A stretch of 64,000 nucleotides of DNA from Diphasiastrum complanatum (lineage: Eukaryota > Streptophyta > Lycopodiopsida > Lycopodiales > Lycopodiaceae), in assembly GCA_029204225.1 (NCBI GenBank), contig CM055098.1, forward strand, positions 21,551,097-21,615,096. The letters are read 5' to 3'. The notes below the pieces were generated by a model that did no database searches, had not been told where the DNA came from, and saw only the letters and a list, made by a program, of their open reading frames with translations. Each line of letters begins with the position of its first letter. Positions within the stretch are counted from its first letter, which is position 1. Made by a program: the position numbers and the translations under genes. Below, piece by piece: positions 1 through 64,000 of the stretch.

Positions 1-2442
1 CAAATTTTAGTTCAAAAATTGCCAAACTTCAAACGACAATAACTTTCTCTACAGGACACCAAATTGGTCGTTGTAAAGCATAGTACGAAGGGAGGGTGGG
101 TCTACAAGGCACTTGCCACATCACCCTACCACATAGGCTTCACACGTGTGAGCAATAAATGCACAAAAAACAGGTAGGAGGGTGCACTTTTGGAGAGAGG
201 AATCATGAAAAATCACATCTCAGCCCAATAAGCCTTGGATCAGAGGTTACAAGTACTCTACTAAGGTTCATTAGAGAGGCATAGAAGCTTATAACAGGTC
301 CAACAAACAATCATAAGCTCAGATCATGCAAAAAATGCATTTTTGGCCTCCTTCAACAAGCAAAACTTCAATATGTTGGTGTCTAATGCACATCTATCCA
401 AATTGGATGCATGATGGCTCAAATAAGAGGCAATCCAAATATCTTTAAGCTTGTAACAAGAAACCAACAGGTCCAGACCCCCAATTGAGAGGTATTCATG
501 CTCAAAAATCATCAAAAATACACTATTTTTGAATGTTTTGAGCCCCCTAATGGTGTCTAATCCCTACCAAACTTCATGACAGTTTCATTACATCTCTGAA
601 AACGTTCATACCAATTCTTGGCTGAGAATTTTGAGATCTACCCCAAAATTAGTCCAAAAATCATCAAAAAATCTTGTTTTTTGACCAAATCACAATTCAC
701 AATAGAAGGATGGGCGAGTTTCCACTAGACTTATTCTCCTCAAGAGAGAGAGAGAGAATATTTTCTTTAAGATCCCCATGCAACCTAAATTGAGCTATTG
801 ACCTCCTATTCTTGCATTGAAGCAGTTTTCACCATGCACGTGCTCCTATGTCCAATTCTAGGTCTAGGCCCTCATATGATTAACTATTTAATATGACTAC
901 GTCCGGAATGACATAACATAACTAATAACCACATACAACTGGAGTGACCGGCTATCCACGTCAGGAATTATTCTGATTTTCTTGTATAGGACGTGAACAT
1001 AACAACTGGATATTGAGACAACTTTAGTGGTAGATAGTTTGGCAGCAAAATCTGAAAATATGGCTGTATAGCTATACACCATTGACCTTGACACTTCTTT
1101 GCTGCACGTACAAATTACATACACCAAATAAGTCACAATATTTCAATCTCTCAAAGTATAGAAATACAACTATCAGATCTCGAACCAATTTGTGAGGATG
1201 AGTAACGTCTCACACATCCATAAGAGGCAAGGATGATTTTCCTAATTGATCCCATAAACTAGCAGAAAACCAGTGTCTTCTACCAGCTTGTATATTGGAT
1301 CTTAGAATAGTAAGTTGTCCTACATGGATTACTGTTAGGATATAGAACTTGAGAGAAGATTGAGTACAGAGAGAATCGATGGCTATTCCCCGTTGAATCG
1401 GACTATGCACAATACATAAACTGACCTGCTCAAAAATTTGTTGAACTTTGGTCAACACTTTCTGGTGCAAACTAGTCGCTTTTTCAAGGTTAGCATGTGA
1501 GTTGCCCATATACACCCTTTCACCTGTAGCCATGGATGTGTCTTGTTGTTGCTTGCATCAAAACTCGTTGTCAGACTTGTACTCGATAGTTAAACAGATT
1601 CACTATTTTCTACTTTTTTGTGATGTTGATGCAGGTCCAAAGAGGCCTAGTGCATGCACACATGGAAAAGCCTTTGTTGAATAAGAACCAGATATACAAT
1701 ATTGACAAACTCTACCGTGATTCAAGTAGGATTCTAAATCTGTGACAGAACTGAAATAGCGCTTTTACTTTTTCCACTTATATGTAAATTGATCAAGCAC
1801 ATTGAATATTGAATACTGAGACATACTATTTATAAACGTTGGATATACATTCTATACCAAGACAATTCTTCTAGTATTAAGCAAGATCACAATCAAAGTG
1901 CCCAATTTTTGTCAAAGTTTGCAGGTTGAAATCATCACAATTTTGCATGAGTTGCTTCATTCACAAAGAAAGTTTATTTTCCACATCTACATGAATGGCC
2001 ATCCCACAAAAGTGATGTTTGCAATTACTTAAATACTGAAGCTATTTCTATTGTGTATTGAGATAGGTTGAAAGACAAAGACTCATCTAACCGACCTTAA
2101 GAATAGAGTAGAAAAGGAGGAGGCGGAGTGATTACTCACTAAGATTATGCCTAATTGTCTTCTATCCATTCATGCATAGTAGAGCACCATTCATGCATAT
2201 TAAAGCACCACATTTATTGTTTTTTTTTCACATTTTGCATGCCTTTGTAACATGTTTGCATGACTTGGTAAACATTTTTTAATGGAACAAATGCATGTTA
2301 GTTTAGCCCTTAACCAAAGTTAAGGCCCTAAAAGTTTAAGTCGTCAACACATAGTATCCGTTGACTTTTTTCAAAACTCCATTAAATGACCTCAACACAT
2401 AGTGACTTTGCAAGGCAAGGCCAAAAAGCAGATTATGGACTA
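1..2442. other. Upstream non-coding region with decayed retroelement sequence
   Basis: AT-rich sequence without a supportable host gene. A short minus-strand open frame (1210-1533) could be a degraded gypsy polyprotein tail (QKVLTKVQQ-like), but this is weak. A (GA) tract lies at about 742-757. Segment 709-1003 matches 7351-7655. Confidence 0.4.
709..1003 (-). repeat. Dispersed repeat, probable gypsy LTR part, copy 1
   Basis: Shares ordered blocks with 7351-7655: a gatgggYgagtttccactag block and a block with cgtccggaat and a tandem gataacc-like region. On the minus strand both begin near TTATGTCCACRTCC. Copy 2 lies just after a gypsy chromodomain stop and a G-rich tract, as a 3' LTR would. 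Confidence 0.4.
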
Positions 2443-2571
2443 GGTAGCGGGCGTGAGCAGACCCGCTATCGGCTGTAGCATGCAGCCTTCATGCATCGAG
2501 CCGCCCTGCGGCGAGGTGCATTGAAGGTTGCCTGCTACTAGGTAGCAGGTTTGCTCAAGCCTGCTAACGGG
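2443..2571. repeat. Long imperfect foldback (miRNA-precursor-like or foldback MITE)
   Basis: Arms of about 55 nt fold back almost completely. The outer arm (tagcgggcgtgagcagaccc) pairs with ggtttgctcaagcctgcta; the inner arm (gcagccttcatgcatcgagc) pairs with a segment near 2512-2540. Most mismatches are G:T-type or C-to-T changes. It lies 0.7 kb upstream of the MAD1 start. No expression evidence. Confidence 0.5.
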
Positions 2572-2689
2572 CATAATTGAAGTTTGGGCCTTTCAATTGA
2601 AAGGCTCAAACTAATACGAGTTTAAACATTTGTGGTCAGATCCAATTAAAATCTGCCACCTGTCCACTATAAGCCCAAACATCAATTAT

Positions 2690-3103
2690 GGAGAGGGTTT
2701 TGGAAGCAACGATTATGGGGGGGGGGGGGAGGTCCTGCTCCGAGGCCCTTCCGCCCCGAAAGATTGTGCGCCCAACGATTATGGGGGGGGGGGAGGTCCT
2801 GCTCTGAGGCCCTTCCGCCCCTGAAGATTGTGCGCCCGAGGGCGCACAATCTTCCGGGGGCGGAAGGGCCGAGGAGCCGGCCCTTCCCTGCCGTGAATTC
2901 CGTTTCTACATTTTTTTTTTGACGTAATTTTTTTTACGTGCACCTTCCGGGCGGAAGGTGCACGTAAAAAAATGTACCTTCAGGTGTCTGGAAGGTGCCT
3001 GTAAAAAAAAATTTGCCCCACAAATTACGTTCTCTGAAGCATCACCATTTCCTTTGTAAAAATTAAAAAACTGATTTTACGGAGAGGGTTTTTGGAAGCA
3101 ACG
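2690..3103. repeat. GC-rich foldback insert flanked by a 22-bp direct repeat
   Basis: The same 22-mer (one extra T in copy 2) occurs at 2690-2711 and 3081-3103. Between them are two about 67-bp direct repeats with G-runs (from about 2708 and 2776), a near-perfect inverted repeat centred near 2836 (about 30-nt arms) and a second inverted repeat centred near 2949 (arms tacgtgcaccttccg and its complement). This suggests an inserted foldback element or a local duplication in the MAD1 proximal promoter. Confidence 0.55.
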
Positions 3104-3164
3104 GGTTTTAGGAATAGGGTGCTCTATTGCGTGTGAAGTACTTCATGTGAGTTTTTTGACCGTA

Positions 3165-3223
<59 letters not shown>

Positions 3224-3242
3224 ACACACACACACACACACA
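3165..3242 (+). repeat. Compound (GT)n(GA)n(CA)n microsatellite in the MAD1 leader
   Basis: A GT run, then a GA run of about 19 units, then a CA run, ending about 29 nt before the ATG. GT and CA runs are complementary, so a leader transcript could form a (GU):(AC) stem with a (GA) loop. The leader assignment is inferred from proximity only. Confidence 0.7.
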
Positions 3243-3271
3243 CGGACAGACAGAGAGCACGAGAAGGAGAG

Positions 3272-3571
3272 ATGATGCTCAGAACTCCTCCTTCCAAGAG
3301 GCCCAGATGGGTGCCTGCAACCCAAAATGAACAAGAGCCTGATGTTGACGCTGCAGCTGATGACAGGCTAAACTTACTGCCCAATTCGGAGGTGGAGGTG
3401 GAGGTGGCATTGCCAGGAGAAACAGCCTCAGAATTGGTCCCGTACAACGGAGGACGATTTTCAGAGCCTTTGCTGCAGAACCCACATCACAGAGCTTATT
3501 TGGCCGGGGGAGCAGAAGAAGAGGATGTGGAATGGGACTCGTTGCGCTGCAGCTACAAGTGCCGGAGCATG
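3272..3571 (+). CDS. MAD1: MAD1 exon 1 (codons 1-100)
   Basis: Tandem ATGATG start, then a basic N terminus (TPPSKRPR) that could act as a nuclear localisation signal, an acidic low-complexity stretch, and the conserved CSYKCRSM end. The donor is ATG|gtatgc at 3571/3572, phase 0. The open frame runs on to 3622 inside the intron and is not used past the donor. Confidence 0.88.
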
Positions 3572-3714
3572 GTATGCCTTGCAATCGATAGAAAGTTGAA
3601 ATATGAGCCTTTGTGGATTTAGGTTAGTATGTTTGAAGTGCTTTAGTTTTCAACTATATACTTTGGAAATTAAAGATTGCACAATTGTTGAAAGCTAAAT
3701 TGCACATTTACAAC

Positions 3715-3803
<89 letters not shown>

Positions 3804-6800
3804 TTAAACCGTTTAGTGGTCCAGAAATTGTCACCTTCTGTTGTGGAATGCACAAATTCAGAGCTTCTTACAACATCCAAAATCTTGGAAATTAACTCGC
3901 AAAACTCATCACTGATATTGACATCATCATCTTGAGGTAATGCCAAAACAACCATATGCCAAAAGAGTGTACCAAAGCAATTATTAACTAGCACTCGGTG
4001 GGTGTTATGTGACAAGAGTAGTAGACCCCTCGGCATTGAACAATGTTCTAGCGTAATGTCAAAAAGGTCAACTAAAGCCACTATTTACAGAGATGTATAT
4101 TTATGGTGTTCCAGAAAAGTAAGTAAATCTCTAAGTGTATAAAGCTAAAGTGCCAAATGGGTGTAGCAGTATCATCATGATGACTTATGATTGCCTTAAT
4201 GTCTATACATGATTTGTTAATAGGGATTCCCAATAAAAGTAAATACCAATTCCAGTGCATAGTTCATGAATGCTATGTTAATGCAGTAATGGAAAACCCA
4301 AAATGCACAGATACTTCAAGCCAACTAGAGACAGAAATTGACACATAGGAGAGTAGTGACATGAAAAGTCACACAAGAAACCACATATAGAGACAAGAAT
4401 ACAAGTATATTGATCAAGCATGAGAGAACGATCATAATTTGTGAGAGAAGAATGATCTCTTGAATTATTTGCTATACCTGAGCTAAATGTGATTAATCAT
4501 TAAAGATAGTTGATACTAAAATAAGCAACTTCTGACTACCTGAATTAAGAGGTAAGCATCTCATGTATCAACAATAAATAGTGAGGATCCAAGGCCTATT
4601 CATCTTGTTTGAGGGCCTTGCCCCTAACTAAATCTAATCTTTGTGCCCTACTGCTAAATGTCCAGTAACATCCAAATAGTCAATAATTGAATCAAGTAAA
4701 GATCTAGCCATTCATAATTTCCAACATAATTTCTTTGGATATTAATTGTATCCATAGGAATGGTGGACGATTCACCAGGGTTCTCAGAACCGTACGGTTT
4801 ACCAAAATTTTAAGGCTGAACCGTGGTGAACCGTCCAATTAATTAATTAATTAATTTTTTTTAATGGGAAAAAATGGCTTGGGAGGGGTTAATTAATCAA
4901 TTAATTAATTAGAGGAACCGTACCACGGTTCATGAACCGTGGTACGGTTCACCCCACGGTTCTCAAGATCCATCTGAGAACTGTGGGTTCTATGATTGTA
5001 TCCAACTCATTTTCTCGTGATAATTCATTGTACACAACATATTTTCTTGGATAAATCTTGGTAGAGTCTTCAACATGAGCATTTGACATATTTCATGTTA
5101 GTCTATTATGTTTTGCCATTTCATTGGATGTTGCCTATGATTCAAATTTGCCTAGATGAATTAGAGTTGTTTCCTTTTCTACCGGCTACTCTTCTCCAAG
5201 CATAGGTACAACATAGACACAATGTCAAAATATTTGGTGTAGTTGAATGGATGCCCAATTGATGAGGCCACAAGGGAGCTTGTTGACATCTTTGCTCATA
5301 CATCATTGCTACTAAGGTCGAGTCCTTGCTGACATCATTAAGTCTTGGGCTATGCAGACCTCCACTTTTACTAATTTGACTATACATATGTATTTATATT
5401 TGTAGCCTCTACATCAACTTCATGGTTTCAACTTGCATAGATCTCTATTGTACCACATAGAGGATTTCTGTTAGTAATGAAGAGCTATAGACATGTGCTT
5501 GGAGCCTTATACCTATGAAGACATTATTTTTCCATAGCTCAAAGTTTTAGTTCATGGGGCCTTATGTTTGAGTAATGGGATACAATCGCCTTAGATAATG
5601 TGGTAGGGCATGCGGTCCCAGCCATGCCATTCCTCAACTCTATTTGATGCTTATAGTAAGGTTCTTCTAAGTATCTTTTGAGTTCTATAAGTAGAATAAC
5701 TCAGGATCGTTTTGAAGTTGATTATCTATGAGTTCTTTGAAGGAGTTTGGAGACTCATCTATAATATTTTCTCAGCTTCTTGTTGGTTGTATAATGATCT
5801 TAGTTGGAGATTGCTATATGCCCAAAAAAGTTCCTCTTGTTTCAAAAATGTTGTGCCATTGAGATAAGAACAAAACATCATCTAAGGATCACCTAACACA
5901 ATAGTGGGCAACAAACTGAAGATCATACAACAATCTCTCACTAAGATTTTTTGTATAACCATCTACAAGGTGGTGAGGGTTGGTCTTCAAGTGTATTGGA
6001 AGTCTTCCTCCAAGGGCCAAAATGCGCCTAGAAAATGTTGGCTTGTGGGACCATATATTAACTTTCTACTTCATACCATATTGGTTACCTGCTAACAGAT
6101 CAAACAATGGAATTGTGGCGTTCTACCAATTTCTCTCCCATGATGCGTACTTGTCTTATAGGATTAAAAATGCTCATTGGTATCCAAATTCTAAATAGGA
6201 AATCAAATGTATGACAAGGAAATAATGACTAATACATTTTCTCTTCCTATTCACAAGTATAAGATCCAAGTTGCACTCTCCCCAACAAGATTATCACATC
6301 AAAATAGAGATTTAACACATGGCAAAAAGGACAACATTATTGGTGCAGAATTCTCTATGTAAAGATGATCATAGAATCGATCTAAAAAGAGAAAATAGAT
6401 TTCAGCGTGATGAATTTTCAAAAATGTAACTTGAAAATGGTAGGAAACTTCTCATTCTTCAAGAAAATAAATTCCTAACATGATTCTAAGGTGTAGACAA
6501 CCATAATTCATGCTAAAAACACAAATTTCAGATCTATCCCTCTTTTAGAAATCACCCAAAAAGTTACACAAGATCCAATAGGAATCCAATACATCACTTA
6601 AATTTGCACCCTCCTTTAATGTTTGCATTTGCAAACAATTATGGACAACAAATACACATGATTGTTGGGCCCCTCCAAACTTGAGTACGTGGACCAAAAG
6701 TTAAAAAATGCTCCTTGGGTCCTCAAAACCATATACATTGCCCCAACTTCATTAAATATGGCATTAACCCCATGAAGTCACGCAATCCAAGCTTGGAGAA

Positions 6801-9800
6801 AGCTCTGTACTCGTCGTACTATCTTTGGAGAAGATTTCACCCATGGAGAAAATAAACTTTGATGACCACTGACAGCCGTCCAGGGTGTACCTTCTGGTAC
6901 CTCGACTTCGCAGTTAGAGCATCAACAGAGGAATCTCCACAGTGACTTCTAACAGATAAGACTCAATAAAGGCATATGATTGCCATAGGGACCTAAGGGC
7001 TCGTGAAGTTCTAAAGGCAACCATGTAAACAATAATGTCTTAGGTGTCCAAATATGTTAGGCCCCCATCATGTGCAAACTAAGTCAGACTAAAAGATCCA
7101 TCATGAATTGGAACTCAAAAACTCTACTATTGAAGAGGAACATGAAATATTGTCAAGCTATGTGTAAGGGAAAGCTCCTCAAGATCCTACTTAGAAGTCG
7201 AAACACATGAGAACACATCGTGGAGCAAAACCACCCAACCAAGTACGAGCAACCGATCAATGTCTAGCAGCTTCACCCCCAAAGCCAAGGAGTAGGAAGC
7301 AAGAGTAGAGAGAGAGAAACTGGCAATGAATCACCAAAAACTGAAATGTAGATGGGTGAGTTTCCACTAGGCTATATAACCCCAAAGCTCCCCTATGCAT
7401 GTGCCCATGCAAGGCTTAAACTCCCCAAAAGCGCTTTTCATTGCTATTGATACTCTACACATGCATTAACAGTCTTAAATCCATGTGCTAACTCCACTAA
7501 GTGTGTCTGGGCCTCACAAGGCTGTTAATTACGTTATTGGCCTCGTCCGGAATAATGTGGCGTAACCGATAACCTCGAGTACTGGAGTACCATGTATCCA
7601 AGTCTAGGACTATGCTGAATCCTTTATTCAGGATGTGGACATAACGTTCTACCCCCGTTGAATTGCTCCTAAATTAGATCCAATCAACTCTCTCCCACAA
7701 ATCATCATCCTCAGTCTGACCCTTCCACCAGATTAAGCACTCAGAGATAGAACGATTTCGCAATTGTTTATCTCTGGTTTTGAGCACTTTCTCAGGGTCC
7801 AAAGGTACACTAAGCGATAAATCTTCCAAGTGGAATAAATCCTCATCAGATCCAATTGTATCACCTTCATGTAAACTTAATTTTAACCGGCTCACATGAA
7901 AGCAAAGTTGCAGCCCACGATCCAGAACGTGCGTTCCGGATCACGTTCTTGGATTTCCCATTAGGGTTTCTCGAAACGCTTTTTTTTTGTTTTTTTGAAA
8001 CTTTTTTAATGCCAATATGGGTATCAAATGGAAGGGTTTTTCAAGAGCAGTCCATTTATCAAGTTTGCCATCATTTTCAAGACCATTGTCGTCCATTTTC
8101 GAAGCATTGAGTGATTTTCTACCATTAAGTTGTTTTCCACCATTAAATCATTTTCTACAATATTGTGTGAAATGAAATCATGTGCAGAGCAAAGCATTGG
8201 AAGCATATTGAATTTCTCTCTCTCTCTCTCTCTCTCTCTTTGAAGTTTGTAGAAATTAGAATGTGATAATTATCTAGTACCTACTGAAGTAGACCATGTT
8301 GGAAAAAATCATTTTGAAACACAAACCGACAAGACACAATGTAAAAACGTGAATATATATAATGTTGGGCTCAAGGCCGAAACAAAATAGAGTGATGTCC
8401 GATAAACAATGTCTCATAACAACTAGCAACTAACAATCGTCCTAAATCTCATCATCTCCGTCCTCTCCTATCTCCTGACGTCGAGCTGCTCTCCTGTGGC
8501 GTCGTGTAGACCGTGCCTCTGCATCTGCCTGCCTATGTAGCTCACAATAGATATCATCCTTGAGCTCCTCCTCCGTAGGTGGCACCCGAGGATCAACAAT
8601 TGTCGTCTGTACTTTGCAGGAGTCAGGGTTCACCTGCAAAAACAAACGGGCATGGTTAGCAAACTTATGCATTTGTCTAATAAGTTCATTTGAAACGCAA
8701 GTACATCAAGCAATACCAATAAAGTCACTAACTCACGTCGATCAAGCAGTCACCCTGCGTGCGTGTGCATCTCAACATGCGTCCGTTGGTGTTCACGAAC
8801 ACCAACCGCCTGCACTGCTCAATGGAGAGTCTATTTCTCTTCTTCGTGTGATAGCCGGCCCATACACTCTAGTTCCGCTCACAGGCAGAAGCCGAACAGT
8901 CCTGTGCAAGGACCCTCTCTGCCAGTCGCTGAAGGTCAGGCATGCTTAAAGAACTCACACTTAGATTCCTTAGCGTAGAGTAACTCCTACCGGAGTTTCA
9001 TCAAGACAGTTCTCAAATGCTTTATGTGTTCCTCAAAGGTCTTACTGTAGACGAGAATATCATCTAGGAACACTACCACAAACTTCTTGAAATATGGATG
9101 AAACAATTTGTTCATCATCTGCTGGAACGTTGTTGGATTGTTCGTTAACCCAAAAGGCAACACTAAGAATTCATAATGGCCAAATCTAGTACGAAATCCA
9201 GTCTTTTGGACATCTTCCGATTTAATTCTTATCTGATGGTACGTTGTCGTGAGATCTATGTTAGTGAAGTATTTAGCCCCACCTAAGCGATCTACAAGGT
9301 CATCCATCCTAGGTAATAGATGTTTATTCCTAATAGTCACTTTCTTCAACCCCTTGTAATCCAGGCACATCTGGAAACCTCCATCCTTCTTTGTTTTCAG
9401 AAGAACAGGAGCACCCCATGGTGACTTATTGGGTTGGATAGGTCCCATCCTCAGATAGTTTTCTATTTGATTTGAAATCTCTATCTCCTCTTTCTGAGAG
9501 AACCTATAAGGCTGTCTTGAGATAGGTTGACTTTTTGGAATTAACTCTATCCTATGGTCTACTAACCTAGACGACAGTAAACCATGAGGTAACTCTAATG
9601 GAAAAACATCCTTAAATTCACTTATGATCTGATTTTTCATTGCTTATTCATGATCTAACTTATAGAGTTAAGAATTGCAAGGAATTCACAACTATTTAAA
9701 TGCACATCAGAAACATCCAAATATTGAAAAAACTTCATACTATGAATAATCAAATGTTTTGATTATATCAACTGCAGAAATTCCATCCAATGGATGTACA

Positions 9801-12800
9801 AAATTGCTGCCAATTAAAGTAACTCCCTTATCACCCTCCTTGAAAGTGAGAACATGTTTCTCAAAATCAATAGCCAGAGAAGGCGACTTACTAAATAACC
9901 ATTCATAACCAAAAATTAAATCCGTACGATCTAAAACATGAAAATTAACTAATATCTATGATTGCTGGCTTCAGTTGTCAGGCTGAGTTTCTACGCAAGA
10001 TGAGAATTAATGAGGTTATGAGTACGAACCACTATCTGATAAAATATAGACTTCTTGATTTTTAGCTGGCTTTTAACCGAAACAGTTCAGTAGGCAAGAA
10101 AGAAGCAGTACTAAAAAAACATTCACACTCACCGTCAAACAGGTTAATTTTCAAAGTTTTACCTTTACCCCCTGGGATTTCGATCATCTGTGCCACAGGT
10201 TTATTTCTTTTTGGACAAAACTTCATCATATGTCCAGGCTTGTTGCAAATGAAACACAAATTTGCCTTTTTAGCCTTCATCAAAGAGCTTTTTTCATGTT
10301 TTTTTCTTCGGCGAGCCGCGATTCCAATGCCAATTGATCTAATTCGTGAAAATATTTAGGAGCTTGGTCTGGACCTCGTTTCTTCTCCTTCTTGGTTTTC
10401 AAAGTGGTTGGAATTTGCTGAAATTGCTTTATGGATGCCACCACTGTGGAATCATATGCTTTTGCTATCCGAAAATCATCGTCGAGTTTTTGAAGCACAT
10501 TTCTCCTGCATTCTTCTGATGATCGGCAGGCAACCCCAGGACAATTTAGGATCGACTGATGGAACTCGATTCCAAAGATCCATAATATCTTGGATATAAG
10601 AGTCCAAGCTCTTACTACCCATCTTGCAGTTCATGAACTTTTGGTAATAATCGGCATCATCAACTATTACGAAAGCTTTTTTGAAGACCTCTATAAAAGC
10701 TTCCTAGGTCATGGGCTTCGCAGTTAGATCTTGCCACCACGACGATTCTTGCCACACAAGAACAACACTCTCAATCTTTTTCTCATTAGGAATTCCATGT
10801 AAATTGAAATAACTGCTCCACTTGACGAGCCAGTCCTCCACGGGCTGAGAACAAAGATTTCATGGCTTGTAGGAGGGCGCTCTAGCTACCAACTTGATGG
10901 ATGCGGAGCATAAGGCCCCGGCCACCAATTTACAGGTTTGATAGCTTGTTGGGAAGGCCAAAAGGAGTACAAAACAGGTTGGATTGGTTCCATGCATGAT
11001 CCTTTTGTGGATTGATAGCAATTTATCCCCCAAAAATCACCAAAAAAGGCTATTTTTTGGCTTTTTCGGACCTTCTACATCCACTATTCTTTGAAATCTT
11101 GGCTCAACTTCAAAAGAATTTGATTAATCCACTTACAATGTCTACAAGGTGTTTCATAAAAGTATTGTTAGGAACATCATAACCACGTCGAAGGCAAAGG
11201 CTGCCAACACCCACTGCTATACTGCATGCATGGATCACTGTTGCATGTGGGTGGGGTCCCAGTCCATCATTGAAGGATTGCATGGCCCCTAATTGTCATG
11301 CATGCGTCTGCATACGTCTACATGTGTTTGCATGTGTATCCATGTGTCCACATGGGCAGTACTGGCCCTCATACCGACTGCATGGTATTCATGCATGCCT
11401 TTGACTCACATTGTCCTTCTTTCTGGTGGTTAGCTGCACCCAGATGTACTGTTAGGTTGGTACTGTTACGGTCTCGTAACACTCCCTCCCCCTTAAGTGT
11501 CTTGGTCCTCTAAGACAAAACCTGGATATAACTGTCAAAGTATACTGCCTTTTTCCCAAGTGCCATTCTCAACTTGCTGATCCTTCCACTTGATTACATA
11601 TTCTTGATGTAGGGTATGACGAGTCTGTCTCCCTAACATTGAGAATACTTTGTGGCTCATGTGGAAGTTGCTGAGAATCCTTGAGGGGAACTAGGACACT
11701 GTCCCTGACTAGATTATCTGATCTAGTTAAAGCCCTTCGTAACTGACTAGCATGGAAAACTAGTACTAGTCGAAAGTTTTAGCTCATAGAAAACTTCGCC
11801 TATTCTCCTAATAATGGTAAACAGACCACAATACCTAGGAGACAACTTAGCTCACACTCTTGTTTTGAGGCTTTTAGAGTCATCTGAGTGTTGAGACTCG
11901 AAGAAAGACTTTCTCACCAGAGAAAAACTGAACATCCCGTCTGTGCGGATCTGCGTACTGCTTAGCTCGATCCTGGGCTTGTCTAATGTTACGCTTAGCA
12001 TGTTCTACCATCTGGTTTAGGTCTTCTAAAAAGCTTTTTTGCTGCTTCAACTTTTTCCTGTTTAAACCCTGCTGCTGTGGGTGAGTGTGGCTGAAAAAAA
12101 AACATCAGCATGAATGGATTGTATCCTGTAGCTGAATGTTTAACACTGTTATAAGCAAACTCTAATATCGGAAGATATTCCTCCCAATTAGTCTGCTTTT
12201 TGCTGATGTATGCACGAAGCATATCCTCTAGCACCTGATTTACTCTTTCTGTTTGACTGTCTGTCTGTGGATGGTTTGTAGTACCCATATTTAGTTTAGT
12301 ATGGAAATGATGGAATACTGCCCTCCAAAAATTTCCATTAAACTTATTATCCCGGTCGTTGACTATGCCGGAAGGGAGCCCGTATAATTTAAATAGCCCG
12401 TCTATAAACAACCTTGCTAACTTTGGAGCTCTAACGGTTGTTTTGGTCGGAATAAAATGAGCAATTTTGGTCAAACGGTCAACTGTGACCCATATAGCAT
12501 CATGACCCTTCTGGGTCTTAGGCAGGCCTACTATAAAATCCATGGAAATACCTTCCCATTTACCAGCTGGTATTTCTAGGGGCTGTAATTGGCCGACAAG
12601 AACTCTCGTAGGAAGGCTTCCTTGAAAGCCTTCCATGATTGGGGGGTCTGCCCAGTCTCCTGGAGGTTCATCCACCACTTGTAGGCCATGGGGACCCAGG
12701 GATAAGCTAGCTTGTAAGGCTTGCAAATGGTCTGGAGTCTGTTTCAATGCATGTATATTCTTCCATTTGCTAAGAAAGGTATGAAGAATATTGGTATTTC

Positions 12801-15800
12801 TGTCCTTTTCTTCTCCGTAAAGGTTGTTGGTTTTAAATCCTTAAAGATACTGGGGTTTGTCCTGGTATCTCCTAAAAGATTAGGAACTGTGGGAGGTACA
12901 AGTAAGTGAGATACACTGGGTAGTGAAGCTGAGTATGGAGGTGGAACTGAAGCTGGAAGTGGAGGTAGAGGAGTCGGAGGTACTAAGCTAGCAAACAAGC
13001 TTTTAAGTTCTGCAAAGGACTTATCTTGCTTCGTTTACATGCTATGTAAAATCTGTTTTAGATTAGTTACCTCAGTTTCTAATTTCTAATAAACATATGT
13101 TGGACGAGAACTGCACACTAGCTTTATTGTGGAAATTGTGGCAATATTCCTATTCTATGTGTTGGTGGGCTTTATAGTTCATTTTGTGGTATAATTAGCA
13201 GTAAAACGATTGCTACATAAGTGTGTGATCTAGTGATGCTTGTTGGTCGGATGTGTTGGAAGACTCTTGGTGTAGACATTCATGTAGGTTATACAATGCC
13301 TTTTCATAAAATCTACATCAACAATATGTTATACATTTTGTAAAACAAAAATGTCTAGTGTCTTGTACTTGTCTTGCATTAAGGGGGTATGTTGGAGTTG
13401 AAGTTTCATCATATCATGTTAATAAATTGTGCTTTTTCATTAATGTTAACCCTCCCTGAGGAGCAAGCTCAACAACATTAATATGAATGAAGGTGAGTCA
13501 ATAAATGAATATGATACAAGACTCAAAGATGTGAGAGATGAAGTCTTGTAATTGGCGAGAAAGTAACACAATTTTAGTTGCTCTAAAAAGCACTTAATGC
13601 TTGGGTAGATTCTCACCAACATTTTCTTAACAATGTTTTGGTAAGAAAGATTTTATGCCATTTGAGGACGTTGTAGGTTCACTTCTACAAGAAGAGACAA
13701 GGAGACAAGGCAGCTTGAAGGAGATCATCTTTGGAGCATGCATTTGCTACAAAGGGTAAACAGTTCTTTAGAGAAAGATGAAGCCATCAAAAGTCACAAG
13801 GTGATCAATCTAGACATGAGATAAGCCCTGGCCCCCCCTTCCAGGTGGATTCCCTTATTAACTTCAAGAAACTGGAAAGAATTTTGATTCTTCTCAAAGA
13901 AATTATTTATGTTGATAATCATGACAAAGAATGTGTAAAGATTTTCATGTCAATTTACATTGTAGATCAAGAAATGGAAGGATGGATAGACTTTGGATGT
14001 AGTTAATGTGACATCCCATAAGGAATGGCTCACTATTGAATGGTTACCAACAGGAGGTAAGCTTAGATGATGACTCTAAGCATTATACTTGAGTACTTGG
14101 AAGCATTCCAATTAGGGTACTTGATGGTCAATTTATATTTCTCAAAGAACATTCTTTGAATTTGAGCGGCAACCAACACATAAAGGTGGAGCTTGGCAAT
14201 AGCAAATACTTTGTCAAAGATGCAAAATGACAACAAAGTTTCACGAGAAGGAATGTTATACATGTTGTATGTTTCTATTCTAACTAACATCGTTTCTCAA
14301 TTGTAGAGGAATATACATAAGATGTGGTTTTGATAATTTCAAGTTTTAACACTTGCAATTGTTAAAGGGGACTCACAATCACAAATCTGTAAGGTTCCTC
14401 TTTTTTAAGGTCCTTTAAACGATTGCCAGTTTCTATTAGGTGAGAGTAGCTGAAATCACACAAGTTTTCCTACGAGTCTTTACAGCAATATAAGGATGGA
14501 GAGCTCCTAGTGCATGTGTTCTCTTTAGGCCAATTTTAAGAATTATCATTTAGAAAGATTCCCCTCATTGAACCCTCATCTCTAGTACATGTGCGATTTT
14601 CAGTTCAAATTTGTGTTTGTCCAATGCGTGCTTGCTATTTATGCGTTTTATGTTTGCTTTATTCATCAATGCTTCGGATCCTTGATTCTAACACAAATTG
14701 CACAAACCACTAGTTCATGAATATTTTTGCCACAAAAGCTAGCTGTAAATTTGCCATCTCATCACTCAAATGCCTGTAAAATAGAAATATTTCATGGGAA
14801 AGTGTTATGTTGATCTCTAACGCTGAATGTTTCTCAAAGGAATTGGTTGATCAACTTGTCTTTTCACAGAAGGTCTTAAATTTCAGGTCAAATCAGAAGT
14901 TCTTGAGACTTTGAATTTGCGGGAGAGGCAGCTCGTGGAGTGTGAAGCTGTTTTACAGTCTTTGAAGGAAGACATTAATAATAAAGGTGCAACTTCACAA
15001 AGCTGATTAAAAGCTAGTTGTTGGTCAAATAATTTTCCTCTTGCTAGAAGATTTCTTTTTAGCCACCTCAATTTGTGCTTACTTGAGTTACTTTTTAAGA
15101 TTTTTTTTATGCTATGCTATTCTCGAGGCTGTTCTGACTTGCACTTTCTTTACAACAGAAGTAGAAAACAACAGGTTAATTGAGAAAGTCAACGAGTTGG
15201 AGCAGGAAGTGGCGGCCAAATCTGGCCAAGAAGATGCTTTAAGGAGGCAGAGGGCAACTGAGTTTGAGAAAGCAGAAGTTAGGTTTCGCAAGCAGTTGGC
15301 ACGTTGCAATGAACTTCAGGTCTGTGAACTTCACAATTTGTTCAAAGTCCTTTTTAAAGGAGTATTTTGGCATTTCTATTTATTAGGGCCAAATGCACAA
15401 TTTTATTTTTGTTCTGCAATGTGTATATGTCTGGATCAAGTTGTTGCTGTAAAGTAAGTGAAATAAAAGAGTAGCTTTGTCATTTAGTAAAAATTGTCTT
15501 TGTGGGCATTTTTATTTTAGTTGTTTTCATCAAAATCTTGTGATCTTGATGGGTTCATTCCTCAACATCTATGACCATATGATTAGGAGAACTATATCAA
15601 GTAGGCACATAACTTCTTCTTTGCCAAGCGACTATGCCAGCCAAGGAGATGGGACTCGTAAGGACCCAGACCATGATCCCGTCGAGACCGGTAAGCTCAG
15701 GTTCACGTGACCATGGTTATGGCCCCGTGAACAGTCTCACCGAAGGGCACCCGCCAATCATGTGAGGTGTCACAGTCATGATGTAGTGTAGTGGCACATG

Positions 15801-18800
15801 CTGCAAGTATGTGTAGTGGTCTGTAACAGTGGTGGCCGCTGACAGAGCTCGCCTGCAGTTATTATACGGGCCAGAGCTAGGGTAAGTCAGCAGTTGACCG
15901 GAGTGGGCAGTCGTTCCACTACTTGCCATGACGGTGCACGGGGGTGGTAGCTATAAGTCTCTAGTGGGTGCATGGAGTTGAGACATAAATTTTTTGTTTT
16001 TGCTCCATTCGCCTTAGATTTGGCACAAAGACTCCTCACAGGAGGGCGAGCTACTACAGTTGTAGCTCTAGCTTGTTTGCAGACCTGAGTATATGCAATT
16101 TTGCATTGATTTGGGGCTGTTTTCCAACTCAGTTTTGGATTTATGGAGGCAAAAACAAATTTGCAAGTTTCCCGGCAATTGTTTATCGATGGTACATACA
16201 TCAATACTGTACCAAATGTCAGAATCAGGGAGAGCCTACCCCTTGCTTTTGTTTCCCTTGCTTTTACTTTCTTTCATATTCATTTTTTGAATTTTCCTTC
16301 GCAAAAATAAAAATAAATTTTTTTGAGCTTTTCCTATACTCTTTTTTCTGTGCTTTTATTCTTCTTTCACAAGCATGGAAAGTCCAAATGATCGTTTAAA
16401 CATTTCTTCTCCTATAAATTGTCCTTCTTCCCTGTCTGCTAGTCCAACCCATCAGGGCTACTAGCTACGCCAGAAATAGCAACTCAAACCCCACAATCAG
16501 ACATGCAAGATCGTCTGAAATTAGTGGAACAATCTTTGACCAAACACCCCAAGTACATTGTAGACCTAGGTGGGTGAAATTCCTACCCCTTATAATTTTC
16601 CTTCTTCTACATGGCCTCAGTGGTAGTACGTGGATCATTCACATTCTCATGCTGATATGCCTCTCTATCCTTTTTATTTTCAGCTTATTCAAAACACAAA
16701 GACAAGGATATTAAGCGCCCTCATTACGCGGGCACCTCCGAGCAACTCATTGCCAACTTGGTTGATCAGCGGTTTAAAAAGTGGGAGAGTTATTTTGAGT
16801 TGCAACGTGCATCTACTGATGAGGTGTGGTGTATCAAAAAGGCCACTTACCATTTGACTGATGTTGCAGATAGGTGGTGGCGCAAGTTATCGTGTACCCC
16901 AGATTGCTCGGTGACTTGGGCTGATTTTCGGTGTGCCTTTTGTGCTCACTTCTTTTTGCCCCACAAGCATGTGCAGGCAATGGATGCATGGCACTTGTAC
17001 TATCAGAGATTGCTTTTTGTGCAAGTGTATGTAGATGGTTATCGGGAGATGCTTATGAAGATTCTGGAGGACTTTCCAAAGTGGATGTAGGTCCCAAGTT
17101 TATTTTTAGCTTGCGGAAAGACTTGCTTCCTCATGTGCTGAATGAGACTTGCAAGTCCCTTGAAGATGCCATTGCAAAGACCTTGAGACTGACATGAATG
17201 GTGTAGACATTGGGGCTCTATTGAGTCACAGGAAGGGAGACCTGTTGGTTTTGAGAGCAAGAAACTCACGCCTGCTCAACAGAAATACCCCACACATGAG
17301 CAAAAGCTGTATGCGATCATACATGTGCTCAAGGTGTGGTGGCACTATTTACACGGTGCCAACTTTTATGTTTATATTGACCACAATACTCTCAAGCACT
17401 TTTGCAATCAGCTAGAGTTGAGAGGCCACCAAGCGTGTTTGGCCGAGCTGAAGCAGGAATTTCATCTGGAAATTCACCGTCTCAAGAGTAAGGAGAACGT
17501 GGTAATTGATGGATTATCTCTTTTGATGTATCAAATGGCCTTTACGGTCATAGAAAGTGATCTTGTGGCAGAGATCAGGCATGCTCGATAGAAGATGAGC
17601 ACTCTTAGCAAGTGTGGCGTAGTGCAAATGTCAATACTGGTAATTCGGATGGTACCACTCAGACGGGTACCTCTGATGGGGCCACTCCGCAGACTTATTT
17701 GGCATACACCATTGGTGATAGAATGCTTAATAGAAATGGGAAGATGTACATGCCAGATGGGAATGGCCTTGTAAGAAGATCTGTCATGTCAGACTTGAAT
17801 GGACTTTGTAGTGAAGATACTTCACTACTACCATGCTTGCCATCAGGCGAATTCTAAGCATGGTCGTTGGGAGAGTATCTCAATGGATTTTAATATAGGG
17901 CTATCCAGGACCTCGAGTCAGCACGCTTCGGTCATGGTAGTAGTGGATAGGTTGAGGAAGATGGCTCACCTAGAAGGTAGTTCCAACAGGTCATAGAGCT
18001 GTTCATTAGACATGTCATGAGATTGCATGGGCTTCCTAAGTCCATTTTCTCAGATAGGGATCATCGGTTCACTGGAACATTTCAACTAATGTGTTTGCCA
18101 AGTTAGGCACATAGTTGCGGATGAGTAGTAGTGAGCACCCACGAGAGGGTCAACCAAGTCCTTGAGGACATGCTTAGAGTGTATGCTAGTGAGTCGCATA
18201 TTGACTGGGTTAAATATTTATCGCTAGTTGAGTTTGCGTACAATGATAAGAACCGCTTGGCACTGGTATGAGCATGGTTGAGCTCAATTGTGGGTTTTGG
18301 CCAGCTAGTCCGACTCCCTTGGCATTCCCCAGAAGGTACCTAGTGTTGCAGAGTTTTTGACTTAGCTGCAAGCAAAGCTAGAGTTGGCACGATTAAGTCT
18401 TTCCAGGGCTCAGGATCGAGCGGAGGCTCATGTTCGTACAAACCGTACTTATAGGTTATTTAATGAAGGTGATATGGCTTCTTGCTAGTGCCACCTAAGT
18501 CTAAGGTAATGAGAGTTGGCAAGTGTAAAAAGCTATCCCCTAGGTATTCATCTTCGTATTATCGGTAAAGAATTTATTGCTCTTGTTGACACTAGTAGTA
18601 GACATTCTTTTCTTGGCACACACGTTGTGTCTCATATTCGTGCCACTCCTAGTCCAACTCCCATTCCTTTGCACATTGAAGTTACTAACTCTCGTACTTC
18701 TAAGGCACACTTATGTTTTCTGCTCTTCTTTATCATATAGGTGATTTTATTGGATAGGCGTCATATTATTCGCATTTAGCGTTATGACATCATCTTAGGG

Positions 18801-21800
18801 TTTGATTGGTTTGTTTCAATGTTACTTTAAATCTTTTCGACCAGAGTCTTTCTGTTATTTATGATCACACTCATACCTTTCATGGTATCGATTCTGCTGC
18901 TGATTGTTCCCTTATTTCTGCTAAATTGTTTATGCGCTCCTGACCCAAAGCTCATGGGGTGGCTTTCTTACATGTTCGTGTTGTGCCTTCTAGTCTTGCA
19001 CTGGCTTCTGTTATTTCCCTGCCAGTCGAGCCTTTATTGCAGAAATATCAACATGTTTTTCCTGAGCCTTCGTCCTTATCTTCACCTCGGGATCAATCAT
19101 TGTGTCGATTTACTTCCTAGTTTCGCTCTTGCCTCACGTGCTCCTCATCACATGAATAGGCAAGAACAAGCTGAGATTTGCACTCAGATTATTGACTTAT
19201 TGTATCGAGGCCCCGTTACTCCTAGCCGTAGTCCTGTACTCTTGGTTTATAAGAGGATGCTTTTTAACATCTTTGTAGTTATTACTGCGCACTTGAATCA
19301 CCTTACCATTCGTAATCAATATCCTATTTTTCACATGGATGATCTTTTTGATCAATGGCGTATACCCTCTGTCTTCTCTAAAATTGATCTTCATTACGGT
19401 TATCATCAGATCCATATTCATCCTGAGGATGAACATAAGATTGCTTTCCATACATGGGTGTTCTAATGGCCTTGGTACTTTTCAGAATGTTATGAATAAC
19501 ATCTTTTGGCCACTTATTGTAGTTTGTCTTTTGGTTTACTTTGATGATATTCTTATATTTAGCTATGACCTTTCATCTCGTCTTTCTCATTTAACTTCAC
19601 TCTTGGTTTTATTTATTGTTTACCTGTCAGCTCTATGCTTAGAATTCCAAGTGTACTTTTGCTTTGTCCAAAATCATTTCCTTGAATTTGTGGTTTTTGC
19701 TGGGTTCATTCATGTCGATCGAGCCAAGGTTGCTGCTACACAGAAATGGCCTCGGCCATGTGATGTTCATGTGACATGTATGTTTCTAGGACTTGCTACT
19801 CATTTATGTAAGTTGGTTGTTGATGTTGCTACGATTGCTCACCATTTACACGTTCTCCTTCACAACAATACTACTTTTGCTTGGACATTTGATTGCCAAG
19901 AGTCATTTGATCAAGTCAAACATCTGTTAGTCATGGCTACTGTTCTTGCTTTACCCAATTTCGATCATAAGCTTTTGTTGAGACTGATGCTAGTTCGGTC
20001 AGGGTAGGTGCTGTTCTTCGTCAGCCTGTTGGTGTTATTGCTTATAAATCTCATCATTTGTGGTCTTATGAGACACGTTATTCCACACATGAAAAAGAAT
20101 TTCGTTCCATTGTGTATGCTCTTAAAGAATGGCATCATTATCTTTGAGATGTGACATTTGATCTTTATATTGACGATCAATCTTCACAATATTTGCATTC
20201 TCAAAAGACTCTCAGCGACCGACAATTCTGTTGGATGCAGTTCTTAAACGCTTTTCATTATAACCTTCATTATTGATCCGGTAAAAGTATTGTTGGTGCT
20301 AAAGCCCTTTCATGTTTACCAACATCTATCCACGCCCTAACTAGGATTCATCCTAATTGCTTTGATCATCTTGCTGATGCTTATTCTACATGGCTAGATT
20401 TTTAGACTCATTATGGTACAAACTTAGCCTCCTTCTAGCATACCTTATAAACTTAATACTCTTGTTGACCGTTCATCGTTGCCTGTATCAGTATGGTGTT
20501 TTTTGTATCTCTCGTATTTTTGATACATGTTCTCATATTTTATCTGATGCACATCTTTCACATGTTGGTGGTCATTTTGGTTTTTAGAGATCCTTACATG
20601 CATCAAACCTTATTTCTTCTGGCCACAGTTGAAATTTGATATTCTTAAGCTTATTCATTCATGCCAGCTTTGTGCTCGCAATAATCATTCCTGTTCTAAG
20701 CTTGGGGTTCTTCTTCATTCTTGGCATATTTGTCATCTATGGTGGACTGATATTTCATGGATTATTCTCAGTCTCCTCGCATCCAATGAGGTCATGACAC
20801 TTTTCCTTTGCATGATCTTCGCCGTTCTATTCTCATAGGTCGTGACACACGGTTTACTTCCAGTTTTTGGACAGAATATATGCATATCCTAGATATTAAA
20901 CTTTCAATAGAAGATGCTTATCACTCATTTGCATTTGGGTAATCTGAGGTTTCAAATCACATTCTTGAGGATTACTTATGCAATTGTGTTTCTCCTTCTG
21001 ACAAAGAACGGGATCAGCATCTCTTTTTGGTAGAACACAATTACAGTAGTTCCATCAACAACAGTATTGGGATATCTCCATTTTAGCTATCTCATGGCTA
21101 TTCTCCAACTCGTATGATGATAGAAGCTGATTTTTAATGAAATGTAATTACGTCTAGAGTCTAGACTAAGATTATATCAAACCAAGAATTAGTCTCTCCA
21201 AGCAACATATTTACCATATGAGGAGGCATCATGTCCAATGATGTGGGGCTAGGAGCTTTTATTTTATCTCTATTTTATATTATGGTATTATCATTATTAT
21301 AATTTTTTCTTTCTTTTTACTGATTGTCTTTTGCTTCTTAGTAAACACTGGGTCTACCCAAGAGAATCCGGATTCTTTCGAAAGCTAGTTAGCAACTTAT
21401 GCTTGGGTACTGATGAGACATAAGCAATGCTGTTTGGCTTAGATTTTTTGTTTATTGAATTCTATATTATTGTTTTGATTTAGATCCTGTGACTTTTTGG
21501 GTTGTTGAAAGCTTTACCTTATGACAGCACTGACTTCTCTATTTAAATTTGTGAAATTGGATATATTCTAATGTCACAAATAGATATTGATAAAATTGAG
21601 TAAGTCATGAGGTCTATTGCTGACTGAATAAATATGTGATTGATTGCTTGTTTTACTACTACCAATTTTTAACAGGTGGTCCGGGAATCCAACCTAGTGC
21701 CAGGGAATTTTTTGAAGCCTGATCATTTGGTTGCTTTATATCCTAGGTTTCAGAGCCATCTTGTTCATTTTCTTATCACTTCAGAAAATTTACTAGTCAT

Positions 21801-24800
21801 TGCAATTTGCCTGCCCTCAGGCATGGGTGTTGCAGTCTTAGCATCTGTCTTCTATACAGAAAAACTCCCTAGGTGCAAAGATTTGCATGGAATGGATTAT
21901 CAATATTTAACAGAAAGAAGTATCAACATCACACATATTGTTAGGTCTAGCTGCTGGTTTACTCCCATGAGAGGAAGGATAGAAAATTCTGTTGGACCAT
22001 GCGACTGGCTATTTTACATTTATTGGTGATCAAATTTTTGGAATGTTTAAAATGTCTCATTCAATTTTTACAGATTGGTTTATTGGTCCCACAGACATCA
22101 TGGACGTTAGGTGCATTTTATTCCATCCTCTTTAGTTTGTCTTTGTATTTTACTTTTCAGGAGACATAATATGCTCTCACTCGATGCCCCTTATTCTGTA
22201 TGTGAATTTTTTTTCCCACTTTTGATATCAAAAAGTTGTCAATATATCATCATCATTTTTACTGGCTAGCTTCAGATTTAATTTTCATTCATTAAAATTT
22301 ACAGATGGTGCAAGAGCATTTGTAGTTCTCAAATTATTGAGGTGTAAATGCATGAACAAGTAGATGAAGACATTGCTTGCATACTTTGGTGAAGCACAAT
22401 TGATTTTTCATATTAAACTTTGTTTGTTTAGAGCTGGCTTGTAGCTATTCCTTCTAGTTTCATTACAACTAGCACTGCAAAGTGATTATATTCAGGCAAG
22501 TTTGCAAGAAGAGATAAAAAAGAAAGCTGAAGCAGAACATAAAGCTAGTACAGTGGAGGCACAACTTATAGCCGTCAAAGCTGGGGGTGAGAAGGCAGCG
22601 AATAATGCGGCAAGAGAGTTACACCAATTGAAAGAAGAAATACAGAAGATATATGTAGAAAAAGAGATTGCTGTCTCTAGATTGAAATCAGAGGTGTGTC
22701 CCAGTTTTATTGTGTTGTCTTGAAAATAGACCTATTTTCTATTCTTGATTGGAAATTTTTAATCTTCTAGTAATCTGTATGCTTGGAACAGATTGAATTC
22801 GAAAAAAGACGAGTCCAGGGTGCAAGAGCAGAAGCTGAGGCCTTCCAATTCCAATGCAAAGAGTTGGAAAATTATGTAGCAAAGGTAGTTCTACCGTTGG
22901 TACTTCTTCTTGCTCTTTTTGGGGCTATTTTTGTCTTGTTATGTAACTGACATGGATTATATTGAAATTAGGAGTTTTCAGATGGCAGCCCATATTGTTG
23001 GATAAATGCCTTCTTTGACCCAGCTCATTGATATTGTTGTGCCTGAATTGTTGTGGCTGCTCAATATTACAGCCTCATTTCTCATCTAGCTATGTAACTG
23101 ATACATTCATTGCAAGGGAGAACTCGGAGGCAATGTCCTTTAGTAGCAGGGCTTGCAAACTAGTGGATTATGGATTGTTCTTGATAATAGATATCTTAGT
23201 TAGAGATTGATAATCATTTGACAACTTACTGCTTTTGTGTCTGCATCATTCTTTGTGGTCTTGCTCTTAACTCACACAATCCAGTTTATGCATTGTAGGC
23301 TGCTAATCTAGTGACCTTTGAATTCTCCTCTGGACTGCTATTGTTATTGACCTGGATTTGACATTGTTCTTCATCTAGATTTTGTTAACAACTTACATCA
23401 AAGGCTTCATGAAGTATTTGATCAATGCTTTCCATTTATTGTGTTTGGGGGAACCCATTTCTTTGGTATTTTGCTGTTACAGTGCCAAGTTTTGATCGCT
23501 TGACTTGTTCTGCACAGATTTTGGATGAAAAGCGAGATCTGGACCATCAACTTTCAGATGCTGTAGCAAAGGCATCATCAAAAAGTTTAACAGATGCCTC
23601 GGAAGCAGAAGTCCTTGTCAGACATCTCCGGAAGGAGCTTGAGAATTGTGTATGGCAGTACTGCTTTACTTGTCTTGTATAATATTTAATGATTGGTGTC
23701 TCTGCTTTCATAGTTACAAAATAAATCAAAGCGTGGACAAAATAAACTCTACGGAATTCAGGATCTTCTTGTGTCCCATATACCCATTGTGCGTGGCATT
23801 GGGAAGATAACAATCTGGGAAGCAAGCTAATGTTTTCTTATTAATTTTTGCAAGTGCTAACTGTTCTCAAGGACTCTTGGTTTTCAATGCTGGAAGCTTA
23901 AGGCTCAAACCTTGGTATCAAGGATCTAAATTAAGCCATTATTTCCATGGATGTAATATAAATCAAGCTATCATTTTTTAGATAAGGTTAATTCACTCTG
24001 TTTCTGATTCGATCAAGTTAAGTGCAATAATGATTTACCATTCCTCCAAAGTTACCCAGGGATGTGCTGAATTATTGACTCTTGGCAACCTTAAGCTCAC
24101 TTAAAATCTTTATTCTTGAGAACTTGGTAGTTGGGGATGTTGTTATCTGTTTTCCAGTAAACACTCTTGACTAGTTCTTTGAGATTGACATTCAATCCTC
24201 ATTCAGTGCAGCTAATTTCGTGTCCCATTCTTTGTTGATCTGTTGTCGGAATCATACTACGATTCTCTTTAACCAAGCTTCTCTTCCGTTTAATATTCAC
24301 GCTCAAATAATTTTTAGGTCCTCTACTTAGTTACAATCCATAAAAGGTCATTCCCTTCTAAGAGTCGTTAAGTAGGTCCTTTGAGGAAACTGTTGATTTG
24401 GGATGTGTCCCCGTTTTTCAGGAACTAATAGAAGTTTGTTTGCCTCCCGTTTGCATGAAATTGAGCTTCTGTTTGGGATGTGTTTGACATCTGTGATCTT
24501 CTCTTCTAACCTTGACTCTTCCGACACCATAGTCAAGTAGTATCTCTTCAGTGTCTTTAGCTTCTAACATCTTATTGCTTGAATTTGTTGGAATGTGTTT
24601 ATTCTCAGAGATGAGTCTAGAAGATCTTGTTTGAATTTTTCAAAAGCTTCGAGCTACACTAGGGCATTTGTATATATGGTCAGGCTCATAGTTTGGGTTA
24701 TGTCTTTTCCATTTTTCGTCCTATTTTTCTCATGGTTTATTACCCTACAACTTCTGTGGCTTTGCTATCTATTCAGAACTTCTAAGAGTTTTCTTCCAAT

Positions 24801-27242
24801 GGGACCTGAAGTCTAACTTCTGTTTAGATCTGGTTCTGGTCAGCTCTTTCCTCTATGCACCCTATTCCATCTAACTTGACTTGTTTAAGAAGATCCTTTT
24901 TATAGTGGTTCTTGGCTGCTTTTATCAATAGCAAACCACATTTGAAGACCTGGTGTGGGTTAAAATGTTCCAACATCATTGGTTGTTTTAGGTATCTGAG
25001 GCGATGAATTCTTCACTTATGTGTCCTTCACATTGAGGCAGATGCATTTTACTTTATTTTTCAAAAGAATCCTCAGGCATTTAGAGTTTAGGAGGTTAGT
25101 CTCCAAAATACAATTATGCATCATCTGGCTTATGTTGCGCTGTTTCTTACATACATAGATCTGTCAACAGAGTGTATTTGATTGTAGCTAGTATGATTTG
25201 GTTCAGGCAGCAGATGTTGCAGAGGCGAAACGCATGAAGCAATTTCATGCAAATGTTGAGTTGCTGCGAGAACAACTTGAGAGTGAAACACAACGAGCAA
25301 ATAGGACTGAAGCAGCTCTAGCTGATCATGTAGATTTGCAGTTGCGAGTGAAAAGCTTAGAGACTGAATTAGAAGCTTGGAAAGAGATTCTTAATGAGCT
25401 TCCAGATGTTCAATGTCGGGCAGATGTGCCTCGAAAAATGGCTGAGCTTCAAAGGTGATTTTCCTGCATAGATTTGACATGTTATATATAGCACCTAATA
25501 ATGCTTGCCTGCAATATGAAGATTAGAGATGCTGCAAGATTTTAGGCACAGTAAACAAAATAATTACAGTTTGAGCTAGAGTCGTATTTTTGATCAAGGT
25601 CATTGAGTAGGGGAGTAGTACTCTTAGTCACCTTTTCTACTTCTTTTTAGCCATGTATCTGATTTGATTTTTATTTGTAATTTGCTATGAGGAGGCCTTT
25701 CAAGTTGATTTGATTAAAAAAATCGTCATTTGCAAAGGTTTGTAAGACTTGTTGTATGCAGCTTTCCTTACAAATCTACGTAATGAATGGAGTGAGGCTC
25801 CACTCGGAGGTGAGCTCTGCCAAGTTTTAGCATATTATGCTGTGTCATACCCACTTTGTGGAATCCATGAAGCCAAAACATTACTGCTCTATTGTGATCA
25901 CACATACCATAGCCAAGCTCTATTGGACCATTTTGTAGATTGCAGTAAGCTCAGAAGCATAGGCTAGGCGTCTACGTGCTTTGGGACAGGCTGGTTTGAG
26001 GAAACAATTCTCCACTGCGGACCATGTTTTTACTCTCTAGACACTTATGAAGGAATTGAAACAATCGGAAGAAATGGGTTTACTACTGTTTTGTTGACTT
26101 TTGACGATCCTTTGACTCTATTCCGTGCCACATGCTTATTTTAAGGATGTGGGAGTTGCACTTTCTAGCAGATACTATACTTGCATTCATGGCACCATGT
26201 TGGGATGTTTTCGATCTTAGGTGGGTCTCTTAGACATGATCACTAGTACTATTGGAGTGAAATAAGGGTGCATGCTCTCTGCTACCTCGCTCGATCTTTA
26301 AATTGATGAGCTTAAGCTAGCTATCAGACAAGATGGTGCTAGGGCTGCTTTTTTTTTGAGATCTTCTTCTAGCATGACATTGTTTTGCCTCTTGTTCCAG
26401 TGGATTGCAGCGACACAGAGAGAGATTTAGAGGTCAATGTTTAGAAGACTAGGATTATGCTCTTCAATATATTGAGATCATACATGCGGTGACATGCCTT
26501 CGTACTGGATGGTCAACCATTGGAGATAGTTTCATCTTATTATACCTATTCGGGAGTACTTTTTGCGGGTCCTAATTTTACCATGAAACAGGCAACTACT
26601 AGTAGATTAGGGAAGGGTCAATCCTTCGGACTTCCTGGTTATTATGGAGCGGTTATATTTCAGGAGTCATGTTCGAGACACATTGAGTGAGTGTCACCTT
26701 TTTGACATTTTGGTTATTCCCATGACTATGTAGAGGTAGTGAAGGCGTGGTGCGCTAGTCTCTTGGAATTTGATTGAATTCCCCTCTACTGTCTACAGAT
26801 TTCAATGATATCATGTATGATACATGGAAAGTCCTCAGTCTAACACTATATCATCCTTTGCTTCTTGCTCACTATGTTCTCCTTCATTTGTAACTCTTCA
26901 AAACAACAATATTCGAGCTAGAAGAACATCGTGACCTTTTATCAAGCCTCAACTATTATCTATATTTTGCACTGTGTTTGGAATCAATTAAAGTTTGTCC
27001 CATTTAGCTCTCGGTTTTGTGAATGGTTTTCTTTGTACACTGTTGTTGCTAAAGATCAAAGTTGACAGTAGATTCATCAAGGACATGAGGGAGAGAGAAC
27101 ACACAATCCTTATTGGAAAAAATAATATGTAGCTAGAAACTTGTCATCAAGACATGTGGCGCATGTGAGTTCAAACTCGAGTTAGGCAAGAATAGTAGTC
27201 AAGAATGTTGTGAGGGAGGTAGGTGACACGTGGTAGGCAAGG

Positions 27243-27304
<62 letters not shown>

Positions 27305-30300
27305 CTGAGTGATTCTCAAACTACGAGTAGACTAATCTTATTAGGACTCACAAAACACCAAACACAAGAGGAAGAAGATGAATCACAAGAGCAATTAACA
27401 GAATTGATCTGTATTGAATGAATAATGAAGGAGGGTGCCCATCTGCTCTTATAGAGGCTGGACTAACTCTAAGGCAAAAGCTATTTGCCTAAAATACCGT
27501 TTGGCAAAAGCAATTATGCTAATTACTAAATCTCAGAAATGGCAATCTATGTTAGCATAAATATAAAATAGTATTCTATACTATTCTAGGAAAATTGGTA
27601 CTAACTTAGGTACCTATACTGAAAATAGATAGTACCTATACTAAAATTAGAAATAGGCCTTCTAGCACACAGACTGGCCTCTACAATTAATTAATTAACC
27701 ATTAATTCCTAACACTCCCCCTTAATGGATAATTGATTATCAATAAGACCTAGGAGTGTCCTGATTTTCATGACCAACTCCTTTTGTGAAGATATCTGCA
27801 ACTTGATCATTGGTGTGGCAGTAGATCAACTAGCTTTATACTTATCTATAGAACCATCAGACTTAAACTTGGATTTATAAATCCACTTGCAACCTGCTGG
27901 AAGTACAACAAGATTCTATGTCTCGTTTTTCATAATTGAAATGTACTCCTCATCCATAGCAATCTTCCAAACTTGTTCCTTTGTACCATCTTCATAAAAT
28001 AAAGGATCCTCTGAATCCAACACTGAAGCCATAAACGCATAATGCGTTTCTTCACCATCTTCACAATAGTTGACACTTGAACGTGTCAATCTCTTAGCTC
28101 CTTGTTGACTCGATTCTCCCTCATCCAACATTTGACTATCTTTTATAGTTTCAAAATACCATCTTGGTAACTTCTTTGTAGGTGATGTAGAAGGAGAATA
28201 AGTATCAAATACTCTTGACCTTTCCTTATGTTTACCAAGATCCACCTGTGTGTTCACCCTTGGTACAACTTGTGTAGAAGCTGTATCACATGGACCTATA
28301 TCTTCCTGAATATCATCTATAACATGAGTTTTTGATGTAGGAGAAAATACATCCTCCTCATGATCTTCTAGGTTAGAAGACTCACTTTCTTCAAACACAA
28401 CATCCCTGCTCATAATCACCTTCTTATTGGTAAGATTATAAAGGCGATATGCCTTCTCTTCCTCATCATAACCAAGGAATAAACACTTGACTGCCTTTGA
28501 ATTAAGTTTTTGATGATTATCTTTAGGAATATGAGCATATGCAATACAACCAAAAACTCGTAGATGATCCACTTTAGGTTTTATACCTGTGAAAGCTTCT
28601 TCTGGAGTTCGATTTAGAACAGCTTTGGTAGGACTTCTGTTAAGTAAACTGCTGTACTAATTGCTTCGCCCCACAAATGATTCTTGAGGTTCTTACCTCG
28701 TCGCATGACCTGTTCTTTCTCTCGGCTACAACATTATGCTGTGGTATATCAGTCGATGCAAATTGTCTCTTGATTCCATGTTCGCTGCAGAATTCCTGGA
28801 ACTACGTAGATATGAACTCACCTCCCTTTTCAGAATGTAGAACACCACTGTTCTCAAACTGTGTAAACCACTCACGATGTGGTGTCATATGTTGCGTTGC
28901 TCCAGAATCAATGTACCAACAGTCTTCAGAGATCTCTGATGTTGAAGCTGAGAATAACTCATAGCATCCCATAGCTTCACTTTTGTCTTCGTCTTCAATG
29001 AAGTTGCTTGACTGCTTCTTCTTGTCCTGGATTGCCTTATTTTTCCTGCACTTAAACGCAAAATGACCATATTTACCACAAAAGTTACAATTACCATTTC
29101 TCTTTGGATTGGATTTGGAACTGTCTCCTTTTTCCATATTGTCCTTGTTAGAAGTAATAAATGATAATGTTAGTTTCGCATAGGTTACTTTGACCCAAAA
29201 GGTCGAGACTTGTGTAACCATGGGTTAGGTTTATTATTAGACCATGTTAAGTCAGTTTTAGTTGAGTTGGACCCAATTTTGGTCCAGTAGTAATTCGTGG
29301 ATCCCCCGGGGATGGGGCCTCTTTATGTTTTCGAGAGAAGTGGAGGGGGTGAGAAAAAAATAAAGAGCCCCTATCTTGACTTTTGGGGGTGCCCTATAAT
29401 TAGTAGTGGGTCTTGGAAGGTTCTAGAACTTAGAGTTTGGAAGAGTCTAGGCCCTTGGAAGGCCTATTTATATGTACTCTTTGTTCATTTGTAATTCATT
29501 CCCTTTCATGCATTGCTACTACTTTCTCTCTCCTTGAGGGCGCCTAACCCTCTCCCTCTTCTTCTTCTTCCTCTTTTTCTTCTTCTTGTATGTGGAGATT
29601 GAATGTTAGAAGGATCTTGGCACTTTGATTTCCTACATGATATCAGAGCCATGGATCTTCTATGCTTGATTTAGGGCGCCCTACCAAAAGAGATCGTCTT
29701 CACTTAGGGATCACAAAAATTCAACACCTTTGCTGATTTTTTGGAGGGAAAATTCGTTTTTTGAATCTTTTCCATTTTGCAGGAGGGCGCCACACATCAA
29801 AGAAGATAACAAGATTTTGGGCGCCCAAAAATCAGGTTGTTGTTTGCTGATTGTTCAGGTTGCAGGAAGGCGCCACTAATTATCTTCTTCGGGGCTTCTT
29901 TTAGGTCGCCCACATCCGTGTAGGTTTATCCTACTTCCGTTGGTCCGCTGCTGCCCTATTTTTCAGATTTGCTCCTTTGCAGGAGGGTGCCCATCTACAA
30001 GCAATTTCTATGCTTCGGATTTGGTTGAAAAATCAGCACCCTTGCTGATTTTACAAAGTGAAGATCCGCTTCTTTTTGCTTGTTTCCAGGTGTGGAAGAA
30101 GGCGCTAATTTTTTTTGTGATGATCCGATCACATTCTGAGGCTGAAAATTGGACAGCATATTACCATTTGTAGGGTGTTGCAACAGCCCTATCCGTGTGT
30201 GTATTGTTCACACTTTTTGGCAAGAAAGAAGGGTTCCGAAAAAAGCTTTGTTGGAGGCTAACCTGATTCTTTGCTTGCTGGTTTTTGAGTTTGTAATGCA

Positions 30301-33300
30301 CTTTCAGGCTGAAATTTTCAGCACACAAGGCTTGTAGGAGGGCGAGTTCCTACATCCATCTAATGTGTGGTTTCGACACATTCCGGTGCTGATTTCTCAG
30401 TTTTGATACTTGCTGGTTTTTGTGTCTTTTAGGGCACATTTAGGGTTTGAAAAAGTTTATCTTCTTGGCTGGTTCTTATGGCAAGAGATTTGGGAGCAAT
30501 TCGTACTTGTTCAAGTGAATTTATGTTGGATGGCACCAACTATTCTTCATGGAGTTGCAAGCTGAGATTTTGCATCGACGTGATGACCAAGATTTTATTG
30601 GTAACAAGATCTATCTTATATCATTTGAGATTTTGCAAGACCTTTAAAAGTTCTTGGGAAACACTTTAAAAGATGTACCGAATAAAGGATTCATCATCAT
30701 GCTTTCTCCTGTCTACTTCATCCTCTTTGAAGGTAGAAGAGCAAAGTCATGCAAAGTTTGATCATTGTCTTTCTACAAGTACAAGTTTGCATCGGAATGT
30801 TGGTATGGTAAAGCATTCTTCTTCTCTTGAGCCATTCGTTGCAAATGATGGATGCATTAGTGAAGAACTTTATGAGCAAGCTTAAGGTAATGTTTTGGAA
30901 AAGGCTGAAATCAAGCATTCTTTGAAGCCATTTTGTACTAATGGAGGAGGGGAAAAAATCATGTCAATAAGTACATTGGTTCAAAGTGGCGTGTTGCTGG
31001 ATTTTTTGGGTGTTCGGAGTGGCAAGTTGTTGGTTTTTTTCTTGAAGATGGTGGACACCAGATTCAGCCATGGTTTATTGATCATTTTCAGCGTATGTTA
31101 CATCGTGAGCATCCTATTATGCATCGGGAATGGCTTGCGGAAGGTTTTTGGACAGCAAGGTCCACATTTGGAACACTTTGGACAACAAAGTATTGGTGAT
31201 TTTGTGGCTGTTGGACAGCCTGCTATAGCCTCTTGTTGGTTGTCTGAGTCTTTGCGGGATAGCAAAGCATCTTTGTACCTTGGAAGAAACACACATGTCT
31301 CACCAAAATCAGTACCTTATGCTGATTTTCATGTTTTGATGCTTACTTCTTATGATGACGGTGTTGTCTTACCTAGTGTTGGTGAGCAAATCATTGATAG
31401 TAAGATTTGGGAGGATGTGATGGTAAAAGAGTATCATACTCTTCTTTATGTTTCTTGTGGTAAGAAGACTTATGGAATCATGTGGGAACCATTGATGGAT
31501 TGCAAATCCATATTTCGGCTTGTGGCTGGTTTTTTGGTTACCTTCTTTGGATGGAGCATGCTTGTCTTCACTCTTCGACTTGATGCTACCGCACTTCATA
31601 TTCTACATCTCTTCTACATCGGGCATGATTGGGGTTGAGATTTCGGCTACTTCGACTACTTCAAGCTGAAGGTTTTTTTTTTGGCAGCATTAAGCTTGGA
31701 CAGCAGGCTACATCTTTTCTTTTTCGGCTACATGGAGTTTTGGGCAGCATGCAACACTTTGCATTTTTGTTGCAATTTTTCATACTTCATGTCATGTTAT
31801 GTTTTTTACATTATCATTCAAGGAGGGTGTTAGAAGTAATAAATGATAATGTTAGTTTCCCATAGGTTACTTTGACCCAAAAGGTCGAGACTTGTGTAAC
31901 CATGGTTAGGTTTATTATTTAGACCATGTTAAGTCAGTTTTAGTTGAGTTGGATCCAATTTTGGTCCAGTAGTAATTCGTGGGTCCAAGTAAAGTCTAAT
32001 TATGTTAAGGAACCCTATCTTGACTTTTGGGGGTGCCCTATAATTAGTAGTGGGTCTTGGAAGGTTCTAGAACTTAGAGTTTGGAAGAGTCTAGCCCCTT
32101 GGAAGGCCTATTTATATGTACTCTTTGTTCATTTGTAATTCATTCCCTTTCATGCATTGCTACTACTTTCTCTCTCCTTGAGGGCGCCTAACCCTCTCCC
32201 TCTTCTTCTTCTTCCTCTTTTTCTTCTTCTTGTATATGGAGATTGAATGTTAGAAGGATATTGGCACTTTGATTTCCTACAGTCCTTGCCTTCCTGCTTC
32301 TGATCCTTTTTGCCTCCTTTCTTCTTGCCTTGATGGGTGGTGAAGAAACCCAGCTCCTTGAAATCTTCCCTAGACATCAAGTTTTGTCTTCGTAACTCTT
32401 CTTGAAGTAGAAAACCATTCATCTTATCGAATGTCGACAATCTCTCCCTCGAACTTAGTGTCATAACAAAGTTTTGATATTGAAATAGTAAGCTATTCAG
32501 TTTGTACAAGAGTATTGTCAAGTACAATTTCCCATATATTAGACAACTGATCTCTTAGATCCTTCACCTTGGTAATAAAATCCGTAATGAATTCTTCTGA
32601 TTCCATTTTCAAGGTAAGAAGTTTATTATTCAAGAACAAAGCTTGAGACTTACTCATGGTTTCATATGTATTCCTAAGAATATCCCATGCATCCTTAGGC
32701 CCGACTGCATTCCTGATCAGAGGAATAACCTTATCCTTCACGGATAAGTTGATGATATGATGTGCATGTTGCACCCGTTTCTCAAATATCCTTCTATCTT
32801 GATTATTGATATTTTGAGCCATCACCTCTTGGCCCGTGACAATTTCCCAATAATCCCTGTCCATAAGTATATTCTTCAGTTTGAACTTCCACAAGCTGTA
32901 GTTAGATCCATCTAACTTGCTTGACTCCGGAAGAACAGATTCAAAATACATATCAAGTATGTGATAACAATGGGAGCGTATAAAACGTCTCCGAAGCTGT
33001 AATAAAGAAACATCTAGTACAAACTAAGATAAATGCGAAAATGAGAGTGTGTGTGCATAATAGATGTATCCATGTCATGATGTCCTATTTGTGCTGATGT
33101 TATAGAAAGATGTAATGCGAACTGCAACATGGGGAAGGATTGGAGTCCATTGACGTTGTCTATGAGTATGAGAAGTGTGTCTTTGCATAGGAGGTTTGGT
33201 GATCCTGGCAGCAAAGTGATGATGAGTAGTACACTGTCTTTGATCCCTGTGAGCATGTAAGCTGCCATCATCCTTGTCATCGTCATCATCCGGCTCTGTG

Positions 33301-36300
33301 TCTCGTGATCTCCACCTAGAGAAGAAAGAGGTAACCGCATAGATCCCGCCGCAATATGAACATCTCTCGTACCATAAGAGCAACACACCGGGAGTCCTCA
33401 TAGGCTATGAGAGATCGTAGAGTGGTGGGCATGTCTCGAAACAAATAGTGAGATCTCCCTTTGATCTCATAGTATACTAGGCAGCTCAAGATAAAATTCT
33501 TCTCAGATTCCACCTTACCTAAAGAGCATAACTGACAAATCTGCTCCTCTCTAGGAATATTGTGGAACCTCCCAATCTGAATAACTAGCTAGTGCGAAGA
33601 CACGCTGAGCTGGCCCAATCTGAATCTGAGGCAATGCGATAGGCCTGAATCCAAGTAATGTGTCAGGACTGGAATCCCTGCTGCGTCTAGCTCAAGAAAG
33701 TGGGTCCAGTAGAAATCAGACTTAACCCGTACCTGACGACTCCAAGTTCGGTACATATATGCTCGATAGAGAAAACGTCTGATACACTAATGAGTGCATG
33801 AGGGAAGCTCTGTAATGGAGATACCAAATGACTCAAGTAGGAGGTGAGATGCCTGAGAGAACCATGATAATCTATAGCCCTGATCATGAAGATAATTTGA
33901 GGAGGATAGTGCAATTTGTGTGAATTGTCTGTATGTATCTGGCAATGCATGTACTCTCATAATATATGTGATGAGCTGGAGAGCTGCCTCGATTTGTTTA
34001 GGTGGAACCGCAAACTCGGCTAGAAGAATCTCATGTGGAACAAAAGGCTTCGCTCGAATCAATCGAGCTAACATGGTGGTTTGTAATCGTGAAAGACTGG
34101 CCCACTGTGAAGAGGGGAGACCTGTACACCATGTCTTTGCGCATATAGAGCCGTGGGGGTGACAATGGTATCAAAGAGTCGACACTTACTACGAGCATCC
34201 TGGATGGACTTCCGAAAATAAAACCGCTCGAGCTGAACAAGGGAGGCATGCCCCTTCCCAAGTCGAGTGGTAGCGGTCTGTCTCATACTAAAAGTAGGAC
34301 CCGAGAAAAGGATCCCCAAGTATGTATAAGAAGAGACCACCTCTAGAATCTGTCCATCAAAAGCGAGCTCCTGTCGCTACTACATGAATGGTCGAGAAGT
34401 GTTGAAGACCATAACTTTGGTCTTCCCAATGTTCACCCCTAGGCCCATCTGGTGCAAAACTCATGCAAGCAATCCAACTGTCACTGTAGACCCTCTCTGG
34501 TCGGTGAGACCAATACCACATCATCGGCATAAAGGAGGATGGCAATCAAGATATCACCAAGCCTGCAACCAGTACCACCATAGTATGAAATGAGTCTCTC
34601 CAACTCATCAATATATAGTCCAAAGAGGACCGGTGGAAGAGAGCAACCCTGCTTCACCCCAATATTGCTCCAAATATAATCAAAGATGCCACTACTATGT
34701 CAGAAATAGCCCAGGACGAGCATAAAGAGCCATCACAGCCAATACGATGTCGGTGGAGAAGCCAAGATCTCGAAGTCTCTGAATGAGCAAGGAGCGAGGA
34801 GGGAATCAAAGGCTTTCTCGAAGTCCACAAAGTAGCAATAAACCCTCTCTTTCCTGATCTTAGCTTTCTCAATTAAGGCCCGTAATGTGAAGATGTGATC
34901 TGTGCTAGAATAATGGGCTCGAAAACATGCTTGACCCATAGCATGTAGTCTCCTAGTGGAGACTGAATTATAGTACCATATATCTTCGCTAGAACATGCG
35001 GGCAATCATGATAGTGTGGTAGTTACTCGGAATCATGGGGTCACCATTCTTATGGATGGGGTGGATGATGTTGGTGCGCTAGGATGGGGGGAAGCCTGAG
35101 ACAACTGTGGAGTTGAGAAGAGTGGCTATAGTGGGAGCGAGTAAGTCATCGGATGCATGGGCAAGGAGTTTAGATTCGAGGTTTTTGATATCTCTGACCT
35201 TATGGGACTTCATCTTCTTAATGGCAGCAAGTACCATATCGGATGTGAAGAAGGAGAACTCAGATGGTCGTGGAGATATAGAAATAGGTGAATCAGTGGG
35301 GATGGTATATAAGCTAGTAGCGTAGTTGGTCCAAATGCGGAGGTCTTCCAGGAGAGGTGATGGAGAGCGGAGAATGAACTCATGCCAAAAAGCGCTTGCA
35401 GAAGAACTAAAAAGGTCAATAAGACGTTTCCCTTCGTGATAAGCGCGGCGGAGAACACGATGGTAAGAACGTTGGGAGGATCGAAGCAAATGCGGAGCAT
35501 GAATACGTGAATAGATGACCAAATGACGAAGAGAACGACACTCGACATCATACCAGGGAGGGTGCAGTGATCGAGATGTTTGTCGGGTTTTGCCTGGATG
35601 GGGCTTGGTAGGAAAGGCTAGCAAAGCAACGGTGTGGAGGGAGGTGGTGAGAAAAGCGGCTTGGGTGTCAATTGGACTATCATGGGGAGAGGAGTGTAGA
35701 AGCGAAGCCAGGGACTTCTTGTAGGATGGCATGTAAATGGGGTCGAATGTGTATTTGGGTGCACAGATAAGCGTAGGTAGTGATTATGGATGAGTGGGCG
35801 GAAGGTGACTGATAGCGAAAGAGAGAAAGGAGTGATCAAGAATGGTGGTGGGAGAAACGTGGAAATCAGAGACGATGGGTATGAAGGATGGTGACCCCAT
35901 GAGATAGTCAACGACACTATGTCCGCCATTGTGAGGATGGCATGTATATCGGTCTGAATGTGATCAACAAGATAAGCCATTATAAATTGCTAGCTCATGG
36001 GGCTCTCCAAACTATAGTAAGTGCTCACCATATGGCGTAATAGGTCCCAAACTGTCCTCGGAAGTCCTGGTAACTCCAAGCATATCACTGTCAAGGGCAC
36101 GAACACAAAGCTGATCAATGGTGTTGAAGAACTCTGTTTGTCGTGAAGATGTTCGGGCATAAAAATCCATAGTGAGGAGAATATGCCCCCGCTCTGCAAC
36201 TCTGACTGATAATATCCAGTGAGAGATCCTGGTATGGAGATCCAATACCCTCAGCAAAAGAGGAAAACTTTGATGGGAAATAACATGCTGCAATAAAAAG

Positions 36301-38172
36301 ATCTCTGTCCAAACCAATATCCTGGCCCACAATACGAGTCCATATATAGCGGGCCTTCATGTCTGATGAAATCAAGAGTCGAATGGAGAGACTCCTGTAT
36401 AAGCATGCAACCCCTCCTGAACCACGGCCACTGGCAGATCTACACGTCGGAATACTGAGTCCCATTTGTATTTGGGAAAAGAAGGAAGTCCTCGCTCTGG
36501 ACTCTCATGTGTCTCCATAAAGAATAATATATCTCGGCCATTAATAAAGTCAACTAGGTCCCTTGCAGTAGAAGATGAGTGTATGCCAGCACAATTTCAC
36601 ACTCCAATCATAAGGTGGTGTGGATGGGGTCCCGGGGTGCTCCCAAACGCGGGAACCCCAAATCCCTAACTATGAGAACCATCATGAGTGCTATCAAAAT
36701 GGCACACTCGTCCATCTCTGTATATAATTCGTCTGCCTGACTCCTGAGCATCCTGAAAGGCCTTACGCCTCTCCTCCACTTGAATATAAGTAAGATCATC
36801 ATCCATAAACATGGTGGAGCCACGGAGCATAGCTCTACATCGTAAAGTGTCCCGTCTAGTCTCCAAGGAAGTAAAATGGATGATCAACGTGGTTGTATAC
36901 CTAGTAGTCCTCCATGCCGTGTCCAACCCATCTGTCCGTTGTCCTAGTGTGGTATCCAAAAAGCGCTTCGCCTTTGCTATGACATCCTGTGTGTCAGGAA
37001 TCCCTCTGACCCTAATGTTGGGAGCGTTTTGCTCCCAGGATTTCTCTTCCTGGATCGTGGCTGAAATGACTGACGTAATGCGAGCACTTGGTTTAGTACC
37101 TTTCTTCAATATCGATGCCCAAAAAAGGGCTTCTTCCTTTTGCTGCTCAATCTTTTGTTCCAATGCTTTTATCATAGTGGTGTGGTAGACTCGGAGGTTG
37201 AAATCTGTGATTGTTTGTTCCAAATGTGTAATCTTGGACTACATCATATTCCTTTCTTTAATCAGCGTTGCGACCATTTCTTTCAACTGCAGAAGTTCCA
37301 TTTTCATGTTTTGGAAATCAGCTTTGAACTGATCTTCTTGGCAAGATGAGAACAGGTCGGTAGATCTTGATGGAGTATAGGCGATGGATACCGATTCTTG
37401 AGTGGAAGAAGAAGAGGAAAAAACAGTTGGTGGTTTAGGAATCCGAACGAGTCCCGCAATAGGATCAGATGGCTGAGAGGGAAGGCCAGAAGACAAGTTG
37501 AGGGCAGAAGAGGCAGAGGAGGCGGTGGCTGCCACGCAGGCAGCCTGCGTGGCAGGCAGGTCCGCTCAGGCTGATGCGGAGAGAAGAAGAAGAAGAAGCT
37601 TTATTAACGTCTTTTCCATGCCAAAAGGCGTATAAGACGAACAAGTACATCAGATAAAGTGGAGCCCAGACGGAGCAATGCCGTCAAACAACATAACTAA
37701 AACCAAAACTAACTAAGAAGAGGATAATGTCTAGGATTATATGGTACGAAGACCATTTACAGATTCAGCTGGCATCTCTTCAGTGCTCTAACTCTCTCAC
37801 TAACTCTGAACAATCTCATATATCTCATTAATAGCAACAGGTTTAATATCTACAAAACGAATGATACCATCCCTATAGATCAACCGCTTTCCATTCGTTA
37901 GAGCCTCCTGTTTTGCTTTTTTCCGTTCTTGAACCTAAATGAAAGTAAGGTCTTCATCCAAGTATATCGTGGTGCCCCGCAAAGTAGATCTCTTCCCTAG
38001 CACTTCATGACGACCAGTTGCAGATGCAAAGCGTATGACAAGAGTACCTGGATCTTTCTTAGGCCGCCATGCAATATCCATATCTTTGTGGTGGTGTTGA
38101 AGACTCTCTTCAAGAAACTTTTTAGCTTCACCAACAGCATCATGGGAGTTCGTAATACCTCTGACTCGGACA

Positions 38173-38252
<80 letters not shown>

Positions 38253-41200
38253 CAGAATTAGAATTAGAATTATTATTATTAACGTCTTTTGGTACCCAAA
38301 CGTACATAAGACAAAAGAGAGTACAAAAGGTGAGGAGCATTGTCCGCATACGGACTTATTTACTAGTAGAAAAGAGAAGAAGACAAGAAACTAGCATATC
38401 TATCTCGCTATCTCTAAGAAGAAGAGATATCCAAGCTTGACCACCAGCTTGCGAGGGTACAATGCAAGAGCTTAACCACCTGCTCTGCGGAGGAGACTAG
38501 CTATGAGTAAGCTGAAAATAGTGAGTGATAGTAGAAGTGGAGCGTGCTGTGGATTGGCGAGAAGCCCGTGAAGATCTAGTGATCCTGGATCTAGCAGAAA
38601 TATGTGAGACTTTCTGTGTCTTCGATCTCCGAGTGGGGACTTCAAAATCCAAAACGGTAATGTCCTCTCTGTCTCGCTTCTGGAAAAACTGGGTAATATG
38701 AGCCTGGCCGTGATCCATATCTGTGGCAGGTAGAAGTGAGGCTCGTAGAGTATACATCTCTCTCAATAGAAGACCTACACATCTGGAGTCTGGATATTCG
38801 AGGAACGATCGCAACGTGAGAGGGGTATCTTTGTATAAACAATGGTAACGGCCCCTGATCTCGTAATATATTGGACAGCGAAAGATGAAATGGAACTCAT
38901 CCTCCATCTCATGAAGAGAACAAAGCTGACATATCCTCTGCAACCTGTCAGTGTCCATGTATCTACCCGTCTCAATAGCCAGCTGATGAGAAGAAACTCG
39001 GAGCTGTCCCATACGGTATTGCAGACCAAAAGATAATGGCTGTGTAAGATATGCTGGAAGGACAGGGGTACCCGTAGTATCCAATAGATGTGTGCCATAG
39101 AAATGTATCTTGACCTTATCAGGGTCGGGCTGTGACCATATAGTGCGTATGTAGCTACGATAAATATGCTGTCTGATATAAGCATGAGTCCCGCTCGAAA
39201 GATCAAGTACAAATAAGCCCCAAGTCCGAAGAAGGGCTGAGACACTGCCAAACCAAGAATGCTTGGCCCCCTGTCCAGCAATGGTGCGTGATGAAGTGAG
39301 AGCAGCAACAATATATCTGGAAGTGTCTAACTCTGATATCCTGTGAAGAAAGGTAATGATCTGAAACATAGCACCGATAACCAGGAGTGGGGAAGCAAAC
39401 TCCACTAATATGATATCATGTGGCACCGAGGGCTTAGCCCTAATCATCCTGCTAAGCATGAGAATCTGGATACGAGTAAGATGCCTCCAAGTATCACGTA
39501 ATAAATCCGGACACCAAGTCTTAGCAGAGTATAAAACAACCGGGGAGACAGTGGTAGAAAATAGTAAGCATCTGGGAGCAGGGTCCTGTACATAATATGT
39601 GGAGCAGAATCTCTCCATATGAACAAGAGAAGTGTGCCCCTTACGGAGTCTGGTGAGGGCTGCCGGTCGGAATGTGAGTAGCGGACCAGAGAAAAGTACT
39701 CCCAAATAAGTGTAAGAGGTCACAATCTCAGTCGGCAGCCCATCATGATAGAAGGTCACATCTCTCATATGCTGTCTATTGGTGTTGAACACCATAATCT
39801 TGGTCTTCTTAGTATTAACCGTCAATCCCCAAAGCTGACAGAAGTGATGTAAAGCAGAGAGGTGTCTCTGTAAGCCAGCTGCAGAGGATGAGAGAAGAAC
39901 CACATCATCAGCGTATAGGAGAATGGGGATAATAATATCTGCTAAGGGACAGCCCTCTCCACCTTCCTCTTGAATAATCCGCTTGAGGTCATCAGTATAT
40001 AGTGCAAAGAGAGTAGGAGATAAGGGGCAGCCCTGCTTCACTCCAATGGTAGAATGGATCAACGAGGACCAACCACTACCGTCCCTAAACCGCGCCCAAA
40101 CTCGCTCATACAAAGTAATGATTGCGGCAATAGTCTCGTCTGTGAAGCCAAGCAAAGATAATCTCTGGAAAAGGTGTCTCGGAACTGAGTCAAAAGCTTT
40201 GCGGAAGTCCACAAAGCAACAATAAACTCTCTGTCTTTGATGTCGTGCCTCCTCAATGATGCATCACAAAATGAAAATCTGATCTGAGGTAGAGTATCCT
40301 GGTCTGAACCCAGCCTGACCCATAGCATGTAAATTCTCAGTCTCAGCAAAAGATCCAGTAACCGTCTGTAAAATGGAACCATAAACCTTAGCCAAAGCTA
40401 AAGAATCGGTCAACCTTTGGCAGAGTAATCGTAGGTATGTTATCTTCTTTGTTCTGGTGGCTTTACGATATTTTTTTTGGTGTTGTTTGAGTGTTGTAGG
40501 GGAGTGTAATCTGGCATTTGCCACATGTTTGTGAAGAGAACGACATTCTGCATCATACCAACGGTTGTGAACACGTCTATGAGATGATATCGTCTTGGTG
40601 GGGAAAGATGAGGACGCTGCAGATAAGAGGGATTTAGAGAGAAAAGTGGCTTGTTGCTCAACTGATGTCGTGAAAGGGAAATGAGTAAGTAGTTGGGATA
40701 GGGTTGTGTTGTAGTTGGCGAGTCCAGAGTAAGTAAAAGGAACACGTTTATTAGTAGAAGAGGAGCGTGGAACTTTAGAAGACGGGGTTATGTGACCCAG
40801 TGAGAGGCGTAGGAGTGAGTGATCAGAGATGGTAGGAGGTGTAATGGAGAAATCAGAGATGTGAGGGATCAAAGCAGGTGATCCAATAAAGTAGTCAACT
40901 ACACTATGTCCTCCACCATGAGGATAACATGTAAACGCTGATGAGGAAGGCCACTGTGTGAGGCCATTCAAGATGGCCAGAGAATGTGTCTCCGTAAGAG
41001 TAGTCAACTGCTCTCCAAAAGATGTAACTGAAGTGTGTGCATCCTGTGATACTTGATCAAATCCCATATCCAGAGGATGAAGCCGAAGAACGTTAGTATC
41101 TGCATGAAATTCTGTCTGTCTGGAGCTAGTACGGGCGTTGAAATCTCCTGCTAATAAAATGTAGCCCTGCTGAGAAAAAACAGCAATATCATCTGAGAGT

Positions 41201-42804
41201 GCCTGAAATGGGTCCCCACCAAATTCAGCAAACGCCGAAGTCTGTGGAGCGAAGTAACATACAGCCATATAAATTTCCTGCAGTAATCCCAATAATGAAC
41301 CAATAGTATGTAGCCAAATATATCGAGCATACTGATCTTGCTTAACCATCTTAACTGCCGTGGCTCTGTATAAACAAGCTACTCCGCCAGATCCACGACA
41401 AGTTTTACCCCTCACAAATGGGCGAAAAACAGAATGCCAAGAGTAATTCTGTATATGTGGAAGAGGATGATATAAGGACTCATGGGTTTCAGCCAACAAC
41501 AAAATGTCACATTTGCTTATAGAATCAGCAAAATCTCCTGCCGATGATGATGATAAAAAACCATTGCAATTCCAGAAGCCAAGTCTCAAAATGGTGGGGG
41601 ATTTCGGGCAGCTCCTAAACCCGGGAGCCCCAAGTTCCTAGCGTGAGAGGAGGTCGAAATATCTTGGTTTGCCGTCGATAAAAACGACCCTTTGCCCTTT
41701 TTCTTTTGGTTTGTAAATAATCTTTTTCCTTGCTAACCATTGGGTATTTGTCAAATCATCATCCATATAAATGAAAGTGCCCTTGAGTTTTGTTCTAAGC
41801 CGAAGGGCTGCATTGCGGTGTTGAAGAGAGCGAAATTTGACAAAAAGAACGTTGTCATCAAATTTACTACGCCATGCTGTATCAAAACCATCAACAACAT
41901 GAGAGAACTTGGAAACGAGTAAATCTGTAGCTTCGTCTATTGGTTTACCGCCGTTGGCAATGCCTCTTACTGTAATATTGAGAGATATACATTTTCTTGC
42001 TCAAGCTGCTCCACCCTCTCTTAGACACTTACGAGATCCATAACCAACTTGCCATTCGCCATTTCAAAAAAGTGTAGTTGTTTCTTAAGGCTGATAATTT
42101 CGTTTCGGATGAAACCAATATCATAGGCATAAAGACTCTCAATAGGCTTGGAAGGAGTGTAATCGACCGTGGCTTGCTTTGCCGTTTCTGTGACATCAAG
42201 TATAGTGTCGGTGAAAATGGAGCCTTCGAGTGCTTCCTTCATTGCTGTAGGTGAAATAACATCCCCGGCCATTGTAGAAGGTGGGGGAGGAGAAGAGATG
42301 GATAGAGGGGGGGGTGTTGGGGTACTCCCCTTTTTCTTAGGTGCCATGTGTGAAGGCAGGATGTAGAAAGGACAGGAAATGTCAAGAGAACATCAAGGAC
42401 AACAAAGCAACACCTGGTTAGAAGGTGAGCATGTCTGCAGTCAGTACCTCAGGGCAAGGCAGCACCTGGTCAGAGGGGGCCAGCAGCGCTCCTGCAATCA
42501 GGAGATCAACGGGCTAGTAGATGCTAGCATCTGGTGCAGGGGTCAACCGGGGTCCGGGCAGCATCAGTCAGCGTGCACTTGAGCAGCGCTACCTGCTCAG
42601 ACCATCGCAACTTCTGCGCCCAGCTCAGATCAGAGCCCAGGTCCCGCTCCTAGGTCCCGTTTTGAGCAGCGCTCCTTAGATCAGCGCTCCAGATCCTGCT
42701 CAGACCATCGCAACTTCTACGCCCAGCTCAGATCAGAGCCCAGGTCCCGCTCCTAGGTCCCGTTCTGAGCAGCGCTCCTCAGATCAGCGCTCCAGACCAT
42801 CGCT

Positions 42805-42850
<46 letters not shown>

Positions 42851-45800
42851 TTATCAATGTCCTTGAAATACCCTACTGTACATAGGACTAAGAAAAGGTA
42901 CATGTCAAGTATGCACAATAGGAGCTTTTAAAGCTCAACTAGCTGAAAGAAACAATAGTTGCAAAATCGAAAACTGAGTATAATGAGATGGCTGGCTTAG
43001 TCGAAGTTTATCATCTTGATATAGTAGATGTCCATCAGCCTGAAAAAAAGTGGTGTATAGTGTGTTGTAAAACTGTTGTTGAATGTGCTGCGGACCTCTA
43101 TCTCCGAGTGGACCATCAGTGTCATCTCTGTTGCCATGGAGCTCTGGGATGTGGCCTAGGCACTGGCTGTCTCTCTTGGCGTTGACGCTGTCTCTACCGT
43201 CTGTGTATGGAAGCATATGGAATCTTAGCTTCTCCATCGAAGTCACTACTCAAGGTTACCTCCTGTCTCTGTCTCCGACGGGATATGCACTCTCGGGTAG
43301 TCCTAATGCGAAGTGAGTCTGCAATGTCATGAAATACTGGCTGACAGGAGGATGTTCTGGCATTAAAATCACCAGTCAATATAATATGACCACACTTTGA
43401 ATAACGAAGGATATCGGAAGAAAGATCCGCATATGGAGAATTCATACAATCAACAAAAGTAGATGTCTCAGGAGGAAAGTAACAAATGGCTATAAAAGTA
43501 TCCTTGTCCAATCCAAGGCTCTGACCAATGAGGTGAGGCGAATCCAAAGATAGCACGCATGCTCATCTTGGCTGACTGACTGAAGGACCGACAGTAAAGA
43601 TTCCCGATATAGACATGCAACCCCACCTGAACCTCTGCTACTCATGACCCGTGTCTCTGCCCTAAATGCTGAGTACCATCTAAATCCAGAAAATTCTGGT
43701 CGTCCCCTCAAGGAGCTCTCATGTGTCTCAGTGAAAAATAGAATGTCTCCATGTGTAATGAAATCCGAAAATCACCAGCTGTCGAAGATGAGTGTATCCC
43801 ATTACAATTCCAAACACCTATACGCAATGGAGAAGGTAATGGATGGGGGCTCGGGGTGCTCCCATGCCCGGGCCCCCCAACTACCTAGTATGACTTGGCA
43901 TCAATGTATTTAACCTGTCCATCTCTATAAATAGCAATTCTGTCCTGCTCACGAGCTTCATGAAAAGCTCTTCGACATTCTTCCACCTAAATAAAGGTAA
44001 GGTCATCATCCAAGTAAATTTTGGTACCCTTGAGTTTGGATTTAAGATGGAGTATTGATCTGCATTCTTCCAACGATGTGAAAGGAATGACAAGCGTGGC
44101 ATTATCTTTCTTTGGACGCCAAACTTTATCGATTCCATTGCTATGATGGGACAGCGTAGTGTGCTTCTTGTAATGCATTTTGGGTGTCGGGAATGCCACG
44201 GACTCTAACATTATGCATTTTTTGTTCTCTTAATTTTTCTTCCGATAAAGTGGCAGCAATGAAACTCGAATGTGGTTACCTTTGTTGCCGTTTTTGAGGA
44301 GTGATGCCCACGTTTTGGTAGATTCCTTGTGTTGGGTTAGCTCTTGGGAGGGATCCTTGTATGAGGATCGGTGATATCTGAGGAAGGATAAGCCGTAGGA
44401 ATAGGAACCAGGGATAGGGAGGGATCAGGGTTAGGAGTAGGCACGGGCCCCTGCTGTCCAGCAGCAGCAGATCCAACCTGCTGCTGGGGGCAGCAGGGAA
44501 CACCTGTTGCGCAGTAGCAGGTACATCCTGTTGCTGCACAGCAGGGGGAGGGGTGGTGGGAAAGGAGGGAGGGGTGGCGGGAGAGGGAGGAAGGGTGGAG
44601 GAGGAGGAGGTAGTAGGGGAAAGGTGGGGGGAGCGTGGGCTCCCCCGTATCTTCTTTTTTGCCATAGAGGAAGGAGAGGGAGATGGAGGGGAGGAGGGGG
44701 AGGGGGAGGGGGAGGGGGAGGGGGCGAGAGAGGCAATGGGGGCTAGGGAGAGCTAGCGCTGGAGCAGCCATTGCTGCAGGAGGGAGGAGCAGCCATCGCT
44801 GGAGGAGGGAGAGAAAGAAAGAAAGAAAGAAAGAAAGCTTTATTAACGTCTTTTCCACTCCAAAAGGTGTATAAGACGAAAAGGAGTGCAACAGAGTAAA
44901 TGGAACTCGGACGGGACAATGCCGTCAACAGACAACTAAACTAAAACGTAAATCGCTCTGCAAAAAAAAAGCTCATCTCTCACGCAGGAGAGGAAGTAAA
45001 TGACCGTAGCTCAAAGCATCTCTCACTTAGGAGAGGGAGAAGAATCTGAAATTTTAAGTTTTGCAATTTTAAGCAAGAACGGACGTCCGTTTCGAAAGAG
45101 AGCCCGGAAACCGTTGGCCTTAGCATCTGCGATAGTTTTCTTTCTCTTAGTCCATTGAATGGGCGTCAAGTCTTCATCCATAAAAATAGTAGATCCCTTC
45201 AGGCAATTGTAGAACCTTTTGGTGAAGCAATGCATCCTTGAAACGTAGAAACACTGTGGTGGATTGGAGCTTACCCACCCAAGCAGTAGATATGACATCC
45301 TCTTTGAGACCAAAGGTGGAATGAATGAAAGCATTTGCCTCAGCCACGAGATCCTTACCCACAAAAGAAGCTCCCCTAACCCTGGCATTGAGGGCCTTGA
45401 AATCTCTTTTTTGATGTTCTTGAATAGATTCAGAAATAACCTGCTTAGATCCCTTGAGCACGTCGGCCCAAGAACTCTTCGATTGCTGAAATTGCTGCTC
45501 CAATGAGTGAACCCGCTCTTGAAGCTACTTTGCCACGTCTTGAATCTGCATTGTCGCTTCCTTCTTCTTCCTCTTCATCTAATTCCAATTCATTCTTGAG
45601 GTAAGTAACATCAACCTCAAGAATGCCAACTTTGCCTTGGAGGACCAAAACCGTATTCTCCAGAGTGGAGATTTGGAATGCTTGTTGCTCGATTAACGCA
45701 AGCAAGGATACATTGGTCCCTTGAAGAGACTCAATAATATGGGGGAAACTAGACAAAAATTCAGCTGAAAGAGATGGAGACAAACTAGACAAAAATTCAG

Positions 45801-46479
45801 CTGAAAGAGATGGAGACAAAGAGGATGAAGATGAAGGGGTGAAAGAGGGAGAGGAAGAAGAAAGAGTAGAGGGGGTAGTGGCAGTAGGAGAAGAGGTAGA
45901 GGTTGCGGGAGTGGAGGGTATGGGTGAGGGAGAGGAAGCAGGAGAGGGAGGGGGCAAGGTAAAGGGATTTGGAGCCGTAGTAGGGATGGCTGAGAAAACA
46001 AAAGGAGAAGGGGGAGGGGTTTCTTTTTCCCCTTCCGATTGGAGGGACAGGAGAGAGGGACATCGATGGACAAGGGACAGGAGGCGGTGGTCAGCCACGA
46101 TGGATAGGGACCGGTTCAGTGTGGAAAAAGGGACAGGGGCAGGTGGTCAGGCAGGGCAGCAAGGGACAGGTAGCGAGGATCAGCGAGGAGGGACAAGCAC
46201 GAGGGACAGGACCAACAATGGAGGGACAGGCTCAGCGAGGGACATTGAGGGACAATGGTGAGGCAGCGAGGGACAGGGAGCGATGGACAGGCAGCAAGGA
46301 GCGATGGTCAGCAGGCAGCGAGGAGCGATGGTCAGCAAGGGAGCGAGGGTCAGGCAGCGAGGGACAGGGAGCAATGGACAGGTAGCAGGGCGATGGTCAG
46401 AGAGGGAGATGCAGCGAGGGATAGGAGGGCGCCACCATAGCTGCGATAGAGTGGGAGGGCGCCCTCCATAGCCGCGCAC

Positions 46480-46532
<53 letters not shown>

Positions 46533-48333
46533 AGAATTAGAATTAGAATTATTATTAACGTCTTTTGGTGCCCAGGGGCACATAAGACAAAAGAGAGTAC
46601 AAAATGTGAGAAGCATTGTCCGCATAAGGACTTATTTACCAATGAAAAGACAGTAAAACTAAAACTAAAATATCGATCTCTCTGTCTCTAAGAGAAAAAG
46701 TATCCAAGCTTGACCACCAGCTGGTGAGGGTACAAAGCAAGAGCTTAACCACCTGCTCCGCGGAGGAAACTAGCTACGAGCAAGCTGAAAGTAATGAGTG
46801 ATGGTAGTAGTGGGTCGTGATGTAGGCTGGTGGGAGGCGTATGAAGATCTAGTAGCACTGGATCGAGCCGAAACTCTCTGTGTCTTCGATCTTCGGACGG
46901 GGACGTCAAAATCCGCAACCGAAATATCCACTCTGTCTCGCTTCTGGAAGAACTGAGTAATGTGAGCCTGACTGGAATCCATATCTGAGAGCGTAGGTAG
47001 AAGTGAAGCTCGTAAAATATACATCTCTCTCAAAAGAAGACCCACACATCTAGCATCTGGATACTCGAGGAAGGAGCTCAACGTGAGGGGAATATCTCGG
47101 TATAAACAATGGTATCGTCCTCTAATCTCATAGTATACTGGGCAGCGAAAGATGAAATGAAACTCATCTTCCACCTCCTGAAGAGAACAAAGCTGACATA
47201 TCCGCTGCAATCTGGGAGTGTCTGTGTATCTACCTGTCTCGATAGCAAGCTGATGAGAAGAGACTCGAAGCTGTCCTATACGATATCTCAGACCAAAAGA
47301 TAGCGTCTGTGTAAGATAAACTGGAAGAATAGGCAAGCCCGAAACGTCCAGCCGTAAAAGATGTGTGCCATAATAATGTAGCTTGACCCTATCTGGATCA
47401 GGATGTGACCATATAGTGCGTATGTAGCTCCGGTAAATCTGCTGTCTGATATAAGCATGGGTTCCATTCGGAAGATCAAGTGCGGATAAACCCCAAGTCT
47501 GAAGAAGGGCTGAGACAGTGCGATACCAAGAGTGCTTGGCTCCCTGATCTGCAAGGGTACAAGATGAAGTGAGAGCAGCAACAATGTATCTGGAGGTATC
47601 TAGATCTGATACCCTGTGAAGAAAGGTGATGATCTGAAACATAGCACCAACAACTAATGGAGGAGAAGCAAACTCGGCTAGTATGATATCATGTGGTACT
47701 GAGGGCTTAGCCCGAATTATCCTACTGAGCATGAGAATCTGGATACGAGTAAGATCTCTCCATGTATCGCGTGATAAATCAGGGCACCAAGTCTCAGCCG
47801 AATATAGCACAACTGGGGAGACAGTAGCAGAAAATAGTAGGCATCTGGTAGCAGGATCCTGCACATAATAAGTAGAGCAAAATCTCTCCATATGCACAAG
47901 AGCGGTATGCCCCTTGCGGAGCCTGGCGGTGGCTGCTGGTCGAAAAGTGAGTAGCGGACCAGAGAAAAGAACTCCCAAATAGGTGTAGGAGGTCACGATC
48001 TCAATCGGTAGCCCGTCATAATAGAAAATCACATCTCTCATATGCTGTCTGTTGGTGTTAAACACCATAATCTTAGTCTTCTTAAGGTTAACCGTCAATC
48101 CCCAACGCTGGCAAAAGTGATGTAAAGCAGAAAGGTGACTCTGTAAACCAGCTGCAGAGGATGAGAGGAGAACCACATCATCAGCGTACAAGAGAATGGG
48201 GATAATAATGTCTGCTAGGGGACAGCCCTCTCCACCTTCCTCGCGAATAATCCGCTCGAGGTCATCTATATATAGTGCAAAAAGAGTGGGTGATAAGGGG
48301 CAACCCTGCTTCACCCCAATGGTAGAATGTATC

Positions 48334-48386
<53 letters not shown>

Positions 48387-50941
48387 AGAGAGAGAGAGAT
48401 GCACATGATTTCATTTCACATGATATACAGATTCGATTGAATACATGCCTGGTGGGTAGAAAATCACTTAATGGCCTGAAATTGGACAACATTGATCTTG
48501 AAAATCTTGGCAAACTAGATAAATGAATTGCTCTCAAAAAACCCTTTCATTTTGATACCCATATTGGCACAAAAAAATTTCAAAAAAAAAATTAGAAATA
48601 CCGCGTTCCTGGAAACCCTAATGGGAAATCCCGGATCACTTTATGGAACGTGATCTGGAATGTGGCCTGCAACGTTGGATAGTAATAACAATTAGATCCA
48701 AGAATAGTAATAATAGGTTAAGGATATGGTGGAACATGAAAACCATCTAAGATAGCCACTGTTACGTTCTTTACAAGGTGCTGATTTATAGTGTTTGATT
48801 GTTTCACTCAAAACACCTTTCAAAAGTTAATGCCCTACATCAAATCGAGTAAGCCATGATTACACAAAGACCCAATCACTAGAAAGCCTTTAGATATTTT
48901 CTGAGGTAATCCATGTTCAATTACTCTTTTCCCTGCAAATGCAATGTATGCTTTGGGTTTAACAATGGTAATATCCTCTAACATAGCGAAACTTGCAGTA
49001 ACTCCACAACCTGTACGATACATTAGAATTGTTACATTTAATAACAATTTTCCACACTTGATAAATTTTTAAAATAGAGAAATCTTAATTATTTTGCATT
49101 AAACTCAAAGTTCCCCCTTGCATGCTGCTACTCTAGAAGAGCACATGATATTTAATGCAGTGATCTTCCAATAAATAGCATATTCACCTAATCTTTTCAT
49201 CTACTACAGAGCCCATACTACCTTCCATGAACTGAAAGCGCATAACACCAAGCGCAACATGAATTCCATTTGATCTACGTATACCCCTTTGAATAGCATC
49301 GGTTAAACCTGTTCGTTTTTGTTAAAAAGTATTATGATTCTTTTAAGAATCCTCATCATAGAATCTGAGAACATCTCGAGTAATCGTGTCTTCATCCATG
49401 GGATGCCAAATGCCATGATCAATCAAAAGTTTAATTCTTTTTGTACTACTCATTTGCAGATGATACCCACATTCCTTAAAATTACGTTTGTTTTGCCTTA
49501 AAAAACTATTTGTTTCTCTTTAATTAAAAAGATATCCTTTGGTAGCCTTTTCAACAAGAAAAGCCCAAACTAATCCACCAAATATATGTTTGTCTTTCGC
49601 CCGCATTTCGGAACTTGATCTGGAAATCCTGTTTAGGGCTCCCCGAATTGCTGCTTTTACTTATTTTTGGTTTATTTTGAGTTATTTGTGGGTTTTTTGA
49701 GTTTTTTTTGTTTTCTTCTAAGTTTTAGTGTAAAAAAAAAAATCCAATCTGGCAATGTGGAATGTGGTTGCAGCGATTCATTGCAACTGTGCTTCAAACC
49801 AATCTCTTAGAGACACAAATTCTCCTGATCCTCGTAAAAAAAACATATATATTTATTGAATTTTAGTCATACTTTCAAAGAAGTTTTGGTTCCATCTATT
49901 ATTCTAAAAAGATTTACTATATAAACTCGATTAATAATAATCATAGTGAAGATGATATGATTGCAATTCATAGGCATCATTAATTTGCACAAGAATCTGA
50001 GATGGAATAGTCTGATACGTGAACATCATTATCGAATCAAAAGCTTGAAGAGTGATTACACATCTATTTTTATGTAATTGATAGTATGATGGAACTTTCT
50101 TTGAGCTATCCATGAAATTTTTTGTACATTTCTTTTCTATACAATCTTTCTGAAGGGATTTTATCTTCCAATCACAAAATTAGGGGGGTTTTATGAACAA
50201 ATTCACAGATTTTGCTATCAATGATGCATAAAAGAAAACAAAAAGCATTCACAAAGCATTCGCCAACTAAGAAATTGTATGAATATCAATGGCTGCCGAT
50301 AGCTCAGGCAGATCTCCAACTAAGATCTCCAAAATAGTACAACTCCCCTACAAGAAGCCCAAGACTCAAAATGATCAAAACTACTAAATGACCAACCTTA
50401 GTGGTTATATATGGTGGATAAAACCTACCTCCTTTCATATAGAAATGGAGGGAAGGTGAAATTCAAAAATTAGGGCCAAAATTAGAAAACCATGTAAATG
50501 GTGTTTCTAGGCCTGTCACATGTAATATAACTGTGTTCAAAAATACTGTCAAAAATAGAGGAGTGGGAATGTCCTCTTCTTTGATATGCATTGACAGTTT
50601 TTGGAAATTCATCCATTCAATCTGTAGCATCTTGGATCGTATCACATTCCCTTTCACGAAAAACTTCATAGTACTCATAGGTTTATTCATAGGATCATTC
50701 ATATCTACTTACATTCTATGATTTTGCAAGAATTGATTAGCTTTGTGACCTTCTTCAATTTGACTTCAGAGAAGCTGTGGCTGCTTTGGCAAAAGTTGGT
50801 GAATCAACTGTGAAGTTAGTAGAAATGCAGACGACTGCCCAGAAAGGTGAAACTATAAAACAGCATGACAGTTCTGACATTGTTGCTGCTCGAGCAGAAG
50901 TTGATGAATTAAAGGACAAAGTGATGCGCCTTGAACGACAG
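3272..50941 (+). CDS. MAD1: Spindle assembly checkpoint protein MAD1, exons 1-8 (3'-partial gene)
   Basis: MAD1 is a coiled-coil protein that recruits MAD2 to unattached kinetochores and sits at nuclear pores in interphase. Eight exons splice with GT-AG borders and matching phases into 468 codons (300+100+161+198+93+132+248+172 nt). The start [13 protein letters not shown] matches the conserved plant MAD1 N terminus, followed by the CxYxCRxMVKS motif across the exon 1/2 border. The rest is almost entirely heptad-rich, charged coiled coil without stops. Plant MAD1 proteins are roughly 700 residues, so the MAD2-binding motif and the C-terminal RWD-like domain should lie past base 64000. No exon was recognised after 50941. 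Introns 1, 3, 7 and 8 are filled with transposons. Reading frame and splice sites are intact, so the gene is probably functional despite spanning more than 60 kb. The family assignment rests on recognition, not a search. Confidence 0.88.
3717..3800 (+). repeat. (GT)n(GA)35 microsatellite in intron 1
   Basis: Long perfect GA run preceded by GT repeats. Unlike the GA tracts at 38-58 kb, no LINE end is attached to it. Confidence 0.9.
4000..6640. other. Intron 1 sequence without recognised genes
   Basis: AT-rich. Apart from the palindromic repeat at about 4770-4985 no coding motif or clear repeat boundary was recognised; the short open frames here (for example 5142-5387 minus) look random. Confidence 0.5.
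4775..4985. repeat. Palindromic MITE-like element with a 36-bp perfect palindrome
   Basis: The sequence gaaccgt recurs in both orientations throughout. Positions 4915-4950 are a perfect 36-bp palindrome built from gaaccgtaccacggttca and its complement. Both ends carry a ggttctca motif. An (ATTA)n-rich core separates the parts. Typical of a foldback MITE; no target duplication was established. Confidence 0.5.
6640..6790 (-). repeat. Copia LTR fragment
   Basis: About 70 bp from 6668 (cccctccaaacttgagtacg...) closely matches 52413-52482, which lies inside the copia LTR at 52005-52542. Only part of the LTR is present. Confidence 0.5.
7351..7655 (-). repeat. Dispersed repeat, probable gypsy LTR part, copy 2
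   Basis: Diverged copy of 709-1003 in the same orientation. It lies directly downstream (minus strand) of the chromodomain-like pol end and of a polypurine-like AACGGGGGTAGAA tract, so a 3' LTR is the best reading. The outer end was not resolved. Confidence 0.4.
7674..7895 (-). pseudogene. Ty3/gypsy polyprotein C-terminal chromodomain-like fragment
   Basis: The minus-strand frame ends ...[18 protein letters not shown], then [18 protein letters not shown]. This matches the chromodomain-like tail of plant chromoviral integrases (P-x-x-x-L-x-R-x-x-x-R-N-x...W-x-x...W-E). The integrase core is absent upstream, where a dispersed repeat and a hAT fragment intervene. A probable LTR follows at 7655. 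Confidence 0.6.
7905..8200 (-). repeat. Dispersed repeat R, copy 1
   Basis: Reads on the minus strand as gcacatgatttcatttcaca ... aaccctaatgggaaatcc ... and matches 48400-48690 (+) over about 290 bp with scattered changes. A (CT/GA)n tract (about 8216-8241) sits just outside its start, as in copy 2. Identity unknown. Confidence 0.6.
8442..8944 (-). pseudogene. hAT-family transposase C-terminal (dimerisation) fragment
   Basis: Minus strand: [18 protein letters not shown], a stop, then [20 protein letters not shown]. This is the hATC domain signature ([16 protein letters not shown]). The Trp codon after CERN is TAG (8869-8871), so this copy is dead. An intron is apparent: donor GAC|gtgagt at 8737 and acceptor tttgcag| before 8633. 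The last exon (8633-8442) encodes [11 protein letters not shown]... and a basic tail. The N-terminal zinc finger and catalytic region are missing. The fragment abuts gypsy RT sequence at about 8944. Confidence 0.75.
8945..9640 (-). pseudogene. Ty3/gypsy reverse transcriptase fragment (element B)
   Basis: Minus strand: a long open frame with RT motifs in order: [67 protein letters not shown], and [14 protein letters not shown] (catalytic DD). A stop after LMKLR is followed in frame by [14 protein letters not shown] to about 8945, where hAT sequence begins. RNase H and integrase of this copy are gone. Confidence 0.85.
9660..10050 (-). pseudogene. Gypsy aspartic protease region relic (element B)
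   Basis: The minus strand shows decayed fragments such as [11 protein letters not shown] and [15 protein letters not shown] between the gag zinc knuckle and RT, the usual place of the protease. Stops interrupt it. Confidence 0.5.
10062..10900 (-). pseudogene. Gypsy gag with CCHC zinc knuckle (element B)
   Basis: Minus strand: [30 protein letters not shown] and [12 protein letters not shown] are typical of plant gypsy gag, followed by [14 protein letters not shown] (CX2CX4HX4C). Several stops and frame changes break it. It lies directly after an LTR on the minus strand. Confidence 0.75.
10930..11481 (-). repeat. Gypsy LTR shared between elements A1 and B
   Basis: The minus strand starts TGTTACGAGACCGTAACAG at 11481, right after the polypurine tract AAGGGGGAGGGAG (11482-11494). 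The left end is near 10930, before gag. It lies between an upstream integrase/chromodomain (A1) and a downstream gag (B), so it serves as 3' LTR of one and 5' LTR of the other. The left boundary is approximate. Confidence 0.55.
11530..12747 (-). pseudogene. Gypsy integrase with chromodomain-like tail (element A1)
   Basis: The main frame (12747-11995) carries the integrase core: [19 protein letters not shown] (first Asp), [18 protein letters not shown] (second Asp), and [20 protein letters not shown] (catalytic Glu). A broken C-terminal part follows with [20 protein letters not shown] and a chromodomain-like [19 protein letters not shown] ending near 11530. RT and gag of this copy are absent upstream. 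A Pro-rich unrelated frame (12744-12998) abuts it. Confidence 0.82.
13380..14060 (+). pseudogene. Decayed copia gag-protease relic
   Basis: Multi-stop reading. Fragments include [33 protein letters not shown] (gag) and [13 protein letters not shown] followed by HKEWLTIEW, resembling the copia protease W-x-x-D-S-G-A...H-x-T...W. No LTRs paired. Confidence 0.5.
14061..14886. other. Rest of intron 1 before exon 2
   Basis: Nothing recognised beyond weak continuation of the copia relic; the last part provides the acceptor for exon 2. Confidence 0.4.
14887..14986 (+). CDS. MAD1: MAD1 exon 2
   Basis: Acceptor tttcag| at 14886 and donor G|gtgcaa at 14986. It encodes [15 protein letters not shown] and further coiled coil. 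It continues exon 1 in phase 0, completing the plant MAD1 signature CRxMVKS, and ends in phase 1. Confidence 0.85.
15159..15319 (+). CDS. MAD1: MAD1 exon 3
   Basis: Acceptor caacag| and donor CAG|gtctgt. The phase-1 join from exon 2 restores a Glu codon, then [17 protein letters not shown] and an Arg/Glu-rich coiled coil ending ARCNELQ. Intron 2 is only 172 nt. Confidence 0.85.
15320..16380. other. Start of intron 3; possible 5' LTR/leader of gypsy element E
   Basis: From about 15590 the sequence is more GC-rich and precedes a gypsy gag, so it could be LTR and leader, but no matching partner or primer site was found. Confidence 0.3.
16390..18480 (+). pseudogene. Ty3/gypsy relic E (gag, RNase H, integrase; RT missing)
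   Basis: gag at 16700-17190: [27 protein letters not shown] and [13 protein letters not shown] match plant gypsy gag. This runs almost directly into RNase H (17200-17590: [33 protein letters not shown]) and an integrase piece (17870-18240: [40 protein letters not shown]). Protease and RT are deleted. Frames change repeatedly. Confidence 0.7.
18500..21130 (+). pseudogene. Ty3/gypsy relic F (protease, RT, RNase H, integrase)
   Basis: Protease-like [17 protein letters not shown] at 18570. RT at 19150-20010: [35 protein letters not shown] and [11 protein letters not shown]. RNase H at 20010-20330: [20 protein letters not shown]. Zinc-binding and core integrase remnants follow to about 21130 with many stops. 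It follows relic E in the same orientation but has its own protease, so it is a second copy. Confidence 0.7.
21140..22495. other. Remainder of intron 3
   Basis: AT-rich, no recognised coding motif. An open frame at 21676-22029 follows an acceptor-like aacag but has no coiled-coil character. Confidence 0.4.
22496..22693 (+). CDS. MAD1: MAD1 exon 4
   Basis: Acceptor attcag| and donor GAG|gtgtgt, phase 0 at both ends, 66 codons. It encodes [18 protein letters not shown] and more Ala/Lys/Glu coiled coil. It follows the NELQ of exon 3 directly, the order expected for plant MAD1. Confidence 0.85.
22792..22884 (+). CDS. MAD1: MAD1 exon 5
   Basis: Acceptor gaacag| and donor AAG|gtagtt, phase 0, 31 codons ([20 protein letters not shown] and on to ENYVAK). 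Coiled coil. Too short to stand out as an open frame; found by splice phase and composition. Confidence 0.82.
23518..23649 (+). CDS. MAD1: MAD1 exon 6
   Basis: Acceptor gcacag| and donor TGT|gtatgg, phase 0, 44 codons. It begins [18 protein letters not shown] and ends RKELENC. Coiled coil. Confidence 0.84.
23650..25206. other. Intron 6 of MAD1, no recognised element
   Basis: 1557 nt of T-rich sequence with no clear transposon motif. Confidence 0.5.
25207..25454 (+). CDS. MAD1: MAD1 exon 7
   Basis: Acceptor ggttcag| and donor AG|gtgatt, ending in phase 2. It contains [14 protein letters not shown] and [18 protein letters not shown], the best-conserved part of the plant MAD1 middle region (ENVELLKE..., WK...I). 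The acceptor is a NAGNAG type (cag|gcagcag), so one Ala codon is optional. Confidence 0.88.
25950..26830 (+). pseudogene. Decayed LINE reverse transcriptase relic in intron 7
   Basis: Stop-riddled fragments in LINE order: [19 protein letters not shown], a broken YCFVDF, STIGVK (stop) [17 protein letters not shown], and [19 protein letters not shown] then TSRLGKGQS. These match the family-A LINEs at 33-37 and 61-63 kb but are far older. No ends seen. Confidence 0.65.
26831..27240. other. Unassigned stretch of intron 7
   Basis: No recognised features; the outer end of copia K's LTR may fall within its right part. Confidence 0.3.
27243..27301 (+). repeat. (GA)28 microsatellite
   Basis: Perfect GA run next to or inside the copia K LTR. 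Confidence 0.9.
27302..27714 (-). repeat. 3' LTR of copia element K (outer end unresolved)
   Basis: The minus strand begins TGTTAGGAATTAATGG at 27714, preceded by the polypurine tract TAAGGGGGAG (27715-27724). The LTR continues towards lower coordinates at least to the GA tract; the terminal CA was not placed. Confidence 0.6.
27750..29140 (-). pseudogene. Copia element K pol remnants (zinc knuckle, protease, integrase; RT deleted)
   Basis: Minus strand from 29140: [14 protein letters not shown] (gag knuckle), [19 protein letters not shown] (protease active site DSG), then [11 protein letters not shown] and CSEHGIKRQ (integrase), a multi-stop stretch, and an open frame 28572-27916 starting [19 protein letters not shown], the post-core integrase region. 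After [18 protein letters not shown] it jumps to DQVADIFTK, the end of copia RNase H, so almost all RT/RNase H is missing. The protease and integrase core also join abruptly at about 28840. Upstream gag lies at 32287-32951, beyond T1. Confidence 0.82.
29141..29145. other. Target site duplication of T1 (left)
   Basis: gtcct immediately before the 5' LTR; repeated at 32282-32286. Confidence 0.85.
29146..29637 (+). repeat. T1 5' LTR (492 bp)
   Basis: Differs from the 3' LTR mainly by a replaced stretch around 29300-29370 (starting ggatcccccggggatgg), absent from the 3' LTR. Elsewhere the two are nearly identical. Confidence 0.88.
29638..29652 (+). promoter_or_regulatory. T1 primer binding site
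   Basis: tgatatcagagccat directly after the 5' LTR, one change from the tggtatcagagc site complementary to initiator tRNA-Met used by plant copia elements. Confidence 0.75.
30478..30669 (+). pseudogene. Gag-like fragment inside T1
   Basis: [19 protein letters not shown] and [12 protein letters not shown] resemble the N-terminal gag motif of copia elements (L-D-G-x-N-Y-x-x-W). The frame stops after 63 residues. Confidence 0.45.
31828..32281 (+). repeat. T1 3' LTR (454 bp)
   Basis: Preceded by the purine tract aaggaggg (31820-31827) and followed by the gtcct duplication at 32282-32286. Confidence 0.88.
32287..32951 (-). pseudogene. Copia K gag, 5' part
   Basis: Minus strand 32951-32493: [37 protein letters not shown] and [14 protein letters not shown] are copia gag. 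A frame change near 32500 leads to [20 protein letters not shown], then a Lys-rich [14 protein letters not shown] at the T1 insertion point. The other half (knuckle, protease) is at 29140 and below. The N terminus is fused to LINE M6 3' UTR near 32950, so the copia leader and 5' LTR are missing. Confidence 0.82.
33014..36665 (-). pseudogene. LINE M6 ORF2 (endonuclease-RT), multiply broken
   Basis: Begins after the ORF1 UAG as [13 protein letters not shown] ... MIGV, with the endonuclease WN motif damaged (Trp codon TGA). [20 protein letters not shown] and [10 protein letters not shown] are endonuclease pieces in different frames. RT pieces: 35732-35079 linker, 35005-34733 ([30 protein letters not shown]), then [18 protein letters not shown] and [16 protein letters not shown]. 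It ends near 33014 with TSFFSRWRS. Many frameshifts and stops. Confidence 0.75.
36626..36668 (-). promoter_or_regulatory. In-frame UAG and downstream stem-loop, LINE M6
   Basis: TAG at 36668-36666 followed by GGA. After 6 nt, 36659-36650 pairs with 36634-36626 (9 pairs, one bulged T); the loop contains GGGAGCA. ORF2 is in the same frame as ORF1. Confidence 0.6.
36666..37535 (-). pseudogene. LINE M6 ORF1 (L1 ORF1p-like)
   Basis: Starts [21 protein letters not shown] coiled coil ([20 protein letters not shown]) is followed by a stop at about 37239 and a second coiled coil ([18 protein letters not shown]). Then come the RRM ([38 protein letters not shown]) and the C-terminal domain ([30 protein letters not shown]). 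The order is that of L1 ORF1p: coiled coil, RRM, CTD. One premature stop. Confidence 0.75.
37579..38175 (-). mobile_element. LINE copy M5: 5'-truncated ORF1-only copy
   Basis: Begins immediately after the (CT)n tract that ends M4, in mid-ORF1 ([20 protein letters not shown]). It continues through [20 protein letters not shown] and [17 protein letters not shown] to a TAG near 37800. A family-A 3' UTR follows directly and ends in the nested hairpin and (CTT)n. No ORF2 at all. Confidence 0.75.
37608..37639 (-). other. LINE 3' terminal hairpin, M5
   Basis: Outer stem CGTCTT/AAGACG with inner GCC-TTTT-GGC, then TTAATAAAGCTT and (CTT)n. Confidence 0.65.
38176..38250. repeat. (GA)37 tract at the M4/M5 junction
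   Basis: On the LINE strand this is (CT)n directly after M4's (AATTCT)n tail and directly before truncated M5 ORF1. Confidence 0.92.
38284..38312 (-). other. LINE 3' terminal hairpin, M4
   Basis: Outer GTCTT/AAGAC, inner GTAC-(6 nt)-GTAC, followed by TTAATAATAATAATTCT repeats. Confidence 0.65.
38497..41637 (-). pseudogene. LINE M4 ORF2 (AP endonuclease and reverse transcriptase)
   Basis: Endonuclease: LGFWNCNGF (Asn), LLLAETHES (Glu), [14 protein letters not shown] (Asp, Asn), [10 protein letters not shown] (Asp) and TISDHSLL (Asp-His), all intact. Compared with P1, about 137 residues between LTDSLA and AKVYGS are deleted in frame, removing the RT fingers entry. One TGA (40264-40266) replaces an Arg codon. 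Then [49 protein letters not shown] (catalytic DD) and YLGVLFSGP. The C terminus has a CX2C...H...C knuckle ([20 protein letters not shown]) and the PIP-box QAHITQFF at 38706-38683. There is no ATG between the ORF1 stop and the first endonuclease motif. Confidence 0.85.
41597..41640 (-). promoter_or_regulatory. In-frame UAG and downstream stem-loop, LINE M4
   Basis: TAG at 41640-41638 followed by GAA. GGGG (41631-41628) pairs with CCCC (41600-41597), and CGGG (41623-41620) with CCCG (41608-41605), separated by an internal loop. The apical loop contains AGGAGC. ORF2 continues in frame 17 codons before the WN motif. Confidence 0.55.
41638..42347 (-). pseudogene. LINE M4 ORF1
   Basis: [19 protein letters not shown], then [20 protein letters not shown] and [20 protein letters not shown] (helix). 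A lesion near 42020 interrupts it. RRM/CTD follow: [54 protein letters not shown] and [16 protein letters not shown], then TAG. It matches P1 ORF1 throughout. Confidence 0.75.
42593..42806 (-). repeat. Tandem 103-bp monomers in the M4 5' UTR
   Basis: Two copies (from about 42601 and 42704) plus a stub at 42796, nearly identical (cagaccatcgcaacttctRc...). Similar in design to monomeric L1 promoters. Confidence 0.75.
42807..42847. repeat. (GA)20 tract at the M3/M4 junction
   Basis: On the LINE strand, (CT)n follows M3's GATAAAGAT and precedes the M4 5' UTR. Confidence 0.92.
42859..42888 (-). other. LINE 3' terminal hairpin, M3
   Basis: Outer stem GTCCT/AGGAC instead of GTCTT/AAGAC: both sides changed together. 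Inner GTAC-(6 nt)-GTAT. Confidence 0.65.
43194..43884 (-). pseudogene. LINE M3 ORF2 remnant (endonuclease part only)
   Basis: After the [14 protein letters not shown], then in other frames [29 protein letters not shown] and [18 protein letters not shown]. Family-A-type sequence. The Asp-His end of the endonuclease and the RT are missing. Frameshifted. Confidence 0.75.
43845..43887 (-). promoter_or_regulatory. In-frame UAG and downstream stem-loop, LINE M3
   Basis: TAG at 43887-43885 followed by GTA. After 7 nt, 43877-43867 pairs with 43855-43845 in 10 of 11 positions; loop CATGGGAGCAC. ORF2 is in frame. Confidence 0.62.
43885..44665 (-). pseudogene. LINE M3 ORF1, frameshifted
   Basis: [20 protein letters not shown], a long Pro/Ser-rich N terminus, then RRM/CTD pieces: [38 protein letters not shown] (stop) [13 protein letters not shown] and [16 protein letters not shown], then TAG. 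The region around 44200-44290 has lost part of the coiled coil. The Pro-rich part is also open in other frames, which are shadows. Confidence 0.65.
44811..44837. repeat. (GAAA)n tract at the M2/M3 junction
   Basis: (CTTT)n on the LINE strand after AAGCTT, followed by the start of the M3 5' UTR. Confidence 0.88.
44847..44878 (-). other. LINE 3' terminal hairpin, M2
   Basis: Outer CGTCTT/AAGACG, inner CACC-TTTT-GGAGTG, then TTAATAAAGCTT and (CTTT)n. Confidence 0.65.
45023..46098 (-). pseudogene. LINE M2 ORF1 (coiled coil, RRM, CTD)
   Basis: [20 protein letters not shown], a Pro/Ser/Thr-rich region, a 36-bp direct duplication (about 45746-45817, [12 protein letters not shown] twice), a coiled coil ([20 protein letters not shown]), then after a frame change near 45470 the RRM ([20 protein letters not shown]) and, after another near 45200, the CTD ([34 protein letters not shown]). 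Stop is TGA, not followed by ORF2. Confidence 0.72.
46482..46529. repeat. (GA)24 tract at the M1/M2 junction
   Basis: (CT)n on the LINE strand after M1's (AATTCT)n, followed by CGCGTGCGCGG, the M2 5' end. Confidence 0.92.
46560..46588 (-). other. LINE 3' terminal hairpin, M1
   Basis: Outer GTCTT/AAGAC, inner perfect GTGCCC-CT-GGGCAC. Confidence 0.68.
46770..48335 (-). pseudogene. LINE M1 ORF2 C-terminal part (RT palm to C terminus)
   Basis: An uninterrupted frame of about 520 codons: [30 protein letters not shown] (catalytic DD), [28 protein letters not shown], the thumb region, the CX2C...H...C knuckle ([20 protein letters not shown]), the PIP-box QAHITQFF (46970-46947), and a basic Ser-rich tail ending [10 protein letters not shown]. 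The open frame extends artificially through the microsatellite to 48404. No stops, so this is the youngest-looking copy by coding condition, but it is truncated. Confidence 0.85.
48336..48399. repeat. (GA)n tract between M1 and repeat R
   Basis: GA run with one interruption (gacaggag); it borders both the LINE truncation point and repeat R. Confidence 0.92.
48400..48690 (+). repeat. Dispersed repeat R, copy 2
   Basis: Starts gcacatgatttcatttcaca and includes aaccctaatgggaaatcc, as in copy 1 (7905-8200, minus). Its (GA)n border is also shared, suggesting the tract belonged to R before M1 inserted. Confidence 0.6.
48760..49600 (-). pseudogene. accD: Plastid accD fragment in nuclear DNA (NUPT)
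   Basis: Plastid accD encodes the carboxyltransferase beta subunit of acetyl-CoA carboxylase. Minus-strand fragments occur in accD order: [20 protein letters not shown] and [20 protein letters not shown] (about 49470-49340), [20 protein letters not shown] and [16 protein letters not shown] (49325-49180), GGTLSLMQ (49115), then [20 protein letters not shown] and [16 protein letters not shown] ... NHGLLDLM (49015-48835). Frameshifts, stops and small deletions show it is dead. It lies inside intron 7 of a nuclear gene next to LINEs, so this is a plastid-to-nucleus transfer. Plastid sequence may extend further at either side. Confidence 0.85.
49601..50769. other. End of intron 7
   Basis: AT-rich. 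A minus open frame (49931-50113) might belong to the plastid insert but was not recognised. No other element seen before exon 8. Confidence 0.35.
50770..50941 (+). CDS. MAD1: MAD1 exon 8 (last exon seen in the window)
   Basis: Acceptor acttcag| and donor CAG|gtaggt. The leading A completes an Arg codon with the AG of exon 7, giving [19 protein letters not shown], then VKLVEMQ and a coiled coil ending MRLERQ. The phase match across 25.3 kb supports the joint. The next exon must lie beyond the retroelements of intron 8. Confidence 0.83.
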
Positions 50942-52004
50942 GTAGGTGCTTGTTTGAGCCATGGTGAGCTTCCATTGAGCTTGTTTCTAGAACACATTCA
51001 AAATACACACACACGTGGTCTGATAAATTCCTACATTCCTCTATGATTACAAGATTTTGGTTCAAATGAGCAAAAATGTTTGCCTTGCGTGGAAGTATCT
51101 AGAATGCTATCACTAATTTTATTTAAAAGCATGGAATCAAATCTTTCGCTATTCTACTGGCTTAATGCATTTCAACCAACGTTCTTCTTCGTCAGAAAAT
51201 TAAATCTTAACAAGGCTGTGTTCTCAAACTCAAAATGCTGGTATTATTTTGCTATTATAGAGTCTAGATGTACATATCTAATTGTTCTCCATGCTATATA
51301 GTAATATACACACTGTTTCAAGGGACTATACCTTGTCAAGCCACCAATGTCCTTGACAACATTGTCATTTTAGTGATGGACCGGCTGTCCAACCAAAATC
51401 TTAAATTCGGCACAAAGAGGAACAACCATAAAACATTTATATTAGAGCCAAAACCTGCTAGTATGTTGGCAATCTTTCACATGTTGACCATCGACCTTTG
51501 ATTGTACGTTCTACTCAAATCTAGGTTGGTTTCTAGATACCAGTGGTAAGTATAGTACATGCTTTAACAACCGTTGGCTCATATTTGGTGTTGATTGAGT
51601 GCACTAGAAGGGTCCTAAATCCTATATGTGGGACTGTTGATATAACAATAGTATGAGGTAGCTGGTTTATCTAGAATTTCTCAAGAACTTCGTAAATTAT
51701 CTTGAAATGACTTTTCTTTTAAAGAGTTGGCTCTTTACAATTATGGACTCGGCTCATTACATTCACCGCATCCTTGGGCCCTCTTGTAGGAGGGCGCACT
51801 ATTCTCCCTCCTTATCCATTTTGATTAGGTTCACTGACATTATCTTATCCTCCGGAAGGCCCCATGAAGGTTTCATTTTAGGGCCTCCTTGTGGGTATAA
51901 GGAGGACCTATTGTCATTGATCTCTCTCTTTAGTCTCCTTAAGCATTCTCTTTACCGCTTTCTAGGGTTAGTTCATGCTGCTTTCTTAGCTTAGCTATTG
52001 ATCT
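50942..52004. other. Start of intron 8, no recognised element
   Basis: No coding motif; the short open frames here lack any family signature. Confidence 0.4.
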
Positions 52005-52542
52005 TGTCGGAATTCAAGGTTAACTAGAAGCGGAAACATTCACAATGAATTAAGTGATTACTGTTCTATGAACAATCACAAATTATGGTTACAAGTGGAA
52101 GCAAAGTAGGATATCAATGGAGACAAATCTTTATACAAAGAATGTATATACACAAGCATTGCCACTCTCTCTAGTCTCTCCAGCCTCTTTAGGCTCTTCC
52201 TTCCCTCTTCACCAGAAAGAGGGCGCCTATCTATACAAGTAGAGATAGAGAAGCCAATGGTTCCCAATGTCGAATATCCAAAAGCCAATAGCCAAGAGCC
52301 ATTTATTATATAGGAGTTACAAAATCAAATGAAAAGCCTTGGCATTAGACAACCAAGTGCTAATTGGAGAAGAAGGTCACTTGCCCCATGGACCACTCAT
52401 TATGAGTTAGGCCCCTCCAAACTTGAGTACATGGACCAAAGTTAAAAAGTGCTCCTTGGGTCCTCAAAACCATATACATTGCTCTGCATCAACAAAGGAA
52501 TCTCCATTAAAGGACAATTAGGACAAATAATGATTTCTAACA
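52005..52542 (-). repeat. Copia LTR (538 bp)
   Basis: Minus strand TGTTAGAAATCATTATTTG ... GAATTCCGACA, with TG...CA ends and a polypurine tract (TTAAGGGAGAG) immediately upstream. It shares a 70-bp block with 6668-6740. Confidence 0.65.
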
Positions 52543-52569
52543 CTCTCCCTTAATGACAAATTTAATTTT

Positions 52570-52820
52570 GCTTTACCCCCATCAAAGGTTCTCGTTTTGT
52601 CTCCAGACCTCAACTCTCAGGTAGTAGTGTAGGTCCCTGAGATTCTTGATCTCAAATTCTGCAATTAGCCGCCTGGTCAGCTTACCAATGCCACTACAAA
52701 AATTGAAGGTAAGAGAACAATTTAGATGGATCTACTCTGATGATAGAACTTCCATCTGAGTTGCGCCTCCAAAGTAGATACTCCACAGGAAGATCAACAT
52801 ATGGTTCTAAACGAATAGCC
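52570..52820 (-). pseudogene. Copia reverse transcriptase scrap before the LTR
   Basis: The minus strand reads KLTRRLIAEFEIKNLRDLHY and YLRVEVWRQNENL, the copia RT region L-x-x-x-F-E-M-x-D-L-G-x-L-x-Y-F-L-G-x-E-V. The rest of pol, including RNase H, is missing before the purine tract. Confidence 0.6.
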
Positions 52821-53046
52821 TCTCCTTGATCTTATTATCGGTGCATGTAGCGGGTATTTCCTATCCACCTTTAACCCTACACCCTAGCACATGCAAAGCG
52901 TCAAAAGATGAAGAGGATTATAACTTGTCACGTGGAGATTCGTACCCATGAGAGCGATAGCATAGTTCAGATTCAAGCACATGGTTATGATTCAACATTT
53001 AACACTACAATCATATTACCTCTAATCCAGCACAAGTTCAAGCTTG

Positions 53047-53149
<103 letters not shown>

Positions 53150-53507
53150 ACCATCGCGACCAGCATGGACCTCGCGACTGCTCACTGACTGTTTCCCTGG
53201 CCAGCTGATCTGGCACGTCCTAACTGACGCGGTCCTAACAGACGGATCTCTGAGCGGATCTCTGCGCGGACTAATCTCTGAGCACGGACGGATCTCTGAG
53301 TGGACTGATCGCTGAGCATGGACGGATCTCTGTACGGGCAGCATGGACGGATCTCTGAGCGGACAACATGGACCTCGCTCTGCAGCACAAATTTCTGAAG
53401 GGCACAGATCTCTGAGCAGGGCTTGTCTGAGCTCTGGACATCTGGGAAAGCGGACCTCTCTCTTTCTCACACTTGAAGCTGTCTATCAACTGACATTCCC
53501 TGGAGCG

Positions 53508-54503
53508 ATGGCTCCATGCAACAAACGAGGGGGAGGTAACTCCCCCCACTCTCCACCATGCCCTACTTTGGGAGACCCAGAAAACACCCCCCTGTCCCTC
53601 ACATCTGAGTTTTTGGTACCTGCTCCTGCCATCGTACCTGTTTTAAGTGTATCCACCGCATCCACTTCTGATCTGTCCACCGCATCTGCATCGGAATCCA
53701 AGACGGATGCTCGCCCTGTTGTCGAAACATTTGCAGTTAATCAATTGCCCACAGTCGATTATACCCCCTCCAAACCTACTGAAGGCCTTTTTGCTTTTGA
53801 CATCAGCTTTATTCGACAAGAAATCATCGGACTCAAAAGACAATTACACTCTTTTGAAATTGAGAACGGCAAGCTGATTTTGGATCTCTGTGGGGTTAAA
53901 AAGCGAATGGAGTAGCTTGAACAAGAAAATGTATATCTTAAGCAACAGATTGTGGAACATATCCCTCAAAAGAATATATTGGAGGAGACGTCGAACAAAA
54001 TATCCAGCCTTGAGAAATAAGTGGAAGAAACGAAGACATGGGTAGCGCGTCTCACAATCGATGGTAAGGTCGGATCTTCAAGCTCGGTTCAACATGCAGT
54101 TATGAATTCTACACTAGAAGATGTCTTCTCCGAGCAAGAAAGAAGGGCTAAAAAAGCCTTTAATATCCGGGTTAGGGGGATTTCCGACGGGGATAAGCCC
54201 ATTGAAGAGGCAAAAGACCTCCTTTAAACTAAGCTCACACACACCACGGATGGATTTGATACAGCTTGGAGAAGTAAGTTTGACACTAATGTCTTGTTTA
54301 TCAAGTTTCGCTCTATGAACAGCCGCAACGCAGCTTTACGCCTTAGAGCCAAATTGAAAGGGACTTTTATTTTTATGGATGATGACCTTACACACACACA
54401 ATGGCAAGCCAGGAAACAAATTGTCCAGGATGCAAATGCAAGAAATCAGCGGTTGGTTTTTATTGAAGGCAAACCAAAATTTTTTGATAAAATTTCTCAA
54501 TAG
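53508..54503 (+). pseudogene. LINE P1 ORF1 (L1 ORF1p-like), three premature stops
   Basis: MAPCNKRGGGNSPHSPPCPT, a Ser/Thr-rich region, [20 protein letters not shown], a long coiled coil ([33 protein letters not shown]), then RRM ([39 protein letters not shown]) and CTD (IFMDDDLTHTQWQARKQIV; LVFIEGKPKFFDKIS). All in one frame, broken by TAG 53913, TAA 54018 and TAA 54225. At least the first fits C-to-T decay of CAG. The final TAG (54501-54503) is shared with the other copies. Confidence 0.85.
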
Positions 54504-54539
54504 GGATTTGGAGCTCTTGGGCAAAGGAGCAGCCCAAGA
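54501..54539 (+). promoter_or_regulatory. In-frame UAG and downstream stem-loop, LINE P1
   Basis: TAG followed by GGA. After 11 nt, TCTTGGGC (54515-54522) pairs perfectly with GCCCAAGA (54532-54539); loop aaaggagca. ORF2 continues in the same frame, and its first ATG (54621) lies after the endonuclease Asn motif. Confidence 0.62.
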
Positions 54540-57500
54540 TCCCCTCAGCCTTTACATATTGGTTTTTGGAATTGTAATGGCATACTATCATCTTCTTCAG
54601 CAGGTGACTTCCATTCTTTCATGCTGAAATGTGATATCCTTTTGTTAGCAGAGACTCATGAATCCTTATATAGACCGCTCCCATCCATACAGGATTGCAC
54701 TTGGCACTCAGCGCATCGGCCCTTTGTGAGAGGGAAGACCTCCCGTGGTTCTGGTGGTGTTGCTTGTCTCACCAAGGATGTTTTCAGTTCTCATTTTAAA
54801 CTGGTCAAAAGTGATCCATTTGCACGCTTTATTTGGTTTCAGTTCTCTGGTCACTGTTACCTCTTTCTTGCAGTTTGTTACTTTGCACCACAGACATCAT
54901 CTTTTGCAGATTTTGGTGGTGACCCTTTCCAGGCTCTCTCAGATGATATATTCAGCTTTGCAAAGCGAGGCCTTATTCTTTTAGCAGGGGATTTTAATGC
55001 TCGTACGAGCATCAGGCAAGCTGAGTTTTATGCAGAGAGTGATTTTCTACAGGTTCGCACATTAGATATGGGCTTTGACAGGACCTCACAGGATGCAGAT
55101 ACTCCAGCTACCCACTTTGGAGAGCGGCTGATTGGTTTAGCAGAGGCCCATTCCTTAATTATTTTGAATGGCCTTCCTTACTGGCCTTCGTCATATCATT
55201 TTACTTGTCACCCACATGGAGGAGGACATAGTGTTGTTGACTACTTCATTGGGTCACCGGCTTTGATCCCATTTCTTCATACCTTTCGCATTATACCTCC
55301 TACCATTTCAGATCACTCCCTCCTACTTCTATCCCTTGGTCATCATAGTACCACAGTCACAACACACCGTCCCACTCATCACCATCGCCCGGTTTTCTCT
55401 CCATCTGGTTTCCTCCTTTACACCGAGTCCCTAGTTACTTTTCTCCAAGACTTCCCCTTCACCTCCTCAGTTGACCAACAAGCTATCTTTTTATCTCAGT
55501 CTCTTTTGCAATCTGCCAATACTACCTATCCTTCGAAAACCTTTCCTTCGCATAAACGCACTCACAACAAATGGTATGATATAGAGTGCTTCTCATTGCA
55601 TAAACAAGTTGTATATGCTAGATACCACTCTCCTCACATTCTAGCCTTGAAACAAAGAGAATATCACAAAGTGACTCTGAAAAAAAAGACAGCTTATCTC
55701 CAATCCTTGGGACAAAAACTTGTTGATGCTATTGCCTCCCCATCCTCCCATTTCTTTTGGCGGATGTTCTCTAAAAACCCTTATAAACCCGCTCCTATTG
55801 CTATTGAATCATGGATAAATTATGCTACTAAGCTTTATACAGTTGACTCTCTTTCCACTTCTCTTTCCCCACGCCCTTCAGAATTCACCCTCTTTACCCC
55901 GTCCATGGTTGAAAACGCCATCCAAATTGGTCAAACCCAAAAAGCCACTGATGTTGACCTCCTAAGTATGGACTTCCTAAAACCAGTTGCTCACATTATT
56001 GCCCCATACATATCCCATATCTTTAACCAATCTGTCATCTTCGGTCTCCCCACATCGTGGTGCAACAACCTTTTACACCCTATCCTCAAAGCCGGGGATC
56101 CTTTGATTGTCGACAACTACCGCACTATTATGATCAGTCATACTATGGCCAAGCTATATGGATCCGTTTTACAGTCTATTGTCAGCTCACGAGCAGAGAC
56201 AGAAGGGTTACATGCTATGGGACAGGCAGGTTTTCGCGCTGGCTACTCCACGGCTGACCATATATTTATCTTGAGATGCATTATTGAGGAGGCTAAGTTC
56301 AGGAAGCAAAGGGTTTATTGTTGCTTTGTGGATTTCCGCAAAGCCTTTGATTATGTTCCGAGACACCTTTTACTCCAGCGCTTAGCATTGCTTGGCTTTT
56401 CTCAGGAGATCATTGCTGCTATCATCACATTGTATGAGAGAGTGTTGGCCCGTTTTCTAGATGGTGATGGATGGTCCTCTTACATTCATAGTACAGTGGG
56501 AGTTAAGCAGGGATGTCCTTTGTCCCCTACTCTCTTTGCTCTATATATTGATGATCTTGAGCGGATTATTAGGGAGGAGGGTGGAGATGGCTGTCCGTTA
56601 GCAGATATGATTATCCCTATTCTACTATATGCGGATGACGTGATACTTCTATCGAGATCCGCATCTGGGCTTCAGCAGCACCTTGATGCTTTATATACTT
56701 TCTGCCACACATGGGGTTTGATGGTGAACATTGGTAAGACTAAGGTCATGGTGTTCAACACCAATCGACAGCATATGAGAGACACAGTGTTCTACTATGA
56801 TGGGCTTCCACTGGAGATAGTAGCCTCTTATACTTACTTAGGTGTCCTTTTTACTGGTCCATTGCGCACTTTTAGACCAGCTGCACTGTCTAGGCTCCGC
56901 AAGGGGCACTCTGCTCTTGTCCAGATGGAGAGGTTTTCCTCTATTTACTATGTACATGATCCTAATACACGCTGTCGCCTTTTTTCTGTCACTGTCTCTC
57001 CGGTGGCTCTATATTCAGCAGAGACATGGTGTCCTGGCTTGTCCAGAGATACTTGGAGTGATATTTCACGTTTGCAGATCCTTATGCTTAGCCGGATGAT
57101 CCGTGCGAAGCAATCAGTTCCCCATGATATCATACCGGCAGAGTTTGCCTCACCACCACTGATTGTCGAGGCTTTATTTCGGATTATCACATTCATTCAT
57201 AGAGTCTCGGAGCTTGATTCATCCAGATATGTTGCTACAGCTTTCACATCCTCTCATACTCTAGCTAGTCATCAGGCTAAGTCCTCATGGTTTCAGTGTG
57301 TTTCTGACCTTTTGAGTAGGTGGGGTTTATCTATATCTGATCTCCCGAACGGGACACACGCATATATCCGCCAGCAGATTTACAGAGCTTATATCAGCAC
57401 AGTGTGGTCTCACCCAGATCCAGCACGGGTCAAGCTTCATTTTTATCACACTCATCTTCTTCAGTTGGATGTTTCCGGGCTTCCCATTTGACCGGGTTAT

Positions 57501-58028
57501 TTGTCTCAGACGTTATCTTTCGGCCTGCGTTACCGTCTGGGTCAGTTTAGGGTCTCTTCTCACCAGCTTGCTATTGAGAAAGGCAGATACACAGACACAC
57601 CTCGACCACTACGGATTTGTCAGTGTTGCTCTTTACAGGAGATTGAGGATGAGTTCCATTTTATTTTCCGATGCCCAGCCTACTATGAGATCAGAGGCAG
57701 ATACCATTGCTTATACAGAGATACTCCACTTACACTTGCTTCTTTCCTTGCCTTCTCAGATGCGAGATGTGTTGGTTTATTATTGCGAGAGATGTTTACT
57801 CTCAGATCTTCCTTTTTATTGGATGTTTCTGATATGGATCATAGCCAGTCCCACATTATGCACTTTTTCCAGAAGAGGGATAGAGATGAGACTTATGACA
57901 GTGAGTTAGACATTCCAGCACGACGACCGAAGCTCCAGCATCCTCTTCGCTCCTCCAGGCCCAGGGCTCTTCATCGGAGGCCAACACCTGCTTCTCACCA
58001 TATCACGCAGTTTTTTATATCCACTTAG
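54504..58028 (+). pseudogene. LINE P1 ORF2 (endonuclease, reverse transcriptase, PIP-box)
   Basis: An open frame of about 1,174 codons with one TGA (57489-57491). The protein nicks the target and reverse-transcribes the LINE RNA there. Endonuclease: [39 protein letters not shown] and TISDHSLL, all catalytic residues present. [83 protein letters not shown] and YLGVLFTGP. C-terminal knuckle [23 protein letters not shown]-box QSHIMHFF (57846-57869), and a second similar motif HHITQFF at the very end. Translation probably enters from ORF1. Confidence 0.9.
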
Positions 58029-58216
58029 CCAGTTAGCTAACTTATTTCAGTTTTCTCTTTCCCTCTGTGTAGCTGGTAGTTAAGCTACTGATATTGTACC
58101 CTTAACAGAGCTGGAGGTTAAGCTTTCTTTTTCTCTCTGTTTTCTAGTGCTGGTTTAGCTGTTAGAAATAACTCCTACATGGACAACGCTCCTTCTTTTT
58201 TGATGTACTCTCTACT

Positions 58217-58246
58217 TGTCTTATGTGCCCTCGGGTACTTAACAAA
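58217..58246 (+). other. LINE 3' terminal hairpin, P1
   Basis: Inner GTGCCC-TC-GGGTAC (one G-U pair), weaker outer TTGT/ACAA, then ATTAATATAATTCT repeats. Confidence 0.62.
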
Positions 58247-58276
58247 CATTAATATAATTCTAATTCTAATTCTAAT

Positions 58277-58303
58277 TCTCTCTCTCTCTCTCTCCCCCCC
58301 CCC
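58277..58303 (+). repeat. (CT)9C11 tract at the P1/P2 junction
   Basis: Follows P1's (AATTCT)n tail and directly precedes agcgctgctgctcc, the P2 5' end. Confidence 0.9.
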
Positions 58304-58376
58304 AGCGCTGCTGCTCCATGGCCAAGATGAGTAACCCCTCCCCCCCCCCCTTCCATTGCCCTCCTCCTCCACCTTC

Positions 58377-59376
58377 ATGGCAAGAAAAACTAGGGGGAGC
58401 CCTTGCTCCCCCACCCCTACCATCGCTCCTCCTGCTGCCGCCCCACTTGCTACTCCACCTGTGGCTCCACCTGTTGCCGCCCTACTTGCTGCCCCACCTG
58501 CTCCGCCTACTGCTCCACCTGCCCCTGCCCCTCCACCTGCTGCCGCCCAACGTGTCTCTAGGACAGCTGCCTCACCTACTTCCACAGTCACCGCTCCACC
58601 TGCCGTCCCACCTGCCTATGCATCATCTGCTGCCCCACCTGCTGCCCAACCTCCTGTTGGCCAAGCCCACCCTCCTGTTGTTGCACAGCAGGCCCCCTCT
58701 CTCCCTCTCCTCGCCTCCCACCCTGGCCCTCCTTCACCCCCTGTCCTCCCTATCCCTTCGACTCCCATCTCTACCATCGCTGCCCTAGACACGCCCTTCT
58801 TATCACATGCTGACTACACCACCTCCAAATCCTTCGAAAATTTCCTAGCCTACCGACTGAATGAGCTGACAGCAGACGTCCAAGCCTTGAAATTGGAAGT
58901 CATCCACCTACACACAGAGAACCAACAGCTTCGGACAGAAATGGATAACAAACACGCTTCCCAGCCGCAAAAAGAGACAATGACGAAGCTACAAGATCTG
59001 GAACAGCAACTGAGCCAACAGAAAGAATTGACCAAATCATGGGCTTCCATCCTCACCAAAGACAAAGGTACCAGCCCACCTTGGACAGCTGATGGAGGAA
59101 GTAAGTCTGCCCCCTTCTCATCTTTCATTTCGTACTAAAAAAGACACCACTACTTTGATCCTCCGCTTTATGTCACATACGTATCGGAAAGAAACCTTGA
59201 GAAAGAGAGCCAAATTGAAAGACACCAAAATATTCATGGATGATGACCTCACCTATATCCAATTTGAAGAGAGACGTCAAGCATTCCAAACCACCAAAGC
59301 TACCGGAAGATGGGTGATCTATCGTGATGGAGTTGTTTGGTACCTCGATGGTACTACATCCGGAAACAGCCTATAG
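58377..59376 (+). pseudogene. LINE P2 ORF1
   Basis: MARKTRGSPCSPTPTIAPP (compare M3 [13 protein letters not shown]), an Ala/Pro-rich N terminus of over 100 residues, ADYTTSKSFENFLAYRLNEL, a coiled coil (LEQQLSQQKELTKSWASIL), then a deletion/frameshift near 59100 and the CTD ([33 protein letters not shown]) ending in TAG. Confidence 0.75.
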
Positions 59377-59417
59377 GAAATTGGGGTACCCGGGCATGGG
59401 CGCATCCCGGGAGCCCC
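59374..59417 (+). promoter_or_regulatory. In-frame UAG and downstream stem-loop, LINE P2
   Basis: TAG followed by GAA. After 6 nt, GGGG plus CCCGGG (59383-59394) pairs with CCCGGG plus CCCC (59406-59417), with an A.A mismatch and a U-G pair between the blocks; loop CATGGGCGCAT. ORF2 (HLGVWNC) follows in frame. Confidence 0.62.
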
Positions 59418-59452
59418 TCCACACCACCTACACCTTGGAGTATGGAATTGTA

Positions 59453-59857
59453 TGTTGAAAAGTAATGCCTATTTTACCCCTTTGACTAAGCACTAGTTAA
59501 GTTGTAAGCTGTACATAACGCATGGGGCATGTTTTAATTAAATACATGAGACCCCCCCGTTTGTAAGTTGAATAAATTAGTGCAAGTGGCCCACTTGGCC
59601 AAGTAGCTCACTCCTATGGTTGACACCTAGACTTTCCATGCATGTAAAGGAGGTGCTTGCCTCACAAGGGATTTGGAGGACCCACGCCCTCCTCTCTCTC
59701 TCTAGCAATTCATTTCTTCTTCTAACTTTTGAGTTTGTGAGGTGCTTATGCAATCCTCCTTGTATGTGATGTTTTCGATAGCTATGTTTCTCAAGCTTTC
59801 ATAGTTGATCTAGTATTGAAGTTAAGATACTCCATAGCTGGGTCTTGCAAATCATCA
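59453..59857 (+). repeat. Copia L 5' LTR (405 bp)
   Basis: TGTTGAAAAGTAATG ... CAAATCATCA, immediately followed by tggtatcagagc. No 3' partner in the window. Confidence 0.8.
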
Positions 59858-59869
59858 TGGTATCAGAGC
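59858..59869 (+). promoter_or_regulatory. Copia L primer binding site
   Basis: tggtatcagagc, the canonical site complementary to initiator tRNA-Met. Confidence 0.88.
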
Positions 59870-60284
59870 AGGTTGTCTAGCCTGTGAGTCTGTGAGTGAG
59901 AGAAACTTCAGTGCTTAGATTCTTGAGAAGATTCTCATCTTCTACAAGCACCTCAATCTTGAAAGAGGGAGCTTTTGATCTACAGTGTCAGATCAGGTTG
60001 AGTCTTGCACTGTTGGAGAGCTATTGGCAAGGGGAGTAGGATGATCCAAAATTTTTCTAGATCTGGCTAAGTTTTGGGGAGTCTTTCTGGAGGAGCTTAC
60101 ACAAAAGTAGGGCGCACTTTCTGTAGGGGCTTCTGGTTTCTGTTCCAGTAAGACAAAAGCAGGAGCTGAAGGGTTGCCTTGAAGTGGCTACATACCCTAG
60201 TTTGGGGTCAAACCCTAGTTGCTGGAAGTTGTTTCTTTTCTGATCTTTTTCAGGTTGAGCTTCTATTTGAGCACAAATTATAGC

Positions 60285-61106
60285 ATGGCTAGTCTTGGGG
60301 AGAGTTTGCTGGGTGAATCCAGCAAACTAGATGGCACAGACTACACAGTGTGGCAGTTCAAGATGGCTAATATCTTGATGGACAAGAATTGCTGGGAGGT
60401 GATGGCAGGTACAGAGCCTGTACCAACATCTGATCCTGAATTGAAGGACTACATGAACAGGAGACAGAAAGCTCATAGGATAATCAATCTTTCTGTCAAG
60501 GACAATATTATTCCTCACATTTGCAATGCAAGGGATGCAGCGGATGCTTGGACTATTCTGAAGTCTATGTTTGAAACAGTGGATTCAGCCAAGCTGGTGT
60601 ATTTGCAAAACAGGTTACATACTCTCAAGATGGAAGCAGGCGCAACAATTGGTGATCATGTCACAAAGGTCAAGGACCTAATGGACCAGCTTGCTTCAGT
60701 TGGAGAGAGAGTAAGTGACAAGAGTATTGTCCCCATAGTCTTGAACAGCTTGTCATTCAACTATCAAGACTATGTGATGTCCCTTTCTGCTAGGGAGAAA
60801 CTCCCAACCTTTGGGGAGTTATGTGGTCTTCTTTTACAGGAGGAGATGAGAAGGAAGAATCTTTTTGAAAGGGAAGATAATCCAGAGCATGCATTTGCTT
60901 CTAAGAAGAAGCAAAACTTTCAGAAGAAAGGCAAAGGCAAAAAGAAGAACTCAAAGCAAAGCTTGGAGCAACAGGTGTCCAAGTTACAGGTTGGAGAGGA
61001 GTCAAGCACAAATTCCTCATCTACACCCAAGAGGAAGGGCAACTGCAACTATTGTGGCAAGTATGGGCATTTTGCTTTTGAATGCAGGAAGAAGCAAAGT
61101 GATTAG
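60285..61106 (+). CDS. Copia L gag polyprotein part, intact to a stop
   Basis: 273 codons: MASLGESLLGESSKLDGTDY, TVWQFKMANILMDKNCWEVM, AWTILKSMFETVDSAKLVYL, LSFNYQDYVMSLSAREKLPT, a Lys-rich stretch, and [14 protein letters not shown] (zinc knuckle). Gag packages the retrotransposon RNA into particles. The ATG at 60285 is preferred over an upstream in-frame start because homologues begin near SLLGESSKLDG. After the stop, QGHFVDKVAEEEQS continues the copia frame briefly, so the stop is probably a mutation of a longer polyprotein. Confidence 0.85.
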   Translation: MASLGESLLGESSKLDGTDYTVWQFKMANILMDKNCWEVMAGTEPVPTSDPELKDYMNRRQKAHRIINLSVKDNIIPHICNARDAADAWTILKSMFETVDSAKLVYLQNRLHTLKMEAGATIGDHVTKVKDLMDQLASVGERVSDKSIVPIVLNSLSFNYQDYVMSLSAREKLPTFGELCGLLLQEEMRRKNLFEREDNPEHAFASKKKQNFQKKGKGKKKNSKQSLEQQVSKLQVGEESSTNSSSTPKRKGNCNYCGKYGHFAFECRKKQSD

Positions 61107-61189
61107 AAGAAGGGAAAGAACTAGCAGGGTCACTTCGTTGACAAAGTTGCAGAGGAGGAGCAATCTAGTGGGCGCTCATAACACACATC

Positions 61190-63583
61190 TCCTTCCTGAA
61201 GCTTGTCAATCCTTCCATTATGCCCTCCGTTGAAAGAAACGGGTGTATGAAACCCAAAAAGGGAAAAGCTTAGTCAATTTCCTTTGCAGTTCCTCCACCG
61301 GTGCCTTCTGGAGAGAATTCCTTCCCCATACCCCATCTCCTCCCCTCACTGACCTTCATACTTGGACTACATATTATATATTGCACCCACAGACACACCC
61401 ATCGCCATCTTTCCCCGGCCGACCACTTTCACTTTCTTCAACTCGGACATGGTCCTGACGGCCATCAAGAGATTGAAAACCCGTCGCACCCGTGATATTG
61501 ACGACCTCAAATCCGAGCTCCTTATCCATGCTGCAGACACACTATCACGCACCCTAGACACTTTGCTCAATCGAGCAATTGTCTCCGGCTTCCCTTCCTT
61601 CTGGTGTACCAACATTATCCATCCCATTCACAAAACTGCTGACCCCATGGACCCTGGTAACTATCGCACCATTATGGTTGGACACATCATCGCTAAGCTA
61701 TATGGCACCATCCTCCAGTGAGCAGTCAGTTCTGAGGTAGAGTCTAGGATATTACATGCATTGGTCCAGGCGGGCTTCAGAGCACACTACTCCACCACAG
61801 ATCACATCTTCACCCTTCGGGCCATTATTGAGGAGGCTAGACACAGGAAAGAGCAGGTCTACTATTGTTTTGTTGACTTCAGGAAAGCCTTCGACTCTGT
61901 TCCACGTTCCCTTCTCATCCAGTGGTTACGTGATCTTGGTTTTTCTACTGACACGATCTTGGCAGTGATGGCATTATATGAGAGAGTCCTTGGCTGTTTT
62001 CGGAGTGACACCAGCATCTCAGACCATATCTGGAGTACCGTTGGCGTGAAACAGGGTTGCTCTCATTCTCCAACCCTGTTTGGGCTATATATCGATGAGC
62101 TTGAGAGAGTCATTGAGGGATGTGGTGGCACAGGTTGCAGACTTGGGAGTATCTTGATTGCTATACTTTTATATGCGTGGTTCTCTTATCTTCTACCAGA
62201 GAGGGATTATAGGGATAGCTCTTGACAATCTTCAGGCCTTCTGCAGTAGATGGGGACTGGGGGTTAACATATTGAAAACCAAAGTTATGGTTTTACACAC
62301 ATCGAGAGCTTTTATGCAGCGCCAGACACTCACCTTTGATAGGCAGCCTTTGGAGGTTGTATCTTCTTACACTTACCTTGGCGTACTTTTTACCGGCCCT
62401 ATCTTTGGTATGCAACAGGCAGCTTCCGCCAGATGTGGGAAGGGTCACGCCTCCCTTGTCCAGTTAGAGCGTTTCTGTTTTAGACGGTTTATTCGGGATG
62501 CCCCGAGTAAATGCCAACTTTTTGAAACTCTCGTTACCCCCACAACCCTATATGCAGCAGAGGTATGGTGTACGGGTCTTACATCATCTGATTGGGCCAA
62601 TATTTCACGACTGTAGGTTCTCATGCTATCTCGGATGATACGGGCTAAGCCGTCTGTCCCACATCAGATTATACTGACAGAATTCGCGGTTCCACCCATA
62701 CAGTTATTCGCCATCTTCCAGCTTATCCTATATATTCAGCGTATCATGATGCTACCCACAGACGAGCAGAGATACATACAGACGACACTTGCTTCATCAC
62801 GACACCTTTATGACCAGGGACATTGACTATCATGGTTCTCTCAAGCCTCCCAGATGCTGTGGACACACTTAGCATATCTATCACAGACCTTCCATCGGGC
62901 ACCCATGAGTATATTAGACGTTTTCTTTATAGGGCATATCTGAGACGTACATGGCAGGGACCGCTCGGGGTCAAACTCGACTACTATAGGACACTTTCTG
63001 GAGCTAGATACAGTGGGATTTCCAGTTTTGCCACACTATCTCATCTCAGGACTATCTCACGAGCTTCGGTTTCTATTGGGCCAATTCCGAGTGTCTTCAC
63101 ATCAGCTGGCTATTAAGACTTATAGATTCCAGGGCACCCCACGGGAGTAGCAGATTTGCCAGTTGTGCTCACTAGCTATGGTCGAGTCAGAGGAGCATTT
63201 CTTATTCACGTGTCCAGTTTACTACGAGATTAGACGGCGATATCATTGCCTTTTTCATCAGACACCAGCTACACTGCGGTCCCTTATCTCATACGAGGAC
63301 CCCCACTGTGTGGCACTTATGATACGCGAGATGTCCCTCCTGCGACAGGACCTATGCCAGACAGCCCAACATGCTTATCCAGACAGTGTCTCATATTACA
63401 TCGTTCTTTTCACGAAGAAGATCGCGTTCTGATGCAGACTTGACTGACAGTGATTGCGACGACATTCCTAGACCCAAGATGCAAAGACGACGCACCACCC
63501 AGCCTCAGGCGACCACAAGAGTTACACGTCCCACCAGACCTCCTATAGAAAGACACACTACACATGCTCATGCTCATAGATGA
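61190..63583 (+). pseudogene. LINE P3 ORF2 C-terminal half, frameshifted
   Basis: Linker (AFWREFLPHTPSPPLTDLH; FFNSDMVLTAIKRLKTRRTR), NYRTIMVGHIIAKLYGTILQ then a stop, [55 protein letters not shown]. The catalytic YADD is destroyed (LLYAWFSYLL near 62170), then [17 protein letters not shown], the knuckle (CSLAMVESEEHFLFTCP) and SHITSFFSRRRSRSD near the end. Several frameshifts and stops. Confidence 0.8.
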
Positions 63584-63808
63584 CGCCAGCGAGTCCCAGT
63601 GCTCCCCGAGGTTGCAGCTCGCATTCCATCCTTATACAACACCAGCACAGACCTGGCATCTTGACATGGACACACATGATTTTTTCCATGCACAAGCTTT
63701 CTCATTTATGCACTTATCCAAGTTTGTACTAGATGTTTTACTTATTGCAGTTTTGGAGACATTTTATACAGTCCCATGATTCCCACATACTTGACATGTA
63801 CTACATCA

Positions 63809-63838
63809 GTCTTATATGCCTTTTGGCATGGAAAATAC
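63809..63838 (+). other. LINE 3' terminal hairpin, P3
   Basis: Inner perfect ATGCC-TTTT-GGCAT; the outer stem is decayed (GTCTT against AAATAC). Confidence 0.6.
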
Positions 63839-63896
63839 ATTAATTAAGCTTTCTTTCTTTCTTTCTCTCTCTCTTTTCTCTCATAAAAAGTTGAAC

Positions 63897-64000
63897 AAGA
63901 TTCAATCCCAACAATTAGCAAATCCAATTAACATCAAAATCCATAGAAAACATGAGAGATGGAGCAAGAAAGAAGAGCAAGGACATTCAAATTGCAAATC
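63897..64000. other. Right edge of the window
   Basis: AT-rich sequence after the P3 tail; nothing recognised. Confidence 0.4.

Follow-up and report, generated by a model that had tools for sequence, protein, structure and literature searches.

In five LINE families of the clubmoss Diphasiastrum complanatum (P1, P2, M3, M4 and M6) and in a single copy of a sixth, ORF1 and ORF2 lie in one frame on the two sides of a UAG codon, and programmed readthrough of this UAG, promoted by a type III-like signal, is probably the best explanation for the expression of ORF2. Readthrough is favoured because the in-frame UAG is followed by a purine, a constrained, predicted hairpin begins after a 6-nt spacer, and the young families have no usable AUG. 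The same interpretation had been proposed in a first-pass annotation of the window, a stretch of 64,000 nucleotides, and it is supported at the sequence level by the retention of UAG and frame, the lack of an AUG in the young families and a strong synonymous constraint.

The window, part of a 1.74 Gb genome, is a nest of LINE copies with many relatives of P1 ORF2 or ORF1 on both strands (Table 1). A more distant LINE reverse transcriptase, 34–39% identical to P1, lies at 25879-26855 (+). Genome queries of 451 bp spanning each border (371 bp for P2) returned 883 first-look candidates for P1, 902 for M4, 2123 for M3, 2700 for M6 and 733 for P2, numbers that are not copy counts because 40 candidates per family were scored. 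Borders were read at 30 of the 40 scored loci in both P1 and M4, the window copy included in each, and, besides the window copies, at 30 (M3), 25 (M6) and 20 (P2) of 39 scored loci. The M3, M6 and P2 copies of the window were added, as were two borders encountered incidentally, a sixth-family copy in locus L130 and an M4-like copy in L133, which brought the total to 140 borders. These are not a random sample because they were chosen by similarity to the window copies. All 140 come from one genome and all families share descent. Over the query, the scored P1 and M4 copies were 96–98% and 95–97% identical to the window copy, respectively, and probable duplicates of one insertion occur among the loci (e.g., L010/L011, L013/L014 and L019/L020).

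Table 1. Features of the LINE copies in the window (positions count from its first letter).
Feature	Position	Strand	Remarks
P1 ORF1	53508..54500	+	331 codons in intact copies; in-frame stops here
P1 UAG between ORF1 and ORF2	54501..54503	+	UAG in 28/30 P1 copies
P1 ORF2, endonuclease and reverse transcriptase	54504..57491	+	ORF1 frame; first in-frame AUG at +120, after WNCNG
P1 hairpin	54510..54544	+	Lower stem GGAG/CCCC, upper stem CTTGGGC/GCCCAAG, 9-nt loop AAAGGAGCA
P2 UAG	59374..59376	+	UAG in 19/21 P2 copies
P2 hairpin	59383..59417	+	GGGG, CCCGGG/CCCGGG, CCCC
M3 UAG	43885..43887	-	UAG in 29/31 M3 copies
M3 hairpin	43845..43878	-	Predicted, after UAG
M4 UAG	41638..41640	-	UAG in 31/31 M4 copies
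M4 ORF2, endonuclease part	40264..41637	-	ORF1 frame; first in-frame AUG at +291, after Asn and Glu motifs
M4 hairpin	41597..41631	-	C.A mismatch in upper stem of common haplotype; alternative fold
M6 UAG	36666..36668	-	UAG in 25/26 M6 copies
M6 hairpin	36626..36659	-	Predicted, after UAG
M5 3′ end, ORF1-only LINE	37740..38110	-	ORF1 end UAG-UGA, no ORF2, no GC-rich hairpin
Second ORF1-only LINE family, 3′ end	44900..45202	-	ORF1 end UGA, no ORF2, no GC-rich hairpin

The border stop was UAG in 133 of the 140 borders, counting the five families and the one sixth-family copy; the other seven carried UAA (one), UCG (one), CAG (three), UGG (one) and UAC (one). The base 3′ of the stop was G in 137/140 and A in 3/140. 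Direct reading of the five window borders agreed with the first-pass annotation: ORF1 stops at UAG and the frame continues to the endonuclease, the next triplet being GGA in P1 and M6, GAA in P2 and M4, and GTA in M3. The same triplets predominate across the copies, and the expectation that genome-wide copies would keep UAG and frame also held in the copies read. In the window copies, the post-UAG peptide runs to (F/V)WNCNG, a motif of the endonuclease, either intact or decayed. Within the Asn motif, TGGAAY lay at a distance from UAG of 66 nt in 29/30 P1 and 25/30 M4 copies, 75 nt in 14/20 M3 copies and 69 nt in 17/20 M6 copies; these distances are unequal, yet every one is a multiple of three. 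Other lengths were found in five M3 copies (74, 68 or 61 nt) and one M6 copy (8 nt), and TGGAAY was unmatched in one P1, five M4, one M3 and two M6 copies. A stop within 25 codons past UAG was met in 1/30 P1, 5/30 M4, 9/30 M3, 1/25 M6 and 0/20 P2 copies, as expected if some copies are decayed. Inside families UAG was not better kept than other codons (rank 1 to 76 of 103), which is likewise expected under decay after insertion. The CAG (Gln) codons stand in L074 and L075 of the M3 family and L119 of the P2 family, where they would fuse ORF1 to ORF2 outright; L074 and L075 resemble copies of one duplication.

Between −60 and +75, no in-frame AUG was found in 30 P1 or 30 M4 copies, and within this interval none of the 60 copies had, in the ORF2 frame, a SART1-like AUG overlapping or adjoining the stop. 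ORF2 has its first in-frame AUG at codon 40 past UAG in 27/30 P1 copies and at codon 97 in 25/30 M4 copies, beyond the Asn motif in P1 and beyond both the Asn and Glu (AETHES) motifs in M4. These motifs are catalytic in LINE endonucleases. In these two young families, any start of ORF2 at an AUG would lose the Asn motif, and what had been noted for single copies, that the first ATG of P1 follows this motif and that M4 has none before it, is borne out across the copies read. An in-frame AUG within the same interval was present in 3/20 fetched M3 and 2/20 fetched M6 copies, and the window M6 copy carries one at +57, upstream of its broken Asn motif.

ORF1 was open to the same UAG in 6/30 P1 copies (331 codons) and 4/30 M4 copies (332 codons), and the window P1 ORF1 contains at least three in-frame stops within its last 200 codons. 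With 995 open codons, P1 ORF2 matches PF03372 and PF00078 above the Pfam cut-off, corresponding to an APE-type endonuclease and a reverse transcriptase; its nearest solved chains by sequence are R2 and LINE-1 ORF2. Pfam matches of ORF1 were all below threshold and mostly to coiled-coil entries. A model of the ORF1 relative P0029 (mean pLDDT 60.5, built with three sequences) displayed a helix at 51–138, then an RRM-like succession of elements (beta-alpha-beta-beta-alpha-beta) and lastly a CTD-like part, and human LINE-1 ORF1p filled ranks 1–8 among solved structures (E 4e-5 to 5e-4, TM 0.2–0.3). ORF1 is therefore likely to resemble human L1 ORF1p (coiled coil-RRM-CTD), a grading kept at this level because the P0029 model is weak.

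Over the 14 codons past UAG, identical residues used the same codon in 64/68 comparisons between families (ten family pairs), against 177/480 in the endonuclease just downstream; the former count is from common haplotypes and the latter from one copy per family, giving a slight bias toward 64/68, and the pairs are non-independent. For P1 and M4 alone, the counts were 9/9 and 20/62 (Fisher one-sided 1.3e-4; the test was applied to three of the ten pairs and to the pool), and in a protein-guided comparison of these two families the codon identity at identical residues was 0.88 in codons 1–15, compared with 0.44 across ORF1 and 0.45 over the remainder of ORF2. For P1a, P1b, M3, M6 and P2, between 0 and 2 of 1500 random synonymous recodings of the peptide were equally stable, and for M4 19/1500 were; with GC3-matched recoding the fractions were 0.0007 to 0.075, the value of M4 (0.075) being not significant. 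The codon-level comparison indicates a constraint on the nucleic acid of the post-UAG hairpin. High codon identity also occurs outside the hairpin: in the P1–M4 comparison, ORF1 windows with their first codon between −199 and −188 reach 0.91, against 0.89 in the best windows at the border. This stretch of P1 ORF1 (53907-53950, codons about −198 to −185), nearly identical in codons to M4, has constraint, gene conversion and inter-family recombination as candidate explanations. A conservation peak about 300 codons into ORF2 was rejected as an artefact of a gappy letter-wise nucleotide alignment and was gone in the protein-guided scan.

The families share a common layout of UAG, 6 nt, GGGG, 2 nt, a 7-nt arm, a 9-nt loop, a 7-nt arm, 1–2 nt and CCCC. 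The loop reads nnRGGAGCn in most copies, as the GGAGC noted earlier in the window copies would predict, and GGGCGC in part of P2. The earlier description of the spacer needs splitting: about 6 nt stands for the families generally, and the 11 nt of P1 is private to the window copy, whose lower stem begins with GGAG where 28/30 P1 copies have GGGG at 6 nt past UAG. The upper stem is CTCGGGC/GCCCGAG or CTTGGGC/GCCCAAG in P1, CCCGGGG/CCCCGGG in M6, CCCGGG/CCCGGG in M3 and P2, and CCCGGGT/GCCCGAG with one C.A in M4. In an alternative fold of P1 and M4, the loop GGAGC pairs with GCUC(C), with GCUCC in the commonest M4 haplotype. The M4 stem, already described as the weaker one, indeed combines the mismatch in its commonest haplotype with this alternative fold and the weakest recoding result. 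Fold z-scores were weak for the single window copies (−0.7 to −2.5) and reached −1.6 to −3.5 for the commonest family haplotypes, common P1 haplotypes being 7–9 kcal/mol more stable than the window P1 copy. The border ranks among the most stable 44-nt segments of ORF2: counting the border itself, 3/982 such segments in the window P1 copy and 5/444 in M4 were at least as stable, and one of the five in M4 folds better. No H-type pseudoknot at the border and no pairing partner for the loop GGAGC were found by eye, and a search of 54400-54700 gave no Rfam match up to E 1.

Covariation was assessed on 76 distinct haplotypes representing 119 of 124 copies, the indel copies L078, L080, L085, L086 and L094 having been dropped. 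Pairing was kept in 735/836 cells, a value reached by 0/500 column shuffles (mean 717), and in a slide control of 103 copies the paired fraction was 0.887 in register and between 0.685 and 0.294 at shifts of 1 to 4 in one direction. Changes on both sides occurred in 3/11 pairs and extra pair types numbered 11, neither in excess of the shuffles (476/500 and 477/500 reached them, respectively); covariation is supportive and not decisive because these two measures lie within the shuffles. The first-pass statement that stem bases vary while pairing is kept stands for the pairing, which exceeds all 500 shuffles; the both-side changes do not exceed them. Between families, the changes fall at pairs 2, 3 and 7 (U-A/C-G at 2 and 3; C-G, U.G and G-C at 7), and the broken pairs are pair 2 in M4 (C.A) and pair 7 in M3 and P2. 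One pair has different bases on both sides in the two main P1 haplotypes (9/30 and 8/30 copies), with a G.U intermediate in three copies; either side of this change could be attributable to CpG decay, and a few of the copies are probably duplicates.

Two families in the window consist of ORF1 only and are a natural control for the hairpin. M5 is an abundant, young family of about 1.55 kb elements with a CT-repeat tail, with scored copies 94–99% identical and 1260 first-look candidates (loci L132, L133 and L134). We take it to resemble mammalian HAL1. Elements of the second family measure about 1.6 kb and also have a CT-repeat 3′ end (loci L129, L130 and L131). The ORF1 ends read were UAG-UGA for M5 (window, L132 and L133) and UGA for the second family (window and L129), and the 47 nt from the ORF1 stop fold weakly, at −5.7 kcal/mol in M5 and −6.1 kcal/mol in the second family. 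Among the borders read, UAG with the hairpin is present only where ORF2 follows. In L129 and L132, the 3′ ends of the ORF1-only elements are long CT repeats with no poly(A), and a CT tract at 53050-53134, on the 5′ side of P1, may be the tail left by another element that precedes it.

These results suggest a pathway in which ORF2, carrying the endonuclease and the reverse transcriptase, would arise by extending ORF1 at its C terminus. The hairpin, placed at the entry of the ribosome, would disturb termination by eRF1/eRF3, and a near-cognate tRNA would then decode UAG in a minority of passages, presumably as Gln, as reported for MuLV. The hairpin loop may in addition pair with a putative second site. 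The expected output is much free ORF1 protein and little ORF1–ORF2 fusion, comparable to retroviral Gag and Gag-Pol. With somewhat more reserve, we lean toward a broader evolutionary reading, in which a plant LINE lineage retained a type III-like UAG readthrough hairpin while it split into at least five families, making ORF1–ORF2 fusions at a set ratio, a Gag/Gag-Pol economy like that of retroviruses within a non-LTR element. Under this lineage reading, readthrough might be adjusted by the alternative hairpins of P1 and M4, in which GGAGC is either unpaired or bound to GCUC(C), and ORF1-only families would have tandem stops or another stop where the leaky one stands elsewhere.

The main rival is termination at UAG followed by reinitiation at a non-AUG codon, in which the downstream structure would help ribosomes to restart at a near-cognate codon before the endonuclease. 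SART1 provides a precedent, being a non-LTR element whose ORF2 expression at a stop-start site requires structure 3′ of the ORF1 stop (PMC5972666, in the text available), and in-frame AUU, UUG or GUG codons were seen by eye shortly upstream of the Asn motif. SART1, however, restarts at an overlapping UAAUG according to the same text, and the 60 P1 and M4 copies have no in-frame AUG in the interval read. A restart would not require a common frame, yet the UAG–TGGAAY offsets are all multiples of three; moreover, the codons directly past UAG are open and encode similar peptides, and no near-cognate codon common to all families was seen by eye. Reinitiation is accordingly considered unlikely.

It is less probable still that the hairpin serves another RNA function, such as packaging, ORF1p binding, export or an IRES, with ORF2 translated independently. 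The data demonstrate constraint on the nucleic acid, and readthrough is what we infer; besides, ORF1 may be an RNA-binding protein like L1 ORF1p. Against such a function, the hairpin stands 6 nt past the stop in every family and was not seen where ORF1 closes in the two ORF1-only families, which likewise need copying machinery. Chance, with the hairpin a by-product of a linker encoded by GGG/CCC codons and the UAG inherited without function, is very improbable. The linker is indeed Gly/Pro-rich, the raw z-scores of single copies are weak, the both-side changes lie within the shuffles and the families are related by descent. Nevertheless, such stability is rare under synonymous recoding, codon conservation far exceeds that of the flanking endonuclease, and ORF2 would otherwise be without a start codon.

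Readthrough itself is already known from retroviruses and plant RNA viruses, and a LINE that relies on it would be new. In the accessible parts of two papers, viral type III signals combine UAG, a 3′ G and a structure typically about 8 nt downstream (PMC3542737), with UAG-GGR in Tombusviridae, UAG-GUA in luteo- and poleroviruses, and UAG-G plus a pseudoknot in gammaretroviruses (PMC3542737, PMC4178896). As excerpted there, MuLV Gag-Pol likewise has two ORFs in the same frame across UAG-G with a structure close 3′, joining a structural protein to a reverse transcriptase; MuLV uses an 8-nt spacer and a compact pseudoknot, whereas the clubmoss LINEs have 6 nt, a predicted hairpin with an internal loop and no LTRs. 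The likeness to retroviral signals drawn by the first-pass annotation thus stands for UAG, the 3′ G and, as predicted, a nearby structure and does not extend to the spacer, which is 6 and not 8 nt, or to a pseudoknot, which was not seen by eye. Plant viruses of type III share UAG with a G-starting triplet and a 3′-proximal sequence or stem-loop (PMC3542737, as far as excerpted), but involve a long-range partner, for which the clubmoss LINEs showed no counterpart by eye.

Other retroelements reach ORF2 by different routes, described here from the portions available of each source. Human L1 shares an ORF2 with endonuclease and reverse transcriptase and probably the coiled coil-RRM-CTD form of ORF1, but its ORF2 lies past a 63-nt spacer and its own AUG is reached unconventionally (PMC5972666). 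L1Tc 2A and HeT-A are also non-LTR elements with unusual translation, for which the text available describes StopGo and frameshifting and no stop-codon readthrough (PMC5972666, PMC5009743). Poplar Celine is a two-ORF plant LINE with a proposed non-canonical route to ORF2; unlike the clubmoss families, its ORFs overlap, its ORF1 carries DUF4283, and reinitiation or an IRES was suggested (PMC11288735). Tca2 is a cautionary case, in which a gag/pol UGA with a possible pseudoknot displayed no junction readthrough in yeast (PMC2194720, in the part available). No LINE whose ORF2 is reached from ORF1 by stop-codon readthrough appeared among the best matches in the open literature, a weak negative since subscription papers lie mostly outside it; the earlier remark that no plant LINE had been described in this way agrees with the open-literature matches listed.

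How LINEs translate a second ORF into small amounts of ORF2 protein is a long-standing open question. If the readthrough interpretation is true, a viral and retroviral strategy would extend to non-LTR elements, and an ORF1–ORF2 fusion protein would be implied in target-primed reverse transcription. The border is a compact candidate for a plant readthrough cassette that can be tested in reporters, for which the ORF1-only sister families offer a natural comparison.

Protein searches found relatives of ORF2 in Riccia sorocarpa and in an ENA protein, and a D. complanatum protein was among the matches of ORF1. In the R. sorocarpa gene model P0002, an ORF1-RRM-like N-terminus is, by eye, joined to the endonuclease start GYWNVRGL with no Met between, and this gene model may skip a similar ORF1/ORF2 border.
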